Source of the DNA: an uncultured Pelagibacteraceae bacterium
Lineage (GTDB): Bacteria; Pseudomonadota; Alphaproteobacteria; Pelagibacterales; Pelagibacteraceae
Direction of reading: 5' to 3'
Assembly (NCBI GenBank): GCA_902535625.1
Contig: CACAUA010000002.1
Location: 1 to 64,000, forward strand
DNA length: 64,000 bases
The position numbers and the translations under genes were made by a program. Below, piece after piece: positions 1-64,000 of the stretch (position 1 is its first letter; the number at the start of each line of letters is the position of its first letter). The notes beneath the pieces were generated by a model. It was not told the origin of the DNA. It worked only from the letters and a program-made list of their open reading frames with translations, and did no database searches.

Positions 1-92
1 ATTTCACATTTTAATCCTATTATCCCTAACTGGTGTGCACAGAATAAACCTGTGGGTCCTGCTCCAATAATGACTACATCTGTTTTAATCAT
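1..92 (-). CDS. Ferredoxin/thioredoxin reductase-like flavoprotein, N-terminus only
   Basis: Only the first 30 codons are inside the window; the gene continues past base 1. The start is ATG at 92-90, in a TAATG overlap with the ferredoxin stop codon. The translated start shows a beta strand followed by GAGPTG, the FAD-binding GxGxxG of a Rossmann fold, as in thioredoxin-reductase-like ferredoxin-NADP reductases. Its place directly behind a 2Fe-2S ferredoxin supports a reductase that passes electrons between NAD(P)H and that ferredoxin. A plain thioredoxin reductase or another two-dinucleotide-binding oxidoreductase cannot be excluded from 30 residues. A separate complete trxB lies at 48307. 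Confidence 0.7.
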
Positions 93-415
93 TAAACTTG
101 TTTCTCCGGCATATGGACTGTCAGTCCATCTAAATCATCAGAGACGATTAATTGGCAACTTAATCTGCTATTAGATTTGGGTTCAAAGGCTTGATCTAAC
201 ATATCATCTTCACCCATTTCTTTTTCTGGGAGCTTTCTGAACCATTCGTCATCATTAATATATACATGACAAGTTGCACATGACATTCCACCTCCACAAT
301 CTGCATCTATGCCTGGAATATCATTTTGTATAGCGCCTTCCATTACACTAAGACCGTTTGCAACATCTGCTTCATGTTCCGTACCATTGAATTCTATGTA
401 TTTGATTTTTGCCAT
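92..415 (-). CDS. 2Fe-2S ferredoxin, adrenodoxin/putidaredoxin type
   Basis: A soluble one-electron carrier of 107 residues, normal for the family. Cys40, Cys46, Cys49 and Cys87 form the C-x5-C-x2-C...C pattern that binds a plant/vertebrate-type [2Fe-2S] cluster. The protein is strongly acidic around the last cysteine, as in adrenodoxin-like ferredoxins that dock on basic reductase surfaces. It overlaps the downstream flavoprotein reductase by one base (TAATG), so the two are probably cotranscribed and act as partners. Proteorhodopsin lies upstream on the same strand, but a hairpin terminator stands between them. A role in Fe-S or heme biosynthesis is also possible. Confidence 0.93.
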
Positions 416-430
416 ATTTAATAAATAATT

Positions 431-458
431 CTTATAAACTAATTTGCGACTGCGGCAA
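431..458 (-). promoter_or_regulatory. Possible promoter of the ferredoxin-reductase pair
   Basis: On the minus strand TTGCCG (458-453) is followed after 16 bases by TATAAG (436-431), about 10 bases before the ferredoxin ATG region. It lies after the proteorhodopsin terminator, where an independent promoter would be needed. Read by eye from sigma-70 consensus only. Confidence 0.4.
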
Positions 459-492
459 ATTTTTGAAGTTTAGCATTTTCTATTTTTAGTCC

Positions 493-534
493 AAAAAAAA
501 AGGCAGGTATGTTTTAGCATACCCGCCTCTTTTT
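493..534 (-). terminator. Rho-independent terminator of proteorhodopsin
   Basis: On the minus strand an 11-bp stem (528-518 with 511-501, one G-T pair) closes a short loop and is followed by a run of T residues. It is GC-rich against a very AT-rich background and starts about 20 bases after the proteorhodopsin stop codon. It is the only clear intrinsic terminator I found in the window. Confidence 0.88.
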
Positions 535-549
535 AATATTAAAAGCTAA

Positions 550-1320
550 TTATCTAGCTCGTGCTCCACCTTGTGAAACTGCTGCTGACCAGATTACTAG
601 ACCAAAAGCAATTTTGTTGATGAAGTCTGCTAAGTTATAAATCACGTTCAATGAGTTAGCGTCTACTCCACCTACTAGGTAACCAAAAATGTAACCTAAT
701 GGGTAAATAGCCCAACCGATTGTTACGATCATTCTCATAGCACCCCATGCAGTTGCTAATGGCTTGTTTCCAGTTTTAGCTGCAATTTTTCCAGCTTCAC
801 CAGAGAATACTTCATATAAGATGTAGATCCATCCAGCCATACCGACTATGAAACCAAGCATAGCATTGATGTAACCTGCTTCTCCTAAGTATCCACCAAT
901 TAACATCACAAGCGAACCAATTAATAATCTCCAGAAGATTGCTCCTGGGATTTTCTTAACTGCTGCTAGAATTAAGTAAAACTCGATCATCTGTAATGGT
1001 ACAGTGATTAACCAATCAATATATCTATATACTGTTGGAGAATCTCCAGTCATTACCCATACATCTCTCATGTACATGTAGTGAATGAATGCAACACCAG
1101 TTACGAGACCAGCTACTGTTACTGAAGTTTTCCAGCCTGCTGCAACAGTATTTCTTTCCATGAAGAAGAATACTGTAGCTGCTGCCATACCCATTGCGAT
1201 TACCCAAAAAGAAATCCCAACAAAGTCGTCAGAAGCTAACATAGCAGTTGCTGCGTTTGCTGCACCAGTAAGACCAAATAGAGCCACTGCTGCTAATGCA
1301 AACATTTTAAGTTTTTTCAT
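550..1320 (-). CDS. Proteorhodopsin, blue-tuned light-driven proton pump
   Basis: A retinal-binding pump of the inner membrane that moves protons out in light. The 256 residues begin with a signal peptide (about 1-23, ending ANA), then seven membrane segments. Numbering is 5 above the reference green proteorhodopsin: Asp102 is the Schiff-base counterion (reference Asp97), Glu113 the proton donor (Glu108), His80 the counterion partner (His75) and Lys236 the retinal lysine (Lys231). Asp plus Glu indicates a proton pump. Gln110 is at reference position 105, where Gln gives blue and Leu green absorption. A strong Shine-Dalgarno, GAGGGAG, precedes the ATG, unusual here and consistent with high expression. 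No carotenoid cleavage gene is in the window, so retinal supply is encoded elsewhere. Confidence 0.98.
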   Translation of the reverse strand: MKKLKMFALAAVALFGLTGAANAATAMLASDDFVGISFWVIAMGMAAATVFFFMERNTVAAGWKTSVTVAGLVTGVAFIHYMYMRDVWVMTGDSPTVYRYIDWLITVPLQMIEFYLILAAVKKIPGAIFWRLLIGSLVMLIGGYLGEAGYINAMLGFIVGMAGWIYILYEVFSGEAGKIAAKTGNKPLATAWGAMRMIVTIGWAIYPLGYIFGYLVGGVDANSLNVIYNLADFINKIAFGLVIWSAAVSQGGARAR

Positions 1321-1347
1321 AAAAAACTCCCTCTCGTTAGTTTTTTT

Positions 1348-1389
1348 TAGTTTAAATTTAAACTACGGACAAACCACAAAGGTTTATCC
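1348..1389 (-). promoter_or_regulatory. Structured 5' leader of proteorhodopsin mRNA (two hairpins)
   Basis: In the proteorhodopsin leader there are two successive inverted repeats. One at 1389-1367 is a 9-bp stem, GGATAAACC with GGTTTGTCC (one G-U), around a 5-base loop. The other, at 1365-1348, is the perfect 18-bp palindrome TAGTTTAAATTTAAACTA. The strong ribosome-binding site follows. They could stabilise the mRNA, gate translation, or in the palindrome's case bind a dimeric protein. The structure is seen; the function is inferred. Confidence 0.45.
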
Positions 1390-1401
1390 AAAGTTAGGGG
1401 C

Positions 1402-1430
1402 TTAATATCAAATTAAATTAGTTTGTTGAA
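1402..1430 (-). promoter_or_regulatory. Possible proteorhodopsin promoter
   Basis: On the minus strand TTCAAC (1430-1425) and TATTAA (1407-1402) are spaced by 17 bases, and TGA just before the second gives an extended -10. The -35 match is poor. Transcription would begin near 1395, just before the leader hairpins. Confidence 0.33.
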
Positions 1431-1534
1431 GACTTTTTGCCGCGTTATAAGTGTTGATTTTACTGACTTTTTAAAATTAAATACAACCTGTTGCATAAAT
1501 TCAATAGAAAAATGGCACCAAATAGCAAATCAAA

Positions 1535-3430
1535 ATGAATAGAAATTATAAAGAAATTTACGACGAATCTCTAAAAAATCCTGAGGAATTTTGGCGGAAA
1601 GTTTCTGAAGATGTGTTTTGGTTCAAAAAACCAACTAAGATTTTAAAAAAAGACAATCCTCCTTTCTATAAATGGTTTGAAGATGGTGTAACAAATACAT
1701 GCTACAACGCCTTAGACCTTCACATTGATCAAGGAAGGGGTGATAAAATTGCTTTAATCTATGACAGTCCTATAACAGGAAGTAAAGCAAAGTTCACTTT
1801 CAAAGAATTAAAAGAAAAAGTCTCTAAATTTGCAGGAGCTTTAGATAAACAAGGAGTTAAAAAAGGAGACCGAGTAATAATTTATATGCCAATGATACCA
1901 GAGGCGGTGGTTGCGATGCTTGCATGTGGGAGAATTGGAGCAATTCACTCTGTTGTATTCGGTGGTTTTGCCTCAAATGAATTAGCTAGCAGAATTGATG
2001 ATAGTAAAGCTAAAATTTTAATTACAGCATCATGTGGATTTGAGCCTGGAAGAACAGTTGAATATAGACCACTTGTAGATGGGGCTTTAAAATTAGCAAA
2101 ACACCAAGTTGAAAAAGTAATATTATTTCAAAGAAAAGGACACGAGGTAAAATTAAATAAACCATTAGAAATAAGTTGGGATGAAGCACTATCTGGAGCA
2201 GATGATAAAGATTGCGTTGAGATGGGTGCCAATGATTATGCTTACATCCTTTATACTTCAGGAACCACTGGTATTCCAAAGGGGATTGTTCGAGATATTG
2301 GTGGTCACATAGTTGCTCTAAAATGGACAATGAAAAATATTTATAACATTGATCAAGATGATATATGGTGGTCAGCAAGTGATATTGGTTGGATAGTAGG
2401 ACATTCCTATATTGTCTATGCACCATTATTCAAAGGATGTGCAACACTTCTATTTGAAGGAAAACCTGTGGGCACCCCAGATGCTGGAGTATTTTGGAGA
2501 ATAATCTCAGAATATAAAATTAAATCTTTATTCACAGCTCCAACCGCATTTAGAGCAATTAAAAAAGAAGATCCAGAAGGTAAGTTTTTTTCTAAATATG
2601 ATTTAAGTTCATTTGAGTCATTATTTTTAGCAGGCGAAAGAGCAGACCCTGATACTATTAAATGGGCTGAGAATTTACTTAAAGTTCCAGTAATTGACCA
2701 TTGGTGGCAAACTGAAACGAGTTGGGCGATAAGTTCAAATTGTACTGGAATAGAAATGCAAGAAACAAAATATGGCTCCGCTTGCAAAGCAGTCCCAGGT
2801 TATGATGTAAAAATAATTAAACCCGATCAAACAATAGCTAAACCAAATGAGATGGGAGATATTGTGGTTAAACTTCCACTTCCTCCAGGTACTTTTCCAA
2901 CCTTATGGAATGCAGATGAAAGATATAAAGAAAATTATATGTCAAATTATAATGGCTACTACCAAACTTACGATGCAGGGCATATTGATAATGACGGATA
3001 TATTTGGATTATGTCTAGAACAGATGACATTATAAATGTTGCAGGTCATAGACTTTCAACTGGTGCAATAGAAGAAGTTTTGTCTGAACATCAGTCTGTT
3101 GCTGAATGTGCAGTGATAGGAATAAAAGATCAGCTTAAAGGACAATTACCAATTGGTTTAATTGCTCTAAAAGCAGGAGTTTCTAAGGATAATGAGACTA
3201 TTTCAAAAGAATGTGTGCAAATGGTTAGAGATAAAGTTGGACCTGTTGCAGCTTTTAAAATAGCAATTGTTGTTAAAAGATTACCAAAAACTAGATCTGG
3301 AAAAGTACTAAGAGGAACAATTAGAAAAATTGCTGACAAAGAAGATTATAAGATGCCCGCAACAATTGATGATCCAGCCATCCTTGATGAAATAAAAGAA
3401 GACTTAATAAAAAGCAATATTTTAAAATAA
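1535..3430 (+). CDS. prpE: Propionyl-CoA synthetase (acyl-CoA synthetase, PrpE/ACSS3 type)
   Basis: An AMP-forming ligase that makes propionyl-CoA (or acetyl-CoA) from the acid, ATP and CoA. The 631 residues carry the ATP loop YTSGTTGIPKG (240-250) and the C-terminal acylation-target lysine in PKTRSGK (Lys590). The segment around 140-185 (VFGGFASNELASRI, then a GFEPGR-type loop) and the RD.GGH stretch after the ATP loop look more like PrpE/ACSS3 than acetyl-CoA synthetase. It is followed with a one-base overlap (TAATG) by an SMR-type membrane protein. It is divergent from proteorhodopsin across 214 bases. Substrate choice is inferred from family resemblance. Propionate could come from DMSP or odd-chain compounds. 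Confidence 0.88.
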   Translation: MNRNYKEIYDESLKNPEEFWRKVSEDVFWFKKPTKILKKDNPPFYKWFEDGVTNTCYNALDLHIDQGRGDKIALIYDSPITGSKAKFTFKELKEKVSKFAGALDKQGVKKGDRVIIYMPMIPEAVVAMLACGRIGAIHSVVFGGFASNELASRIDDSKAKILITASCGFEPGRTVEYRPLVDGALKLAKHQVEKVILFQRKGHEVKLNKPLEISWDEALSGADDKDCVEMGANDYAYILYTSGTTGIPKGIVRDIGGHIVALKWTMKNIYNIDQDDIWWSASDIGWIVGHSYIVYAPLFKGCATLLFEGKPVGTPDAGVFWRIISEYKIKSLFTAPTAFRAIKKEDPEGKFFSKYDLSSFESLFLAGERADPDTIKWAENLLKVPVIDHWWQTETSWAISSNCTGIEMQETKYGSACKAVPGYDVKIIKPDQTIAKPNEMGDIVVKLPLPPGTFPTLWNADERYKENYMSNYNGYYQTYDAGHIDNDGYIWIMSRTDDIINVAGHRLSTGAIEEVLSEHQSVAECAVIGIKDQLKGQLPIGLIALKAGVSKDNETISKECVQMVRDKVGPVAAFKIAIVVKRLPKTRSGKVLRGTIRKIADKEDYKMPATIDDPAILDEIKEDLIKSNILK

Positions 3431-3762
3431 TGCTTAAAACATATCTTTTTTTAGTAGGAGCAATTATTTGTGAAGTTTGTGGTACAATGCTTCTTCCCGT
3501 TACTCAAAACTTTACAAAAGTAACACCAACAGTATTTTTAGCTGCATTTTATTTATCTGCTTTTTATTTACTTACATTTGTTGTTGATAAATTACCAATC
3601 GCAATTGTTTATGGAACATGGAGTGGACTTGGTATTTTTACTATTGCAATATTAGGCTATATATTTTTTAAACAATCTTTAAGTTGGCAAGCTATATTGG
3701 GCATGTTTCTTATTGTTGTTGGAGTAACACTTGTAAATATGTATTCAAGTAAAACAATATGA
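3430..3762 (+). CDS. Small multidrug resistance (SMR) family transporter
   Basis: A 110-residue inner-membrane protein with four hydrophobic helices, the standard SMR size. Glu15 in the first helix (CEVCGT) matches the essential Glu14 of EmrE, and GTWSGLG around Trp64 matches the conserved YAxWxG region. Members exchange protons for organic cations (EmrE), guanidinium (Gdx/SugE) or polyamines. The substrate cannot be told from the sequence. Its ATG overlaps the prpE stop by one base, so it is probably translated from the same mRNA. It ends one base from the convergent pyrC stop. Confidence 0.9.
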   Translation: MLKTYLFLVGAIICEVCGTMLLPVTQNFTKVTPTVFLAAFYLSAFYLLTFVVDKLPIAIVYGTWSGLGIFTIAILGYIFFKQSLSWQAILGMFLIVVGVTLVNMYSSKTI

Positions 3763-3763
3763 C

Positions 3764-5074
3764 TTAATCAAAAAGAATTGGTTTACCGGATGGATCTCCC
3801 AAAATTTGATCATTATTCATTTTAACATCCCCGTTAATAATTGTATAAACAGGCGAACCTTTAAACTTATAACCATCAAATGGGCTCCATCCACACTTAC
3901 TGTGAATATTTTCATTTTTGATTTCAATTGTTCGTTCCATATCTATTATTGTAAAGTCGGCATCGTAATCTTTTTTAATGAAACCCTTATTTTTAATACC
4001 AAATACAGAAACTGGATTTTCACAAAGAAGTTTAATTAGCTGATCTAATGTAAGTTTTTTGTCATTCACATGATTTAGCATAACGGGTAATAATGTTTGA
4101 ACTCCGGGCATACCAGATGGTGACTGAGGATATTCTTTTAATTTATTTTCTTTTAAATGCGGTGCATGGTCTGAACCGATAGTATCATTATAATTATTTC
4201 TAATAGCGTACCACAATCTATCATAATGAGCCTTGTCTCTTAAAGGGGGGTTCATCTGTGCAAAGGTGCCAAGTTTGTCATAACAATCAGGTGCAAATAT
4301 TGTTAGATGTTGTGGAGTAATTTCAAAAGTTATATTCCCTTTATTTTGTGATAAAAAATCTACCTCTTCTTTTGTTGTCACATGTAATATATGTGCTTTT
4401 TTATTAAGTCTTTTTGCAATCCTAACAATTCTTCTTGTAGATGACATTGCACATTCTTCATTCCTCCATACAGGATGCGTGTGAACATTGCCTTTTTCAA
4501 TTAATTTTTTTCTCAAATTAATTATTTCTTCATCTTCAGAGTGGACTGCAACTATCTTTGAGGTATTTTGAAAGACCTTTTCAATATCTTCTTCTTTATC
4601 AACCAAAAGATTTCCAGTTGACGATCCGGCAAAAAGTTTTACGCCACAACAACCATCTAAGCCTTTAAGTTTTGCTAAATCAGATGAATTATCTGGAGTT
4701 GCTCCAAAATAAAATGCATAATTTGAGTACATCCTATTTTTCGCAAGTTTAAGCTTATTATTAAATTCTTTCATATTTGCTGTTGGGGGATTTGTATTTG
4801 GCATCTCAAATACACTTGTAATACCGCCAGCAATAGCTGCTTTACTTCCAGTATTTAAGTCTTCTGCATTTGTCGATCCAGGTTCTCTAAAGTGAACCTG
4901 AGTATCCATACAGCCAGGTAAAACTAGTAAATGACTTGCATCAATAGTTTCGTTGCTTTGTTCGTTACTTAAATCACCAATTATTGAGATTTTTCCATTC
5001 TGAATGCCAATATTAGTCTTATTAAGTTTTCCATCGATATAACATTCTCCATTTTTTATTATAAGATCTAACAT
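3764..5074 (-). CDS. pyrC: Dihydroorotase, class I amidohydrolase
   Basis: Cyclises N-carbamoyl-aspartate to dihydroorotate in pyrimidine synthesis. The 436 residues have the amidohydrolase TIM-barrel pattern: the HFREPG signature at His61, the carboxylated lysine Lys146 (GVKLFAGSS), metal ligands His178 (AVHSE) and His231 (ILHVTT), and Asp302 in GSDHAPH. The first histidine of the usual HxH motif is Gln59 (DTQVHFRE), so one metal ligand is missing. I recall related alphaproteobacterial dihydroorotases with this change, but could not check. Dihydropyrimidinase or allantoinase are less likely because of the REPG and MPNT segments. carAB, also in pyrimidine synthesis, is at 42278. Confidence 0.9.
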   Translation of the reverse strand: MLDLIIKNGECYIDGKLNKTNIGIQNGKISIIGDLSNEQSNETIDASHLLVLPGCMDTQVHFREPGSTNAEDLNTGSKAAIAGGITSVFEMPNTNPPTANMKEFNNKLKLAKNRMYSNYAFYFGATPDNSSDLAKLKGLDGCCGVKLFAGSSTGNLLVDKEEDIEKVFQNTSKIVAVHSEDEEIINLRKKLIEKGNVHTHPVWRNEECAMSSTRRIVRIAKRLNKKAHILHVTTKEEVDFLSQNKGNITFEITPQHLTIFAPDCYDKLGTFAQMNPPLRDKAHYDRLWYAIRNNYNDTIGSDHAPHLKENKLKEYPQSPSGMPGVQTLLPVMLNHVNDKKLTLDQLIKLLCENPVSVFGIKNKGFIKKDYDADFTIIDMERTIEIKNENIHSKCGWSPFDGYKFKGSPVYTIINGDVKMNNDQILGDPSGKPILFD

Positions 5075-5117
5075 TTTATGAAATCGTTACTATATTATTC
5101 TTAAGTATCTATCAATC

Positions 5118-6008
5118 ATGAAAAAAAATAATGTTTATATTTTAGAGGACAGAGGACTTTTATATGTTTCAGGTGAAGACTGTAAAGAGTTTCTTCAAAA
5201 TATAGTTACAAATAATATCAAAAATGTAGATGAAAAAAATTCGTGTTACTCTGCTTTACTAACGCCACAGGGAAAATTTTTATATGACTTCAATATATTA
5301 AAACATAAGTCTGGATATTTTTTAGACACTGAGAAAAAAAATATAAATAATTTATTTAAACAATTAAATTTATACAAACTTAGATCAAAAGTAGAAATTT
5401 TAAATTTAAGTAATGAATTTGTAATTGCAGTTATTAGTAAAGAAAGATTTTTGGATATGGAAAACTCAAGTTCTAATGCTGGTTGCACAATTAAATTTAG
5501 AGAGGATTCTATTTTTTTAGATCCTAGAAATATAGAACTAGGAGCAAGAATAGTAACTAATTTAGAAAAATTATATTTATCATTAAAAAAACTTGGCCTT
5601 CAAAGTATGAATACACAAGAATATTACAAGTTGAGTCATGAGATTGGTATCCCACAAAATAATACAGATAAACTTCAAAATAAAATTTTTGGAATTGAAT
5701 GTAATTTTGAAGAATTAAATGCAATAGACTTTAAAAAAGGTTGTTATGTAGGACAAGAAAATACCGCAAGAATTAAACTGAAAGACAAATTAAATAAACG
5801 CCTTTTACCAATTGAAGTAATAGAAGGTGATCTAGAAAATGATGTGATATCAAGTGAGAAAAATGAAATAGGAAGAGTATTAATAAATGATGATTACCCG
5901 TATGCAATTATAAAATTTAAAAATGAAAAGTTTGATTTTAGTAAAACTTTTAATTGCGGTAATGCTATAATAAAAATAAAAAAACCAGATTGGCTAGAAA
6001 TTACTTAA
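5118..6008 (+). CDS. ygfZ: YgfZ/GcvT-domain folate-binding protein
   Basis: A tetrahydrofolate-dependent protein that helps maintain iron-sulfur enzymes such as MiaB. At residues 207-214 it carries KGCYVGQE, the signature of the YgfZ/Iba57 family, with the functional cysteine Cys209. The 296 residues fit the family. An N-terminal GcvT-like domain covers about 5-110. The start ATG follows the divergent pyrC after 43 bases. The last 8 bases overlap the convergent MazG-like gene. Confidence 0.93.
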   Translation: MKKNNVYILEDRGLLYVSGEDCKEFLQNIVTNNIKNVDEKNSCYSALLTPQGKFLYDFNILKHKSGYFLDTEKKNINNLFKQLNLYKLRSKVEILNLSNEFVIAVISKERFLDMENSSSNAGCTIKFREDSIFLDPRNIELGARIVTNLEKLYLSLKKLGLQSMNTQEYYKLSHEIGIPQNNTDKLQNKIFGIECNFEELNAIDFKKGCYVGQENTARIKLKDKLNKRLLPIEVIEGDLENDVISSEKNEIGRVLINDDYPYAIIKFKNEKFDFSKTFNCGNAIIKIKKPDWLEIT

Positions 6009-6372
6009 TATATTTGGATAAATCTGGCTTAAAATAATTTGGTCCCTTCATTACTTTGCCTTGATCGTTAAATATAGGTTTTCCATCTTCTCCAAGTTTA
6101 CTCATATTAGAGTTTTGAACTTCTTGAAAACAAGCATCTAAATCAATTCCAAATGCATGTCCTGCACCATAAGTTACATACAATATATCTGTTAAAGCAT
6201 CTGCAACTTCTAAAAGGTCATTATTATCTAAAGCCTGTTTAAATTCATCTAGTTCTTCTTTTATCAAATTGTATCTTAGCTCATTTATTTTACTAGAACT
6301 AAAAGAAGGTGAAGATTTTACCTCTTGCCCAAAAGTCTCCATAAAATTTTTTACTTTTTGAAAATTTGTCAT
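6001..6372 (-). CDS. MazG/HisE-like nucleotide pyrophosphohydrolase
   Basis: An all-alpha nucleotide pyrophosphatase of 123 residues. It shows the metal-binding pattern of the fold: EELDEF around 38-43 and EVADALTDILY around 55-65. The C-terminal SNMSKLG...GKVMKGPNY is shared with stand-alone phosphoribosyl-ATP-pyrophosphohydrolase-like proteins. Substrates in this group range from house-cleaning of odd nucleotides to histidine synthesis. There are no his genes nearby, so a house-cleaning role is more likely. It overlaps ygfZ tail to tail by 8 bases. Confidence 0.85.
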   Translation of the reverse strand: MTNFQKVKNFMETFGQEVKSSPSFSSSKINELRYNLIKEELDEFKQALDNNDLLEVADALTDILYVTYGAGHAFGIDLDACFQEVQNSNMSKLGEDGKPIFNDQGKVMKGPNYFKPDLSKYIK

Positions 6373-6433
6373 TTTACTCCTATAAGATTTATAAAAACTA
6401 GTATATAAATTATTTAGTTATTTATTCAAATAA

Positions 6434-7822
6434 ATGAAAACTAGAAAAGAATATGATAGTATAGGTAATATAAATGTACCAAACGATAAGTATTGGGGTG
6501 CATCTACCCAAAGATCGAAAAAATTTTTTAATATAGGAAAAATACTTGTTCCACATTCAATAATAAAATCCATCGCGATAATTAAAAGGAGTGCAGCTAT
6601 AGTTCATCAGAAAGAAAAATCAATTCCTACCAAGGTTGCGAAGGCTATAATAAAAGCTTCTAACGAGGTGATTGCCGGTAAAGTAAATGATAATTTTCCA
6701 CTAAAAGTCTGGCAAACTGGATCAGGAACTCAGACTAATATGAATGTAAATGAAGTGATTGCAAACAGAGCAATAGAAATTTTAAAAGGAAAAAAAGGAT
6801 CAAAAAAGCCTGTACATCCAAATGATCATGTAAATAAATCACAATCTACAAATGATGTTTTTCCAACTGCTATGCACATTTCAGTAGCTTTAGAGACTAC
6901 AAAAAAACTTTTACCAAGTTTAAAATTGCTACAAAATTCATTGGTAAAAAAAAGTAAAGAGTTTAAAAAAATTGTAAAAATTGGAAGAACACATCTTCAA
7001 GATGCAACACCATTGTCTCTCGGCCAAGAATTTTCTGGATATCATGAACAAATTAAAAAAAGTATTGATAGAATAAAGTATTGCTTAGAAGATATTTATT
7101 TTTTAGCACAGGGGGGAACTGCTGTAGGTACAGGAATAAATACAAAGAAGAATTTCGATAAGAAGATAGTAAATGAAATTAAAAAATTTTGTAAATTAAG
7201 ATTTAAACCAGCACCAAATAAATTTTCTGAATTAGCCGCTCATGATGCAATAGTGAACTTTTCGGGATCGTTAAATTCCTGTGCTGTTGCATTAATGAAG
7301 ATTTCAAATGATATCCGATTTTTAGGATCTGGACCTAGGGCTGGTTATGGTGAGCTTTTATTACCAGAAAATGAACCGGGTTCATCTATAATGCCTGGAA
7401 AAATTAATCCTACTCAATGCGAGGCGGTAACAATGGTTTGTGCAAAAGTTATAGGAAATCACACTGGAATAACTGTTGCAGGTACTCATGGACATTTCGA
7501 GCTAAATGTTTTTAAACCTTTGATTGCTTATAATGTTTTACAATCAATAGATATTTTAGCCGATAGTGTAAAAAACTTTAGTATATTCTGCGTTAAAGGA
7601 ATTAAGGCAGATAAAAAAAGGATAAAAGAACACTTAGATAATTCATTGATGTTGGTAACTGCTTTAGCACCTAGGATAGGTTATGACAACGCTGCAAAAA
7701 TTGCAAAAAAAGCTTTAAAAAATGGAACTAAGTTGAAACACGAAACAATTAAATCAGGATTAATAAATGAAAAAGAATATGATTTATTGATTAATCCTTT
7801 AAAAATGATTAGTCCAAATTAA
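6434..7822 (+). CDS. fumC: Fumarate hydratase, class II
   Basis: Interconverts fumarate and malate in the TCA cycle; homotetramer, no iron-sulfur cluster. The 462 residues contain the superfamily signature GSSIMPGKINP at 316-326, with the catalytic serine in the SS loop, the GSGTQTNMN substrate loop at 96-104, and the GRTHLQDATP segment with catalytic His187. Length and signatures separate it from aspartase and argininosuccinate lyase, though aspartase is the nearest alternative. It stands alone, divergent from the MazG-like gene, and its stop overlaps the convergent AsmA-like gene by 4 bases. Confidence 0.95.
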   Translation: MKTRKEYDSIGNINVPNDKYWGASTQRSKKFFNIGKILVPHSIIKSIAIIKRSAAIVHQKEKSIPTKVAKAIIKASNEVIAGKVNDNFPLKVWQTGSGTQTNMNVNEVIANRAIEILKGKKGSKKPVHPNDHVNKSQSTNDVFPTAMHISVALETTKKLLPSLKLLQNSLVKKSKEFKKIVKIGRTHLQDATPLSLGQEFSGYHEQIKKSIDRIKYCLEDIYFLAQGGTAVGTGINTKKNFDKKIVNEIKKFCKLRFKPAPNKFSELAAHDAIVNFSGSLNSCAVALMKISNDIRFLGSGPRAGYGELLLPENEPGSSIMPGKINPTQCEAVTMVCAKVIGNHTGITVAGTHGHFELNVFKPLIAYNVLQSIDILADSVKNFSIFCVKGIKADKKRIKEHLDNSLMLVTALAPRIGYDNAAKIAKKALKNGTKLKHETIKSGLINEKEYDLLINPLKMISPN

Positions 7823-9192
7823 TTAATAATTTTTCTTATATAAGATCTTAAATTTTGTATGTTTTTTACAAGAAATACATCGTTTAGATTTTCATTATTT
7901 TTGAAATTATTTATTTTTACATTTGTGATTACAAAATCATTCGCTCCAATATCTTTTTGTAAATCAAAATATATTTTTCTTATGTGCTTTACTTTTTTTG
8001 ATGAAATTTGAAATACCTTAGCAAATTCAATATGATCTTTAATAGTTAAATGATTCTTTGATATGAATTTGATATCTCCATTATCTTCTTCAAAAATTAA
8101 ATTAGTTTTAATATTACCGATTTTATCTAATTCAAAATTCGCTTCTTTAAAATATATTTTTTTTTCATTAAAATAAAAATTAATATATCCATTTTTTATT
8201 AGCTTGTTGTTTAATTCTTCAAATTTTATTTTTAATAATCCATTAATATTTCCAAGTAAATTTTTATCATAAAAGTATAAAGATAATAAAATATTATCTA
8301 TTAATTTTTCAATCTTTCTTTTTCTTATTGTTAAATCTCCCTCAAAGTAAAAAGGTTTGAGTTTAATTTTGCTATTTATTTTATAATTTGTACTATTATC
8401 CAGCTGAGATTGGATACTTATTTCATTATTATTAAACTCAACATCATAAACTAATTTGTCTTGTGCGTACAATATTTGAGTAGCTAATTTGAATTTTATC
8501 TGATCTTCAAATTCAAGAATATTACTAATATCAATGTTAGGATTAAATAAATTAATATTATGAAAACTCTTATTAGGGTTTAAATATTCTCTTTTCCATT
8601 CAGACTTGAAATTGAGACCAAATATTTTTCCATTAATGTTAAAGTTTTTTAACTTACTTTTTTTATTTATTTTATAGGATACTTTTTTTATTGGTGAAAT
8701 TAATATTACTTCTTTGGCCTTATTTCTTAAGAAAATTTTGCAATCTTTAAAAATTATTTGTTTATTAATGTTTTGATACAAATGTTTCCTAATATTTTTT
8801 ATATCTGAAAATTGAATATCTATGTTTGAATTTGAAATCTCTGTGGCAAGAATATTATCAAAGGATCTTAGATATATATCTCTTAAAGAAATGAAAATTT
8901 TTAAATCTGAAGTATTTATTAAGTTATTTTTGTCATTGTCATTATTTTTATTTAGATTAAGTGAGGCATTTTCTACTACCAGGTGAGGTTTGGGGAAAGG
9001 CTTATATAAAATTTTACCATATGAATTAAGATAAATCTTAAAACTTTTGTAAAAATTTTTTTCTATATTTGTAACTTTGCTTTTATAATTAAATAAAACT
9101 GGTAAAGATAAAATAGTTAATGATGAAAAAACTATGACAATTGAAGATAAGATTAAAGTAAAAGCGATTTTATTTTGCTTAATTTTGTTCAT
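7819..9192 (-). CDS. AsmA-like inner-membrane-anchored protein
   Basis: A 457-residue protein with one N-terminal membrane helix (about 9-32) and a long polar remainder rich in Asn, Lys and Ile, with many short beta-type repeats. The region just after the helix (KPFPKPHLVVEN, about 61-72) matches the start of AsmA family proteins, whose repeating-groove domains are proposed to carry lipids between membranes. Sequence is highly diverged, so the family call rests on this segment, topology and length. It is alone on its strand, convergent with fumC and 30 bases from the divergent uvrD. Confidence 0.6.
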   Translation of the reverse strand: MNKIKQNKIAFTLILSSIVIVFSSLTILSLPVLFNYKSKVTNIEKNFYKSFKIYLNSYGKILYKPFPKPHLVVENASLNLNKNNDNDKNNLINTSDLKIFISLRDIYLRSFDNILATEISNSNIDIQFSDIKNIRKHLYQNINKQIIFKDCKIFLRNKAKEVILISPIKKVSYKINKKSKLKNFNINGKIFGLNFKSEWKREYLNPNKSFHNINLFNPNIDISNILEFEDQIKFKLATQILYAQDKLVYDVEFNNNEISIQSQLDNSTNYKINSKIKLKPFYFEGDLTIRKRKIEKLIDNILLSLYFYDKNLLGNINGLLKIKFEELNNKLIKNGYINFYFNEKKIYFKEANFELDKIGNIKTNLIFEEDNGDIKFISKNHLTIKDHIEFAKVFQISSKKVKHIRKIYFDLQKDIGANDFVITNVKINNFKNNENLNDVFLVKNIQNLRSYIRKIIN

Positions 9193-9222
9193 TAATACAA
9201 TAAGACTTATACATTAAAAAAA

Positions 9223-11243
9223 ATGTTAAAATCTGATTATTTGTTAAATTTAAATGAAAAGCAACAAGAAGCAGTTCTACATCTTAATGGACCAGTTTTA
9301 ATTGTTGCTGGTGCAGGATCTGGTAAGACAAAAGTCTTAACATCAAGGATTGCTCACATAATTCGAAGTCATAAAGCTTTTTCTAGTCAAATTCTTGCAG
9401 TTACATTCACAAACAAAGCTGCTAAGGAAATGCAAATTAGAGTGTCAAGGCTTCTAAGAAAAGAAGCTACAGGTTTGCCATGGCTTGGCACATTTCATTC
9501 TATTAGCGCAAAAATTTTAAGGAAGCATGCTGATGCAGTTGGTCTAAAGTCTAATTTTACAATTATAGATCAAGATGATCAAACAAGATTGGTTAAAAAT
9601 ATTTGTAAATCTGAAAATATAGATATAAAAAAAATTTCACCTAAATATATTTTAGCTATAATTGACAAATGGAAAAATAAAGGTCTATATCCTGCGGATG
9701 TAATTTTAAAAAAAAAAGAAACTTTAGAAAAAAATTTTTTAAAAATATACAAAATATACCAACAAAAATTAGTCGATTTAAATTCTGCCGACTTTACAGA
9801 TTTAATTTTACATACTGTTAAAATATTTCAAAAATATAAAGATATTTTATCTATTTACTCAAAAAAGTTTAAATATATTTTAGTTGATGAGTATCAAGAT
9901 ACGAATTTTATACAAAGTGAGTGGCTAAAATACTTAGCTGAAGTGAATAAAAATCTTTGTTGTGTTGGAGATGACGATCAATCAATTTATAGTTGGAGAG
10001 GTGCTGAAATAAAGAATTTTCTTGAATTTGATAAAACTTACAAAGATACTAAAATAATAAGATTAGAGAAAAACTATAGATCGACTCAAAACATTTTAAA
10101 TGTAGCTTCAAAATTAATAGAGTATAATCAAAATAGAGTTGGTAAAACATTATATAGCAATAAAGAAAATGGCGATCTTGTTACTTTAGATTGTTTCAGA
10201 AATGTAAAAGATGAAGCTACTGAAATTAGTTCAACTATAGAAGGTTTTAAAAGAAATAATTCATTAAATGAAATAGCTATTTTGGTAAGAGCAATTTTTC
10301 AAACTAGGGAGTTTGAGGAAAGATTTTTGAAGGTAGGAATTCCTTATAGAATAATAGGTGGTATAAAGTTTTACGAAAGATCAGAAATAAAAGATTGCGT
10401 AGCATATTTAAGATGTATACATCAACCTAAAGATGATTTATCTTTTGAAAGAATAATAAATGTTCCAAAAAGATCAGTGGGAGATACAACTGTAAAAGCT
10501 ATCTCAGAATTCTCAAAAAAAAATAATTGTTCTTTAGAAATTTCTGCAAAAAAATTGATAGAATTAAATAAAATTAAACCAAAAACTAAAGTCGGTTTAA
10601 GTTCATTATTAAACTTATTGGAAAAATGGAGATTTGAATTTAGAAAAAAAACTAATCACAATAAACTTTTGCAGATTATTTTAGATGAGTCAGGATACAG
10701 CGAAATGTTGAAAAATAAAAAAGATTTAGAGAATGAAAATAGACTTGAAAATATTAAAGAACTATTAAATGCAATGAAAGAGTTTGATAATTTAGAGAGC
10801 TTTTTAGAACATGTTGCTTTAGCAACCTCATTAGACCAAGATTGGGAAAGCGAAAAAGTTAATTTAATGACTTTGCATGCATCCAAAGGGTTAGAATTCA
10901 ATATTGTTTATTTGCCGGGATGGGAGGAAGGTTTATTTCCTCATCAAAAAAGCATAGAGGAGAAAGGCGAGAGTGGTTTGGAGGAAGAAAGAAGACTTGC
11001 TTACGTAGGTATTACTAGAGCAAAAAAAATTGCTAAGATTTCATTTTCTATGAATAGATTTTACCAAGGTGATTGGATGGATAGTATTGCCTCAAGATTT
11101 GTTGATGAATTACCAGATGAATTTATAAAAAAAAATAATCAATATACAGAACAAGAAGAAAGCGACTTTGAATTTAATCAAGATATTGAATTTGAAAGCG
11201 AGGTAAGAAGCCCAGGCTGGATAAGATACCAAAAAAAATTAAA

Positions 11244-11247
<4 letters not shown>
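9223..11247 (+). CDS. uvrD: ATP-dependent DNA helicase UvrD/PcrA
   Basis: A superfamily 1A 3'-5' helicase for nucleotide excision and mismatch repair. In order: Q-motif (NEKQQEAV, 11-18), Walker A GAGSGKT (30-36), motif Ia TFTNKAAKEM, Walker B VDEYQD, motif III GDDDQSIYSWRGA, motif IV NYRST, motif V TLHASKGLEF, and motif VI YVGITRAKK. Its 674 residues are shorter than many UvrD proteins, because the tail after motif VI is short and lacks an obvious Tudor-like RNA-polymerase-binding domain. The next gene starts in a GTGA overlap. uvrB and uvrC are also in this window. Confidence 0.95.
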
Positions 11248-14921
<3,674 letters not shown>

Positions 14922-14929
14922 CTAAATAA

Positions 14930-15766
14930 TTATTTGAACAAATTTTTAAACTTTTTTAAAATATTTTCTTTGTCATCGTTATTATTAATTTCTTTTCTTA
15001 CATATTTTTTATTTAAAATTTTATAGCTTGCCTCGTACCATTCACTCGATTTATAATTATAACCAAGTAAAGTAGCATAATTTCTAGCCTCATTAACTAA
15101 TCCTACTTTATAATGCAATTCTACCAACCTATGCAGCGCTTCCTCAACATAAATAGTTGTTTCATATTCTTTTACTACAATTTTAAATCTCTTAATTGCG
15201 GGTATCCATTTTTCTCTCTCAACATAATATCTTGCTAAATACATTTCTTTTGAAGCCATTAGCTCTAAAATATATTCTAACTTAAAAGTTGAGTCGGATG
15301 CATATGGAGTATTTGGATATCTTTCAATTATAATTTCAAAATATTTTTTTGCTTTAAGAATTTGGTCTAAATCTTTTTTTTCATCTATTATTTGATCGTA
15401 ATGACAAAGTGCTAGTAGATAAAGTGCATAATCTGTTTGTGGATGATTTTTGTATTTAACGAAAAATCTTTCTAAGTCACTAATTGCATTACCATAATAT
15501 CCTTGTGAAAAAAACCCGTATGCTGACATCAAAACAGCTCTTGGAGCCCAAACTGATTGGGGATAAATTAATTCAGCTTCGCTAAATTTTTTTCCAGCAT
15601 AAATTACATCACCTCTTTCAAATTCCTCCATTGCTTGCATATATGTTTCTATTAATTGAGCTTCTAAACTTTTTTCATTAAGAGTAGACGTTGTCTCAGG
15701 TTTTTTATTGCAGGAAAATATAAAAAAAAAAATAAAAAAATAAATTATTTTCGATTTAAAATTCAT
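14930..15766 (-). CDS. bamD: Outer membrane assembly lipoprotein BamD
   Basis: An essential lipoprotein of the BAM complex that inserts beta-barrel proteins in the outer membrane. The N-terminus is a lipoprotein signal ending FIFSC with the acylated cysteine at Cys19. The rest of the 278 residues is helical and shows TPR-like repeats of BamD/YfiO (YAGKKFSEAELIYPQS, ALYLLALCHYDQI). It lies between lpxC and ligA, the usual alphaproteobacterial place. The stretch following Cys19 is polar and flexible. Confidence 0.92.
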   Translation of the reverse strand: MNFKSKIIYFFIFFFIFSCNKKPETTSTLNEKSLEAQLIETYMQAMEEFERGDVIYAGKKFSEAELIYPQSVWAPRAVLMSAYGFFSQGYYGNAISDLERFFVKYKNHPQTDYALYLLALCHYDQIIDEKKDLDQILKAKKYFEIIIERYPNTPYASDSTFKLEYILELMASKEMYLARYYVEREKWIPAIKRFKIVVKEYETTIYVEEALHRLVELHYKVGLVNEARNYATLLGYNYKSSEWYEASYKILNKKYVRKEINNNDDKENILKKFKNLFK

Positions 15767-15804
15767 TAGATGATTTTAACAGATTAATGAAAAAATTGTA
15801 ACTT

Positions 15805-16725
15805 TTAAGCTGTTGACTTTAAATTATGATAATTGGCAAAAGCGTGAGGTAATTGTTTTCCTTTAATTTCTATCAATGAGTAGTGATCATTTTTACTAAA
15901 AACTTTTTTTAACAATTGATTTGTAAGCTTATGACCACCCTGTGAGCATTTAATATTGCCAATAATTTTATATCCCGATAAGAACAGATCTCCCATACAA
16001 TCTAAAATTTTATGATTAACAAATTCTAAATTATTTCTTAATCCACCGTTATTTAAAATTGTTTGGTTTTTAATTACTATAGCATTTTCTAAACTTCCTC
16101 CTCTCCCAAGGTTTAATTTTTTTAACTTTTCAATATCCTCGTATAAGCAAAATGTTCTTGAACAGAAAATATCATTCAAATTATCCTCAAATATATTAAT
16201 TTTATTTTTTTGTGTCTTTATAAGTTTGTTATTGTATTTAATTTCAAATTCTATATCTCCACTTATATTAGATTTTTCAATTGATATAAATTTATCTCCA
16301 TCGTTAATTTTTATATTTTTATTTATTTTGATAATTTTAATAGGTTGATCACTAAATTTAATTCCAGTTTTATTAATGCTTTCAACATATAATTTTGCTG
16401 ATCCATCTAAGATTGGAACCTCTTGAGAATCGATTTCAATAACAGCGTTATCAATACCAATCCCATATAAAGCACCCATTAGATGTTCTACTGTAGATAC
16501 TTTTACGCCATGCTCGTTAGATATAGTTGTACATAGCGTAGTATCACAAACGTTTGCATAATTTGGATAAACATAGTTATTTTTATTTAAATCAATTCTT
16601 TTAAAAACTATTCCTGTGTTTGGTATCGCTGGGAGTATGTTTAAATTTGCACTTACTCCAGTGTGAATACCAATACCAGTAAAAGATATTTTTTTTGAAA
16701 CAGTTTTTTGAGATAGAATTGACAC
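15805..16725 (-). CDS. lpxC: UDP-3-O-acyl-N-acetylglucosamine deacetylase
   Basis: A zinc amidase for the committed step of lipid A synthesis, which implies an LPS-type outer membrane. The 306 residues carry the zinc ligands His81 (STVEHLMGA), His238 and Asp242 (NHKILDCMGD), and the catalytic His265 (SQGGHK), nearly the same numbering as the E. coli enzyme. It follows ftsA directly because ftsZ, usually between them, has been moved to the front of the cluster. The 61-base gap before it is one of the largest within the dcw block and may hold a promoter. Confidence 0.96.
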   Translation of the reverse strand: MSILSQKTVSKKISFTGIGIHTGVSANLNILPAIPNTGIVFKRIDLNKNNYVYPNYANVCDTTLCTTISNEHGVKVSTVEHLMGALYGIGIDNAVIEIDSQEVPILDGSAKLYVESINKTGIKFSDQPIKIIKINKNIKINDGDKFISIEKSNISGDIEFEIKYNNKLIKTQKNKINIFEDNLNDIFCSRTFCLYEDIEKLKKLNLGRGGSLENAIVIKNQTILNNGGLRNNLEFVNHKILDCMGDLFLSGYKIIGNIKCSQGGHKLTNQLLKKVFSKNDHYSLIEIKGKQLPHAFANYHNLKSTA

Positions 16726-16786
16726 ATTAAATTTATATAGAATTGAGGTAAATTAAATACTCAACAAATATTACAAGAAAATACAA

Positions 16787-17950
16787 TTACTTACCGAAAT
16801 AATCAAAAAATCTCTCAAATATTCCCTTTTTTTTATTATCACTTGTCTGCACTAGCATATTATTTAAATAATAATCCAAACCACTGAAACATATTTCAAC
16901 ATCATTTTCAGGGTAAAAATTGATAGATTTAAACTTATATTCATTATTTAAATAAAAAGAATTATTATTTAGCAATTTTGAGCCTTCTCCAATCATATAA
17001 AGATCTGCTTCTGATAAATTTAGTTTTCCATTCTCAAAATTTGATTTATTAAAAATTAAGCTAATTATCTCTTGCAGCCTATACAAAATAACTTCCTTAA
17101 GAGTGCTAATAGATATATTTTGTTTTAAAATATCTTTGACAGAAATAAAATTTTGTTGATTGGTGGATGAATAAGAAAACTCTGTTGCTGTCTCATTAAA
17201 TAATTTTTTTAATCTTTCTGCATCTGATAATGAAATATTAAAAATTTTTGATATATCTTTTGATATATTAAAGCTGCCTATTGGAATAGATTGAATAATT
17301 CTTAGTTTTTTTTGATTAAAATAAATTAGTGTTGTTCTTTCCAATCCAATATCTAGAAAAATTATTTTTTTATTATCTATTTTTTTTAAATAATTGTAGG
17401 TTTTTATAAAAGAGGAACAAAAAATTGATTTAACATTTAAATTATTTTCAATAAATTTTTTTTTTATTTGTTCAATTAACTCTTTTGGAAAACATAATAT
17501 GTAAAAATCTATTTTTAAATTTTTTTTTATAATTAGATCTTTTGACAATTCATAATATACTTTATCATCTATAATAAATTTATTCGCAACAATATTTGTA
17601 ATATAATAATTACTATAATATGAATTAATTAATTGTTTTATTTCCAATACTAAAGAATTATATATTTTTTTAATATTAGATACTTTATCAAAATTTTTAG
17701 TAATAGATAAATTGATCGTAAAAATTTTCGATGTATCTAAAAATAAAATAATATCATTTATGTGATTAGAAATTTTTTTTTCAGCTATTTTAACTATTTT
17801 GTTTATAGTAGAGAAGTGGCTATCATAATTATCATCTAATTTGACAAATTCAGATTCTGAAAAATTTCTCTTTAAGTCTTTATCATATGTGGAAAATCTA
17901 ATTTTATATGATCCAAAATCAATTAGATTAAAATTATTTTCTTTATTCAT
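16787..17950 (-). CDS. ftsA: Cell division protein FtsA
   Basis: An actin-fold ATPase that tethers FtsZ to the membrane and recruits the divisome. The 387 residues include the phosphate-loop region near the N-terminus (NLIDFGSYKIR), a second one around 197-205 (FLDIGLERTTL) and the SHS2 insertion typical of FtsA. The last 12 residues (GIFERFFDYFGK) form an amphipathic membrane-targeting helix. The sequence is strongly diverged and very rich in Ile, Asn and Lys. It overlaps ftsQ by 8 bases. Unusually, ftsZ does not follow it. Confidence 0.9.
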   Translation of the reverse strand: MNKENNFNLIDFGSYKIRFSTYDKDLKRNFSESEFVKLDDNYDSHFSTINKIVKIAEKKISNHINDIILFLDTSKIFTINLSITKNFDKVSNIKKIYNSLVLEIKQLINSYYSNYYITNIVANKFIIDDKVYYELSKDLIIKKNLKIDFYILCFPKELIEQIKKKFIENNLNVKSIFCSSFIKTYNYLKKIDNKKIIFLDIGLERTTLIYFNQKKLRIIQSIPIGSFNISKDISKIFNISLSDAERLKKLFNETATEFSYSSTNQQNFISVKDILKQNISISTLKEVILYRLQEIISLIFNKSNFENGKLNLSEADLYMIGEGSKLLNNNSFYLNNEYKFKSINFYPENDVEICFSGLDYYLNNMLVQTSDNKKKGIFERFFDYFGK

Positions 17951-18632
17951 TTGTTACGATTAATCTATTTGGAATTCTTAAATCCAAAATACTATTTGGT
18001 CTAATTTTTTCGTTGTTTGTATATTTTTTAAAAGATTGAATTGCTGTAGTCAAATTAACGGTTGGTAATTTTAGTAAAATATTATTTTCAAAATATAAGT
18101 CCCATCTATTACTCTTATGAAAATAATATTTAGTTATCGTTTGATCATTTATTTCATTTTCTCTTAATATATTTTTTAAAGAAATATAACTCGATATTTT
18201 AAATTGTCCAAAAATTAAAGGAAGTTTTTTTTGGCTTGAAATATTTTTTGTAGAAATAAAATTTCCATTTGAACCTATATAATGTTTTTTTTGATCAATA
18301 TAAGTAATTGCAATTAGATTAGTTTTTGTAGCCTTGATACTTATTGTCGAAGGATATATTTTTTTTATTTCGACATTTTCAAGAAATTTTAAATCAATAA
18401 TATTTTCTTTTAAAATTTTCTTATCTATTTTAAAAATATTTTCTTTTTTCAAAAAGATAGTCTTAGATAAAATTTTTTTTTTTATTTCTGGAGTTTCTGT
18501 ATCAACTATAATTTTGTTTATTAAAAAATTCTTATAAAAAAAACTTCCAAAATTTAAACTTGAAATAGTCGTTAAAAATAAAAAAGAAAAAACATAAAAA
18601 TAAATTTTGTTTTTATTTTTCAATAGATGCAT
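17943..18632 (-). CDS. ftsQ: Cell division protein FtsQ
   Basis: A bitopic divisome protein of 229 residues with a short cytoplasmic start, one membrane helix (about 9-30) and a periplasmic POTRA-like domain (about 35-105), followed by a beta domain. Sequence similarity is weak by eye. The call rests on topology, length and its position between ddl and ftsA. It overlaps ddl by 20 bases and ftsA by 8. Confidence 0.85.
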   Translation of the reverse strand: MHLLKNKNKIYFYVFSFLFLTTISSLNFGSFFYKNFLINKIIVDTETPEIKKKILSKTIFLKKENIFKIDKKILKENIIDLKFLENVEIKKIYPSTISIKATKTNLIAITYIDQKKHYIGSNGNFISTKNISSQKKLPLIFGQFKISSYISLKNILRENEINDQTITKYYFHKSNRWDLYFENNILLKLPTVNLTTAIQSFKKYTNNEKIRPNSILDLRIPNRLIVTNE

Positions 18633-19533
18633 CTTCCAAAATTTTTTTTATCAAATTTTTGAAAGTAATGTTATTAAATTTTGCTATTTCTGGCACTAAT
18701 GACAACGATGTCATACCTGGTTGTGTGTTAGTTTCGAGAAGATAAAACTTATTTTGATAAAATCTAAAATCTGAACGAGAAACACCTCTGCATTTTAATA
18801 ATTTATGAGCTCTTAATGCTATATTAGTGACTTTTTTATATTGAGTTTTTGTAAGATCTACGGGAATAATATGTTCAGTTTTAGCTTTGGGATTATACTT
18901 AGCAACATAATCATAAAATTTTCTTTTTGGCTTCAATTCAATTGCTCCCAATATTCTATTAGATAAAATTGCAACTTGTATTTCTCTTCCCGGTATATAC
19001 TTCTCAATCAAAATTTCCCCATATTCATTTAACTTTTTTAAGGTTCTTAAAATATTATATTTATTACATATAAAAACATTTACACTAGAGCCTTCATTAA
19101 GAGGTTTCACAACTAAAGGAAATCCAATTACTTTTTGTAAATTATTTATTAATTTAAGTTTATTAATATTACTTTTGTAAGAGTATTTGAGATACTTAGG
19201 TGTCAAAATATTATTTTTAATAAAGATTTTTTTTGATAATTCTTTATCAATTGCTATAGACGATGATAACACACCTGAATGAGTATATTTTACTTTTTCT
19301 GACTCTAGGATTGCTTGGATATAACCATCTTCACCATATCTTCCATGTAATAAATTTAATACAGTATTAGGCTTAAACTTTCTCAATACTTCAATGAATT
19401 TTCCATCAGGATTTACTGCTTTAATGTTATATTTTTTATCTTTATTTAGTTCTCGAAAAACACTTTTTGCAGTTTTTATACTAATTTCTTTTTCTTTTGA
19501 ATATCCACCTGCCAGAATTAAAATTTTTTTCAT
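18613..19533 (-). CDS. ddl: D-alanine--D-alanine ligase
   Basis: Joins two D-Ala with ATP to give the dipeptide added by MurF. The 306 residues have an ATP-grasp fold: HGRYGEDG (N-terminal substrate loop), FPLVVKPLNEGSS (ATP-binding lysine), EKYIPGREIQVAIL, and LLETNTQPGMT (metal-binding Glu and Asn). It lies between murB and ftsQ as is usual. Start and end overlap its neighbours by 1 and 20 bases. Confidence 0.95.
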   Translation of the reverse strand: MKKILILAGGYSKEKEISIKTAKSVFRELNKDKKYNIKAVNPDGKFIEVLRKFKPNTVLNLLHGRYGEDGYIQAILESEKVKYTHSGVLSSSIAIDKELSKKIFIKNNILTPKYLKYSYKSNINKLKLINNLQKVIGFPLVVKPLNEGSSVNVFICNKYNILRTLKKLNEYGEILIEKYIPGREIQVAILSNRILGAIELKPKRKFYDYVAKYNPKAKTEHIIPVDLTKTQYKKVTNIALRAHKLLKCRGVSRSDFRFYQNKFYLLETNTQPGMTSLSLVPEIAKFNNITFKNLIKKILEDASIEK

Positions 19534-20441
19534 TATTCTATAATTTTGATTTCTAAATTAATATCAATTCCGGTTTTAACTTTAACATTTTTTTTTACAA
19601 AATTTATTAACGAATTCATTTCATCAAATGATGCATTATTTTTATTAACAAAAAAATTTGAGTGTTTTTTTGATATACTGGCATCTCCAAAATTTATGTT
19701 GTCTGGAACCGATTCTTTTATGAGTTCCCAAGCTTTTTTTGTTGTTTGATCGATTGGGTTTTTAAAAGTACTCCCCCCGGTCTTAATTTTTGAAGGTTGA
19801 GAATTATTTTTTTTTATCGCCAATTCTTCCATCAAATTTTTTATTTTATTTTTATTTAGTAAATCACCTTTAAAAGTAGCACTTAAAAAAATTAAATTTT
19901 CGTTTAATTCTATTTTTCTATATTGAAATTTAATTTTGTTAGATGGGATAACTTTTATATTTCCCTTTGTATCAATACATTGTAGAGAGATTAATTTGTC
20001 TTTAAATTCTGTCCCAAAACATCCAGAATTCATTTGAAGACCCCCTCCAACTGAACCAGGAATACAGTACATAAATTCAAAACCACTTATTCCATTCTCT
20101 AGCGCAAATTCTGAAAGTTTTTTTTGTGAGCAAGCTGAGCCTGCTATTATTGTGTCTGGTTTTAATTTTGATAATGTACTAAAATTATTACTAAGTTTGA
20201 TTATTACTCCTTCATAAGTATTATCTTTAAATAACACATTTGAACCCATTCCTAATATAAACATTTTTCCTCTATTATTATACAGTTTTAGGAATTCTTT
20301 TAATTCTATTAGATTTTTTGGTTTAAAAAAAATTTTTGATTTACCTCCTATATTAAACCAATTAAATTTTTTGATATCAGTATTATAAAAAATATCTGCA
20401 TTATATTTATTTTTAAAATCTTCAATATCTTTTAATTCCAT
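19533..20441 (-). CDS. murB: UDP-N-acetylenolpyruvoylglucosamine reductase
   Basis: An FAD enzyme that makes UDP-MurNAc using NADPH. The 302 residues show FAD-binding segments (FNWFNIGGKSKIFF, ILGMGSNVLF, IPGSVGGGLQMNSG) and GGSTFKNP with the catalytic serine. It is the short type II form lacking the extra C-terminal loop. It is placed between murC (2-base gap) and ddl (1-base overlap). Confidence 0.95.
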   Translation of the reverse strand: MELKDIEDFKNKYNADIFYNTDIKKFNWFNIGGKSKIFFKPKNLIELKEFLKLYNNRGKMFILGMGSNVLFKDNTYEGVIIKLSNNFSTLSKLKPDTIIAGSACSQKKLSEFALENGISGFEFMYCIPGSVGGGLQMNSGCFGTEFKDKLISLQCIDTKGNIKVIPSNKIKFQYRKIELNENLIFLSATFKGDLLNKNKIKNLMEELAIKKNNSQPSKIKTGGSTFKNPIDQTTKKAWELIKESVPDNINFGDASISKKHSNFFVNKNNASFDEMNSLINFVKKNVKVKTGIDINLEIKIIE

Positions 20442-20442
20442 A

Positions 20443-21825
20443 TCAATTAAGATTTCTTACCCAATTTGTTATAGATCCTGCGCCCATAGCAATAAAAATT
20501 TTATTTCCAAAGGCAATGTTTTTAGTAATTTTTTTTAAATCTATTTCATTTTTAAGCATTATCAAATTAACTTTAGAATTTTTTGCAATTAATTTTGCAA
20601 ATGAAGTATATGAAAATCCTAACTTTATAGTTTCGCTAGCTTTATAAATTGGACAAAGTAAAACTGTATTTGCATTTTTAAAACATTTAGAAAATTCAAT
20701 TTTTAAATTTTTTACTCTTGAAATTCTATGCGGTTGAAAAATACAAACTATTTCATCTTTATTATATACTTTACTAACACCATCTAACACCGACGAAATT
20801 TCAGTTGGATGATGAGCGTAGTCGTCGAAAAATGGCACTTTATTAATTTCAAATAAGAAATTAAATCTTCTCTGAACTCCATTGAAGTTTTTAAGACCTA
20901 ATTTAATTATTTTATCTGATACACCAATCGAAAAAGCTACTGCCAATGCAGATGTTGCATTTTTTATATTATGCAAACCTAACAAAGGTATTGAAATATT
21001 TTTTATAATTTTTGTTTTGCCCGGTATTTTTATTTTAATATTAAATTTTGAATAATCTTTATTCTGAATTATATTGAAAATATGAAAATTTGATTTCTTA
21101 TTTAAACCAAATGTATAGTAATTGTTATTTTTAATTTTTGGTAAAATATTTTTTACATTTTTGTCATCTAAACACAGAAAAGCCTTTCCGAAAGAAGGTG
21201 TTTTATCAATAAATTCTATGAATTTATTCTTTAAATTTTTCATAGTTCTGTAATAATCCAAGTGTTCATTGTCAATGTTAGTTATTATTGAATAATTAAA
21301 AGGTATTTGAAGAAAACTTCCATCCGACTCATCTGATTCTACTAAACTCCAGTCACTTTTTCCTAACTTTGCCGAACTTCCTATTGAATTCAAAACACCT
21401 CCGTTAATTATTGTGGGATCTAATTTTGCGTAATTCATAATGTTTGACAAAATTGATGTTGTTGTTGTTTTGCCGTGTGATCCTGTCACAACAATATTTT
21501 TCATTAAAGAAACTATATGACCTAACAATTCTCCTCTTTTATATATCGGTAAGTTTAATTTTGTAGCATGCCTATATTCTGGATTTGATTTTTTTATAGC
21601 TGAGGAAACTACTAATACAGTGCAATTTTTTATATTTTGCTTATTATGATTTAAATAAATTGGAATTTTTCTTTTTCTAAGTAAATTAAGATTTTTATTA
21701 TCCGATTTGTCACTTCCCTGTATTTTAAAGCCTAAACTATCCATTATTAATGCTAAGCCACTCATACCAATGCCACCAATTCCAACAAAATGAATTAGTT
21801 CAGTTTTTCCGATATTAATTTTCAT
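20443..21825 (-). CDS. murC: UDP-N-acetylmuramate--L-alanine ligase
   Basis: Adds the first amino acid of the peptidoglycan stem peptide. The 460 residues have an N-terminal Rossmann domain (HFVGIGGIGMSGLA), the Mur ATP loop TGSHGKTT at 114-121, the central ligase segment (NIDNEHLDYY), and the C-terminal domain (DDYAHHPTEI). It starts within the end of murG with an 11-base overlap. The GIGGIGMSG motif is specific to MurC among the Mur ligases. Confidence 0.96.
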   Translation of the reverse strand: MKINIGKTELIHFVGIGGIGMSGLALIMDSLGFKIQGSDKSDNKNLNLLRKRKIPIYLNHNKQNIKNCTVLVVSSAIKKSNPEYRHATKLNLPIYKRGELLGHIVSLMKNIVVTGSHGKTTTTSILSNIMNYAKLDPTIINGGVLNSIGSSAKLGKSDWSLVESDESDGSFLQIPFNYSIITNIDNEHLDYYRTMKNLKNKFIEFIDKTPSFGKAFLCLDDKNVKNILPKIKNNNYYTFGLNKKSNFHIFNIIQNKDYSKFNIKIKIPGKTKIIKNISIPLLGLHNIKNATSALAVAFSIGVSDKIIKLGLKNFNGVQRRFNFLFEINKVPFFDDYAHHPTEISSVLDGVSKVYNKDEIVCIFQPHRISRVKNLKIEFSKCFKNANTVLLCPIYKASETIKLGFSYTSFAKLIAKNSKVNLIMLKNEIDLKKITKNIAFGNKIFIAMGAGSITNWVRNLN

Positions 21826-22891
21826 CTATAATTTCTATAATCTTATTATTTATATTATTCCAAGTATTTTTTTTAGTAATTTCCGCAAGATTTTTGAATT
21901 TTTCGTTGTAATTTTGATAATCATTAAATATTTCAAATATCATTTTTGAAAATTTTTTAAATTCAAATTCTTTTTGATTTATTAACCAACAACAATTTTT
22001 TTTATAGTAAAATTCTGAATTATAGAATTGGTGATTGTCTCTTGCAGACGGGAGAGGTATTGAAATAAACGGTATATTTAAGAATGAAAGTTCACTTAAT
22101 GTGCTTGCGCCACCTCTAGTAATTGCTAGATCTATACCATTGTAGAGTTCATTACTATCATTGGTAAATTCAATAAATTTGTAGTTTATATTTGATTTGT
22201 CATATTTATCTTTTATTGAAGATAAATTATTTTTATTTGATATTTGTTGTATAACTTCGAAATTTCGTTTTTTTGAAATTTCGATAATTAATTCAGTAAT
22301 ATTTTCATCAAAAAACGATGCACCCTGACTGCCACCAATGATAAGAATTTTTTTTATTTTCTTTTCTAAATTAATTGTATTTTTTTCTAAGTTATATATT
22401 TCTTTTTTTAAAATAGGTTTGACTATAACTTTTTTAGAATTATATTTTATTGGGAAGTTTCTTAAATTTTCATCGTAACAAATTATTTTTGTTGAAAATT
22501 TCAAAGCAAAACGGTTAGATCTACCTAAAACACTATTAGGTTCAAATAAGAAAACTTTTTTTTGTAATATAAATGCGGCTATGCAAAATGGAAATGTCAT
22601 GTATCCACCAGTACTAAGCACGATATTTGTCTTATTATTTTTTAAAAATCTAATAGATTGAAAAATGTTTATAAAATATTTAAAAATATTTATTGGAAGT
22701 AAATAAGGTTTTAAAAATAAATTAGGTACATCTATTAATTCATATTTAAATTTTTCAGAATTTATATATTTACTTCCTCTCAAATCAGATACCATTTTTA
22801 CAGAAAATTTGTTTTTCAAATGTTCAAACAAAGAGGTAGATGGTACTACGTGGCCACCAGAACCACCTGTTATTATAAGTATATTTTTCAT
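21815..22891 (-). CDS. murG: Undecaprenyl-PP-MurNAc-pentapeptide GlcNAc transferase
   Basis: A GT28 glycosyltransferase at the inner face of the membrane that turns lipid I into lipid II. The 358 residues show GGSGGHVVP at the N-terminus, a mid loop GGSQGASFFD, and TRGGASTLSELSF for the donor site, in the usual order. It is two bases after ftsW and overlaps murC. Confidence 0.95.
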   Translation of the reverse strand: MKNILIITGGSGGHVVPSTSLFEHLKNKFSVKMVSDLRGSKYINSEKFKYELIDVPNLFLKPYLLPINIFKYFINIFQSIRFLKNNKTNIVLSTGGYMTFPFCIAAFILQKKVFLFEPNSVLGRSNRFALKFSTKIICYDENLRNFPIKYNSKKVIVKPILKKEIYNLEKNTINLEKKIKKILIIGGSQGASFFDENITELIIEISKKRNFEVIQQISNKNNLSSIKDKYDKSNINYKFIEFTNDSNELYNGIDLAITRGGASTLSELSFLNIPFISIPLPSARDNHQFYNSEFYYKKNCCWLINQKEFEFKKFSKMIFEIFNDYQNYNEKFKNLAEITKKNTWNNINNKIIEIIDEN

Positions 22892-22892
22892 A

Positions 22893-24002
22893 CTAATTTA
22901 ATTTTCTCTTGGTCAAATTTAATATTATTCCAGTTAAAATTGATGTTCCAACTATTGAAGAACCACCATAACTAATAAATGGCATAGTCATACCTGTAGT
23001 GGGAAGCATTCTTATATTTACACCAATATGAATAAAAGTTTGTAATAGTATTATTGAAATACTTCCAACTAATATAAGTTTAAAATTATTATTTTTTGTA
23101 AAATTTATTTTTTTTAAAACTCTATAAGATAAGACTAAATAAAGTAATATTATACCCAATAAGATAATTACTCCAAATTCTTCTGCAATTACAGAAATTA
23201 TATAATCTGTATGTGCTTCTGGTATTCTTGAATTTAAAGTTCCTTCACCTATTCCTTTTCCAAAAAAACTTCCGCTGGATATTGCATCGCTTGCTTTATC
23301 AGCCTGGTAATTATTACCGCTAGAAACGTCTAAAAATGACATTAATCTTATTCTTATGTATTCAAATTTTGGTACCAAAAAGATTAAAAATAGAGTTAAT
23401 GAACTTACAGCTAATAATGACATTGCAAAAAGTAATAAATTTATTCCTGAGACAAAAATAATAACAAGCCAAGCTGAGATTATTAATAATGTTTGTCCTA
23501 AGTCTGGTTGAGATAAGAGTAAAATTATAATTGGCACTAAAATGACTGAACTCAAGAGATATTTTATATAAAGGTTTTTTTTTTCTAATGAAATTATTAG
23601 TGAAATAACAATAACAAAAAAAGGTTTTAAAGTTTCAATAGGTTGAAACCTAGGTAATGTGCCAATATCCAGCCATCTCTTTGAACCTTTGACCTCTACT
23701 CCTATTAAGGGAACTAAGAATAAACTTATAAATGTGATAACAAATAAAACGACTGATAACCTAATTAAAATTTTTTGATCTAGTAGAGATAAAAATAAAA
23801 TTAAAAATATTCCTATTAATACAAAAATTAAATGTTTTAAAAAAAAATAGTAAGAATTTGTGTTTAATTTATCAGATGCAATTATTGAAGTTGAAACTAA
23901 AGAAAAGAACAATCCCAGTGAAAATAATAGACTTATTATCAAAAAAATTGTTTTATCGATGTTTTTCCACCAATCATAAAATGTATCAAAATATTTATTC
24001 AT
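22893..24002 (-). CDS. ftsW: Septal peptidoglycan glycosyltransferase FtsW (SEDS)
   Basis: A polytopic inner-membrane polymerase of lipid II that works with FtsI. The 369 residues contain about ten hydrophobic helices. The periplasmic loop holds GNNYQADKASDAI and SGSFFGKGIGEG; the C-terminal signature TTGMTMPFISYGGSS is typical of SEDS proteins. FtsW rather than RodA is chosen from its place between murD and murG. It overlaps murD by 4 bases. Confidence 0.95.
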   Translation of the reverse strand: MNKYFDTFYDWWKNIDKTIFLIISLLFSLGLFFSLVSTSIIASDKLNTNSYYFFLKHLIFVLIGIFLILFLSLLDQKILIRLSVVLFVITFISLFLVPLIGVEVKGSKRWLDIGTLPRFQPIETLKPFFVIVISLIISLEKKNLYIKYLLSSVILVPIIILLLSQPDLGQTLLIISAWLVIIFVSGINLLLFAMSLLAVSSLTLFLIFLVPKFEYIRIRLMSFLDVSSGNNYQADKASDAISSGSFFGKGIGEGTLNSRIPEAHTDYIISVIAEEFGVIILLGIILLYLVLSYRVLKKINFTKNNNFKLILVGSISIILLQTFIHIGVNIRMLPTTGMTMPFISYGGSSIVGTSILTGIILNLTKRKLN

Positions 24003-25288
24003 TCAATTGGTAAATATCTTTTAATTAACATATTGAATTGTCTACCTCTTTCCTCAAAATTTTTGTATTGATCAAATGATGCAGCCGATGGGCTAAATAA
24101 AACTGTAACTTTTGTTCTTATATCCTTAAGGTTTGGAATTAATTTAAGAGTATTTCTCAGATCTTTTGATAGATTAACTTTAATTTTATTTTTAAATAGT
24201 TTGAGAAAAACTTGTCTATCTTTTCCGTAAATATATGCTTCTAAATTTTTAAAATACTTTTTATTTAAATTAAATTTATCACCCTTTTTAAATAATCCAC
24301 CCAAGATCCAAAAAATTTTTTCATTAGATTCTAAAAATGGAACAGTAGAAGATAATGTTGTTGACTTAGAGTCGTTTATTATTTTTAAATATTTTGATTG
24401 ATGGATCACTTCCTGTCTAAATTTCAAAGGTTTAAATTTATTAATAGTTTTTATTACAGTTTTTAAATTAAGTTTCATATGTTTCGATAGCTCAAATAAA
24501 AAATTTAAATTTTGAAAATTTGTTGAATTTTTAAAATTATCATTACTTAATTTATTTTTTAAATATGCATGCTTATTTTTACTTACATATATTATTTTAG
24601 ATTTTATATTTTTAGTTCTTAATAAGTCTTTCAATAAATTAGTGTTTGTTATTATTGCTACATCATTTTCGTTTTGTCTTATTACACATTTTAATTTTGA
24701 TAATACATAATTTTTCATTGTATTATGTCTTTCTAAATGATCTGGGGAAATATTAATGATTATAGAAAACTTTGATTTGAAATATTTACTATAAGCCAGC
24801 TGATAAGAAGAAGCCTCAATAACAAAGATAGTATTTCTGGTAACTCTTTTTTCATCTAAAATAGGATTTCCAATATTTCCAGTTAACCTGGTATCATAAT
24901 TGTGATTCTTTAAAATATCATAAAGCAACTTACTTGTAGTTGACTTTCCGTTCGTACCAGTAATCGTAATTGTCAAAACCTCAGGATTAAATTTATAAAA
25001 AATATCAAAATCAGTAATAACTTTTTTTTGGTGCTTTTTTAAATAATTTGATAACTGGCATCTATTTATATTAATACCGGGACTTATAACTATATAATCA
25101 AAATTATTATTTAATAATTTTGATTTAGAAATAAAAAATTTTTTATATTTATTTTTAATTTTTTTCTTGTCATCATCGAAAATAAAACACCTATTTTTCT
25201 TTTTTAAATATTTTAATGATGAAATTCCAGATTTTCCAAAACCATAAATTAAAAAACTTTTACTTAACGTTTCATTTTTTAATTTCAT
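23999..25288 (-). CDS. murD: UDP-N-acetylmuramoylalanine--D-glutamate ligase
   Basis: Adds D-Glu to the stem peptide. I start it at ATG 25288, which forms a one-base TAATG junction with the mraY stop, instead of an in-frame ATG at 25345 that would put 58 bases inside mraY. This gives 429 residues, close to family length. Motifs: the N-terminal nucleotide fold (FLIYGFGKSGISS), the ATP loop TGTNGKST at 110-117, the central segment NISPDHLERH, and the DSKSTT C-terminal motif. Confidence 0.93.
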   Translation of the reverse strand: MKLKNETLSKSFLIYGFGKSGISSLKYLKKKNRCFIFDDDKKKIKNKYKKFFISKSKLLNNNFDYIVISPGININRCQLSNYLKKHQKKVITDFDIFYKFNPEVLTITITGTNGKSTTSKLLYDILKNHNYDTRLTGNIGNPILDEKRVTRNTIFVIEASSYQLAYSKYFKSKFSIIINISPDHLERHNTMKNYVLSKLKCVIRQNENDVAIITNTNLLKDLLRTKNIKSKIIYVSKNKHAYLKNKLSNDNFKNSTNFQNLNFLFELSKHMKLNLKTVIKTINKFKPLKFRQEVIHQSKYLKIINDSKSTTLSSTVPFLESNEKIFWILGGLFKKGDKFNLNKKYFKNLEAYIYGKDRQVFLKLFKNKIKVNLSKDLRNTLKLIPNLKDIRTKVTVLFSPSAASFDQYKNFEERGRQFNMLIKRYLPIE

Positions 25289-26373
25289 TATCTGAGTTTC
25301 AAAGTTGCTAATCCAATCATTGCTAGAATAATAGAAATTATCCAAAATCTAATTACAACCGTTGACTCAGGCCATCCTTTTTTTTCAAAATGATGGTGTA
25401 TTGGAGCCATTTTAAATATTCTTTTACCTGTTAATTTATATGAAATAACTTGAACTATTACAGAAACAGCTTCTAAAACAAACAATCCACCTGTTATTGC
25501 TAACACAATTTCGTGCTTAGTTATTATACCAACCGCTCCTAGTGAACCACCTAATGATAAAGATCCAGTGTCTCCCATAAATATTTTTGCCGGTGGTGCA
25601 TTAAACCATAAAAAACCTAAACAAGCTCCGATTATTGATCCACAAAAAATCGAAGCTTCTCCTACACCCTCTATATATGCTATCTGAAGATAATCAGAAA
25701 AAATTATGTTACCAGAGACGTAACTAATAAATGCAAAACAAGCAGCAACTAACATAACAGGAACTGTTGCTAAGCCATCTAAACCATCTGTTAAATTAAC
25801 TGCATTTGAAGCTCCAACTAATATGAACATATAAAAAGGTATAAAAAACCAGCCAAGATTAATTACTAAGTTTTTGAAAAAAGGAAAATATAGATTGTTC
25901 ATTTGATCAGAATTACTTGTGATATAAAGTATAAATATACCAATCAAAGCTAAAATAATTTGTAGAGAGAACTTTAGTTTAGAAGAAATTCCATTCGAAC
26001 TTTTTAACTTTATTTTTTTATAATCATCATAAGCTCCTAATAATCCAAAAGAAGCTGCAATAAATATTAAAAACCAATTGTATGGATTTGATAAGTCACC
26101 CCATAGCAATACTCCTGAAAAAACACCTAGTAATATTATTAGTCCTCCCATTGTAGGTGTTCCAATTTTTCTAATTATATGATCGCTAGGTCCATCTTCT
26201 CTGATTGGGTTATGAATCTGTTTTGAAGAAAAAAAATTAATTAATGGGTTTCCAACTAAAAAAACAACTATCATAGCTGTAAACATAGAAAGACCGGTTC
26301 TTACTGTTAAATATTTAAAAACATTCAAAAAACTAAATTGATCTACTAGAATTGAAAAAAGTTCAAACAACAT
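25288..26373 (-). CDS. mraY: Phospho-N-acetylmuramoyl-pentapeptide transferase
   Basis: Transfers phospho-MurNAc-pentapeptide to undecaprenyl phosphate, giving lipid I. The 361 residues span about ten membrane helices. Catalytic signatures: the GTPTMGGL loop near the N-terminus, NAVNLTDGLDGLA, FMGDTGSLSLGG, and the APIHHHFE loop that is unique to MraY within its superfamily. Its ATG overlaps the murE-murF stop by one base. Confidence 0.97.
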   Translation of the reverse strand: MLFELFSILVDQFSFLNVFKYLTVRTGLSMFTAMIVVFLVGNPLINFFSSKQIHNPIREDGPSDHIIRKIGTPTMGGLIILLGVFSGVLLWGDLSNPYNWFLIFIAASFGLLGAYDDYKKIKLKSSNGISSKLKFSLQIILALIGIFILYITSNSDQMNNLYFPFFKNLVINLGWFFIPFYMFILVGASNAVNLTDGLDGLATVPVMLVAACFAFISYVSGNIIFSDYLQIAYIEGVGEASIFCGSIIGACLGFLWFNAPPAKIFMGDTGSLSLGGSLGAVGIITKHEIVLAITGGLFVLEAVSVIVQVISYKLTGKRIFKMAPIHHHFEKKGWPESTVVIRFWIISIILAMIGLATLKLR

Positions 26374-29201
26374 TAAAATTTTGATCCAATTTGTTTGGTT
26401 ATTTGATTAAGTCCTGTAGAATTTGAGCCCTTTATCATTAAAAAATCACCATTATTTAAATCATTTTTTATTATATTAAGAATTTCACTAGTTGATTTAA
26501 GTATTTTTCCTCTTTTTTGTGTTCTAATTTTGTTAAATGTTTCTGTGATATAATTCCCATAAACAAACAACTTTTTGAACTTTGCCTTGTTGATATCTTT
26601 TGCAGCTTCAATATGAAGTTTTTTTGAAAATTTTCCTAATTCTAACATGTCACCTAATAGCATAAATTTTTTATTTGGATTTACTTTTAAATTATCAAAT
26701 TTCTTAATTGAGAAATTCAGAGATAATGGATTTGAGTTATAACTTTCATCTATTATGTTAACTTTTTTAGAGCCGACAGTGAATTTTTTTATATTTCCTC
26801 TACCACTTGGTATTTTATAATTAGAAAAAAAGTTACTTTTTATTTTATCAATGATATTTAAACTTTTACAAACTGCTATAGAAGCCAATATATTATCCAA
26901 ATAAGGTAATAAGTTATTATTAATCTTAAAATTAAAAGTTTTAGAAGCTACGTCAATATAAATGATATAAGATTTCGTAGATTTTTTTAATTTAGATAAT
27001 CTAATATTAGAATTTTTATGTTTACCGAAAGAAATGATATTTAAATTATTTTTATTTGCTAAATTTGAAAAAAAATCAAAAAATTTATCATCTTTATTCA
27101 ATACAATTGTACCATTTTTTTTTATATTGAAAATAATTTCTGATTTGGCTTTAGCTATATCCAATAAAGATTTAAAATTTTTTGCGTGCGCATAACTAAT
27201 ATTTGTAATAACTCCAACGTCTGGTTTAATTATTTTTGATAAATAATCTATTTCTCCCTTTTTATCCATTCCAATTTCAAATATTCCATAAGTCGTATCC
27301 TTATTTAAATTTATTAAAGAAATCGGTAAACCGAATTTATTATTGAATGAATTTTTTGAAAATGTTGTGGAATAATTTTTTTGAAGACATTGTCCTAACA
27401 ATTCTTTCAGCGATGTTTTGCCTGAAGATCCTGTAATTGCAACTTGAGATGCATTAGAAGAAATTCTTAACATTTGTGAAAATTTAATTAATAATCCTAG
27501 AGTACTTTTAACATTAATCTTTTTTTTAGTATCATTTTTGTTATTTTGAAGTATTGCTAATTTTGCTCCATTTTTTAGAGCTTCGTCTGCAAAATCATTT
27601 CCATTAAAAGATTTTCCCTTAATTCCAAGGAAAATTTTACCTTTATTTTGTTCTTTCGAATTAGTGCTAATTTTTAAATTTTTTATTCTATCTAATTTTT
27701 TGTTATTTATAATTTCTTTAAGTATATTTAATTTCCAATCATTTGATAAAAATTTATTTTTTAAAATTATTGATTTTTTTATATTATCTTTGTCAGAAAA
27801 TTTATTTTTCTTAATATATTCTTGAGTGTTTTCATGTCCCTTTCCAGCAATAATTAAAACCTCATCAGACTTACTATTTAAAATTGCTTTTTTTATAGCT
27901 AATTTTCTTGATGGTATTTCAATCATTTTTGATGGTAAAATTGATTTCTTAATACTTGCTCTAATATTTTCTGGATTTTCACTTCTAGGATTGTCGTCTG
28001 TAAGATAAATATAATTACATAGTTTGTTAGCAATTTTGCCCATTATTGGTCTTTTTTCTTTATCTCTTTCACCGCCACATCCAAATACAATATTAATTTT
28101 TCTTAAACCAAATTGTTCTTTAATATTTTTTATACTAGTTTTAAGAGCCTCTGGAGTATGAGCATAGTCTAGGATAAAAATTGAATTATCTTTGGATGTT
28201 CCGATTATCTCGAGCCTTCCTTTTGCTGGTTTAATATACTTAAGTTTTTTAACAATATCATCAATTTTTAGATTACTTTTAATTGCTGCTGCAATAGCCA
28301 TCATCAAATTTTTAATTTGTATTTTTCCAATTAGGCTTGTTTTAAATTGGTATTCCTTATTTTGAAAAGTAAACTTTATATGTTGGTAGTTGTTTAAAAT
28401 TTTAATTGAATTAATTTTTAAATGACTATCTGATGTACCAATGTTTAATAAATTTAATTTTTTTCTTTTGGCTATTTTTTTAAAGATTTGTGAGTATTTT
28501 AAATCATTGTCAAATATCAAATTTCCGTCTTTCTTTGTCAACTCATTAAATAAAATTAATTTTGAATTAAAATAATTTTTATAATTTTTGTGATAATCTA
28601 AATGATCTCTGCTTAAATTAGTGAATATAGATGTGCTAAAGTTAATTCCATGTAATCTTTTTTGATGAAGGCCATGACTTGATGCTTCTAAAATTACATT
28701 TTCAATTTTTTTATTCTTTAAATTTGCAAGTATTTTATTAATTGTAATAGCATCAACAGTTGTATTATTAAGTTTTAAGCTAACACCATTCGATTTGACG
28801 CCTAAAGTTCCAATTGAGGCTACTCTTTTTTTATTAAGTTTTAGTATCTGGTAATAAAAATTGACTATAGATGACTTACCGTTTGTACCAGTTACAGCAA
28901 TTATATTATTTGGTTTTTTATTATAATATTTATTTGCGAAATTTGATAAGGCTAATCTAGGATCGCTTACTTTTATATATAATACACCTTTATTGACTCC
29001 AGTTTTAAATTTATTTGATATAATTATTCGAGCTCCTCTTATAATGGCATCATTTATAAAATTATTTCCATTAAATTTACTACCCTGTATTGCAAAAAAT
29101 ATATAATTTTTTTTTATTTTTTTTGAATTAAATTCAAATCCATTAAAACTTTTATTATTAAAGTCTTTTTTAAGATTTTTAAAAAAGCTTTTTAATATCA
29201 T
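26373..29201 (-). CDS. murE/murF: Fused MurE-MurF: meso-DAP-adding and D-Ala-D-Ala-adding ligase
   Basis: One open frame of 942 residues holds two complete Mur ligases. Residues 1 to about 480 are MurE: ATP loop TGTNGKS (104-110), NLSRDHLDYH (about 195-204), DYAHTP, and DDNPR at 402-406, the motif that selects meso-diaminopimelate over lysine. Residues from about 488 to 942 are MurF: substrate loop (KGKIFLGIKGKSFNGNDF), ATP loop TGSSGKTS (590-597), NISYAHAKNF, and a C-terminal DESYNSNP. I see no stop codon or internal start at the joint. Both domains keep their key motifs, so both are probably active. The fusion replaces the separate neighbouring genes of most alphaproteobacteria. It lies 11 bases after ftsI. 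Confidence 0.95.
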   Translation of the reverse strand: MILKSFFKNLKKDFNNKSFNGFEFNSKKIKKNYIFFAIQGSKFNGNNFINDAIIRGARIIISNKFKTGVNKGVLYIKVSDPRLALSNFANKYYNKKPNNIIAVTGTNGKSSIVNFYYQILKLNKKRVASIGTLGVKSNGVSLKLNNTTVDAITINKILANLKNKKIENVILEASSHGLHQKRLHGINFSTSIFTNLSRDHLDYHKNYKNYFNSKLILFNELTKKDGNLIFDNDLKYSQIFKKIAKRKKLNLLNIGTSDSHLKINSIKILNNYQHIKFTFQNKEYQFKTSLIGKIQIKNLMMAIAAAIKSNLKIDDIVKKLKYIKPAKGRLEIIGTSKDNSIFILDYAHTPEALKTSIKNIKEQFGLRKINIVFGCGGERDKEKRPIMGKIANKLCNYIYLTDDNPRSENPENIRASIKKSILPSKMIEIPSRKLAIKKAILNSKSDEVLIIAGKGHENTQEYIKKNKFSDKDNIKKSIILKNKFLSNDWKLNILKEIINNKKLDRIKNLKISTNSKEQNKGKIFLGIKGKSFNGNDFADEALKNGAKLAILQNNKNDTKKKINVKSTLGLLIKFSQMLRISSNASQVAITGSSGKTSLKELLGQCLQKNYSTTFSKNSFNNKFGLPISLINLNKDTTYGIFEIGMDKKGEIDYLSKIIKPDVGVITNISYAHAKNFKSLLDIAKAKSEIIFNIKKNGTIVLNKDDKFFDFFSNLANKNNLNIISFGKHKNSNIRLSKLKKSTKSYIIYIDVASKTFNFKINNNLLPYLDNILASIAVCKSLNIIDKIKSNFFSNYKIPSGRGNIKKFTVGSKKVNIIDESYNSNPLSLNFSIKKFDNLKVNPNKKFMLLGDMLELGKFSKKLHIEAAKDINKAKFKKLFVYGNYITETFNKIRTQKRGKILKSTSEILNIIKNDLNNGDFLMIKGSNSTGLNQITKQIGSKF

Positions 29202-29212
29202 TATGAAATTTC

Positions 29213-30844
29213 TTAATATTTTATGGCTAAAATAGGCCCGATTTTTTCAATTATATTTTTGGCAACCTCGACAGAAGTCCAGCCAGCAGTATTAAAAGGT
29301 GTACCTATTATCTTCCTTTTTTTGCCATCATTATATTCATAAATATAAGTTTCACTCAATTTTGGCTCATCTAACAAAACAATTAAAACATATTTTGGAG
29401 AAGAAATTGGAAAAATTGAAGCAAAAGTATTTATTTTTTTTTTTGAATATTTACCTTTTATAGATTTTTGAGCTGTTCCTGTTTTACCAGCAATTTCATA
29501 ACCAGCAATATTTGCTAAATTAGCTGTGCCCTGTTCGGATGTTACAATTTTTCTCAATATTTCATTAATTTTATTCGAATTTTCTTGTGTTATTATTTGT
29601 TCACCTTTTTTTAAATTTTTCTCTTTTTTAATTAAAGTTGGTTCTATTTTATATCCACCATTTGCAATTATTGCATAGGCTTTTGCAAGTTGAAGTGGTG
29701 TGGTTGTTATACCATGACCATATGCTGATGTAGCTAATTTACATTTTCCCCATTTAAATGGAATTGGATTTCCAACTTCCTCTATATCAAATTGTATTTT
29801 ATTTAATAAATCTAAATTTTCTAGAAAATCTTTAAAATTTTCTAAACCGACTTTCTGAGCAATTTTGATTGAACCAATATTTCCAGATCTAATTAATATT
29901 TCTTCAGCAGTAAGACTTGATGGAATATCCATATCATATTCAGAGATTGACCTTCCAGCACATTTTATTTTTTTTGGTAAATTTTCAAAAAGGGTATCTT
30001 CTTGGATAACATTTTGTTGAAGTCCAGCAGCCAATGTAAATGTTTTAAAAACTGATCCAAGTTCATAAACACCTTTTGTGGATCTGTTTATAAATTTTTT
30101 ATCAGAAATATCTTCTCTTTTATTTAAATCAAAATCTGGTATAGAAACCATTGATATAATCTCTCCGCTGTTAACGTTCATTAAAATAGCTGTACTTCCA
30201 TAACTATTAAAAATTTCTTGAAATTTTATCAATTCCTCTCTTATCAAATATTGTATTTCGGTATCTAAAGAAAGCTTTAATGGCTTGTTTGAAGTTGTTA
30301 ATTCATAGTCAAAAGATTTTTCTATACCAGACACACCATTGTTATCTGTATCAATCTGTCCCAATATATGACTGAAAAGATTACCGTTAGGATAAACACG
30401 AGCAATGTTTTCTTCTTCTTTGAACGATTTTTCTCCCAGTAATTTTATTTTTTCAAGTTTTGCTGGAGATATTTTCTTTTTGACATAAAAAAATTTTTTT
30501 CCATTGATTTCCTTTTCAAAATTTTTACCAGGAAATATTAATTTTAAAGAAATTAATAATTTTTCTTTGTTAATTAGCTGATTTGGGTTTATACCCAAAT
30601 TAGTTACACGCACAGTTTTAGCAATAATATTTCCATTTCTATCCATGATAGATGCTCTATATTTCTCTTTTTCTTTTACAGTTTGAGTTTGGTTTGTTTT
30701 TTTAAATCCTAAATAGATAGTTTTGGACGAAAAAATTATAGTAATTATAAAAAAAATGAAAAAAATGAATGATATGCGTTCAAAAGATATTTTTAAATTT
30801 GTTCTATTTACTTCAAAATTAAAATTTTCGTCAATATTATTCAT
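29213..30844 (-). CDS. ftsI: Septal peptidoglycan transpeptidase FtsI (PBP3)
   Basis: A class B penicillin-binding protein of 543 residues. It has one N-terminal membrane helix (about 24-40), a pedestal domain, and a transpeptidase domain with the three active-site motifs: SVFK (Ser264 nucleophile), SGN (320-322) and KTGT (454-457). It makes cross-links at the septum with FtsW. It overlaps ftsL by 8 bases. Confidence 0.96.
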   Translation of the reverse strand: MNNIDENFNFEVNRTNLKISFERISFIFFIFFIITIIFSSKTIYLGFKKTNQTQTVKEKEKYRASIMDRNGNIIAKTVRVTNLGINPNQLINKEKLLISLKLIFPGKNFEKEINGKKFFYVKKKISPAKLEKIKLLGEKSFKEEENIARVYPNGNLFSHILGQIDTDNNGVSGIEKSFDYELTTSNKPLKLSLDTEIQYLIREELIKFQEIFNSYGSTAILMNVNSGEIISMVSIPDFDLNKREDISDKKFINRSTKGVYELGSVFKTFTLAAGLQQNVIQEDTLFENLPKKIKCAGRSISEYDMDIPSSLTAEEILIRSGNIGSIKIAQKVGLENFKDFLENLDLLNKIQFDIEEVGNPIPFKWGKCKLATSAYGHGITTTPLQLAKAYAIIANGGYKIEPTLIKKEKNLKKGEQIITQENSNKINEILRKIVTSEQGTANLANIAGYEIAGKTGTAQKSIKGKYSKKKINTFASIFPISSPKYVLIVLLDEPKLSETYIYEYNDGKKRKIIGTPFNTAGWTSVEVAKNIIEKIGPILAIKY

Positions 30845-31109
30845 TATTAAATTTAAGAATTTTTAAATCTGTAATTTTTTTTTTTTTTAATTCTTTATCA
30901 AAATATATTCTGGAATATTCCATTAACTTATTTGGCGATGTAAGATAGTTGAAATCAAATAAAACTAACTCATAAATATCATTGAGAGCTCTGATGTCTT
31001 CTTGAATTTCAAAAATTTGTTTATCAAGTTTTTTTGTCGAATTTTTTGTAAAAGCAGTTGAAATTATAAGAATAATAATTGGTATAAATAAAAGAATTTT
31101 TTTATGCAT
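30837..31109 (-). CDS. ftsL: FtsL-like divisome protein
   Basis: A 90-residue bitopic protein with a membrane helix at about 4-21 and a heptad-like, probably coiled-coil periplasmic part (KKLDKQIFEIQEDIRALNDIYELV). There is little sequence conservation. The call rests on topology, size and the standard position between rsmH and ftsI, each overlapped by 8 bases. The segment PNKLMEYSRIYF resembles the end of FtsL/FtsB-type proteins. Confidence 0.8.
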   Translation of the reverse strand: MHKKILLFIPIIILIISTAFTKNSTKKLDKQIFEIQEDIRALNDIYELVLFDFNYLTSPNKLMEYSRIYFDKELKKKKITDLKILKFNNE

Positions 31110-32094
31110 TAAAGTTCAAATTTTCTATATCTATTAAATAATTAAAATTACTAATAAATTTTTTAAAGTTACATCCGTTCTCTAATTTATATGCAAATCT
31201 AAGTTTTGCTGACCTTGAGGGAGGGTTAATATTAATTTCACTGGATGATGGGATTATTGGTTTTTTTTTTGTTAAATTAAAATACTTTTTAGTTGAAATA
31301 CTTTTCGGTAAATATCTAGAAGAATTTTTTACTTCTGAGTATTCTTTAAAAAAAAACTTTACTATTTTATCTTCGATAGAATGAAAAGTAACAACTGCTA
31401 TTACTCCACCAACTGGCAAAATATTATAGGCTTTTATTAAACTATATATCAGCTCGGTTATCTCTTTATTTACGAAAATTCTAAGAGCTTGAAAAACTTT
31501 AGTGGATTTATTTTTTCCACTTTTCTTTTTTTTTACACCTTCAATGATTTCTACTAAATTTTCAGTTTTAATTTTTTTATTTTTTCTTAATTGTACTATT
31601 TTTTTTGATATTGGTTTTGCATATTTTTCATCTCCAAAATACTTGAAAATTTTAAAAAGATTTTGTTGGCTCATTTTTGATATTACATCATCACAAGAAA
31701 AATCATTTAATCCCATTCTCATGTCTAGTTTGCCTTTGCTATTAAAAGATATGCCTCTATTTAAATCAGAAATCTGATTCAATGAATATCCCAGATCAAA
31801 AATAACTGCTTTAATATTATCTTCCTTTATTTGATCAATATCTGAAAATTTTTTGTTATAAAATTTAAATCTTTTTTTATACTTTGTGAGGAATTGATTA
31901 GCTATACTATTGACAGAATTATCTCTATCTAGTGCTATTATATTATTTAAGTTATTCTCTAATATCTTTTTTGAGTAACCACCTGCACCAAATGTGCAAT
32001 CGATAAATGTGCCACCATAAAGAGGGGAAATAATACTAACTAATTCGTTTAGTAATACTGGAAAATGTTTTTCCAGATTTATGGTGGCATTCAT
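31102..32094 (-). CDS. rsmH: 16S rRNA (cytosine-1402-N4)-methyltransferase
   Basis: A SAM-dependent enzyme that methylates C1402 of 16S rRNA in the decoding centre. The 330 residues begin with HFPVLLNELV and the SAM-binding loop CTFGAGGYS. There follow DLGYSLNQI, the inserted helical domain, ALRIFVNKEI, and TFHSIEDKIVKFFF, all RsmH signatures. The C-terminus has NPPSRSAKLR. It lies 18 bases after ftsZ, which has been inserted between mraZ and this gene. Confidence 0.96.
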   Translation of the reverse strand: MNATINLEKHFPVLLNELVSIISPLYGGTFIDCTFGAGGYSKKILENNLNNIIALDRDNSVNSIANQFLTKYKKRFKFYNKKFSDIDQIKEDNIKAVIFDLGYSLNQISDLNRGISFNSKGKLDMRMGLNDFSCDDVISKMSQQNLFKIFKYFGDEKYAKPISKKIVQLRKNKKIKTENLVEIIEGVKKKKSGKNKSTKVFQALRIFVNKEITELIYSLIKAYNILPVGGVIAVVTFHSIEDKIVKFFFKEYSEVKNSSRYLPKSISTKKYFNLTKKKPIIPSSSEININPPSRSAKLRFAYKLENGCNFKKFISNFNYLIDIENLNFNA

Positions 32095-32112
32095 TTATTT
32101 TTTTGAAGACCA

Positions 32113-33558
32113 TTAATTCTTTTGTCTTCTCAAAAATGCTGGAATTTCTAAATCTTCTTCTTCCTCAGATTTTATCTCTTCTGGTGAAGTTGATAACTCC
32201 TCGTTAGCATCAGAATTAAATAGCTCAGGAGTATCATCATCACTCAACTCAAAATTCTCCAAACCATTATTTTCAGATACTTGCTCATCTACATTGCTTT
32301 CAAATTCAGAGTTTACTGCACTAGCTACAGGTGCTTCGGTTTGCTCTAAATCCTTTGTATTTATAGTGCTTGATGACTCATTTGCATAATTAGTTTCTAT
32401 GCTTTTAGAACTCAATTCTTCATTTTTCTCTTCATCCTCTATTTTAAGAGCGTTAGCTCCATTAGTAATTATTGAGTTGTTATTTGTAAATTGGAAAGAT
32501 TGAGTTGATGCAGAATTTGAAAACTCAGAATAACCTGGATTTCTATTTTGAATTCTATGAACCATGTTAATTACTGATTTAGGCTCAGGTTGTTGTCCAT
32601 CTAATGCAGTAGCAACAATTGAAACTCTCATTAATCCATCCAAACTATCATCGGTTATAGCTCCTATAATTAATTCAGCCTCTGGATCGACTTCGGCTCT
32701 TACTTTATTCACAGCTTCATCTACTTCAAATAATTTTAAATCTTTACCTCCAGTGATATTAACCAAAAGTCCTTTTGCCCCTTTTAAAGAATAATCGTCA
32801 ATCAATGGATTATTAATTGCTGACTCAGCTGCTTTGACTGCTCTTCCCTCTCCTTCAGCTTGACCTGTTCCCATCATAGCTTTACCCATTGAACTCATAA
32901 CAGTTTCAACATCAGCAAAATCTAAGTTAATAAGCCCCGGTCTAACCATTAAATCAGTTATACTTTGAACACCATGAAGCAAAACATCATTTGATAAAGC
33001 GAAAGATTCTTCAAAAGTTGTTTGTTCACTTGCAATCTTGAATAAATTTTGATTTGGAACAACTATAATAGTATCAACATGTTTTCGAAGTTCTTCTAAG
33101 CCTTGTTGAGCTTTTCTCATTCTTGAAGGGCCCTCATATAAGAAAGGTAAAGTTATAACCCCAACTGTTAAGATATTAAGTTCCTTAGCCGCTCTAGCAA
33201 TAACATGTGCAGATCCAGTTCCAGTCCCACCACCCATTCCAGCTGTAATGAAAACCATATTTGCACCCTGCAATATATTTACTATTTCATTTAAAGACTC
33301 GTCTGCAGCAGCTTGACCTATATCAAGTTTTGCACCTGCTCCTAGCCCTTTAGTTAAATTTAATCCCATTTGTATTTTTGTTTGTGCCTTACTTAATCTT
33401 AAATCTTGAGCATCTGTATTAACTGCAATAAACTCAACTCCCTGAAGACCAGCCTCAATCATTCCATTGATTGCATTTCCACCCGCTCCTCCTACTCCTA
33501 ATACTAGAATTCTAGGTTTCAGCTCTTTTATATCTGGTGTTTTAAAGTTTATTGTCAT
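32113..33558 (-). CDS. ftsZ: Cell division GTPase FtsZ
   Basis: A tubulin-like GTPase that forms the Z ring. The 481 residues have an N-terminal GTPase domain with GVGGAGGNA (21-29) and the tubulin signature GGGTGTG (109-115), a catalytic T7 loop (NLDFADV), a C-terminal domain, a long acidic Ser/Glu/Asn linker (about 345-465), and the conserved tail EIPAFLRRQ that binds FtsA. It is second in the cluster, 12 bases after mraZ, with a strong Shine-Dalgarno (AAGGGGAG) before the ATG. In most alphaproteobacteria it follows ftsA instead. Confidence 0.98.
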
Positions 33559-33570
33559 TTTTCTCCCCTT

Positions 33571-34026
33571 TTAGTTATTAAATTGTTTTTCCCATTTAAG
33601 ACTTGCTCTGTTAATATTTGATTTTTTCCTTGCGTTTGCCCTAAATTTTTCAAAGTGCGTTGGCTCCCATATTTGAAATGTTTTTCCTTGACCAACAAAT
33701 AACATGCTACTTTTAATTTTTGCATGCTTTAATAAGTTTGGAGTAATTTGAATTCTACCCTCAGTATCAAATTGTAAATTAATACTTTCTGATAATATAG
33801 ATGTAGCAAAATAATCTTTCTTTTCCTCGAAGGGATTTAGTGAGTCTATCGCATTTGAAATTTTTTCTATTCGATCTTGTGGCCATGCTTCAATACATAG
33901 ATTGTTAAATGATGGATAACAAATTATTCCATTATAGCCGATGTTCGATAAATATGATCTATACGATGCAGGCACCGAAACCCTTCCTTTTTTGTCCAAT
34001 TTGTTTTCGTAAGTTGATAAAAACAT
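33571..34026 (-). CDS. mraZ: Transcriptional regulator MraZ
   Basis: A DNA-binding ring-forming protein of 151 residues built from two SpoVT-AbrB-like half domains. Each half has a conserved stretch: DKKGRVSVPASYR (about 11-23) and DTEGRIQITPNLL (about 79-91). It is the first gene of the dcw cluster and in other bacteria represses or modulates it. Three TGGG boxes with a 10-base period lie 21-45 bases upstream and overlap the likely -10 element, which suggests autoregulation. Confidence 0.97.
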   Translation of the reverse strand: MFLSTYENKLDKKGRVSVPASYRSYLSNIGYNGIICYPSFNNLCIEAWPQDRIEKISNAIDSLNPFEEKKDYFATSILSESINLQFDTEGRIQITPNLLKHAKIKSSMLFVGQGKTFQIWEPTHFEKFRANARKKSNINRASLKWEKQFNN

Positions 34027-34046
34027 AAACCATATTATCCTAAATT

Positions 34047-34071
34047 TGGGTTTTTATGGGATATTATGGGT
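34047..34071 (+). promoter_or_regulatory. Probable MraZ operator: three TGGG boxes, 10-bp period
   Basis: On the plus strand TGGGT-N5-TGGGA-N5-TGGGT begins at 34047, 34057 and 34067, one helical turn apart. MraZ of E. coli is known to bind TGGGN repeats separated by 5 bases upstream of mraZ. Here the boxes are on the strand opposite to mraZ. They cover the predicted -10 and start point, so binding would block transcription. Confidence 0.7.
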
Positions 34072-34089
34072 TTTATTTGATAGCGTCAA
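34061..34089 (-). promoter_or_regulatory. Predicted mraZ (dcw cluster) promoter
   Basis: On the minus strand TTGACG (34089-34084) is followed after 17 bases by TAATAT (34066-34061); CATAAT at 15-base spacing is an alternative -10. The leader to the mraZ ATG would be about 28 bases. The -10 lies inside the TGGG boxes. Confidence 0.55.
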
Positions 34090-34152
34090 TAGCTAATATT
34101 ATGGAACTTTAATGTAAAAATTTAATAAATATTTTGATTTATTTTAATGAAA

Positions 34153-34510
34153 TGCCAGATAAACTGTAAGCCGGGTTCTGTCTTTTAAACTTATCATTTA
34201 TCTAGGCTTTGAATCACTTCAAAGCTCAAGCAACTAACCCTGATGACTAGCCAAAGACTGCTTTTAGTTATTGCTAACAATGTCATCTCTACTCAGTCTT
34301 GCTCTCAGTGGGGTTTTCCATGCGCTAGTTGTTACCAACTTAGCCGGTGTGCTCTTACCACACCTTTTCACCCTTGCCTTGATAAGGCGGTTTATTTTCT
34401 GTGGCACTATCCCTAGGGTTTCCCCCGCCAGCTGTTAACTGGCACTGTGTCTTTGTAGAGCCCGGACTTTCCTCTTTAATAAATTAAAGCGATAAGTCAT
34501 TTATCTGGCA
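34153..34510 (-). ncRNA. rnpB: RNase P RNA, class A
   Basis: The catalytic RNA that matures tRNA 5' ends. On the minus strand the first and last bases form the P1 helix (TGCCAGATAAA with TTTATCTGGCA). Universal segments are present: GAGGAAAGTCCGGGCTC near the 5' end, the AGGGTGAAAAGGTG region, GAGAGCAAGACTGAGTAGAG in the core, and ACAGAACCCGGCTTA near the 3' end, which pairs with the 5' segment as P2/P4. The length of about 358 is normal. It fills most of the 533-base gap between mraZ and the amidase gene. The remaining 34090-34152 and 34511-34559 hold promoter-like AT-rich sequence and nothing else I recognise. Confidence 0.97.
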
Positions 34511-34516
34511 TGCAAA

Positions 34517-34544
34517 GAAATATTCTTTTTTCATTAAATTTCAA
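34517..34544 (-). promoter_or_regulatory. Predicted rnpB promoter
   Basis: On the minus strand TTGAAA (34544-34539), a 16-base spacer, then TATTTC (34522-34517). This places the start 6-7 bases further on, at the first base of the P1 helix near 34510. The agreement with the RNA end supports it. Confidence 0.5.
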
Positions 34545-34559
34545 CTATTTTTAACTCAA

Positions 34560-35279
34560 TTAAATTAAGGATTTTAGAATCTCATAAGATTCTTTATCAA
34601 CTATACTGCTAATAATTTGTGGTCTAAATCTTCTTTGAAAATTTTTATAAATCTTAATCTTCTCGTATGGTTTATTTGTTGATTTATAACCAAACTTAAA
34701 TAATAATTTATAAAATTTTTTGCTGTCATTTAATTTAATCTTCCTTAATTTTTTACAATGTTGCTCACTTAATTTATGCCACAAGCATATTTTATTTTTA
34801 TGAAGTATTTTCCAAGGAAATTTTTCACCTGGATCCTTTTTTCTTAAGGGAGCTATATCGGAATGTCCTAAAACATTTTCTTTTTTTATTTTATATTTTT
34901 TTTTTAACTTTTTTGACAAACTGATAACTGATTTAATTTGACTTGGGCTAAAATTATTATAGCCATGTTCATGTCCTGGATTAGATATTTCTATGCCTAT
35001 TGAATTTGAATTTAATAACTTATCTTTTTTCCATGATGAAATTCCAGCATGCCAAGCTATATACAAATCAGGAACAATTTTAATTATCTTGCCATTTCTT
35101 TTAATAAAATAATGACAGCTTACTCCGGAGTTATTGCTTGTAAGTCTTTTTATTGCTCCTTTTTCAGATTTCATTCCTGTGTAATGAAAAATTAGGTACT
35201 TTACTTTTGAAAAACTTCTTTTTCTTAAATTAAAATTTGGGGAGTAATTTATAGACATTTTTTCAACATTTTTCTGCAT
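34560..35279 (-). CDS. N-acetylmuramoyl-L-alanine amidase, AmpD/AmiD type
   Basis: A zinc amidase (Amidase_2 fold) of 239 residues that cleaves MurNAc-L-Ala bonds. Zinc-binding residues appear in IFHYTGMKS (His), and in GHSDIAPLRKKDPG (His, then Asp ten residues on). SIGIEISNPG is the conserved core strand. I see no signal peptide, so the protein may act in the cytoplasm on recycled anhydro-muropeptides like AmpD. The C-terminal 70 residues (FKFGYKS, NFQRRFRP) resemble the peptidoglycan-binding tail of AmiD, which would suggest an envelope role. A second ATG lies 7 codons in. It is divergent from mlaA. Confidence 0.85.
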   Translation of the reverse strand: MQKNVEKMSINYSPNFNLRKRSFSKVKYLIFHYTGMKSEKGAIKRLTSNNSGVSCHYFIKRNGKIIKIVPDLYIAWHAGISSWKKDKLLNSNSIGIEISNPGHEHGYNNFSPSQIKSVISLSKKLKKKYKIKKENVLGHSDIAPLRKKDPGEKFPWKILHKNKICLWHKLSEQHCKKLRKIKLNDSKKFYKLLFKFGYKSTNKPYEKIKIYKNFQRRFRPQIISSIVDKESYEILKSLI

Positions 35280-35331
35280 AAATTAAAACAATTTATCTTT
35301 ATATTAATACTAATTATATTATAAGTATTTT

Positions 35332-36129
35332 ATGAACAAAGTTCTTTCAGTTATAACTATAGTTGTATTCTCATTTATAAGTTCAAATGCTTTTTCTGGA
35401 GATGATGGAAAAATTGAAATTAATGGAAAGAAAAACGGTAAAATTGAAGTAAAGGATTGCTTTGAAAAAGTGAACAGAGGGATTTTTTCATTCAATCAAG
35501 TTTTAGATAAAGCTATTTTTAAACCACTGGCAAAAGGATATAGAATATTTCCCCAACCTATTAGATCAGGAACAAGTAATGCTCTTACAAATTTAAGTAA
35601 TACTGTTACAATTCCAAATAATATTTTACAAGGTCAATTTAAAAATGCAGGCATTAATTCTGCAAGATTTATTATTAATACTACTTTAGGAATAGGTGGA
35701 ATTTTTGATGTTGCCTCTTACTATGGATTAAAAAAACGTGATAAAGAAGACTATGGACAAACCTTAGGTGTATGGGGTGCAGGCCCTGGTTGCTATTTAG
35801 TATTACCAATATTGGGACCCTCTACTGTAAGGGACTCAATAGGATCTATAGTAAACATGACCGGTGGAGATGCTTGGTATAACGTAACTGTAGTCAATCA
35901 AACACAATACTTTTCTGAAGCTGATTACTATGCCTCAAGATTATTAACTGGAATTGACTTTAGAGCTAAAAATTTGGAGTCATTTGAAAGCTTAGAAAAT
36001 AGTTCTGTTGATCTTTATGCCTCTGTTAGAAGTTTGTATTTACAAGACAGATATAGAAAAGTTAGAAATATAGATAAAACTACCGAAACCTTAAGTGATG
36101 ACGATTGGGAAGAGCTAGATAGTCAATAA
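35332..36129 (+). CDS. mlaA: MlaA/VacJ family outer-membrane lipid-asymmetry protein
   Basis: An outer-membrane component that removes misplaced phospholipids and passes them to MlaC. The 265 residues contain the family core: CFEKVNRGIFSFNQVLDK (about 43-60), FKPLAKGYR, NLSNTVTIPNNILQG, RFIINTTLGIGGIFDVAS, DYGQTLGVWG and LPILGPSTVRDSIG. The N-terminus is a signal peptide ending near NAFS, with no lipobox cysteine, so this is not an acylated lipoprotein as in E. coli. mlaC follows after 11 bases. The ABC transporter genes mlaFED are not in the window. Confidence 0.94.
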   Translation: MNKVLSVITIVVFSFISSNAFSGDDGKIEINGKKNGKIEVKDCFEKVNRGIFSFNQVLDKAIFKPLAKGYRIFPQPIRSGTSNALTNLSNTVTIPNNILQGQFKNAGINSARFIINTTLGIGGIFDVASYYGLKKRDKEDYGQTLGVWGAGPGCYLVLPILGPSTVRDSIGSIVNMTGGDAWYNVTVVNQTQYFSEADYYASRLLTGIDFRAKNLESFESLENSSVDLYASVRSLYLQDRYRKVRNIDKTTETLSDDDWEELDSQ

Positions 36130-36140
36130 ACATATTCTAA

Positions 36141-36731
36141 ATGAGATTTTTTAAGTATTTAATTTTTTTTATTTACATATTTAATTTCAACAATATTTTA
36201 TTGGCAAAAGATCCTAGTGCTTTAATTAATGAAATTGTGGATGAAGCTGCATCTACATTGTCAAGTGAAGATCCTGTTGAATCAAAAATTATTAAATTAA
36301 ACGCAATAGCAGAAAAAAGTGTCGATATTAAAGGAATAGGAATGTACACTTTAGGCAAGTATCGAAAAACTTTAAATGATGAGCAGAAGTTAAAGTACCA
36401 AAAATTATTTAGAAGTTATTTTTTAAAAAGTTTTTCTAGCAGACTTGTTGATTATACAAATCCTAAAATAAACGTTATTTCACAAAAAAAAATTAATGAT
36501 AAATATACAATTGTTAATAGCGTGTTAGAGGCTACCTCTAAAAGACCTCAGGTAAACATTGACTGGAGAATTTATACTAAAAATCCAGAGAGACCCTTAA
36601 TAAGAGACCTAATTGTTGAAGGTTTAAGTTTGGCAAGGACCCAAAAAGAGGAATTTAATTCAATAATTCAAAATAATGATGGGGATATAAATGCATTATT
36701 TAAGACGCTAGAAGAATTTTTGATAAAATAA
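36141..36731 (+). CDS. mlaC: MlaC family periplasmic phospholipid-binding protein
   Basis: A periplasmic shuttle that carries phospholipids between MlaA and the inner-membrane Mla transporter. The 196 residues have a signal peptide (about 1-22, ending LLA) and the Tol-Tol-Ttg2 core: a helical start (INEIVDEAASTL), the GKYRKTLNDEQKLKYQKLF segment, and the beta part with VNIDWRIY and IRDLIVEGLSLA. It directly follows mlaA and ends one base before the convergent CIA30-domain gene. Confidence 0.92.
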   Translation: MRFFKYLIFFIYIFNFNNILLAKDPSALINEIVDEAASTLSSEDPVESKIIKLNAIAEKSVDIKGIGMYTLGKYRKTLNDEQKLKYQKLFRSYFLKSFSSRLVDYTNPKINVISQKKINDKYTIVNSVLEATSKRPQVNIDWRIYTKNPERPLIRDLIVEGLSLARTQKEEFNSIIQNNDGDINALFKTLEEFLIK

Positions 36732-36732
36732 T

Positions 36733-37317
36733 TTAAAAAAAGCCTACTTCACCCAAACATATATCAGACTTAAAATTGCTAAAGCCAGCAACTAGGCCAA
36801 TCGACTTAATTTTTTGTCCAAAAATATTATTAGGTTGATAAAAGTTAGATTTTTTGAATTTAGTAAATGGTGCCCTTATTTCAATCCAATTTTTAGGAGA
36901 GTAAAATTTATAGCTATAATACTGCCATGGAGCAAAAGTTAAACCTGTTCTCAAATGTATGCTGTAATCTTTTTCATTTCCATAAACTTTAATATAAATT
37001 CCTTTATAATCATTTGTATCAATATTAGGTTTTAATTGAGCTCTAATTTGGATAAATCCACCATTATTTTTTGTAGATACATTCCCTTTCATTCTATAAC
37101 ACTTCATATTGTCAAATTTCTCAACTTTAAATAAGCCTGAGGAAACTCCTCCCATAACTTGATCTGTTATAAAATTCCACTCTTGGTCTTGTGTAGTTAA
37201 ATTTGGATTTTGAAGTTGATCTAAAATCATTTTTTCGGAAAAGCTTTTGCTGCTGTATATTATAAATAAAATAAAAAAAATAATATTTTTCAAAATTAAG
37301 CTATTTTTTTTTTGCAA
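36733..37317 (-). CDS. Exported CIA30-domain protein
   Basis: A 194-residue protein with a signal peptide (about 1-27) and a CIA30 domain (NADH:ubiquinone oxidoreductase intermediate-associated protein 30; a jelly-roll fold). Matching segments are WNFITDQVMGGVSSG (about 43-57), GNVSTKNNGGFIQIR, GIYIKVYGNEKDYSIHLRT and the terminal SFN/GLVAGF-type strand. Mitochondrial CIA30 assists complex I assembly. Bacterial members mostly have no known role, and an exported one would not act on cytosolic subunits. It overlaps the upstream membrane-protein gene by 17 bases and is probably cotranscribed. Confidence 0.75.
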   Translation of the reverse strand: MQKKNSLILKNIIFFILFIIYSSKSFSEKMILDQLQNPNLTTQDQEWNFITDQVMGGVSSGLFKVEKFDNMKCYRMKGNVSTKNNGGFIQIRAQLKPNIDTNDYKGIYIKVYGNEKDYSIHLRTGLTFAPWQYYSYKFYSPKNWIEIRAPFTKFKKSNFYQPNNIFGQKIKSIGLVAGFSNFKSDICLGEVGFF

Positions 37318-37756
37318 GTTGTTGTAATAAATATATCTCTTTTTCCGTTAAAGTATTTTTTTCCTCTTTAATTTGCACTTCCAAACTTAAAAGATTTACT
37401 AATGTAAATAATGAAACTGTTGCTGTTAAAATTATAAAATATACTGAAGATAAGTTGACTATTGTTATTACTAAAAAAGTACCAGTCCAACCGATAAAAA
37501 CACCACGTAAAATTGTTCTATGACTCTTTAAATCAGGAATTTTTATAAATTGAAAAAACAAAAGGACTAAAAGAAACATGATTCCAGATATTGATCCTCT
37601 TAATAAAACCAAAGTATCTAATCCTCCTCCGTACAATTCTCGATGAATTAAATAGGCAACAACACCTTTATAGGCAAAGAAAAATAAGAAGATTAATGAA
37701 ATAAATATGGATAAATAATAAGAATATTTTGGTTTAATTTTTAAATTTATTTTCAT
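37301..37756 (-). CDS. Uncharacterised inner-membrane protein
   Basis: I do not recognise the family. The 151 residues have hydrophobic segments at about 12-35, 52-68, and 85-126 (probably two helices), a short basic loop around 70-82, and a charged C-terminal tail (EVQIKEEKNTLTEKEIYLLQQLAKKK) that may form a cytoplasmic helix. It lies between tRNA-Met and the CIA30-domain gene, which it overlaps by 17 bases, so a shared role with that protein is possible. Confidence 0.75.
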   Translation of the reverse strand: MKINLKIKPKYSYYLSIFISLIFLFFFAYKGVVAYLIHRELYGGGLDTLVLLRGSISGIMFLLVLLFFQFIKIPDLKSHRTILRGVFIGWTGTFLVITIVNLSSVYFIILTATVSLFTLVNLLSLEVQIKEEKNTLTEKEIYLLQQLAKKK

Positions 37757-37826
37757 AACAAAAACAATTTCTTATTAATAATTATCACTTTTAATATTGA
37801 ATTACTTCAAATTATTATTGAGTTTT

Positions 37827-37903
37827 TGGTGGGCCCGCCAGGACTCGAACCTGGGACCAATACATTATGAGTGTACTGCTCTAACCAACTGAGCTACAGG
37901 CCC
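37827..37903 (-). tRNA. tRNA-Met (CAT), elongator; tRNA-Ile2 not excluded
   Basis: A standard 77-base cloverleaf on the minus strand with encoded CCA. The acceptor GGGCCTG pairs with CGGGCCC (one T-G). The D arm has GTTGGTTA with the conserved GG. The anticodon stem GTACA/TGTAT closes the loop CTCATAA with anticodon CAT. The T arm CCAGG-TTCGAGT-CCTGG is canonical. CAT could be elongator Met or lysidine-modified Ile2, and by eye I cannot decide. It serves as a normal comparison for the odd tRNA-Val next to it. Confidence 0.95.
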
Positions 37904-37918
37904 TATATGGATGGGACT

Positions 37919-37945
37919 AATATAACATTTTTTTTTGCATATCAA
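37919..37945 (-). promoter_or_regulatory. Possible tRNA-Met promoter
   Basis: In the 52-base gap between the two tRNAs the minus strand has TTGATA (37945-37940) and, after 15 bases that include a run of nine A, TATATT (37924-37919). The spacer is short for sigma-70, so this is weak. Confidence 0.3.
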
Positions 37946-37955
37946 TTGAAGAAAA

Positions 37956-38030
37956 TGGTGGGCCGTGTTGGTTACGCTCCAACTACCCCTGCAATGTCAA
38001 TGCAGTACTCTACTATTGAGCTAACGGCCC
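37956..38030 (-). tRNA. tRNA-Val (GAC) with non-canonical D and T loops
   Basis: A 75-base cloverleaf with encoded CCA. The acceptor GGGCCGT/ACGGCCC is perfect. The anticodon stem CTGCA/TGCAG closes the loop TTGACAT, anticodon GAC. The T stem GTTGG/CCAAC is perfect. But the T loop reads AGCGTAA instead of TTCRANN, and the 7-base D loop AATAGTA has no GG. So the bases that normally pair G18-55 and G19-C56 at the elbow are absent on both sides. Base 48 is A rather than a pyrimidine. Its first base G1 is also the third base of the rpoD stop codon TAG. It may be a working but unusual tRNA or a decaying one. Confidence 0.8.
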
Positions 38031-39853
38031 TAACTTTCTAAGAAGCTTTTTAATTGTTTAGACCTACTCGGATGTTTCAGTTTTCTCAAAGCTTTTGCTT
38101 CTATCTGTCTAATTCTTTCTCTTGTAACAGAGAATTGAAGCCCAACCTCTTCCAAGGTATGGTCTGTATTCATTCCTACACCGAACCTCATTCTTAAAAC
38201 TCTTTCTTCTCTAGGTGTTAGTGTTGATAAAATTTTTGTTGTAGCTTCGCTTAAATTCGATTTTATAGCTTGTTCTAAAGGAGCTAGTGCTTTTGTATCC
38301 TCTATAAAATCTCCAAGACTACTATCTTCTTCGTCTCCAACTGGCTTCTCTAGAGAAACAGGTTCTTTTGAAATTTTTAAAACTTTTCTAACTTTTTCTA
38401 ATGGCATTCTAAGTTTTTTAGCAAGCTCTTCTGGAGTTGCTTCTCTTCCAAATTCACTTAATATTAATCTTTGCGTTCTAACTATTTTGTTTATGGTTTC
38501 AATCATGTGTACAGGTATTCTTATTGTTCTTGCCTGGTCAGCAATTGATCTTGTTATTGCCTGCCTAATCCACCATGTTGCGTAAGTAGAAAATTTATAT
38601 CCTCTTCTATACTCAAATTTATCTACTGCCTTCATGAGTCCAATATTCCCCTCTTGTATAAGGTCTAAAAATTGAAGACCTCTATTAGTGTATTTTTTTG
38701 CAATAGATATTACTAGTCTTAAGTTTGCTTCCACCATTTCTTTTTTTGCAATTCTAGATTCTTTTTCACCTTTTTGAACTCTGCTTACGAGTTTTTTATA
38801 TTCTGTTACTGATAGACCTAATTTATTACTAATCTCTACAAGCCTATCTCTTATATTTTTGAATTCATTTTTATTTTTTTGAAAGAACTTTTTCCAAACT
38901 TCATTAGTGTCTAAAAATTCTTTTAAATTTGGATTAATCTCATTTCCAATATAAAATTTAATAAACTCATCTCTTGAAATTTTTGACTCTAAGGCCAATC
39001 TTAATAAATTTCCTTCTAATGAAATAATTTTTTTATTTTCAGCATAATGCTTTTGGACTAGTTCTTCTAATACTGATGGTGATAGTTGAAGAGACTTTAT
39101 ATTTTCTAAAATATCATCGACGATTTTTTTATAATTTTTCTCTTTCGAAAGCGAAAATTTTTTTGATTCTAATACACACTCTAATTTCTCTTTTTGATAC
39201 TTAATTAATTTATTATATTCTTTAGTTAGATTATGAACTGTCTGTAACACTTTTGGCTTAATTTCAGTCTCCATTGCTGCCAAAGTTGGATTAAACTCAT
39301 CTTCTTCAACATTATTATTTTCTTCGGAGGACTGACCGTCTGTTTTTTTTTGTTTTGATCCATTTTCACTTTCATCATCTTCCATATAGTTTGTATCTAT
39401 ATCAATAATTTCTCTAACTAAAATTTCATCATTTTGTAATTTGGTGTCCCACTCAAAAAACTGTAGAGCAGTTAAAGGACTCTGTGATAAAGCATTTAAC
39501 ATAACGTCTTTCCCCGCTTCTATTCTTTTAGCTATTGCAATTTCACCTTCTCTGGATAATAATTCAACACCCCCCATTTCCCTAAGATACATTCTTATGG
39601 GATCATCACTTTTCTCTATTGTTTTACCTTCGTCTTTGGATGAAGTGTCCTTTTTTCTCAATATTTTGTAGTCAGATTTCTTTTCAACTAAAATTATATT
39701 CTCATCAAGTATATGGATAAATGCTTGAGCAAGATTTTCGTTTGACAAGTTCCTCTTTCCTAAGGACTTGTTTAATTCTTCGTGAGTTATAAAGCCACGA
39801 TGGATACCTCTACCCATCAATCTAGCAAATGATTTTGTAATTATTCTTTCCAC
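38030..39853 (-). CDS. rpoD: RNA polymerase primary sigma factor (RpoD)
   Basis: The housekeeping sigma-70 factor, 607 residues. It has a short region 1.1, region 1.2 ([20 protein letters not shown]), an acidic non-conserved insert, region 2 with [21 protein letters not shown] (-10 recognition), region 3 (RIPVHM...), and region 4 with [30 protein letters not shown] (-35 recognition). The tail [12 protein letters not shown] is as expected. The start is GTG (39853-39851). The stop TAG shares its G with the first base of tRNA-Val. It follows dnaG after 65 bases, as in the classic dnaG-rpoD operon. Confidence 0.98.
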
Positions 39854-39918
39854 AATTCAAAGTTTGAAGGACTTATATAATGTCTAATACAAAAAAATCT
39901 ATGTGATTTTTTTTATTT

Positions 39919-41694
39919 TTAGTTGATTTTTTGTTGTTTTTTTAGCTCTTTTATCTCATTAAATGTATTCTCACTCATATCCTTTGAAAACTTTGATTCT
40001 AACTCGGATATTCTTTGCTCTAATTCATAATTTTTAAGATCTTGAATAATTTCAGTAAAAATTTCTAATATTTTTTGGTCATCATTTAAATTTTTTGAAA
40101 TTATATGTTTAACCGAAGCATAATTAATGACTCTATTAATAAGATTTTTATCTAAATTTAATTTTTGAACATCTAGATTAATTAAATTTTCTGACTGTTT
40201 TAAAATTTCAGCGAATAATTGTTTGTTTTCGTCACTATATAATTTTACATTTTCAATTAAGTGAAAGTTTTGATGAATTAATTTTGGTTTTGCAAGCAAT
40301 GTATATAAAAATGAGAATTCTTTAATTTCAAAAGATTTTAATGATTTTGTTTCATTATAATAACTTTTAGTCTTAGCAAGAGATTTTGCGGGTTTCGTAT
40401 AATTTTTACTAAATTTCGAATTTATGTTTGGTGTTAACTCAGATACTTTTTCAAGAAAATATTCCAGAGTATATTTTTTTACAAAACTATCTTTAATATT
40501 TGATGCAATTTCTCTAAGTTTTTTTTCGAAAATAGCTTTTGAACTAGGGCTTTCAGTTGTCAAGCTGATATAATGCTCGAATATAAATTTATGTATAGGT
40601 ATAGATTTTTGCTTTGAAAATTCTAAAAACTTTTCTTTACCAAATTTATTTACATAATTATCTGGATCTAGATTATTTTCCAAAAGAAGGAATGAAATTT
40701 TTTTATCAGGTTTTAATTCATCAATAATATTTTCTGCAGCTCTTAATGCAGCTTTATAACCACTTTGATCACCATCAAAGCATATAATTATATGATTATA
40801 GAATTGGTTTAAAATTTGTATCTGTTTACTTGTTAAAGCGGTACCTAAGTTTGCGACAGTATTTTCTATTCCATTTTTTGATAAACCAATAACATCCATG
40901 TATCCTTCAACTAAATATACATCTTCTAATTTATTTGATAATTTTCTTGCTTTATCAAGATTATATAAATTTGATCCTTTCTTGAAAAAAGGGGTTTCAG
41001 GAGAATTAATATATTTAGCTAAATTTTTATTATCATCTATAATTCTTCCACCAAAACCTATAATATTTCCTGATATATTATTTATTGGAAAAATTATTCT
41101 ATTTCGGAATCTTGATACATATTTTTTTTTCTTTTCATCAAAATAAAATAGGCCTGTATCTTTGATAGTTTCTTCATCGAAATCCTTTTTTAAAACTTCA
41201 AAATAATCCAAATCCTCTGTAACAAAACCAAGATTAAAATTTTTAACCTCAACACCAGACAGGCCTCTTGCTTTAAGATAATTTTTTGCTTTAACTGATT
41301 TTTCATTTTTAAATAACTCATTTTTATAAAATTCTGAAAAATTACTACATACGGCTTTGTATATTTTCCATTTATTCTCTCTTTCCACATCTTGTTTTGA
41401 AAATGTATAAGGTTGCATCCCCGCAAGATTTGATAGCATTTTGACTGCTTCACCAAATCTAAGATTTTGAGTTTTCATTACAAAGTCAAAAATATTTCCA
41501 TGCTCACTTGTACTAAAACAATGGTAAAATTCTTTTTCATCATTAACTGTAAATGATGGAGTTTTCTCTGTTTTAAAAGGTGATAAACCAACGAACTCCT
41601 TACCTCTTTTTTTAAGTTTAACGGTTTTGGAGACAACTGTTGAGACTTTTAATCTAGTTTTAATTTCGTCTAAATATTCCTTTGGATATTTCAT
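39919..41694 (-). CDS. dnaG: DNA primase with degenerate zinc ribbon
   Basis: Makes RNA primers for replication. The 591 residues have the N-terminal CHC2 region, the TOPRIM core (VEGYMDVIGL about 265-275, then FDGDQSGYKAA with the acidic metal ligands), and a C-terminal DnaB-interacting part. In the CHC2 region, positions for the zinc ligands Cys-x2-His...Cys-x2-Cys read Ser38, Lys41, Cys59 and Thr62. So only one of four ligands remains and zinc is probably not bound. Surrounding residues (EKTPSFTVNDEKEFYHCF) are intact and the frame is open. It overlaps yqeY by one base (TAATG). Confidence 0.95.
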   Translation of the reverse strand: MKYPKEYLDEIKTRLKVSTVVSKTVKLKKRGKEFVGLSPFKTEKTPSFTVNDEKEFYHCFSTSEHGNIFDFVMKTQNLRFGEAVKMLSNLAGMQPYTFSKQDVERENKWKIYKAVCSNFSEFYKNELFKNEKSVKAKNYLKARGLSGVEVKNFNLGFVTEDLDYFEVLKKDFDEETIKDTGLFYFDEKKKKYVSRFRNRIIFPINNISGNIIGFGGRIIDDNKNLAKYINSPETPFFKKGSNLYNLDKARKLSNKLEDVYLVEGYMDVIGLSKNGIENTVANLGTALTSKQIQILNQFYNHIIICFDGDQSGYKAALRAAENIIDELKPDKKISFLLLENNLDPDNYVNKFGKEKFLEFSKQKSIPIHKFIFEHYISLTTESPSSKAIFEKKLREIASNIKDSFVKKYTLEYFLEKVSELTPNINSKFSKNYTKPAKSLAKTKSYYNETKSLKSFEIKEFSFLYTLLAKPKLIHQNFHLIENVKLYSDENKQLFAEILKQSENLINLDVQKLNLDKNLINRVINYASVKHIISKNLNDDQKILEIFTEIIQDLKNYELEQRISELESKFSKDMSENTFNEIKELKKQQKIN

Positions 41695-42155
41695 TAGCCA
41701 TTAAGTATTTTTTTAATAATCTGACCTGCATTAGAAAAATCAATTGTATCAGCATGGTTTTTTTTCAATTCACCCATGACTTTACCCATGTCCTTGATTG
41801 AAGAGGCTCCAGAACTTTTTATAATTTCTTCACATATCTTTTTTGTATCTGCTTCAGATAATTGCTTGGGTAAATATTCGGATAAAACATCAAGCTCACC
41901 TTGTTCAATTTCCAATAAATCTGACCTGTTATTTTTTTTATATATTTCAATTGATTCGGATCTTTGTTTGATCATTTTTTTTAAGAGTTTTTTTATATCC
42001 TCATCGTCTGTCTCCTTTTTATTTGGGCCAGATCTGTTGTTAATATCTAAATCCTTAACTCCAGATAAAATTAACCTATAAGTTGATATCTTATTTTTAT
42101 CTTTCGATTTTAAAGCATTTTTGTAATCGTTATCTATTTTATCTCTTAAGGACAT
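41694..42155 (-). CDS. yqeY: GatB/YqeY domain protein
   Basis: A small protein of 153 residues related to the tail domain of GatB amidotransferase; possible tRNA-linked role, not established. The family segments are present: MSLRDKIDNDYKNALKSKDK at the start, LRLILS-type helix, KKMIKQRSESIEIYKKNNR, and SEYLPKQLSEADTKKICEEI. I start at ATG 42155, where the family homology begins, not at an in-frame ATG at 42308 that would add a 51-residue hydrophobic, unlike leader and cross the carA start. It is first in yqeY-dnaG-rpoD. Confidence 0.9.
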   Translation of the reverse strand: MSLRDKIDNDYKNALKSKDKNKISTYRLILSGVKDLDINNRSGPNKKETDDEDIKKLLKKMIKQRSESIEIYKKNNRSDLLEIEQGELDVLSEYLPKQLSEADTKKICEEIIKSSGASSIKDMGKVMGELKKNHADTIDFSNAGQIIKKILNG

Positions 42156-42227
42156 ATTAGAATGTACTTCATAGACAAAATTGTTCAAAAGAAAAAATTG
42201 TATTTTTAAAAAATTATTATAGATCTG

Positions 42228-42256
42228 TTGCGGATAAATACGTTTTATTGTATTAA
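42228..42256 (+). promoter_or_regulatory. Possible carAB promoter
   Basis: TTGCGG (42228-42233), 17-base spacer, TATTAA (42251-42256). The start would fall near 42263, at a perfect 12-base palindrome, about 15 bases before the carA start. Confidence 0.35.
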
Positions 42257-42261
42257 CCTTT

Positions 42262-42273
42262 AACTCATGAGTT
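42262..42273. repeat. 12-bp palindrome at the carA start region
   Basis: AACTCATGAGTT is a perfect palindrome 4 bases before the carA TTG codon and over the predicted transcription start. It could be a regulator site. The ATG inside it is out of frame with carA and meets a stop after four codons. Confidence 0.4.
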
Positions 42274-42277
42274 GTAA

Positions 42278-43471
42278 TTGACTTTAAAACGAAAAAACAA
42301 AACTTCACATCTCTCTAATTTTAACACAGCTATTTTAGCTCTTGAAAATAAATCAGTCTTTAAAGGGATTGGGCTGGGACATATAGGAGAAGCAACTGGA
42401 GAGGTATGCTTTAATACCTCATTAACTGGTTATCAAGAAATCATATCTGATCCATCGTATGCAGGACAGATAATAAATTTTACATTTCCACACATTGGAA
42501 ATGTTGGAGCTAATAAAGAAGACATAGAGTCTGATAAAATATGGACAAGAGGAGTTATTTTTAATTCAGAGATAACAAGTCCTTCTAATTATAGATCTCT
42601 TCAAAATTTAGATAAATGGCTTAAAAAAAATAAAATAGTAGGCATAACTGGTCTAGATACTAGAAGTTTAACAAATTTTATAAGAGATAAGGGTGCTCCA
42701 AAAGGAACTATATCAAACAATAAAAGCGGTAAATTTAATATCAATAAACTTATAAATAAATCAATTAAATGGCCTGGTTTAAATGGAATGGATCTTGCTC
42801 AAGAGGTCACGACTAATAAAACTTATATTTGGAAAGGATATAAAACTTGGAAAAAAAATAAGGGCTATGAAAAAAATAATAAGAAGAAATTTAGGGTTGT
42901 GGCTATAGATTATGGAATTAAAAAAAATATACTTAGGTATTTTTCTGATTTTGATTGCGAAGTTAAAGTTGTTTCCTGCAAGGAAAATGCAAGTAATATA
43001 CTTAACCTAAAACCTCATGGAATTTTTTTGTCAAACGGTCCTGGGGATCCTGCGGCAACAGGAAAGTATGCAATTAAAGTTGTAAAAAATTTAATAAAAA
43101 AAAATATTCCATTATTTGGGATATGTTTGGGACATCAAATATTAGCTTTAGCTTTAGATGCAAAAACCAAAAAGATGAGATTAGGACATAGGGGTGCAAA
43201 TCATCCAGTAAAAAATTTAATTACAAAGAAAGTTGAAATTACAAGTCAAAATCATGGATTTGAAGTTGTTAAGCAAAGCTTAAAAAAAAATACGGAAATA
43301 ACGCATCTGTCATTATTCGATAATTCTATAGAAGGAATAAAATTAAAAAATAAACCAGTTTTCTCAGTTCAATATCATCCTGAAGCTAATCCTGGACCAC
43401 AAGATAGTAAATATTTGTTTAGTAATTTTATTAAAGACATAAAAAAATATGCCAAAAAGAAAAGACATTAA
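42278..43471 (+). CDS. carA: Carbamoyl-phosphate synthase, small (glutaminase) subunit
   Basis: Releases ammonia from glutamine and channels it to CarB. The 397 residues have the CarA N-terminal domain ([17 protein letters not shown]) and a class I glutamine amidotransferase domain with the nucleophile in FGICLGHQI and the His-Glu pair in QYHPEA. The start is uncertain: no ATG lies in frame before family homology begins, and TTG at 42278 is the best choice, giving a 25-residue lead. It overlaps carB by 23 bases. With pyrC it supplies pyrimidines, and also arginine. Confidence 0.95.
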
Positions 43472-46400
43472 AAAAATTTTAGTTATTGGAGCCGGCCCAA
43501 TTATTATTGGTCAAGCTTGTGAATTTGATTATTCGGGAACTCAAGCATGTAAAGCATTAAAAGATGAAGGTTATAAAGTAATATTAATTAACTCAAATCC
43601 AGCAACTATAATGACTGATCCTGGTGTTGCTGATAAAACTTATATCGAACCAATATCACTAGAAGTACTAGAAGAGGTTATCAAAAAAGAAAGGCCGGAT
43701 GCTATTCTGCCTACAATGGGTGGTCAAACAGCATTAAATCTTGCAATTAACGCAGAAAAAATTGGTTTATTAAAAAAGTATAAAATTGAACTTATTGGAG
43801 CAAACTCGAAAGCAATAGCAAATGCTGAGGATAGAAAAAAATTTAGAAAGAATATGTCTGATATTGGTATTGATTTACCAAAGTCTGAGGTTCTAAATAA
43901 ATTTTCAAATGCGAAAAAATGTTTAAACAAAATAGGATTACCTGCAATTATTAGACCTTCATTTACTTTGGGAGGATTGGGTGGAGGTATTGCAAGAACA
44001 AAAAAAGATTTTTTTAAAATTGTTAAAGAAGGAATGAATGAATCTCCTCAAAATCAGGTTCTGGTTGAAGAATGTTTAGATGGTTGGAAAGAATTTGAGA
44101 TGGAGGTCGTTAGAGATAAAAATGATAATTGTATAATTATCTGTTCAATAGAAAATGTTGATCCCATGGGAACTCATACTGGTGACTCTGTTACTATAGC
44201 TCCAGCATTAACACTTACAGATAAAGAGTATCAAGTAATGAGAAATGCATCTATTGCTTGCTTAAGAAAAATAGGTGTTGAGACAGGAGGTTCGAATGTT
44301 CAATTCGCCATAAATCCAAAAAATGGAAGAATGGTAATTATTGAAATGAACCCCAGAGTTTCAAGGTCATCTGCTTTAGCTTCAAAAGCAACAGGATTTC
44401 CAATAGCAAAAGTGGCAGCAAAATTGGCTGTTGGTTACACTTTAGATGAACTACAAAATGAAATAACAAAAGTAACACCAGCTTCTTTTGAACCAACAAT
44501 CGATTACGTTGTAACAAAAATTCCAAGGTTTACGTTTGAAAAATTTTCTGACACAGAAGCAATTTTAGGCACATCCATGAGATCAGTTGGTGAAGCAATG
44601 GCAATTGGTAGAAACTTCAAAGAATCTTTTCAAAAAGCTCTGGTTTCACTTGAAACTGGTTTGTTGGGATTAGATAATATTTTTAAGTATTCAAAAAAAG
44701 AAATACTGAAAAATTTAAAAATCAATATTCCAAATAAATTGCTATTAATTGCTGAAGCTTTTAGAAAAAAAATTTCTTTAGATATTATATATAAATTATC
44801 AAAAGTAGATCCTTGGTTTTTAAATCAAATTAAGGAAATAGTTGATGAAGAAAAAATACTTAATTCAAAAGGACTGCCCAAAACTTTTGAGGAATTTAAT
44901 AGAATAAAATCAATAGGCTTTTCTGACAAAAAGATCTCACAATTGACTGGTCAAAAAGAAACAATCGTCAAATCAAGAAGAAAAGCGCTAAAAGTTATGC
45001 CTGTTTTTAAAAAAGTTGATACCTGTGCTGCTGAATTCAAATCTTTCACACCTTACATGTATTCTACGTATCAAAGAAATTTTTCTATTAAAACAGAATG
45101 TGAAGCTGAGCCAAGCAATAAAAAGAAAATAATAATTTTAGGTGGAGGACCAAATAGAATTGGCCAAGGTATAGAGTTTGATTATTGCTGTTGTCAGGCT
45201 AGTTTTTCTTTAAAAGAAGCAGGTTTTGAAACAATAATGATAAATTGTAACCCGGAAACAGTTTCTACAGATTATGATACAAGCGATAGATTATATTTTG
45301 AGCCTTTAATTGAAGAGTATGTTGAGAATATAATTTTAAAAGAAAAATCAAAAGGAAATCTAATTGGGATTATTGCACAATTTGGAGGCCAAACCCCTAT
45401 CAAATTAGCTAAATTTTTAGATGAAAATAAATTACCTATTTTAGGGACACAATATAAATCGATTGATCTTGCAGAAGATAGAGACAGATTTAGAGAGTTG
45501 CTTATAAAGCTTAAATTAAAACAAGCTGAAAGTGGAATAGCCTACAAATTCGATCAAGCTGTTAATGTTGCTGAACAAATTGGATTACCTGTGGTTGTTA
45601 GACCTTCTTATGTTTTAGGTGGAAGAGCTATGGAAATTGTTCATGACAAAAGTCAATTGAAACAATTTATAAATGAAGCCTTCAAAGCATCAGAACAAAA
45701 TCCAATCTTAATTGATAAATTTATCGACAATGCAATGGAAGTAGATGTAGATGCAATTTCTGACGGAAAAGACGTTTATGTTGCTGGAATAATGCAACAT
45801 ATTGAAGAAGCCGGGATTCATTCTGGAGACTCTGCTTGTTGCTTGCCGCCGGTATCAATAAAGGCAAATCTTTTAAGAGAACTTAAAATACAAACAAGAA
45901 AATTAGCTCTGGCGTTAAAAGTTAAAGGATTTTTAAATATTCAATTTGCAATTAAAAATGATGAAATTTTTGTCATTGAAGTTAATCCTAGAGCAAGCAG
46001 AACTGTACCCTTTGTTTCAAAAGCAAACGGTGTTCCACTTGCAAAAATTGCATCAAGAATAATGTCGGGGGAAAAATTAAGTAAGTATAAATTAAAATAC
46101 AAAACCAATAAAAAATTTGCTGTTAAGGAAGCAGTATTTCCATTCAATAAATTTCCAGATAGTGATTTATTACTTGGCCCTGAGATGAAGTCTACTGGTG
46201 AGGTAATGGGTTTTGATGATGATTTTGGAATGGCTGTTGCAAAAAGTCAAATTGCTGCTTCTAATTCATTGCCAACTAAAGGAATGGCATTCTTATCAGT
46301 AAAAGACTCTCACAAGCAAGAAATAATAGGTGTTGCACAAAGATTAATAAAACTTGGATTCACACTTTCTGCGACCAAAGGAACGTCAGAGATTCTAAAT

Positions 46401-46673
46401 CAAAATGGAATGAAATGTAAAAAAATTAATAAAGTGAGTAGTGGTAGACCACATATAGTAGATGTTTTAAATTCTAAAAAAATATCTTTGGTAATAAATA
46501 CTGGAGGTGGAAATTCTGAACACAGGATTAGTGATGCTAGAGCATTAAGAAGAGGAACTCTTGCAAACAAAATTCCTTATTGTACGAATATGTCTACAGC
46601 CTATTCATTCTTAGAAGCAATAAAATCATTAAAAACAACCAAGTTAAGAGTAAAATCTCTGCAAGATAATTAA
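43449..46673 (+). CDS. carB: Carbamoyl-phosphate synthase, large subunit
   Basis: Makes carbamoyl phosphate from bicarbonate, ammonia and two ATP. The 1074 residues hold two homologous ATP-grasp halves. The first starts at [16 protein letters not shown] and the second at about 556 ([20 protein letters not shown]). An oligomerisation domain lies between them and an allosteric MGS-like domain follows (about 940-1074). Signature [18 protein letters not shown] and its second copy [18 protein letters not shown] are both present, so both active sites look intact. It ends 2 bases from a convergent gene. Confidence 0.98.
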
Positions 46674-46675
46674 TT

Positions 46676-47338
46676 TTAATTGACTTTCCAATCTGTCTCA
46701 AATGTAACATAATTTACTTGAAGACATCTTCTCTCTTTTACTATTTCTTTTTTTTCCATACCGTGCCAAGTGTTAGGGCCACTTGAAAAGAAATATCCAT
46801 AATTATCCTTATAAGGAACAGTTTTTGCTAATTTTAGATTTTCATCATAAAAATCTGTACCTAAATCTTCTTTTTCATTATGCTTATTTACGAATAATAA
46901 ACATGACATCAGTTTCTCTTTAATATCGCAATGTGGTTTTAACCAGAATCCTTTTCTATCACAGATAACCTCGACTCTTACATATGAATTTGAAAGATCT
47001 TTATTTATCATTTCAGAAATTTTTTTATAAGTTGATGGATTTTGAAGTTCTTTAATAAATTCAACAAGATTAGGAAATTGATTTGAGTTTTCTTTGGTCA
47101 CAAAACATCTAAATTTTAGTGCCTTGCCTCCGTCTGATATACCTTCTCTAAACTTACCTTCACCTCCATCAATTGCTCTAGTACCATCATAGTTTAAATT
47201 ATGTTCTATCGGATTAGCTATATCAGCGTTTATAATTTCCTGAACTTGGCCATCAGTTAGTGGTTGATTTAATTCCCAATGTTCAAAAGGAATTTTGTGA
47301 TTTGACGAATTTTTTAATATTGAATTTAAAAATGCCAT
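46676..47338 (-). CDS. Putative 2-oxoglutarate/Fe(II) oxygenase-like protein
   Basis: A 220-residue protein whose middle and end carry the pattern of the double-stranded beta-helix oxygenases: His136-x-Asp138 (LKPHCDIKEK), a distal His192 (NTWHGMEKK), and an Arg at 203/204 (KERRCLQVNY) that could bind 2-oxoglutarate. No signal peptide. The substrate is unknown; by gene position it could act on a sugar, protein or metabolite linked to its partner. It overlaps the ELM1-like gene by one base (TAATG), a strong sign of cotranscription. The family call is inferred from motif spacing. Confidence 0.65.
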   Translation of the reverse strand: MAFLNSILKNSSNHKIPFEHWELNQPLTDGQVQEIINADIANPIEHNLNYDGTRAIDGGEGKFREGISDGGKALKFRCFVTKENSNQFPNLVEFIKELQNPSTYKKISEMINKDLSNSYVRVEVICDRKGFWLKPHCDIKEKLMSCLLFVNKHNEKEDLGTDFYDENLKLAKTVPYKDNYGYFFSSGPNTWHGMEKKEIVKERRCLQVNYVTFETDWKVN

Positions 47339-48285
47339 TATAATTGAATTTTATCTTTAATGATATTTGCTACTCTATTCGTTTCATCTAATTTTTCATA
47401 GTTCCAATTTTCTAATTTTTCTCCTAATTCTCTAACAATTTTCATTTCTTGAAATAATTTTCTAAAATTTTTAAATCTTTTATCGCTTTTTTTAGGTGGA
47501 ATAGTGGCAATATAAATTGGCTTGCCTGTTAAAGCTGCCTCTGAAATCATAGAGCTTGAATCGCACGTAATAACTATATGTTTTGATATTGCAAGCGCAC
47601 TTAAATAGGCCTTTTTATCAACACCATCTAATACGAAATGATCATTTCCAAAATATATTTTTGCATGTTCTATAGTTCCCTTTGGCGTTCTCATAGAAGG
47701 GATGACTACTAAATTAAGATTATTTTCTTTAACTAAATAATTTACTTTTGAAAAAATTTCTTGGATATTTCTATCTGAATAATCATAATACTGGGTAGGA
47801 CCACCAATTATTAACGAAATTATATTTTTATCCCTCAATTTGCTTGAAATACTAAACAAATATTCTTTATCTTTTTCAATTTCTTCCCTTGTTAAATAAT
47901 GAATAGCTCCTTTTGTTTTTAATACATTATCTCCATCAAGATTATCGTGCTCAGGCACTACAACTAGATCAAAATTATCAAGTTTTATCTTTGGGTTTTG
48001 AATATGAATGTTAAATACTTTTTTCTTTGAATTTTTTTTTAAGAATAATGATGGAATAATACTTTTTCTTCCACATGAAATTATTAAATCAACATCTCCG
48101 CATTCAATTTTTTTAAAAACTGAGTCGGATATTGGAGTGAATTTTGGCGGTATAACTTTCCAGAAACCTTTTGTTTCAACTGTGTGGTGAGAATAATTTA
48201 TATTTAAAGCTTTAGCCAAACCTTCTACTTGGCTAATCATCCCATGCATACCTTCTGTTAATAATATACCTTTCAATTTAGTCAT
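47338..48285 (-). CDS. ELM1/GtrOC1-like (DUF1022) putative glycosyltransferase
   Basis: A 315-residue protein that resembles the mitochondrial fission ELM1 family, a GT-B-like fold with unknown bacterial function. Matching segments are LLTEGMHGMISQVEGLAKAL at the start, ISCGRKSIIPSLFLKK, DLVVVPEHDNLDGDNV, ISLIIGGPTQYY, and the C-terminal ITCDSSSMISEAALTGKPIYI, which looks like a nucleotide-sugar site. It starts only 21 bases from the divergent trxB. A link to cell-surface polysaccharide is possible but not shown here. Confidence 0.8.
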   Translation of the reverse strand: MTKLKGILLTEGMHGMISQVEGLAKALNINYSHHTVETKGFWKVIPPKFTPISDSVFKKIECGDVDLIISCGRKSIIPSLFLKKNSKKKVFNIHIQNPKIKLDNFDLVVVPEHDNLDGDNVLKTKGAIHYLTREEIEKDKEYLFSISSKLRDKNIISLIIGGPTQYYDYSDRNIQEIFSKVNYLVKENNLNLVVIPSMRTPKGTIEHAKIYFGNDHFVLDGVDKKAYLSALAISKHIVITCDSSSMISEAALTGKPIYIATIPPKKSDKRFKNFRKLFQEMKIVRELGEKLENWNYEKLDETNRVANIIKDKIQL

Positions 48286-48306
48286 TAATCATTATATAGC
48301 TTTCAT

Positions 48307-49251
48307 ATGAGTGAAAATCCAACTAAACACACAAAAGTGTTAATAATTGGGTCAGGTCCCGCTGGATATACAGCAGCAATTTATGCTGCAAGAGCAATGT
48401 TAAAACCAATATTAGTTCATGGTATGGAACCTGGTGGCCAATTAACAACAACAACTGATGTTGAAAATTTCCCTGGATTTAAAGATGTAATACAAGGTCC
48501 GTGGCTTATGGATCAAATGAAAGGTCAGGCAGAAGTAGTTGGAACTGAAATGATTCAAGATCATATTGCATCTGTAGACTTAAAATCTAAGCCATTTAAG
48601 GCTGTTGGAGATAGTGGTCAAATTTATGAAGCAGACTCAATTATAATTTCAACTGGAGCTCAAGCAAGATGGTTAAATATTGATTCAGAACAAAGCTTTA
48701 GAGGTTTTGGTGTATCTGCATGTGCAACATGTGATGGATTTTTCTTTAAAGACAAAACTGTAGCAGTTGTTGGAGGTGGAAATGCTGCGGTCGAAGAAGC
48801 TATGTTTTTAACAAAATTTGCCTCAAAGGTTCAGCTTATACACAGAAGAGATAGATTGAGAGCAGAAAAATTACTTCAAAAGAAATTAATGGAAAATAAA
48901 AAAATTGAAATAATTTGGGACTCTGTTGTTGATGAAGTTATTGGGGATAATGATCCTAAAAATGTAACTGGATTAAAAATTAAAAATGTTAAAACAAATA
49001 AAGTAGATGAACTAAAAATCGATGGATTATTTATAGCTATAGGACATGATCCAGCAACTTCATTATTTAAAGACCAACTAGAAATGGATAATGAGGGTTA
49101 TTTAATAACAAAACCAGATTCTACTGAAACAAATATACCAGGAGTTTTTGCTGCTGGTGATGTGAAAGATAAAATATTTAGACAGGCAGTTACAGCAGCT
49201 GGTATGGGATGTATGGCAGCATTAGAGGCTGAAAAACATTTATCCGAATAA
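48307..49251 (+). CDS. trxB: Thioredoxin reductase
   Basis: An FAD enzyme that reduces thioredoxin with NADPH. The 314 residues have the FAD loop GSGPAGYTA (16-24), the redox pair Cys139 and Cys142 in SACATCDG, the NADPH loop VVGGGNAAVEEA, and a terminal FAD motif (FAAGDVKDKIFRQAVTAAG). Length is typical. Together with the motif it is a true TrxB, unlike the reductase cut at the left edge. The next gene starts on the base after its stop. Confidence 0.96.
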   Translation: MSENPTKHTKVLIIGSGPAGYTAAIYAARAMLKPILVHGMEPGGQLTTTTDVENFPGFKDVIQGPWLMDQMKGQAEVVGTEMIQDHIASVDLKSKPFKAVGDSGQIYEADSIIISTGAQARWLNIDSEQSFRGFGVSACATCDGFFFKDKTVAVVGGGNAAVEEAMFLTKFASKVQLIHRRDRLRAEKLLQKKLMENKKIEIIWDSVVDEVIGDNDPKNVTGLKIKNVKTNKVDELKIDGLFIAIGHDPATSLFKDQLEMDNEGYLITKPDSTETNIPGVFAAGDVKDKIFRQAVTAAGMGCMAALEAEKHLSE

Positions 49252-50271
49252 ATGAATGAAACAGTATTGTTAACGGGTATAAGTGGATGGATCGCTAAAC
49301 ACACTGCAATTGAATTATTAAAATCGGGATATAAAGTTTTAGGCACTGTTAGAGATACTGGTTTAATAGAGCAAACAAAAAAAACCATAAATGAATATGC
49401 ATCAATTGATAAATTATCATTTGTCGAATTAGATCTTTTAAAAGACGAAGGTTGGGATGAGGCATTAAAAGACTGTAAGTACGTAATGCATGTGGCTTCT
49501 CCTTTCCCTTTAAAGACCTCTAGAGATCGTGAAAGTCTTGTTCCAACAGCTAAAGATGGAACTATAAGAGTTTTAAAAGCTGCTGTTAATGCGGGAGTTG
49601 AACGTATTATTAAAACTTCTTCAATTGCAACAATGTTTAGAAAACCTAATAGGACAAATCCATATACATTTGGTGAAAATGATTGGAGTGATGCTAATTG
49701 GAAAGGTTGTAATGATTACTTTGTTTCAAAAATCAAGGCTGAAAAAGCAGCTTGGGAATTTATGGAGAATAAGGGTTTAAAGAATAAGTTGGTATGTATA
49801 TGTCCTGGAGGTGTCTTTGGAGACGCTTTAGATACTAAAGAAAAAACTTCGATAAGTTATGTTAAATTATTTCTAGAAGGTAAATATCCAGGTGCTCCGG
49901 ATTTTAGTATTTTAGTCTCAGATATGAAGGATGTAGTGAAAGCTCACATCAATTCTTTAACAAGACCAGATGTTGGTGGAAGACGACTAATAATTGGCTC
50001 TGAGGTCAAAAGAATGATAGATTTTTCTAATATTATGGCTGAAGCATTACCTAAATATTCAAAAAAACTTCCAAAAAGAGTGTTGCCAAATTTTTTAGTG
50101 AGAATAATTAGTCATCTGGATACGAGTGCAAAAATGATGGTTCCAGATTTAGGGATACAAATGCAAACTGATGCTTCGTATGCTGAAGATTTATTGGGAT
50201 TTAAATTTCAGCCGGCTAGAGGATGTATTGAGGATGCAGCAAAATCAGTAGTTAGACTTGGATTAGTATAA
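49252..50271 (+). CDS. Extended SDR, dihydroflavonol-reductase-like (aldehyde reductase)
   Basis: A 339-residue NAD(P)-dependent oxidoreductase of the extended SDR group. It shows the nucleotide loop TGISGWIA (8-15), the VMHVASPFP strand, and the active-site pair Tyr-x3-Lys in YFVSKIKAE. CPGGVFGD is the usual downstream loop. Relatives reduce aldehydes, flavonoid-like ketones or methylglyoxal, so the true substrate is unknown. It is contiguous with trxB and so probably shares its transcript. Confidence 0.85.
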   Translation: MNETVLLTGISGWIAKHTAIELLKSGYKVLGTVRDTGLIEQTKKTINEYASIDKLSFVELDLLKDEGWDEALKDCKYVMHVASPFPLKTSRDRESLVPTAKDGTIRVLKAAVNAGVERIIKTSSIATMFRKPNRTNPYTFGENDWSDANWKGCNDYFVSKIKAEKAAWEFMENKGLKNKLVCICPGGVFGDALDTKEKTSISYVKLFLEGKYPGAPDFSILVSDMKDVVKAHINSLTRPDVGGRRLIIGSEVKRMIDFSNIMAEALPKYSKKLPKRVLPNFLVRIISHLDTSAKMMVPDLGIQMQTDASYAEDLLGFKFQPARGCIEDAAKSVVRLGLV

Positions 50272-50280
50272 TATCAATAA

Positions 50281-50308
50281 TTTACAAGGTATTTCAGTAT
50301 AGTATAAA
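50281..50308 (+). promoter_or_regulatory. Predicted promoter of the PsiE-like gene
   Basis: TTTACA (50281-50286), 16-base spacer, TATAAA (50303-50308), in the 66-base gap before the gene. A close match to sigma-70 consensus. Confidence 0.5.
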
Positions 50309-50337
50309 AAGTTATTTTAAATTATAAAAGAAAGTAA

Positions 50338-50712
50338 ATGGAAAACATTGTAAAACAAATCCAGCTTGTCGCTTTAGTAATCATTTTAGTTAGTACAGTG
50401 ATTGCTTTTGGACAAGAGATGTATCAGATGATACTCGTGCAAAGGGTTACTTTAGCAGATCTGCTTTTACTTTTTCTATATCTTGAAGTGCTTGCAATGG
50501 TTAGAGTTTTTTGGGAGAGCCAATCAATTCAAATTACACTGCCGTTATTTATTGCCATAACTGCACTTGCTAGATTTATTATTTTACAAGGAAAATCTCT
50601 AAATCCAGAGATATTACTGTATGAAGCTGGTGCGATTGTTTTAATTGCTTTAGCAATTGTAATTTTAAGATTTAGAAATTCTTCTCTAATTGGACTAAAT
50701 AAAAAAAAATAG
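50338..50712 (+). CDS. PsiE-like (phosphate-starvation-inducible) membrane protein
   Basis: A 124-residue inner-membrane protein with four hydrophobic helices. LLLLFLYLEVLAMVRVFWES and PLFIAITALARFIIL match the PsiE core. The name reflects induction by low phosphate in E. coli; the function is unknown. It has its own likely promoter and ends 2 bases from convergent aspC. I found no clear PhoB box upstream. Confidence 0.85.
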   Translation: MENIVKQIQLVALVIILVSTVIAFGQEMYQMILVQRVTLADLLLLFLYLEVLAMVRVFWESQSIQITLPLFIAITALARFIILQGKSLNPEILLYEAGAIVLIALAIVILRFRNSSLIGLNKKK

Positions 50713-50714
50713 GT

Positions 50715-51902
50715 TTATCCTAAATCCTCACAAAACTTTTTAATTCTAGACATTGCTATTTTAAGTTTTGCCATTGAAGTTGCATATGAAATTCTAAAAT
50801 ATCCATCTAAACCAAATGCTGAGCCCTGAACAGCGGCAACATTTTGTTTTTCTAAAAGCTTTTGGACAAAATCAGTATCTTTTTTAAGTTTAGTTCTTTT
50901 ATTTAAAAGTTTTTTACAATTCGGAAATACGTAAAATGCACCATTAGGTTTCAAGCAGCTAATACCATCAATATTATTTAAACTTTTTACAACAAAATCT
51001 CTTCTTTCTTTAAATGATTTTGCTCTTTTCTTAATAAAGTCTTGTTTTCCATTTAAAGCTTCAACGGCTGCTGCTTGACTAATTGATGATGGATTCGAAG
51101 TAGACTGAGACTGAATTTTTCTAATTGCAGAAATTATTTCTTTTGGTCCAGCCGCATAACCAATCCTCCAACCAGTCATTGCATAAGATTTACTCACTCC
51201 ATTCATTGTTAATGTTCGAGATTTTAATTTTGAAATTTGAGCAATAGTAAAAAATTTAAAATTATCATATTTAACATGCTCATAAATATCATCGCTCAAA
51301 ATGTGAACTTTTTTGTTTTTTATTAAAACCTTTGCTAAATTTTGAATTTCTGATTTGCTGTATCCAGATCCAGTTGGATTAGATGGTGAGTTAAGGATTA
51401 TCCACTTCGTTCTTTTTGTAATTGCAGCTTTTAATTTTGCAGGTGTAATTTTAAATCCATCTTTTTCACCACATTTTACTATTTTTGGTTTTCCTCCTGC
51501 TAAGAGAACCATATCCGGATATGAAACCCAGAATGGTGCAGGAATAATAACTTCATCTCCTTTATTTAAAGTTGCCATAAAAGTGTTATAGAGAACTTGT
51601 TTCCCTCCAGTTCCAACTGTGATTTCATCTAGTTTATAATTTAGTTTATTTTCTCTTTTAAATTTTTTTAAAATTGCTTTTTTTAATGCTGGAGTTCCAT
51701 CAACTGCTGTATACTTTGTATCTCCGTCTCTTATTGCTTTAATAGCTGCATTTTTAACATTGATAGGAGTATCAAAATCTGGTTCCCCTGCCCCAAGTCC
51801 AACTACATCTTTTCCTGCAGCTCTTAATTCTCTTGCCTTTTGAGTAACTGCAATAGTTGGGGATGGTTTAATTCTTTTTAAATTATTAGATATTATGCTC
51901 AT
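50715..51902 (-). CDS. aspC: Aspartate aminotransferase, class I, subgroup 1-beta type
   Basis: A PLP enzyme that exchanges amino groups between aspartate and 2-oxoglutarate. Alphaproteobacterial relatives also act on prephenate. The 395 residues contain GLGAGEPDFDTP, the PLP-contact NSPSNPTG, the Schiff-base lysine in NGVSKSYAMTGWRIGY, and a C-terminal arginine in FRISYAT. It stands alone, convergent with the PsiE gene and 36 bases from divergent uvrB. Confidence 0.93.
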   Translation of the reverse strand: MSIISNNLKRIKPSPTIAVTQKARELRAAGKDVVGLGAGEPDFDTPINVKNAAIKAIRDGDTKYTAVDGTPALKKAILKKFKRENKLNYKLDEITVGTGGKQVLYNTFMATLNKGDEVIIPAPFWVSYPDMVLLAGGKPKIVKCGEKDGFKITPAKLKAAITKRTKWIILNSPSNPTGSGYSKSEIQNLAKVLIKNKKVHILSDDIYEHVKYDNFKFFTIAQISKLKSRTLTMNGVSKSYAMTGWRIGYAAGPKEIISAIRKIQSQSTSNPSSISQAAAVEALNGKQDFIKKRAKSFKERRDFVVKSLNNIDGISCLKPNGAFYVFPNCKKLLNKRTKLKKDTDFVQKLLEKQNVAAVQGSAFGLDGYFRISYATSMAKLKIAMSRIKKFCEDLG

Positions 51903-51938
51903 TGAATTATGAAATTATTCAATTACGTTGTTTAATAT

Positions 51939-54113
51939 ATGGAGAATACATATCAAGACCTAATTACAGACATTCAGAGTAAAAACCCAAAAATCGGTGG
52001 AAAACTCGAAGGTGGAAAAAAATTCAAAATAAAGTCAGATTTTACACCGGCTGGTGACCAGCCAGATGCAATTAAAAGGCTTGTTCAAGGAGCTAAAAAA
52101 AATCAGTTTAATCAAGTATTATTAGGAGTAACTGGATCTGGAAAAACTTTTACAATGGCAAAAGTTATAGAAGCTACAAATAGACCAGCATTAATATTGG
52201 CACCAAATAAAACTTTGGCAGCTCAACTTTACGGTGAGATGAAAACTTTTTTTCCAGATAATGCTGTTGAGTATTTTGTATCTTACTATGATTATTACAC
52301 TCCAGAAGCTTACGTACCAAGATCAGACACATACATCGAAAAAGAAGCATCAATAAACGAACAGATTGATAGAATGAGACACTCAGCAACGAGATCTCTT
52401 CTTGAAAGAGACGATGTTTTAATTGTTGCAAGTGTTTCCTGTATTTATGGTTTGGGATCAGTAGAAGCTTACAGCAAAATGACTTTAACTCTTCAGAAAA
52501 ACTATGAATATAATAGAGAACAAATAATAAAATCTCTTGTTGCTCTTCAGTATAAGAGAAATGATCAAAATTTTTTTAGAGGAACATTTAGGGCAAGGGG
52601 AGAATATTTAGAAATATTTCCATCTCATCTGGAGGATAGAGCATGGAGACTAAGTTTATTTGGTGATAAACTTGAGAAGATTGAGGAATTTGATCCTTTG
52701 ACAGGAGATCAGGTTAGAGATCTTAGTCTAGTAAAAGTTTATGCTAATTCTCATTACATCACTCCTAAACCAACTGTAGAACAAGCAATTATAAAAATAA
52801 GAAAAGAATTAGAGGAAACTTTAAAAAAACACAAAGCTGAAAACAAGTTATTGGAGGCGCAACGATTAGAGGAGAGAACTAAATTTGATTTAGAAATGAT
52901 TGAAGCGACTGGATCTTGTGCAGGAATTGAAAATTATTCAAGATTTTTATCTGGTAGAAAACCAGGAGAGCCACCACCTACTCTTTTTGAATATTTTCCT
53001 GATAACACATTAGTTTTTGTAGATGAGTCTCATGTTACAGTTCCCCAACTTAATGGGATGTTTAAGGGAGATAGATCTAGAAAAAGCACATTGGCTGAGT
53101 ACGGTTTTAGATTGCCATCTTGCATGGATAACAGACCTTTAAAATTTGAAGAGTGGGATTTGATGAGAACACAAACTGTATTTGTTTCAGCAACTCCTGG
53201 ACCGTGGGAGTTAGAACAAACGAAAGGCAAGTTTATTGATCAGGTAATAAGACCTACAGGATTAATAGATCCACCAGTTGAGATTAGACCAGCAAAAAAT
53301 CAAGTAGACGACCTTATGCATGAATGCAAAAAAGTAGTTGAGAATAATTATAGAGTTTTGGTTACAACACTTACAAAAAAAATGGCAGAGGATTTAACCG
53401 AGTATCTTCATGAAAATGGGATAAAAGTAAGATACCTTCATTCTGATATAGATACACTTGAGAGAATAGAGATTATGAGAGATCTTAGAATGGGTGTATT
53501 TGATGTTCTTGTTGGAATAAATTTATTAAGAGAAGGTTTAGATATTCCAGAATGTGCATTAGTTGGAATACTAGATGCTGATAAGGAAGGATTTTTGCGA
53601 TCAGAAACTTCACTAATTCAAACAATAGGAAGAGCCGCAAGAAACGTAGATGGAAAAGTTATTCTTTATGCCGATAAAGAAACCAAAAGTATAAAGAAAG
53701 CAATTAAAGAAACTGAGAGAAGAAGAAAGATTCAATTAGAGTACAATAAGAAAAATAAAATAGACGCTAAATCTGTAAAAAAAGAGATAAGTGATATTTT
53801 AGAAAGTGTTTACGAGAAAGATTACGTCAAAATAAGCGAAGGTTCCAATATTGGTGGCAACCTTAAAAAACATTTAAAAGGATTGGATAAAAAAATGAAA
53901 GAAGCTGCATCTAATCTGGAATTTGAGGAAGCGGCTAAAATTAGAGATGAGATGAGAAAACTTCAAAGTACTGAATTAGAAATTACTTTAAACCCTAAAA
54001 TTAGACAGTACGATGTTAAAAATAAAATTTATCCCAAAGGTAGATCTACATTAGGTATGCCAGGAACAAGAGTTACAAAAAAAAGAGATAAAAAATGGAA
54101 ACACGGAAGATAA
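51939..54113 (+). CDS. uvrB: Excinuclease ABC subunit B
   Basis: The damage-verifying helicase-like subunit of nucleotide excision repair. The 724 residues show Walker A GVTGSGKT (63-70), the beta-hairpin region with [18 protein letters not shown], the late helicase motifs ([14 protein letters not shown]), and a C-terminal UVR domain ([21 protein letters not shown]) that binds UvrC. A basic tail ends [11 protein letters not shown]. It heads a run of overlapping genes with the SDR, folB, uvrC and pgsA, so two Uvr subunits may be coexpressed with folate genes. Confidence 0.98.
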
Positions 54114-54850
54114 TAATTACTGGAGCAGCAACTCGAATGGGAGCTGCAATAGCTAAAAAATTATCTGGACCTAATATTGAAATTGTTATCCATTATAACA
54201 AATCTAGATCCAAAGCAGAAAATCTTAAAAAAGATTTAACTAAAAGTGGTACAAAAATTTATTTAGCAAAAGCAGATTTAACTAAAGAAAAAGAGATTGA
54301 GAAAATGTTAAAGTTTTCAAAATCAAAGTTAAACTATTTTGATTGTTTAATTAATAATGCTTCATTATTTGAGAACGATAAACTTGAAAATTTCACATCA
54401 AAAAGTTGGGAAAGCCATTTAAAAGCGAATTTAAAAGCGCCAGCTTTATTATCAAAGGGTTTTGCGAAAAATGCTAGAGGCAAAAACAATAATATTATTA
54501 ATATAATTGATCAAAGAATATTTAAATTAACACCATATTTTTTTTCATATACATTAAGTAAATCTGGTCTTTATACTTTAACCAAAACTAGCGCCATGAG
54601 TCTTGCCCCGAATATAAGAGTGAATGGAATTGCTCCGGGTCCAACTATTAAAAATAAAAGACAGTCTGACAAGCACTTTAAAAAACAATACATGGCAACA
54701 CCTCTTAAAAGACAGACAAATGTAGAAGAAATCTGCAATGCCGTTGACTTTTTTATTAAAAATAGATCTATTACCGGTCAAGTTTTAGCAATTGATAGTG
54801 GCCAAAACTTAAACTGGCAAACTCCAGACATAATGGGTGGTAAGGAATGA
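54095..54850 (+). CDS. SDR of the FolM/pteridine reductase type
   Basis: A 251-residue classical SDR. The cofactor loop is TGAATRMG (9-16), the TGxxxRxG form used by NADPH-dependent pteridine reductases in place of TGxxxGxG. The active site has Asp139, Tyr152 and Lys156, spaced like Asp181, Tyr194 and Lys198 of Leishmania PTR1, where most SDRs have Ser. VNGIAPGPT is also typical. The next gene is a dihydroneopterin aldolase, overlapped by 4 bases. So it probably reduces dihydropterin or dihydrofolate. No folA is in the window. It overlaps uvrB by 19 bases. Confidence 0.8.
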
Positions 54851-55272
54851 AAAAGAATAACTTAAAGATTGTTAAAATAAATAAAACAAAGAGCTTATTT
54901 AATTACGAAAAAAAAGTTTTAATAAAAGAATTAATACTGGGATTAAAACTTGGTTATTTTGATTTTGAAAAAGAAAAGCCTCAAAAAGTAAAATTTAATT
55001 TAGAAGTAAATTATCAAGATAAACAGCCATCGAATGATAAAGATATTAAATCGATAGTGAATTATGCTAAAATAGTAAAATTAATTAAAAAACTAGTAAG
55101 AAACAAACATTACAATTTTCTTGAAACATTGGCAGAAGATGTTTTTGATGAGCTATTCAAAGATAAAAGAATAGATAAAATTACTCTTCAAATCGAAAAA
55201 TTAGAAATAATGAAAGATTGCAGCTCAGTTGGGATCCAAATTTCTAAAAAAAGAAGCCATGATAAGCTCTGA
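54847..55272 (+). CDS. folB: Dihydroneopterin aldolase-like protein
   Basis: An enzyme of folate synthesis that converts dihydroneopterin to hydroxymethyl-dihydropterin. The 141 residues carry the FolB pattern: [27 protein letters not shown] strand-turn-strand (about 27-53), [13 protein letters not shown], then [12 protein letters not shown] with the catalytic Glu, and the end segment [18 protein letters not shown]. The first 25 residues are extra. Start ATGA overlaps the SDR stop. It is overlapped by uvrC at its end. Confidence 0.87.
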
Positions 55273-57094
55273 TATAGGTAAAGAAGTAATTAAAAAAGAA
55301 TTGCCCTTGGTTCCTAAATTGCCAGGTGTTTATAGGATGCTAAATTCAAAAGGGGAAATTCTTTATGTGGGTAAAGCAAAAAATCTTCCTAACAGACTTA
55401 AAAGTTATGTATCAGAGAAAAGTCATATCATTAGGACTGAGAGAATGCTCTCTCAAACAAAAAGACTCGAAATTACTACTACTTCAAATGAAAGTGAGGC
55501 TTTACTTTTAGAGGCGAATTTAATTAAAAAGTTTAAACCAAAATTTAACATTTTACTAAGAGATGACAAATCTTTTCCTTTTATTTTTATAGGCGACAAA
55601 GATAAATGGCCACAAATCAAAAGGCACAGAGGAAAAAAAGGCAAAGATGGATTTTATTTTGGACCATTTGCATCAGCTGGATCTGCAAATTGGACTATAA
55701 AAATGATCCAAAAAATATTTCATCTTAGAATTTGTGATGATACCGTTTTCAAAAATAGAGAAAGACCCTGCATACTTTATCAAATTAAAAGGTGCTCAGG
55801 ACCTTGCGTTGGTTACGTAACTGAGAGTGATTATAAACAAACTGTTGATGATGCAATTGAGTTTGTGTCAGGCAAATCTAGAAAAATTCAGAAAAGCTTA
55901 TCTAATCAAATGGAAAAGGCTAGTGAGGATTTAGACTTTGAAAAAGCAGCAATATTAAGAGATCGAATTAAATCATTAAATATTATCCAATCTTCTCAAA
56001 GAATTAATGAAGCAAATTTAGTCGAAGCAGATGTTATCGCAGGATATAAAGAATCTGGAAAAACTTGTATTCAAGTTTTTTTTTATAGGTCAAAACAAAA
56101 TTGGGGTAATCAAGCTTTTTTTCCAAAGCATGATCCAGAAGAAAATCTAAGTGATATCATTAATTCTTTTGTCTCTCAATTTTATGAAAATAAAAGTGTG
56201 CCATCTTCAATAATTTTATCAAATGAAATTAAAGAGAAAGAATTAATTGAAAAAACACTTACACAAAAAGAAGGTAAACAAATCACAATTACTGTTGCAA
56301 AAAAAGGGACAAAACTAAAAGTTATTAATCAAGCAATAAATAATGCAAAAGATAGTTTGAATAGAAAACTTTATGAGAGTCAGAATAATAGAGATCTTTT
56401 TGATGCAGTATCAAAAAAATTCAATCTTGAAACTAATATTAATTTAGTCGAGGTTTACGATAATAGCCATATTCAAGGCACAAATAGTGTGGGCGCTTTA
56501 ATTACTTATGGCGATGAAGGGTTTGTTAAAAAAAGGTATAGAAAATTCAATATAAAAATTCAAAAAAATGCTCAAGATGATTATGGAATGATGAAAGAAG
56601 TTCTTAACAGAAGATTTAAAAGAGCAGTACAAGAGAAAGATAACTATTTAACTTTCCCTGATTTAGTTTTAATTGATGGAGGGAAAGGTCAATATTCTGT
56701 AGCTAGAGAAGCGATGAATGAACTCGGTCTGCATGAAATACCTATTGTAGCTATAGCAAAGGGCAAAATGAGAAATAGTGGAAATGAAACATTTTTTCAT
56801 AATGGAAGAGAGTTCAAATTCGAGAAAAATGATCCAACATTATTCTTTTTACAAAGACTGAGAGATGAATCCCATCGATTTGCAATAAGTGCTCATAGAG
56901 CAAAAAGAAAAAAGGGCATAAGCAAATCATTATTAGATCAAATTGATGGTATTGGATCTATCAGAAAAAGGGCATTATTAAATCATTTTGGTTCAGCCAG
57001 AGCTGTGGAATCAGCTAGTTTAGATGAAATAAAATCAGTTGATGGAGTTGAGGAAAAAGTTGCAAAAAAAATATATAACTTCTTTCACGAATGA
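55259..57094 (+). CDS. uvrC: Excinuclease ABC subunit C
   Basis: The nuclease that cuts both sides of a DNA lesion. I start at ATG 55259; a TTG ten codons upstream is also open. The 611 residues show the GIY-YIG nuclease ([25 protein letters not shown] form, with YVGKAKN), a cysteine-rich RICDD...[15 protein letters not shown] segment, a UVR domain ([16 protein letters not shown]), the RNase H-like nuclease with [13 protein letters not shown] and LIDGGKGQ, and a terminal helix-hairpin-helix pair. It overlaps folB by 14 bases and pgsA by 4. Confidence 0.96.
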
Positions 57095-57675
57095 AATTTA
57101 AAATACCTAATTATTTAACAATTGGGCGAATAATAATTGTTCCAATTTTCGTTTTTACATTCTATCTTCCAGGATTTTATGGAGACGTAATACCATTTGC
57201 TCTTTTTTTAATTGCCTCATTTACAGATTTTTTAGATGGCCTTTTAGCAAGGATGTTCAAAGAAGAGTCTAAACTTGGTGAACTTTTAGATCCTATAGCT
57301 GATAAGATTATTGTAGCAACTGCATTAATTTTATTAGTTATGGACCAAACAATAAAAAATTACGAAGTTATTGCAGCTGTTATAATTCTTACAAGAGAAA
57401 TACTAATTTCAGGATTAAGAGAATTTCTAGCTAAAGGGAAAATAAAGCTTCCTGTATCTAATTTAGCAAAACTAAAAACATTCCTACAGATGTTTTCGAT
57501 AGCAATTCTTTTGACTGGGGAAACTGGAAATAAATTAATTAATTTTCAAGATTATAATGCTCAAACAATTGGTATCATTATTTTATGGCTATCTGCGTTT
57601 TTAACACTTTATACTGGATATGATTATCTTAGAAAAGGAATAGACCATGCAATATCTGAAGATAATAAGGATTAG
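57091..57675 (+). CDS. pgsA: CDP-diacylglycerol--glycerol-3-phosphate 3-phosphatidyltransferase
   Basis: Makes phosphatidylglycerol phosphate at the inner membrane. The 194 residues have about five to six helices and the CDP-alcohol phosphotransferase signature D-G-x2-A-R-x8-G-x3-D-x3-D, seen as [20 protein letters not shown] followed by LDPIADK. It overlaps uvrC by ATGA, the usual uvrC-pgsA pairing. It overlaps convergent ilvE by 4 bases. Confidence 0.94.
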
Positions 57676-58553
57676 GCAGCTTTTTTTTGTCTAACTAACT
57701 GATCAAAGCTTTTTGATAATCCTAATATAACATCACAAATTTTGTATTTATGATCTGCTATGCTTGCAACAGGTGTTATTTCAGCTGCAGTACCGGTTAA
57801 GAAACATCCTTCAAAATTACCTAGTTCATCTGGAGAAATTTTTCTTTCATGAACTTTAATATTTTTTGATTTGGCTAATTCAATTACAGCTTGTCTTGTA
57901 ATACCATTTAAAAAAGAATCTGGTGTTGGTGTATGTAATTCATTATTTTTATCTTTAAAAAAAATGTTTGCACTTGTTCCTTCTGCAACATTACCTTCAA
58001 AATCTAACATTAATGATTCAGAATACCCTTGTTGTTCAGCTTCGTGTTTTGAAAGAGTACAAATCATATATAATCCAGCTGCTTTTGCATCCCAAGGAAT
58101 AGTATTTGGAGCCGGTCTTCGCCATTTAGAAATATTTAATCTTATTCCTTCAGCTTTTAATTTTGGATCAAAATATGCAGGCCATTCCCAAGTCGCTATT
58201 GCTACATTAATCGAAGTTTTCTGTGCAGACACACCCATCATCTCACTTCCTCTCCACGCAAATGGTCTAACATATCCATTTTGAATATTTTGAACCGCTA
58301 CAATTTTTTTAGAAGCTTCATTTATTTCATCTTTAGTATAAGGAATATTTATGTCTAATCTTTTTGCAGAATAAAATAATCTATCTGTGTGCTCTTCTAG
58401 CTTAAATATTTCTCCGTCGTATACTCTTTCACCTTCAAAAACTAAACTTGCATAATGAAGACCATGACTGATTACATGGCACTTTGCATCTTGCCATTCA
58501 ACAAGCTCATTATTGTACCAAATTTTTCCTGATCGTTTATCGAAAGGTATCAT
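57672..58553 (-). CDS. ilvE: Branched-chain amino acid aminotransferase
   Basis: A class IV PLP aminotransferase for valine, leucine and isoleucine. The 293 residues have HGLHYASLVFEGER, the Schiff-base lysine Lys157 in DAKAAGLYM, the cofactor cup EGTSANIFF and LTGTAAEITPV. D-amino acid aminotransferase and aminodeoxychorismate lyase share the fold, but length and substrate-loop residues favour IlvE. It is divergent from the MarR/response regulator genes, as near petP-petR in Rhodobacter. Confidence 0.93.
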   Translation of the reverse strand: MIPFDKRSGKIWYNNELVEWQDAKCHVISHGLHYASLVFEGERVYDGEIFKLEEHTDRLFYSAKRLDINIPYTKDEINEASKKIVAVQNIQNGYVRPFAWRGSEMMGVSAQKTSINVAIATWEWPAYFDPKLKAEGIRLNISKWRRPAPNTIPWDAKAAGLYMICTLSKHEAEQQGYSESLMLDFEGNVAEGTSANIFFKDKNNELHTPTPDSFLNGITRQAVIELAKSKNIKVHERKISPDELGNFEGCFLTGTAAEITPVASIADHKYKICDVILGLSKSFDQLVRQKKAA

Positions 58554-58612
58554 TATTTAATTTTATAAAAAAATATATTTGTATATATAATATGTCAATA
58601 TAACTTACCAAT

Positions 58613-59056
58613 ATGAAAAAACTTTTATATTTAAAAGATGAGGATCTCAAACAATATATTGAAAAAATATTTCTTGGCTATAGAGAGACAGTCTCAGATG
58701 CTAAAAATGTATTGAATAAATACTCCATAGGTGTCGCACATAATAAGGTTATTCACTTAATTTCATTATATGAAGGTATTACAATATCAGACCTCTTAAG
58801 AAAGTTGAAAGTTACAAAGCAAAGTTTGAATAGAGTTTTGAAAGATTTAATAAATCTAAAAGCTATAAAATATGAAAAAGACCAAGTAGATACGAGAATA
58901 AAACATGTCTACTTAACAGAAGAGGGAGAGAAATTATTTAACGAAATTTTCTCAGCTCAAAAGAAAAGAATTTATCGAGCATTCTCTGCATCAAAAGCAA
59001 ATGAGGTTGTTAGTTTTGACAATGTTTTAAAAAAAATAATTAATGGAAAAATTTAA
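58613..59056 (+). CDS. petP: MarR-family regulator, PetP-like
   Basis: A 147-residue winged-helix protein. The recognition region is ITISDLLRKLKVTKQSLNRVLKDLI (about 57-81), followed by the wing with DTRIKHVYLTEEGEKL. In Rhodobacter, PetP and PetR are encoded together and act on cytochrome bc1 expression, also close to ilvE. Here it overlaps the response regulator by 14 bases. The ligand and targets are unknown. The 59-base divergent gap to ilvE is nearly all A and T and holds TATAAT-like sequences for both sides. Confidence 0.8.
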   Translation: MKKLLYLKDEDLKQYIEKIFLGYRETVSDAKNVLNKYSIGVAHNKVIHLISLYEGITISDLLRKLKVTKQSLNRVLKDLINLKAIKYEKDQVDTRIKHVYLTEEGEKLFNEIFSAQKKRIYRAFSASKANEVVSFDNVLKKIINGKI

Positions 59057-59720
59057 AGCACATATTTTAGTTGTAGATGATGATGATGGTATAAGGGAAT
59101 TAGTTAAGGAATATCTTTCTCAAAATAATTATCTTGTAACTAGCTCTAATAGCGCCGAAGATGCCTTTGAAAAAGTTAAAGTTATAAAATTTGATTTAAT
59201 AGTGCTTGATATAATGATGCCAGGCAAAAGTGGTTTAGAATTTACAAAAGAAAATAAAGAAAAAATTTCAACCCCAATTATTCTTTTAACAGCGAAAGGT
59301 GAAGCCTCAGAAAGAATAGAGGGTTTAGATATTGGTGCAGACGATTACCTTCCAAAACCTTTTGAGCCAAAAGAATTAATACTTAGAATTAATAATATCT
59401 TAAATAAAACAAAATATAGAAATACAAAGAGAAAATTTAAATTTGGTAAAATTGAAATTGATCTTAATAAGCAGTTTATTATGAAAAATAATAAATCAAT
59501 AAAAATTAATAATACAGAAAAAATAATTTTAGATAAAATGGTAAATTCCCCTGGAAAAATTTTTAAAAGAGAGGAAATTGGAAATCTTATAAAAATTGAT
59601 AAAGAAAGATCAGTTGATGTAATAATTACAAGACTTAGAAAGAAAATTGAAGAAAACCCAAAAAGCCCAAATTATTTACAAACAATAAGAGGTGAAGGTT
59701 ATGTTTTATGGATTGAGTAA
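59043..59720 (+). CDS. OmpR-family response regulator (PetR/OmpR-like)
   Basis: A two-domain regulator of 225 residues. The receiver has the acidic pocket VDDDDG (11-16), phospho-acceptor Asp56 in LIVLDIMMP, the switch Thr in ILLTAKG, and Lys in LPKPFEP. The C-terminal winged helix ends in SVDVIITRLRKKIEENPKSPNYLQTIRGEGYVLW, typical for OmpR/PhoB. It sits between the MarR gene and a kinase, both overlapping. Whether it follows the PetR or the osmotic OmpR role is open. Confidence 0.92.
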   Translation: MEKFKAHILVVDDDDGIRELVKEYLSQNNYLVTSSNSAEDAFEKVKVIKFDLIVLDIMMPGKSGLEFTKENKEKISTPIILLTAKGEASERIEGLDIGADDYLPKPFEPKELILRINNILNKTKYRNTKRKFKFGKIEIDLNKQFIMKNNKSIKINNTEKIILDKMVNSPGKIFKREEIGNLIKIDKERSVDVIITRLRKKIEENPKSPNYLQTIRGEGYVLWIE

Positions 59721-61014
59721 ATATATAAAAAACATCTTGCCTAAAAGACTTTTTTATAGAGGTCTACTCATAGTTGCTGTTCCAATAGTAGTTATGCAAA
59801 TAACTATCTCTTTAGTTTTTTTTGACAGTCTATGGATCAAAACTAATTCCGGAATGACAAGAGCATTGGTTTCTGAAGTCAAAACTTTTGTAGACGCTTA
59901 TGATAACGATGAAACGAACAAAGATTTTATAATAATTTTATTCAAAGAACATTTGGGTTTTAATATTAAATATGAAAAAGATAAAATCTTGCCAAATAAA
60001 ACACCGGAAAGATGGTTTAGTCCAGTGGATCGATCATTAAGAAGAGAATTAAAGAAAAAAAATTTAACCTACTGGTTTGATACAACAAACTTTAAAGAAG
60101 TTGTTGATTTGAAAATAGGATATTCAAAAGGATATTTTCAATTTTATATTCCAAGAGATAGACTAACTACAAGTTCGGCTAGATTATTTGGTCTTTGGAT
60201 AACATTGCCAGCATTGCTAATGATAGCAGTAGCAATAATTTTTTTAAAGAATCAAACTAGGCCTATAACCAAACTTGCAGAAGCATCTGAAAGATTTGGT
60301 CGAGGAGAAGATATTGATGAATTTAGACCTTCTGGAGCACTTGAAATTCGAAAAGCTGGTTTAGAGTTTGATAAAATGAGAAAGAGAATACTTAGACATC
60401 TTAATCAAAGATCTGAAATGTTGTCAGGTATCAGTCATGATTTAAGAACACCTTTGACAAGGATAAAACTTCAAATAGCAATGATTAGAGATAAGAGTGT
60501 TGTAGAGAAACTCACAAGAGATGTTGATGAAATGGAAAAAATGTTAAATGAATATCTTCAATTCGCAAGATCTGGGGCGAAAGATAAGACTGAAACGTTT
60601 GATATTTCTATTCTTCTTGAGAATATTTGTAAAAAATATGAGAAACCAAACATAAAATATTTTTTAAAAGAGAGAGTTTATTTTGATGGAAGAAAGAATT
60701 TAATTAGTAGATGTATTAATAACCTTATAGATAATTCTCTAAAATTTGCTGACAATGTTGAATTGTATCTAAAAAAAGGAAGATCAACTATTAATATCTC
60801 AATAGAGGATGATGGTCCAGGAATACCACAGAAAGAACATCAAAATGTTTTGAAGCCATTTTATAAAATTGACAAAAGTAGATCAGAAACAAAATCAAGT
60901 GTTGGTCTTGGCTTAGCTATATCATCAGATGTAGTAAAATCACATGGGGGAGATCTTAAATTTGATAAGTCTAGTTTAGGTGGATTAAAAGTTATTATTT
61001 CTTTGCCCGTTTAG
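59701..61014 (+). CDS. Sensor histidine kinase, EnvZ-like
   Basis: A membrane sensor of 437 residues. I choose ATG 59701, which has the Shine-Dalgarno GAGGTGAAGG, over GTG 59692. Two helices (about 19-45 and 162-182) enclose a periplasmic domain of about 115 residues. A HAMP linker follows, then the phospho-acceptor His246 in GISHDLRTPLTR, the N box NNLIDNSLKFA, and the G boxes DDGPGIP and SVGLGLAIS. The first stop-overlap (20 bases) with the response regulator marks it as its partner. Its end overlaps ubiK by 20 bases. Confidence 0.93.
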   Translation: MFYGLSKYIKNILPKRLFYRGLLIVAVPIVVMQITISLVFFDSLWIKTNSGMTRALVSEVKTFVDAYDNDETNKDFIIILFKEHLGFNIKYEKDKILPNKTPERWFSPVDRSLRRELKKKNLTYWFDTTNFKEVVDLKIGYSKGYFQFYIPRDRLTTSSARLFGLWITLPALLMIAVAIIFLKNQTRPITKLAEASERFGRGEDIDEFRPSGALEIRKAGLEFDKMRKRILRHLNQRSEMLSGISHDLRTPLTRIKLQIAMIRDKSVVEKLTRDVDEMEKMLNEYLQFARSGAKDKTETFDISILLENICKKYEKPNIKYFLKERVYFDGRKNLISRCINNLIDNSLKFADNVELYLKKGRSTINISIEDDGPGIPQKEHQNVLKPFYKIDKSRSETKSSVGLGLAISSDVVKSHGGDLKFDKSSLGGLKVIISLPV

Positions 61015-61237
61015 TTTTTTTTTTTATTTTTTTTTCAGCAATTTTTTTTTCTAATTTTTCAATTCTTTTATTTAATATATCTATTTCATCTTTACTTACT
61101 AAATTCATTTTAAGGATAATTTCCTCTTTTTTTGATCGTAAAATATTTACGACTTCATCACTAAAATCTTTGTAATTGACCAGTCCTTCTTCCAAGAACT
61201 TTGCAAATTTATCAAATACGAATCTTGATTTTGACAT
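60995..61237 (-). CDS. ubiK: UbiK/BMFP-like accessory protein
   Basis: An 80-residue protein with the plan of YqiC/UbiK: an amphipathic N-terminal part (FDKFAKFLEEGLV), then a coiled coil (VSKDEIDILNKRIEKLEKKIAEKK), here ending in a very basic tail. UbiK helps ubiquinone synthesis in E. coli and binds membranes. The family call rests on the pattern SKDEIDILNKRIEKLEKK. The basic tail is encoded by long A runs, and these give T runs on the other strand just after the kinase stop codon. Confidence 0.75.
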   Translation of the reverse strand: MSKSRFVFDKFAKFLEEGLVNYKDFSDEVVNILRSKKEEIILKMNLVSKDEIDILNKRIEKLEKKIAEKKIKKKTKRAKK

Positions 61238-61285
61238 AATAATTTCTTATCAAAGTTTAAGTAATATTTATAATATTACAATTAA

Positions 61286-62062
61286 ATGTTTATTAATAAT
61301 TTTGACCCAGTCGCTTTTGAGATCTTTTCATTAGAAATTAGATGGTATTCTTTGTCTTATATAATTGGCTTAGTATTTGGTTGGTATTTTGCAAAGAGCA
61401 AACTAATTAAAGATAGCACTCAAAAAGAATATTTTGACGATTATATAACTTATTTGATCATAAGTATCATCCTTGGTGGAAGACTTGGATATGTAATTAT
61501 TTATGATCCAATTTATTTTATTAGTAATCCAGTTGAGATTATTAAAATTTGGCAAGGTGGCATGTCTTTTCACGGTGCACTTGTTGGAATTATTATTGGA
61601 ACTTATTTTTTCTGCAAAAATAAAAATCAAAATATTTTTAGTTATTTAGATGTAGTTGCCGTTTGTTCTCCTATAGGAATTTTTTTAGGAAGAATATCAA
61701 ATTTCATAAACTCAGAACTTTATGGCATAGAAACAAATGTGCCATGGTCTGTAAAGTTTATAAAAATAGATGATTTAAATCGACATCCATCACAAATTTA
61801 TGAGGCAATATTTGAAGGAGTTGTTCTATTTATTATTTTAAGTATGCTATTTAATAGATTAAAGAACATACCTGGGATTATTTCAGCGTATTTTTTAATT
61901 TTATACTCATTTTTTAGATTTGTTATCGAGTTCTTTAGAGAACCAGATCAACAGCTAGGTTATATATTTTTCAAGTTGACTATGGGGCAAATAATAAGTT
62001 GTATAGCACTAATCTGCGGATTAATTATCATCTATTATAAAAATGCTAATAGGACACAATAA
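61286..62062 (+). CDS. lgt: Prolipoprotein diacylglyceryl transferase
   Basis: Adds diacylglycerol to the lipobox cysteine of prolipoproteins such as BamD. The 258 residues span about seven membrane helices and include RWYSLSYIIG, GGRLGYVIIYD, GGMSFHGALVG with the essential histidine, and the signature GRISNFINSELYG. It begins the conserved lgt-midA-pgeF order and overlaps the next gene by 20 bases. Confidence 0.96.
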   Translation: MFINNFDPVAFEIFSLEIRWYSLSYIIGLVFGWYFAKSKLIKDSTQKEYFDDYITYLIISIILGGRLGYVIIYDPIYFISNPVEIIKIWQGGMSFHGALVGIIIGTYFFCKNKNQNIFSYLDVVAVCSPIGIFLGRISNFINSELYGIETNVPWSVKFIKIDDLNRHPSQIYEAIFEGVVLFIILSMLFNRLKNIPGIISAYFLILYSFFRFVIEFFREPDQQLGYIFFKLTMGQIISCIALICGLIIIYYKNANRTQ

Positions 62063-63083
62063 AAAAATCTCATTAGATAGATTTATTTACAAATCTTTGT
62101 ATGACAAAGATAATGGTTATTATATTAAAAAGAATCCTTTTGGGAAAAAAGGTGACTTCATAACATCTCCCAATATTTCTGTTCTTTTTTCAGAAATGAT
62201 TTCTATTTGGTTAATTTCTTTTTGGGAGAATTTAAAAAAGCCAAAAAAAATAAATATTATAGAGTTGGGTGCAGGCAACGGTGAGATGATGTCACAAATT
62301 ATAAAAACTTTAAATAATTTTAGTGAAATTAATTTATCTGCTAATTTCTTAATTTTAGAAAAAAGTCCATTACTGATAAAAATTCAGAAAACTAAAATAG
62401 ACGAGAAAAAAGTAAGTTGGATTAAAAATTTAAAAGAAATTCCAAAGGCTCCAACTATATTCTTGGCCAATGAGTTTTTTGATGCATTTCCTATCAAACA
62501 GTTTTTAAAGAAAAGCAATAATTGGTATGAAAAATATGTAGCATATAAAAAAGATAAGTTTGAAGTTTGTGATCAAAAAGTGTCATCAAAAATAATTGAG
62601 CAATATTTAGGTAAGGGTATAAAAAAAGAAAAATTTGTTGAATATTCACCTTCAGCAATGAAATTTGTTAACGAAATAGCGAAATTTATTTTTAAAAATA
62701 ATGGTGGTTTATTAATGATAGACTATGGTTTTACAAAAGGAAAAATGAAAAATACTTTACAAAGTATTGAGAAGCACAGAAAAATTAGTTTTTTAGAAAA
62801 TCCCTATAACTCAGATATTACTCATTTAATAAATTTTAAAATGTACAAGAAAGAGTTTGCAAATTCTAATTTGAAATCTTTAATAACAACTCAAGGTAAT
62901 TTCTTAATTAAATTAGGGATATTGAAAAGAGCTGAGATAATAAGTAAAAATTTACAATTTAGCAAGAAAGCTGACATATTTTATAGAATAAAAAGATTAA
63001 TTGATGAAAAATATATGGGCTCTTTGTTTAAAGTATTATTTGTAAGCAAATCCAAAAATAATTTTAATTTGGGTTTTAAGTGA
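62043..63083 (+). CDS. MidA/NDUFAF7-like SAM-dependent methyltransferase
   Basis: A 346-residue member of the family whose human form methylates an arginine of NDUFS2 in complex I assembly. It shows FGKKGDFITSPNISVLF (about 32-48), the SAM motif ELGAGNGEMM (about 74-83), and ANEFFDAFPIKQF. The bacterial substrate is not known, but a complex I link fits. ATG lies 20 bases inside the end of lgt. The next gene overlaps by GTGA. Confidence 0.88.
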   Translation: MLIGHNKKISLDRFIYKSLYDKDNGYYIKKNPFGKKGDFITSPNISVLFSEMISIWLISFWENLKKPKKINIIELGAGNGEMMSQIIKTLNNFSEINLSANFLILEKSPLLIKIQKTKIDEKKVSWIKNLKEIPKAPTIFLANEFFDAFPIKQFLKKSNNWYEKYVAYKKDKFEVCDQKVSSKIIEQYLGKGIKKEKFVEYSPSAMKFVNEIAKFIFKNNGGLLMIDYGFTKGKMKNTLQSIEKHRKISFLENPYNSDITHLINFKMYKKEFANSNLKSLITTQGNFLIKLGILKRAEIISKNLQFSKKADIFYRIKRLIDEKYMGSLFKVLFVSKSKNNFNLGFK

Positions 63084-63832
63084 TTAAGTCAAAAATTTTT
63101 AGAGATCAAAAATCCATTTCACATTATTTTTTTAATAGATTGGGTGGTACCTCAAAAGGGATTTACAAAAGTTTAAATTGTGGAAAAGGTTCAAAAGATA
63201 AGATTACTAATATAAGTAAAAATTTAAAAATAGTTTCAAAAAAAATAGGCTGTACAAATAAAAATCTAGTTTCTCTTAATCAAATTCACAGTAACAAAGT
63301 TCATAAAATAAGTGGTATTCCAAAAAAAAGATTGACTGGAGATGCGATGATCACAAATAAGCAAAATATTGCTATTAGTATACTCACTGCAGATTGTGCA
63401 CCAATTCTAATTATAGAAAAAAAACAAAAATTTGTTGGTGCAATACATGCTGGATGGAAAGGTGCATTTAAAGGAATAGTAAAAAAAACAATTCAACTTT
63501 TAAAAAAAAATGGATGCTCAGAGAAAGATATGATTGCTTGCATTGGGCCATGTATAAAAAAAAACAGCTACGAAGTAAAAAATGATTTTTTTAAATTGTT
63601 TAAGGACAAAAATAAAGAAAATGTGAATTTCTTCACATTTAAAAAAAAAAAAATTTATTTTGATTTAAGCGAATATATAAAATCTCAATTTTATGAAAAT
63701 GGAGTTAAAAAAATCGATATAATAAGAAAAGATACCTATGCTTTAGAAAATAACTTTTTTAGTTGTAGGAGATCAAAAAAAAATAAACATAACGATTATG
63801 GTAGAAATATTTCTGCAATTATGATTAAATAG
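63080..63832 (+). CDS. pgeF: PgeF/YfiH-type laccase-domain purine/peptidoglycan editing factor
   Basis: A 250-residue single-domain protein. The metal-site histidines and cysteine are in SLNQIHSNKVH, LTADCAPIL and AIHAGWKGAFKG. Other YfiH proteins hydrolyse wrongly made UDP-MurNAc-L-Ser or act on adenosine. The start is GTG at 63080 inside GTGA shared with the previous stop. The position behind lgt and midA is common in alphaproteobacteria. Confidence 0.93.
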   Translation: MIKSKIFRDQKSISHYFFNRLGGTSKGIYKSLNCGKGSKDKITNISKNLKIVSKKIGCTNKNLVSLNQIHSNKVHKISGIPKKRLTGDAMITNKQNIAISILTADCAPILIIEKKQKFVGAIHAGWKGAFKGIVKKTIQLLKKNGCSEKDMIACIGPCIKKNSYEVKNDFFKLFKDKNKENVNFFTFKKKKIYFDLSEYIKSQFYENGVKKIDIIRKDTYALENNFFSCRRSKKNKHNDYGRNISAIMIK

Positions 63833-63842
63833 TACATCGCGG

Positions 63843-64000
63843 ATGAAAATTCTCACAGGAAACAGCAATAAACATCTTAGTCAAAAAATATCTAAATTTT
63901 TGAAAAATAGACTAGTGAATTCAAATATAAGAAAATTTGCAGATGGAGAAATCTATATTGAAATTAATGAAAATATTAGAGGCAATAGTATTTTTTTAAT
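63843..64000 (+). CDS. prs: Ribose-phosphate pyrophosphokinase, N-terminus only
   Basis: The gene starts at ATG 63843 and runs out of the window after about 52 codons. The start MKILTGNSNKHLSQKI and the segment RKFADGEIYIEINENIRG match the N-terminus of PRPP synthetase, including the conserved FADGE. The enzyme makes PRPP for nucleotides, His and Trp. It follows pgeF after a 10-base gap. Confidence 0.93.
   Translation, partial: MKILTGNSNKHLSQKISKFLKNRLVNSNIRKFADGEIYIEINENIRGNSIFL

Follow-up and report, generated by a model that had tools for sequence, protein, structure and literature searches.

Next to rpoD in a SAR11 bacterium lies a valine tRNA gene that lacks several of the bases normally forming the tRNA elbow, which raises the question of whether its product can still translate. 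The gene sits in a 64,000-nucleotide stretch of DNA from an uncultured Pelagibacteraceae bacterium (the whole stretch analysed, hereafter the window). In passages of PMC7912444 and PMC4810234, the canonical elbow is given as G18-psi55, G19-C56 and U54-A58, and the latter source describes base 18 as slotting between 57 and 58, where it touches 55. A passage of PMC7912444 also calls G18-psi55 and U54-A58 conserved hallmarks, and psi55 the most universally conserved tRNA modification. The original prediction had offered three readings of the gene: a functional tRNA with a different elbow, a decaying one, or a tRNA-like element with another job.

ARAGORN called the gene as tRNA-Val(GAC) with an encoded CCA, in agreement with the prediction, and its Rfam RF00005 score of 53.6 bits against a gathering score of 29 places it within the cloverleaf family (Table 1). 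This score is the lowest among the 15 tRNAs found in its own genome. The D loop, T loop and A48 read as predicted. With the 7-base D loop numbered A14 A15 U16 x18 x19 N20 A21, positions 18 and 19 are A and G, and conventional numbering of the T loop gives A54 G55 C56 G57 U58 A59 A60. The proposed loss of G18, G19, T54, T55, C56 and A58 therefore holds at positions 18, 54, 55 and 58 but not for G19 and C56, which are kept together with G57. The changes form two partner pairs, G18 to A with U55 to G and U54 to A with A58 to U, so that the canonical inner elbow (G18-U55 and U54-A58) is gone. The outer bases G19 and C56 are present in all nine distinct elbow-altered versions, and since both are kept the outer pair can still form. 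The gene thus belongs to an elbow class that we define here by A18 together with G55; it falls outside the eukaryotic-initiator type (A54, A58, A60), as base 58 is U. The canonical elbow predicted for the adjacent CAT tRNA was confirmed. The rpoD TAG stop (38030-38032) overlaps tRNA-Val(GAC) by one base, its final letter being G1 of the tRNA, so RNase P would cut the rpoD message within its stop codon; in relatives, the spacing between the two genes ranges from a few bases to more than 1 kb.

Table 1. Features of the tRNA-Val(GAC) locus, in window coordinates
Feature	Position	Strand	Basis
tRNA-Val(GAC), alternative elbow, CCA encoded	37956..38030	-	ARAGORN, Rfam tRNA, conservation and stem compensation
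D loop AATAGTA; A18 in place of G18, G19 kept	38011..38017	-	Sequence; A18 covaries with G55
T loop AGCGTAA; U54/A58 inverted to A54/U58, U55 to G55, C56 and G57 kept	37972..37978	-	Sequence, orthologue comparison
Variable loop GGGTA (A48), shared by several normal-elbow orthologues	37984..37988	-	Sequence
Neighbour tRNA, CAT anticodon, canonical elbow (GG / TTCGAGT)	37827..37903	-	ARAGORN, Rfam
rpoD, sigma-70, 607 aa, directly upstream of tRNA-Val(GAC)	38030..39853	-	Named from its sequence without a profile search

We investigated how far this gene is conserved in 101 relatives, 61 of them of the same genus (its own genome included); the eight others listed belong to the same order, and a further 32 relatives gave no match. 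Matches were found in 49 of the 101, every one in the genus, and 39 of the 61 same-genus genomes were identical over 75/75 positions, which excludes chance or a sequencing error. Identical D and T loops occur together on at least 120 contigs, and the 80 listed are all titled Pelagibacteraceae, Pelagibacterales or Pelagibacter. At 126 loci with an identical tRNA-Val(GAC) and enough rpoD, the median rpoD difference was 19.2%, and 42.3% at third codon positions. The loci read held 192 Val(GAC) genes, a set enriched by the loop-pattern scan and containing some genomes twice; the T loop was AGCGTAA in 180, a TTC loop in nine and ATCGTTA in one, and the remaining two, also with a TTC loop, were viral. 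When the normal-elbow Val(GAC) served as query, matches, with the two elbow forms counted together, were obtained in 300 of 399 genomes of the genus and in 55 of the 57 that were at least 90% complete. Eight of the nine elbow-altered versions were aligned, the ninth being left out for one extra D-loop base. All 168 cells of the 21 stem pairs were paired, compared with 82.9% in shuffles; ten pairs had changed on both sides, while the T loop was invariant and the D loop varied once, at position 20. Drift in a dispensable, decaying gene is hardly credible: several elbow consensus bases do differ and the Rfam score is low, but the identity across genomes and the compensatory stem changes around an invariant T loop contradict it, as do the same covariation in unrelated tRNAs and the gene's standing as the only Val(GAC) of a closed relative (both below).

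As the window's own genome is 75% complete, uniqueness was assessed in that closed relative, G012. Its 32 tRNAs include two Val genes, a canonical UAC and the altered-elbow GAC, and no second tRNA-Val(GAC) was found among them. A normal Val(GAC) elsewhere beside an unconserved copy, the situation that the original prediction had set against a functional reading, is therefore not what this genome contains. GTT is the commonest valine codon in the window, with 493 of 952 Val codons in 54 ORFs; GTC accounts for 71. The only tRNA-Phe of G012 also has A18-G55, so this elbow must serve translation. The tRNA-Thr(GGU) of G012 carries it too, and most tRNAs of that genome are canonical, as are the Phe and Thr(GGU) tRNAs of the window's genome.

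A tRNA-like element acting outside translation, like the staphylococcal cell-wall tRNA-Gly, would accommodate an altered elbow on a molecule that retains its acceptor and CCA, and a Val(UAC) is also available. This reading is nevertheless very unlikely given the commonest valine codon and the sole tRNA-Phe just described; moreover, the staphylococcal genes accompany a proteinogenic tRNA-Gly, whereas G012 yielded no second GAC tRNA. We conclude that tRNA-Val(GAC) is very probably a working elongator with an alternative elbow, which would be charged and decode GUU and GUC, and of the three readings first offered this is the best supported. Val(UAC) might read GUU as well, so tRNA-Val(GAC) need not be essential.

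We further examined where the altered elbow came from. Normal-elbow orthologues, with D loops such as ATCGGTTA and the T loop TTCGATT, occupy the same locus near rpoD. Ten loci have a normal or intermediate T loop, with G037 entering twice; rpoD is within 100 bases in six of them and 256 to 1307 bases away in four. Of the 183 loci with the altered elbow, 140 have rpoD within 100 bases, 18 have it at a greater distance and 25 have no rpoD. Both elbow forms thus stand beside rpoD, and the normal form of G037 has the same acceptor and anticodon stems, which establishes orthology. In the sister-genus genome G536, of which 1.20 of 1.21 Mb was covered, Val(GAC) has a normal elbow (ATTGGTA / TTCAATT) and lies at another chromosomal position, while a CAT tRNA stands beside rpoD. 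Locus L215 (G364) is an intermediate that has A54-U58 but retains GG and U55. Altogether, the orthologues, the intermediate and the sister genus show that the altered elbow is derived. A further, divergent Val(GAC) type in G233 (L692, 1564-1638) has U54, G55 and A58 with the D loop ATTAGTA. As L215 and G233 each show one change alone, A54-U58 is a second switch, separable from A18-G55.

The original prediction had listed A48 with the lost elbow bases. Since base 48 is A or G in the normal-elbow orthologues and A in the sister genus, we dropped A48 and the 15-48 contact as components of the switch in this gene. In an rpoD tree of 142 tips, the normal alleles did not form one clade, requiring 8 changes against a shuffled-label mean of 9.8 (minimum 7); this is a tree of one gene with many weak nodes, in which the outgroup and the intermediate were counted as normal. 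Given this scatter, we do not claim a single elbow switch, and recombination of alleles or repeated switching may be its source.

Acquisition of an elbow-altered gene from a phage, rather than change in place, deserves attention since five IMG/VR viral contigs carry a tRNA whose D and T loops are identical to those of tRNA-Val(GAC). Four of these tRNAs are Val(UAC) (L203, L204, L206 and L207), and they have exactly AATAGTA, GGGTA and AGCGTAA. Set against this, the acceptor and anticodon stems match those of the normal-elbow orthologue in G037, the intermediate L215 has the same body and T stem, and a blastn search of 50,697 phage records found nothing at E 0.001. We therefore regard a phage origin as unlikely and favor evolution of the alternative elbow in place.

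The viral tRNAs allowed the joint change of both partners, proposed from this one gene, to be examined broadly. Viral contigs were scanned for three T-loop types with bases 18-19 unconstrained, and once more with 59-60 open too. The contigs were thus chosen by T-loop pattern, two scans fixed A60, and the results concern the matches listed, at least 120 per scan. The tables retain genes passing stem filters (one kept 3895 of 4530, another kept 4540), and a D loop was scored GG whenever any GG was present, so that loops holding both GG and AG count as GG. Among the 3380 distinct, stem-filtered viral tRNAs listed, G55 went with AG in 276 cases, with GG in three and with another dinucleotide in ten, while U55 went with GG in 2989, AG in five and others in 78; C55 was found with GG (18) or another (1). 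Seventy-nine distinct cellular tRNAs gave the same picture (U55-GG 60, G55-AG 18, G55-GG 1). With 7-base D loops only (n = 1138 of the viral tRNAs listed), there were 131 A18-G55 and 993 G18-U55 combinations, no A18 with another base 55 and two G55 without A18. The 19-56 pair served as a positive control in the same 1138 tRNAs (G-C 1108, A-U 17, U-A 7, C-G 2, others 4). The 276 viral A18-G55 tRNAs among the matches listed span 43 isoacceptors and 202 clusters at 75% identity, a clustering that approximates phylogenetic independence.

A plain pattern used without ARAGORN gave AG in 73/73 A54-G55-U58 viral tRNAs and GG in 162/163 with A54-U55-U58 (one unparsed). For U54-G55-A58, AG was found in 94 of 110; the remainder were GG (5, of which four hold AG as well), another dinucleotide (6) or unparsed (5). 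Canonical loops had GG in 301 of 315 (AG 1, other 4, unparsed 9). Among 3081 viral tRNAs outside every scan pattern, G55 occurred with AG 143 times and with another dinucleotide eight times. Position 60 follows the second switch: U60 accompanied A54 in 0/378 listed viral tRNAs and in 0/173 outside the scan patterns (two scans fixed A60), whereas with U54-A58 the base most often found at 60 was U (2504 of 2959 listed). The counts for bases 18 and 55 strongly support their joint change, with few exceptions.

Other departures from the canonical elbow were seen in the viral material. The A54-U58 tRNAs often have a 4-base variable loop and a non-standard 15-48 combination such as A-C, unlike canonical viral tRNAs. 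Viral tRNAs with A54-A58 also occur, position 60 being mostly A; the tRNA-Met(CAT) of E. coli phages ESCO13 (L759, 1219-1293) and phiWec179 (L760, 2994-3068) has the T loop ATCGAAA, whose A54, A58 and A60 resemble the eukaryotic initiator elbow. In Pseudomonas phage 16Q (L758), tRNA-Ala and tRNA-Cys have U56 and a D-loop GA for GG, consistent with A19-U56 replacing G19-C56, and its tRNA-Phe has U56 too but keeps GG. The A54-U58 loop was absent from the tRNAs shown for phages 16Q, ESCO13, phiWec179 and D29.

In bacterial genomes, our pattern scans detect tRNAs with TAGCTCA and an encoded CCA. Across 385 genomes of the class, A54-U58 was found in three, all from the genus of tRNA-Val(GAC), and G55 in five: in tRNA-Phe of two genus genomes, in tRNA-His (AG D loop) of two sister-genus genomes and in one tRNA-Pro with GG. 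A backwards-pattern control matched three of the 385 genomes, so single G55 matches in that set call for caution. In the genus itself, G55 was matched in 96 of 201 genomes; apart from two, the printed matches carried the GAA anticodon of tRNA-Phe, and AG was present in each D loop printed. The sister-genus tRNA-His (L679 and L680, in G812 and G536) combines the D loop AGTTAGTTA with the T loop TGCAACT. The tRNA-Pro(CGG) with G55 and a GG D loop (L678, G672) is the sole bacterial exception seen.

We further investigated the enzymes that modify the elbow. In a profile search, TruB_N matched in 0/14 genus genomes, in 24/24 others (sister genus included) and in 14/14 named controls. The order rbfA-truB-rpsO is present in G061, G536 and G812, while rbfA and rpsO adjoin without truB in 5/5 genus genomes (G000, G012, G425, G037 and G338; loci L671 and L674-L677); TruB and S15 were identified by profile at these loci, and rbfA by position and sequence. 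For TrmFO, 8/8 genus genomes gave matches below cut-off (52-59 bits against 428.65) that are probably MnmG. No TrmA family match was found in the same number of genus genomes (0/8), nor in G536, G061 and G062, and G812 had one below cut-off. TruB requires GUUYRANYC according to a passage of PMC7912444, and this motif is absent from the T arm of tRNA-Val(GAC).

It is possible, although we hold it only tentatively, that loss of truB drove the switch, the new elbow compensating for the missing psi55; this would add a cause to the reading as a working elongator and does not compete with it. The uniform absence of truB from the genus, the several genus tRNAs that switched (Val, Phe and Thr) and the lack of TrmFO cut-off and TrmA matches all fit such a cause. 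Other observations weigh against it: A18-G55 is widespread in viral tRNAs, most G012 tRNAs remain canonical, and TrmA is also missing outside the genus. Normal-elbow alleles remain in the truB-less genomes G037, G158 and G437, so nothing compels the switch. The association with truB is correlative, stands at a single point of the tree and has a counterexample in the tRNA-His of the TruB-positive sister genus, for which reason we dropped truB loss as a requirement for A18-G55.

How might the alternative elbow of this elongator work? G19-C56 would be kept and would still present the flat outer surface that the ribosome and RNase P use. Inside, A18-G55 would replace the G18-psi55 contact, with A18 predicted to slot in a like manner against G55, and A54-U58 may replace U54-A58 as the pair closing the T-loop turn; with position 60 not U, A54 could not pair there. 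Such an elbow would offer no target for psi55, T54 or m1A58 and, in a genus without truB, it probably works without these modifications.

More broadly, we propose that tRNAs have a second natural elbow, self-consistent and able to fold without psi55, which is defined by A18-G55 and may or may not include A54-U58; that one of the most abundant bacterial groups of the ocean deleted its psi55 synthase and is shifting essential tRNAs to it one at a time; and that in phages this elbow serves tens of isoacceptors. We see the case for this wider proposal as evenly balanced. The elbow bases replaced in the SAR11 tRNA-Val(GAC) had been thought near universal. Among titles and abstract openings of CC-licensed papers, we found no report of A18-G55, A54-U58 or TruB loss in SAR11, and an alignment described in part of PMC3937112 had tRNAs with unusual secondary structures removed. 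With a replacement that is natural, covaries and occurs, in a truB-less genus, in tRNAs on which translation depends, the roles of the elbow and of psi55 become testable, and the sequence rule (A18 with G55; A54-U58 without U60) can be used by tRNA finders and engineers.

Compared with the canonical elbow, tRNA-Val(GAC) shares the four stems, the 7-base T loop, G19-C56, G57, G53-C61 and CCA, but has A-G at 18-55, A-U at 54-58 and A at position 60, with no target for TruB or for the T54 and m1A58 enzymes. The eukaryotic initiator elbow is described, in passages of PMC10602860 and PMC7912444, as having A54 and A60 with A58. tRNA-Val(GAC) resembles it in A54, A60 and a 54-58 pair other than U-A, but differs in U58, in the changed 18-55 and in being a bacterial elongator. 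Suppressor tRNAs obtained by the Steinberg group from randomised D and T loops reportedly have U54-A58, G54-A58 or G54-G58, not A54-U58; these too are non-standard elbow combinations that still translate, but they are laboratory selections. Finally, the staphylococcal tRNA-Gly of cell-wall peptide synthesis likewise has no normal D/T loop signature, but there a separate proteinogenic tRNA-Gly is kept, whereas tRNA-Val(GAC) stands as the one GAC tRNA found in its closed relative.
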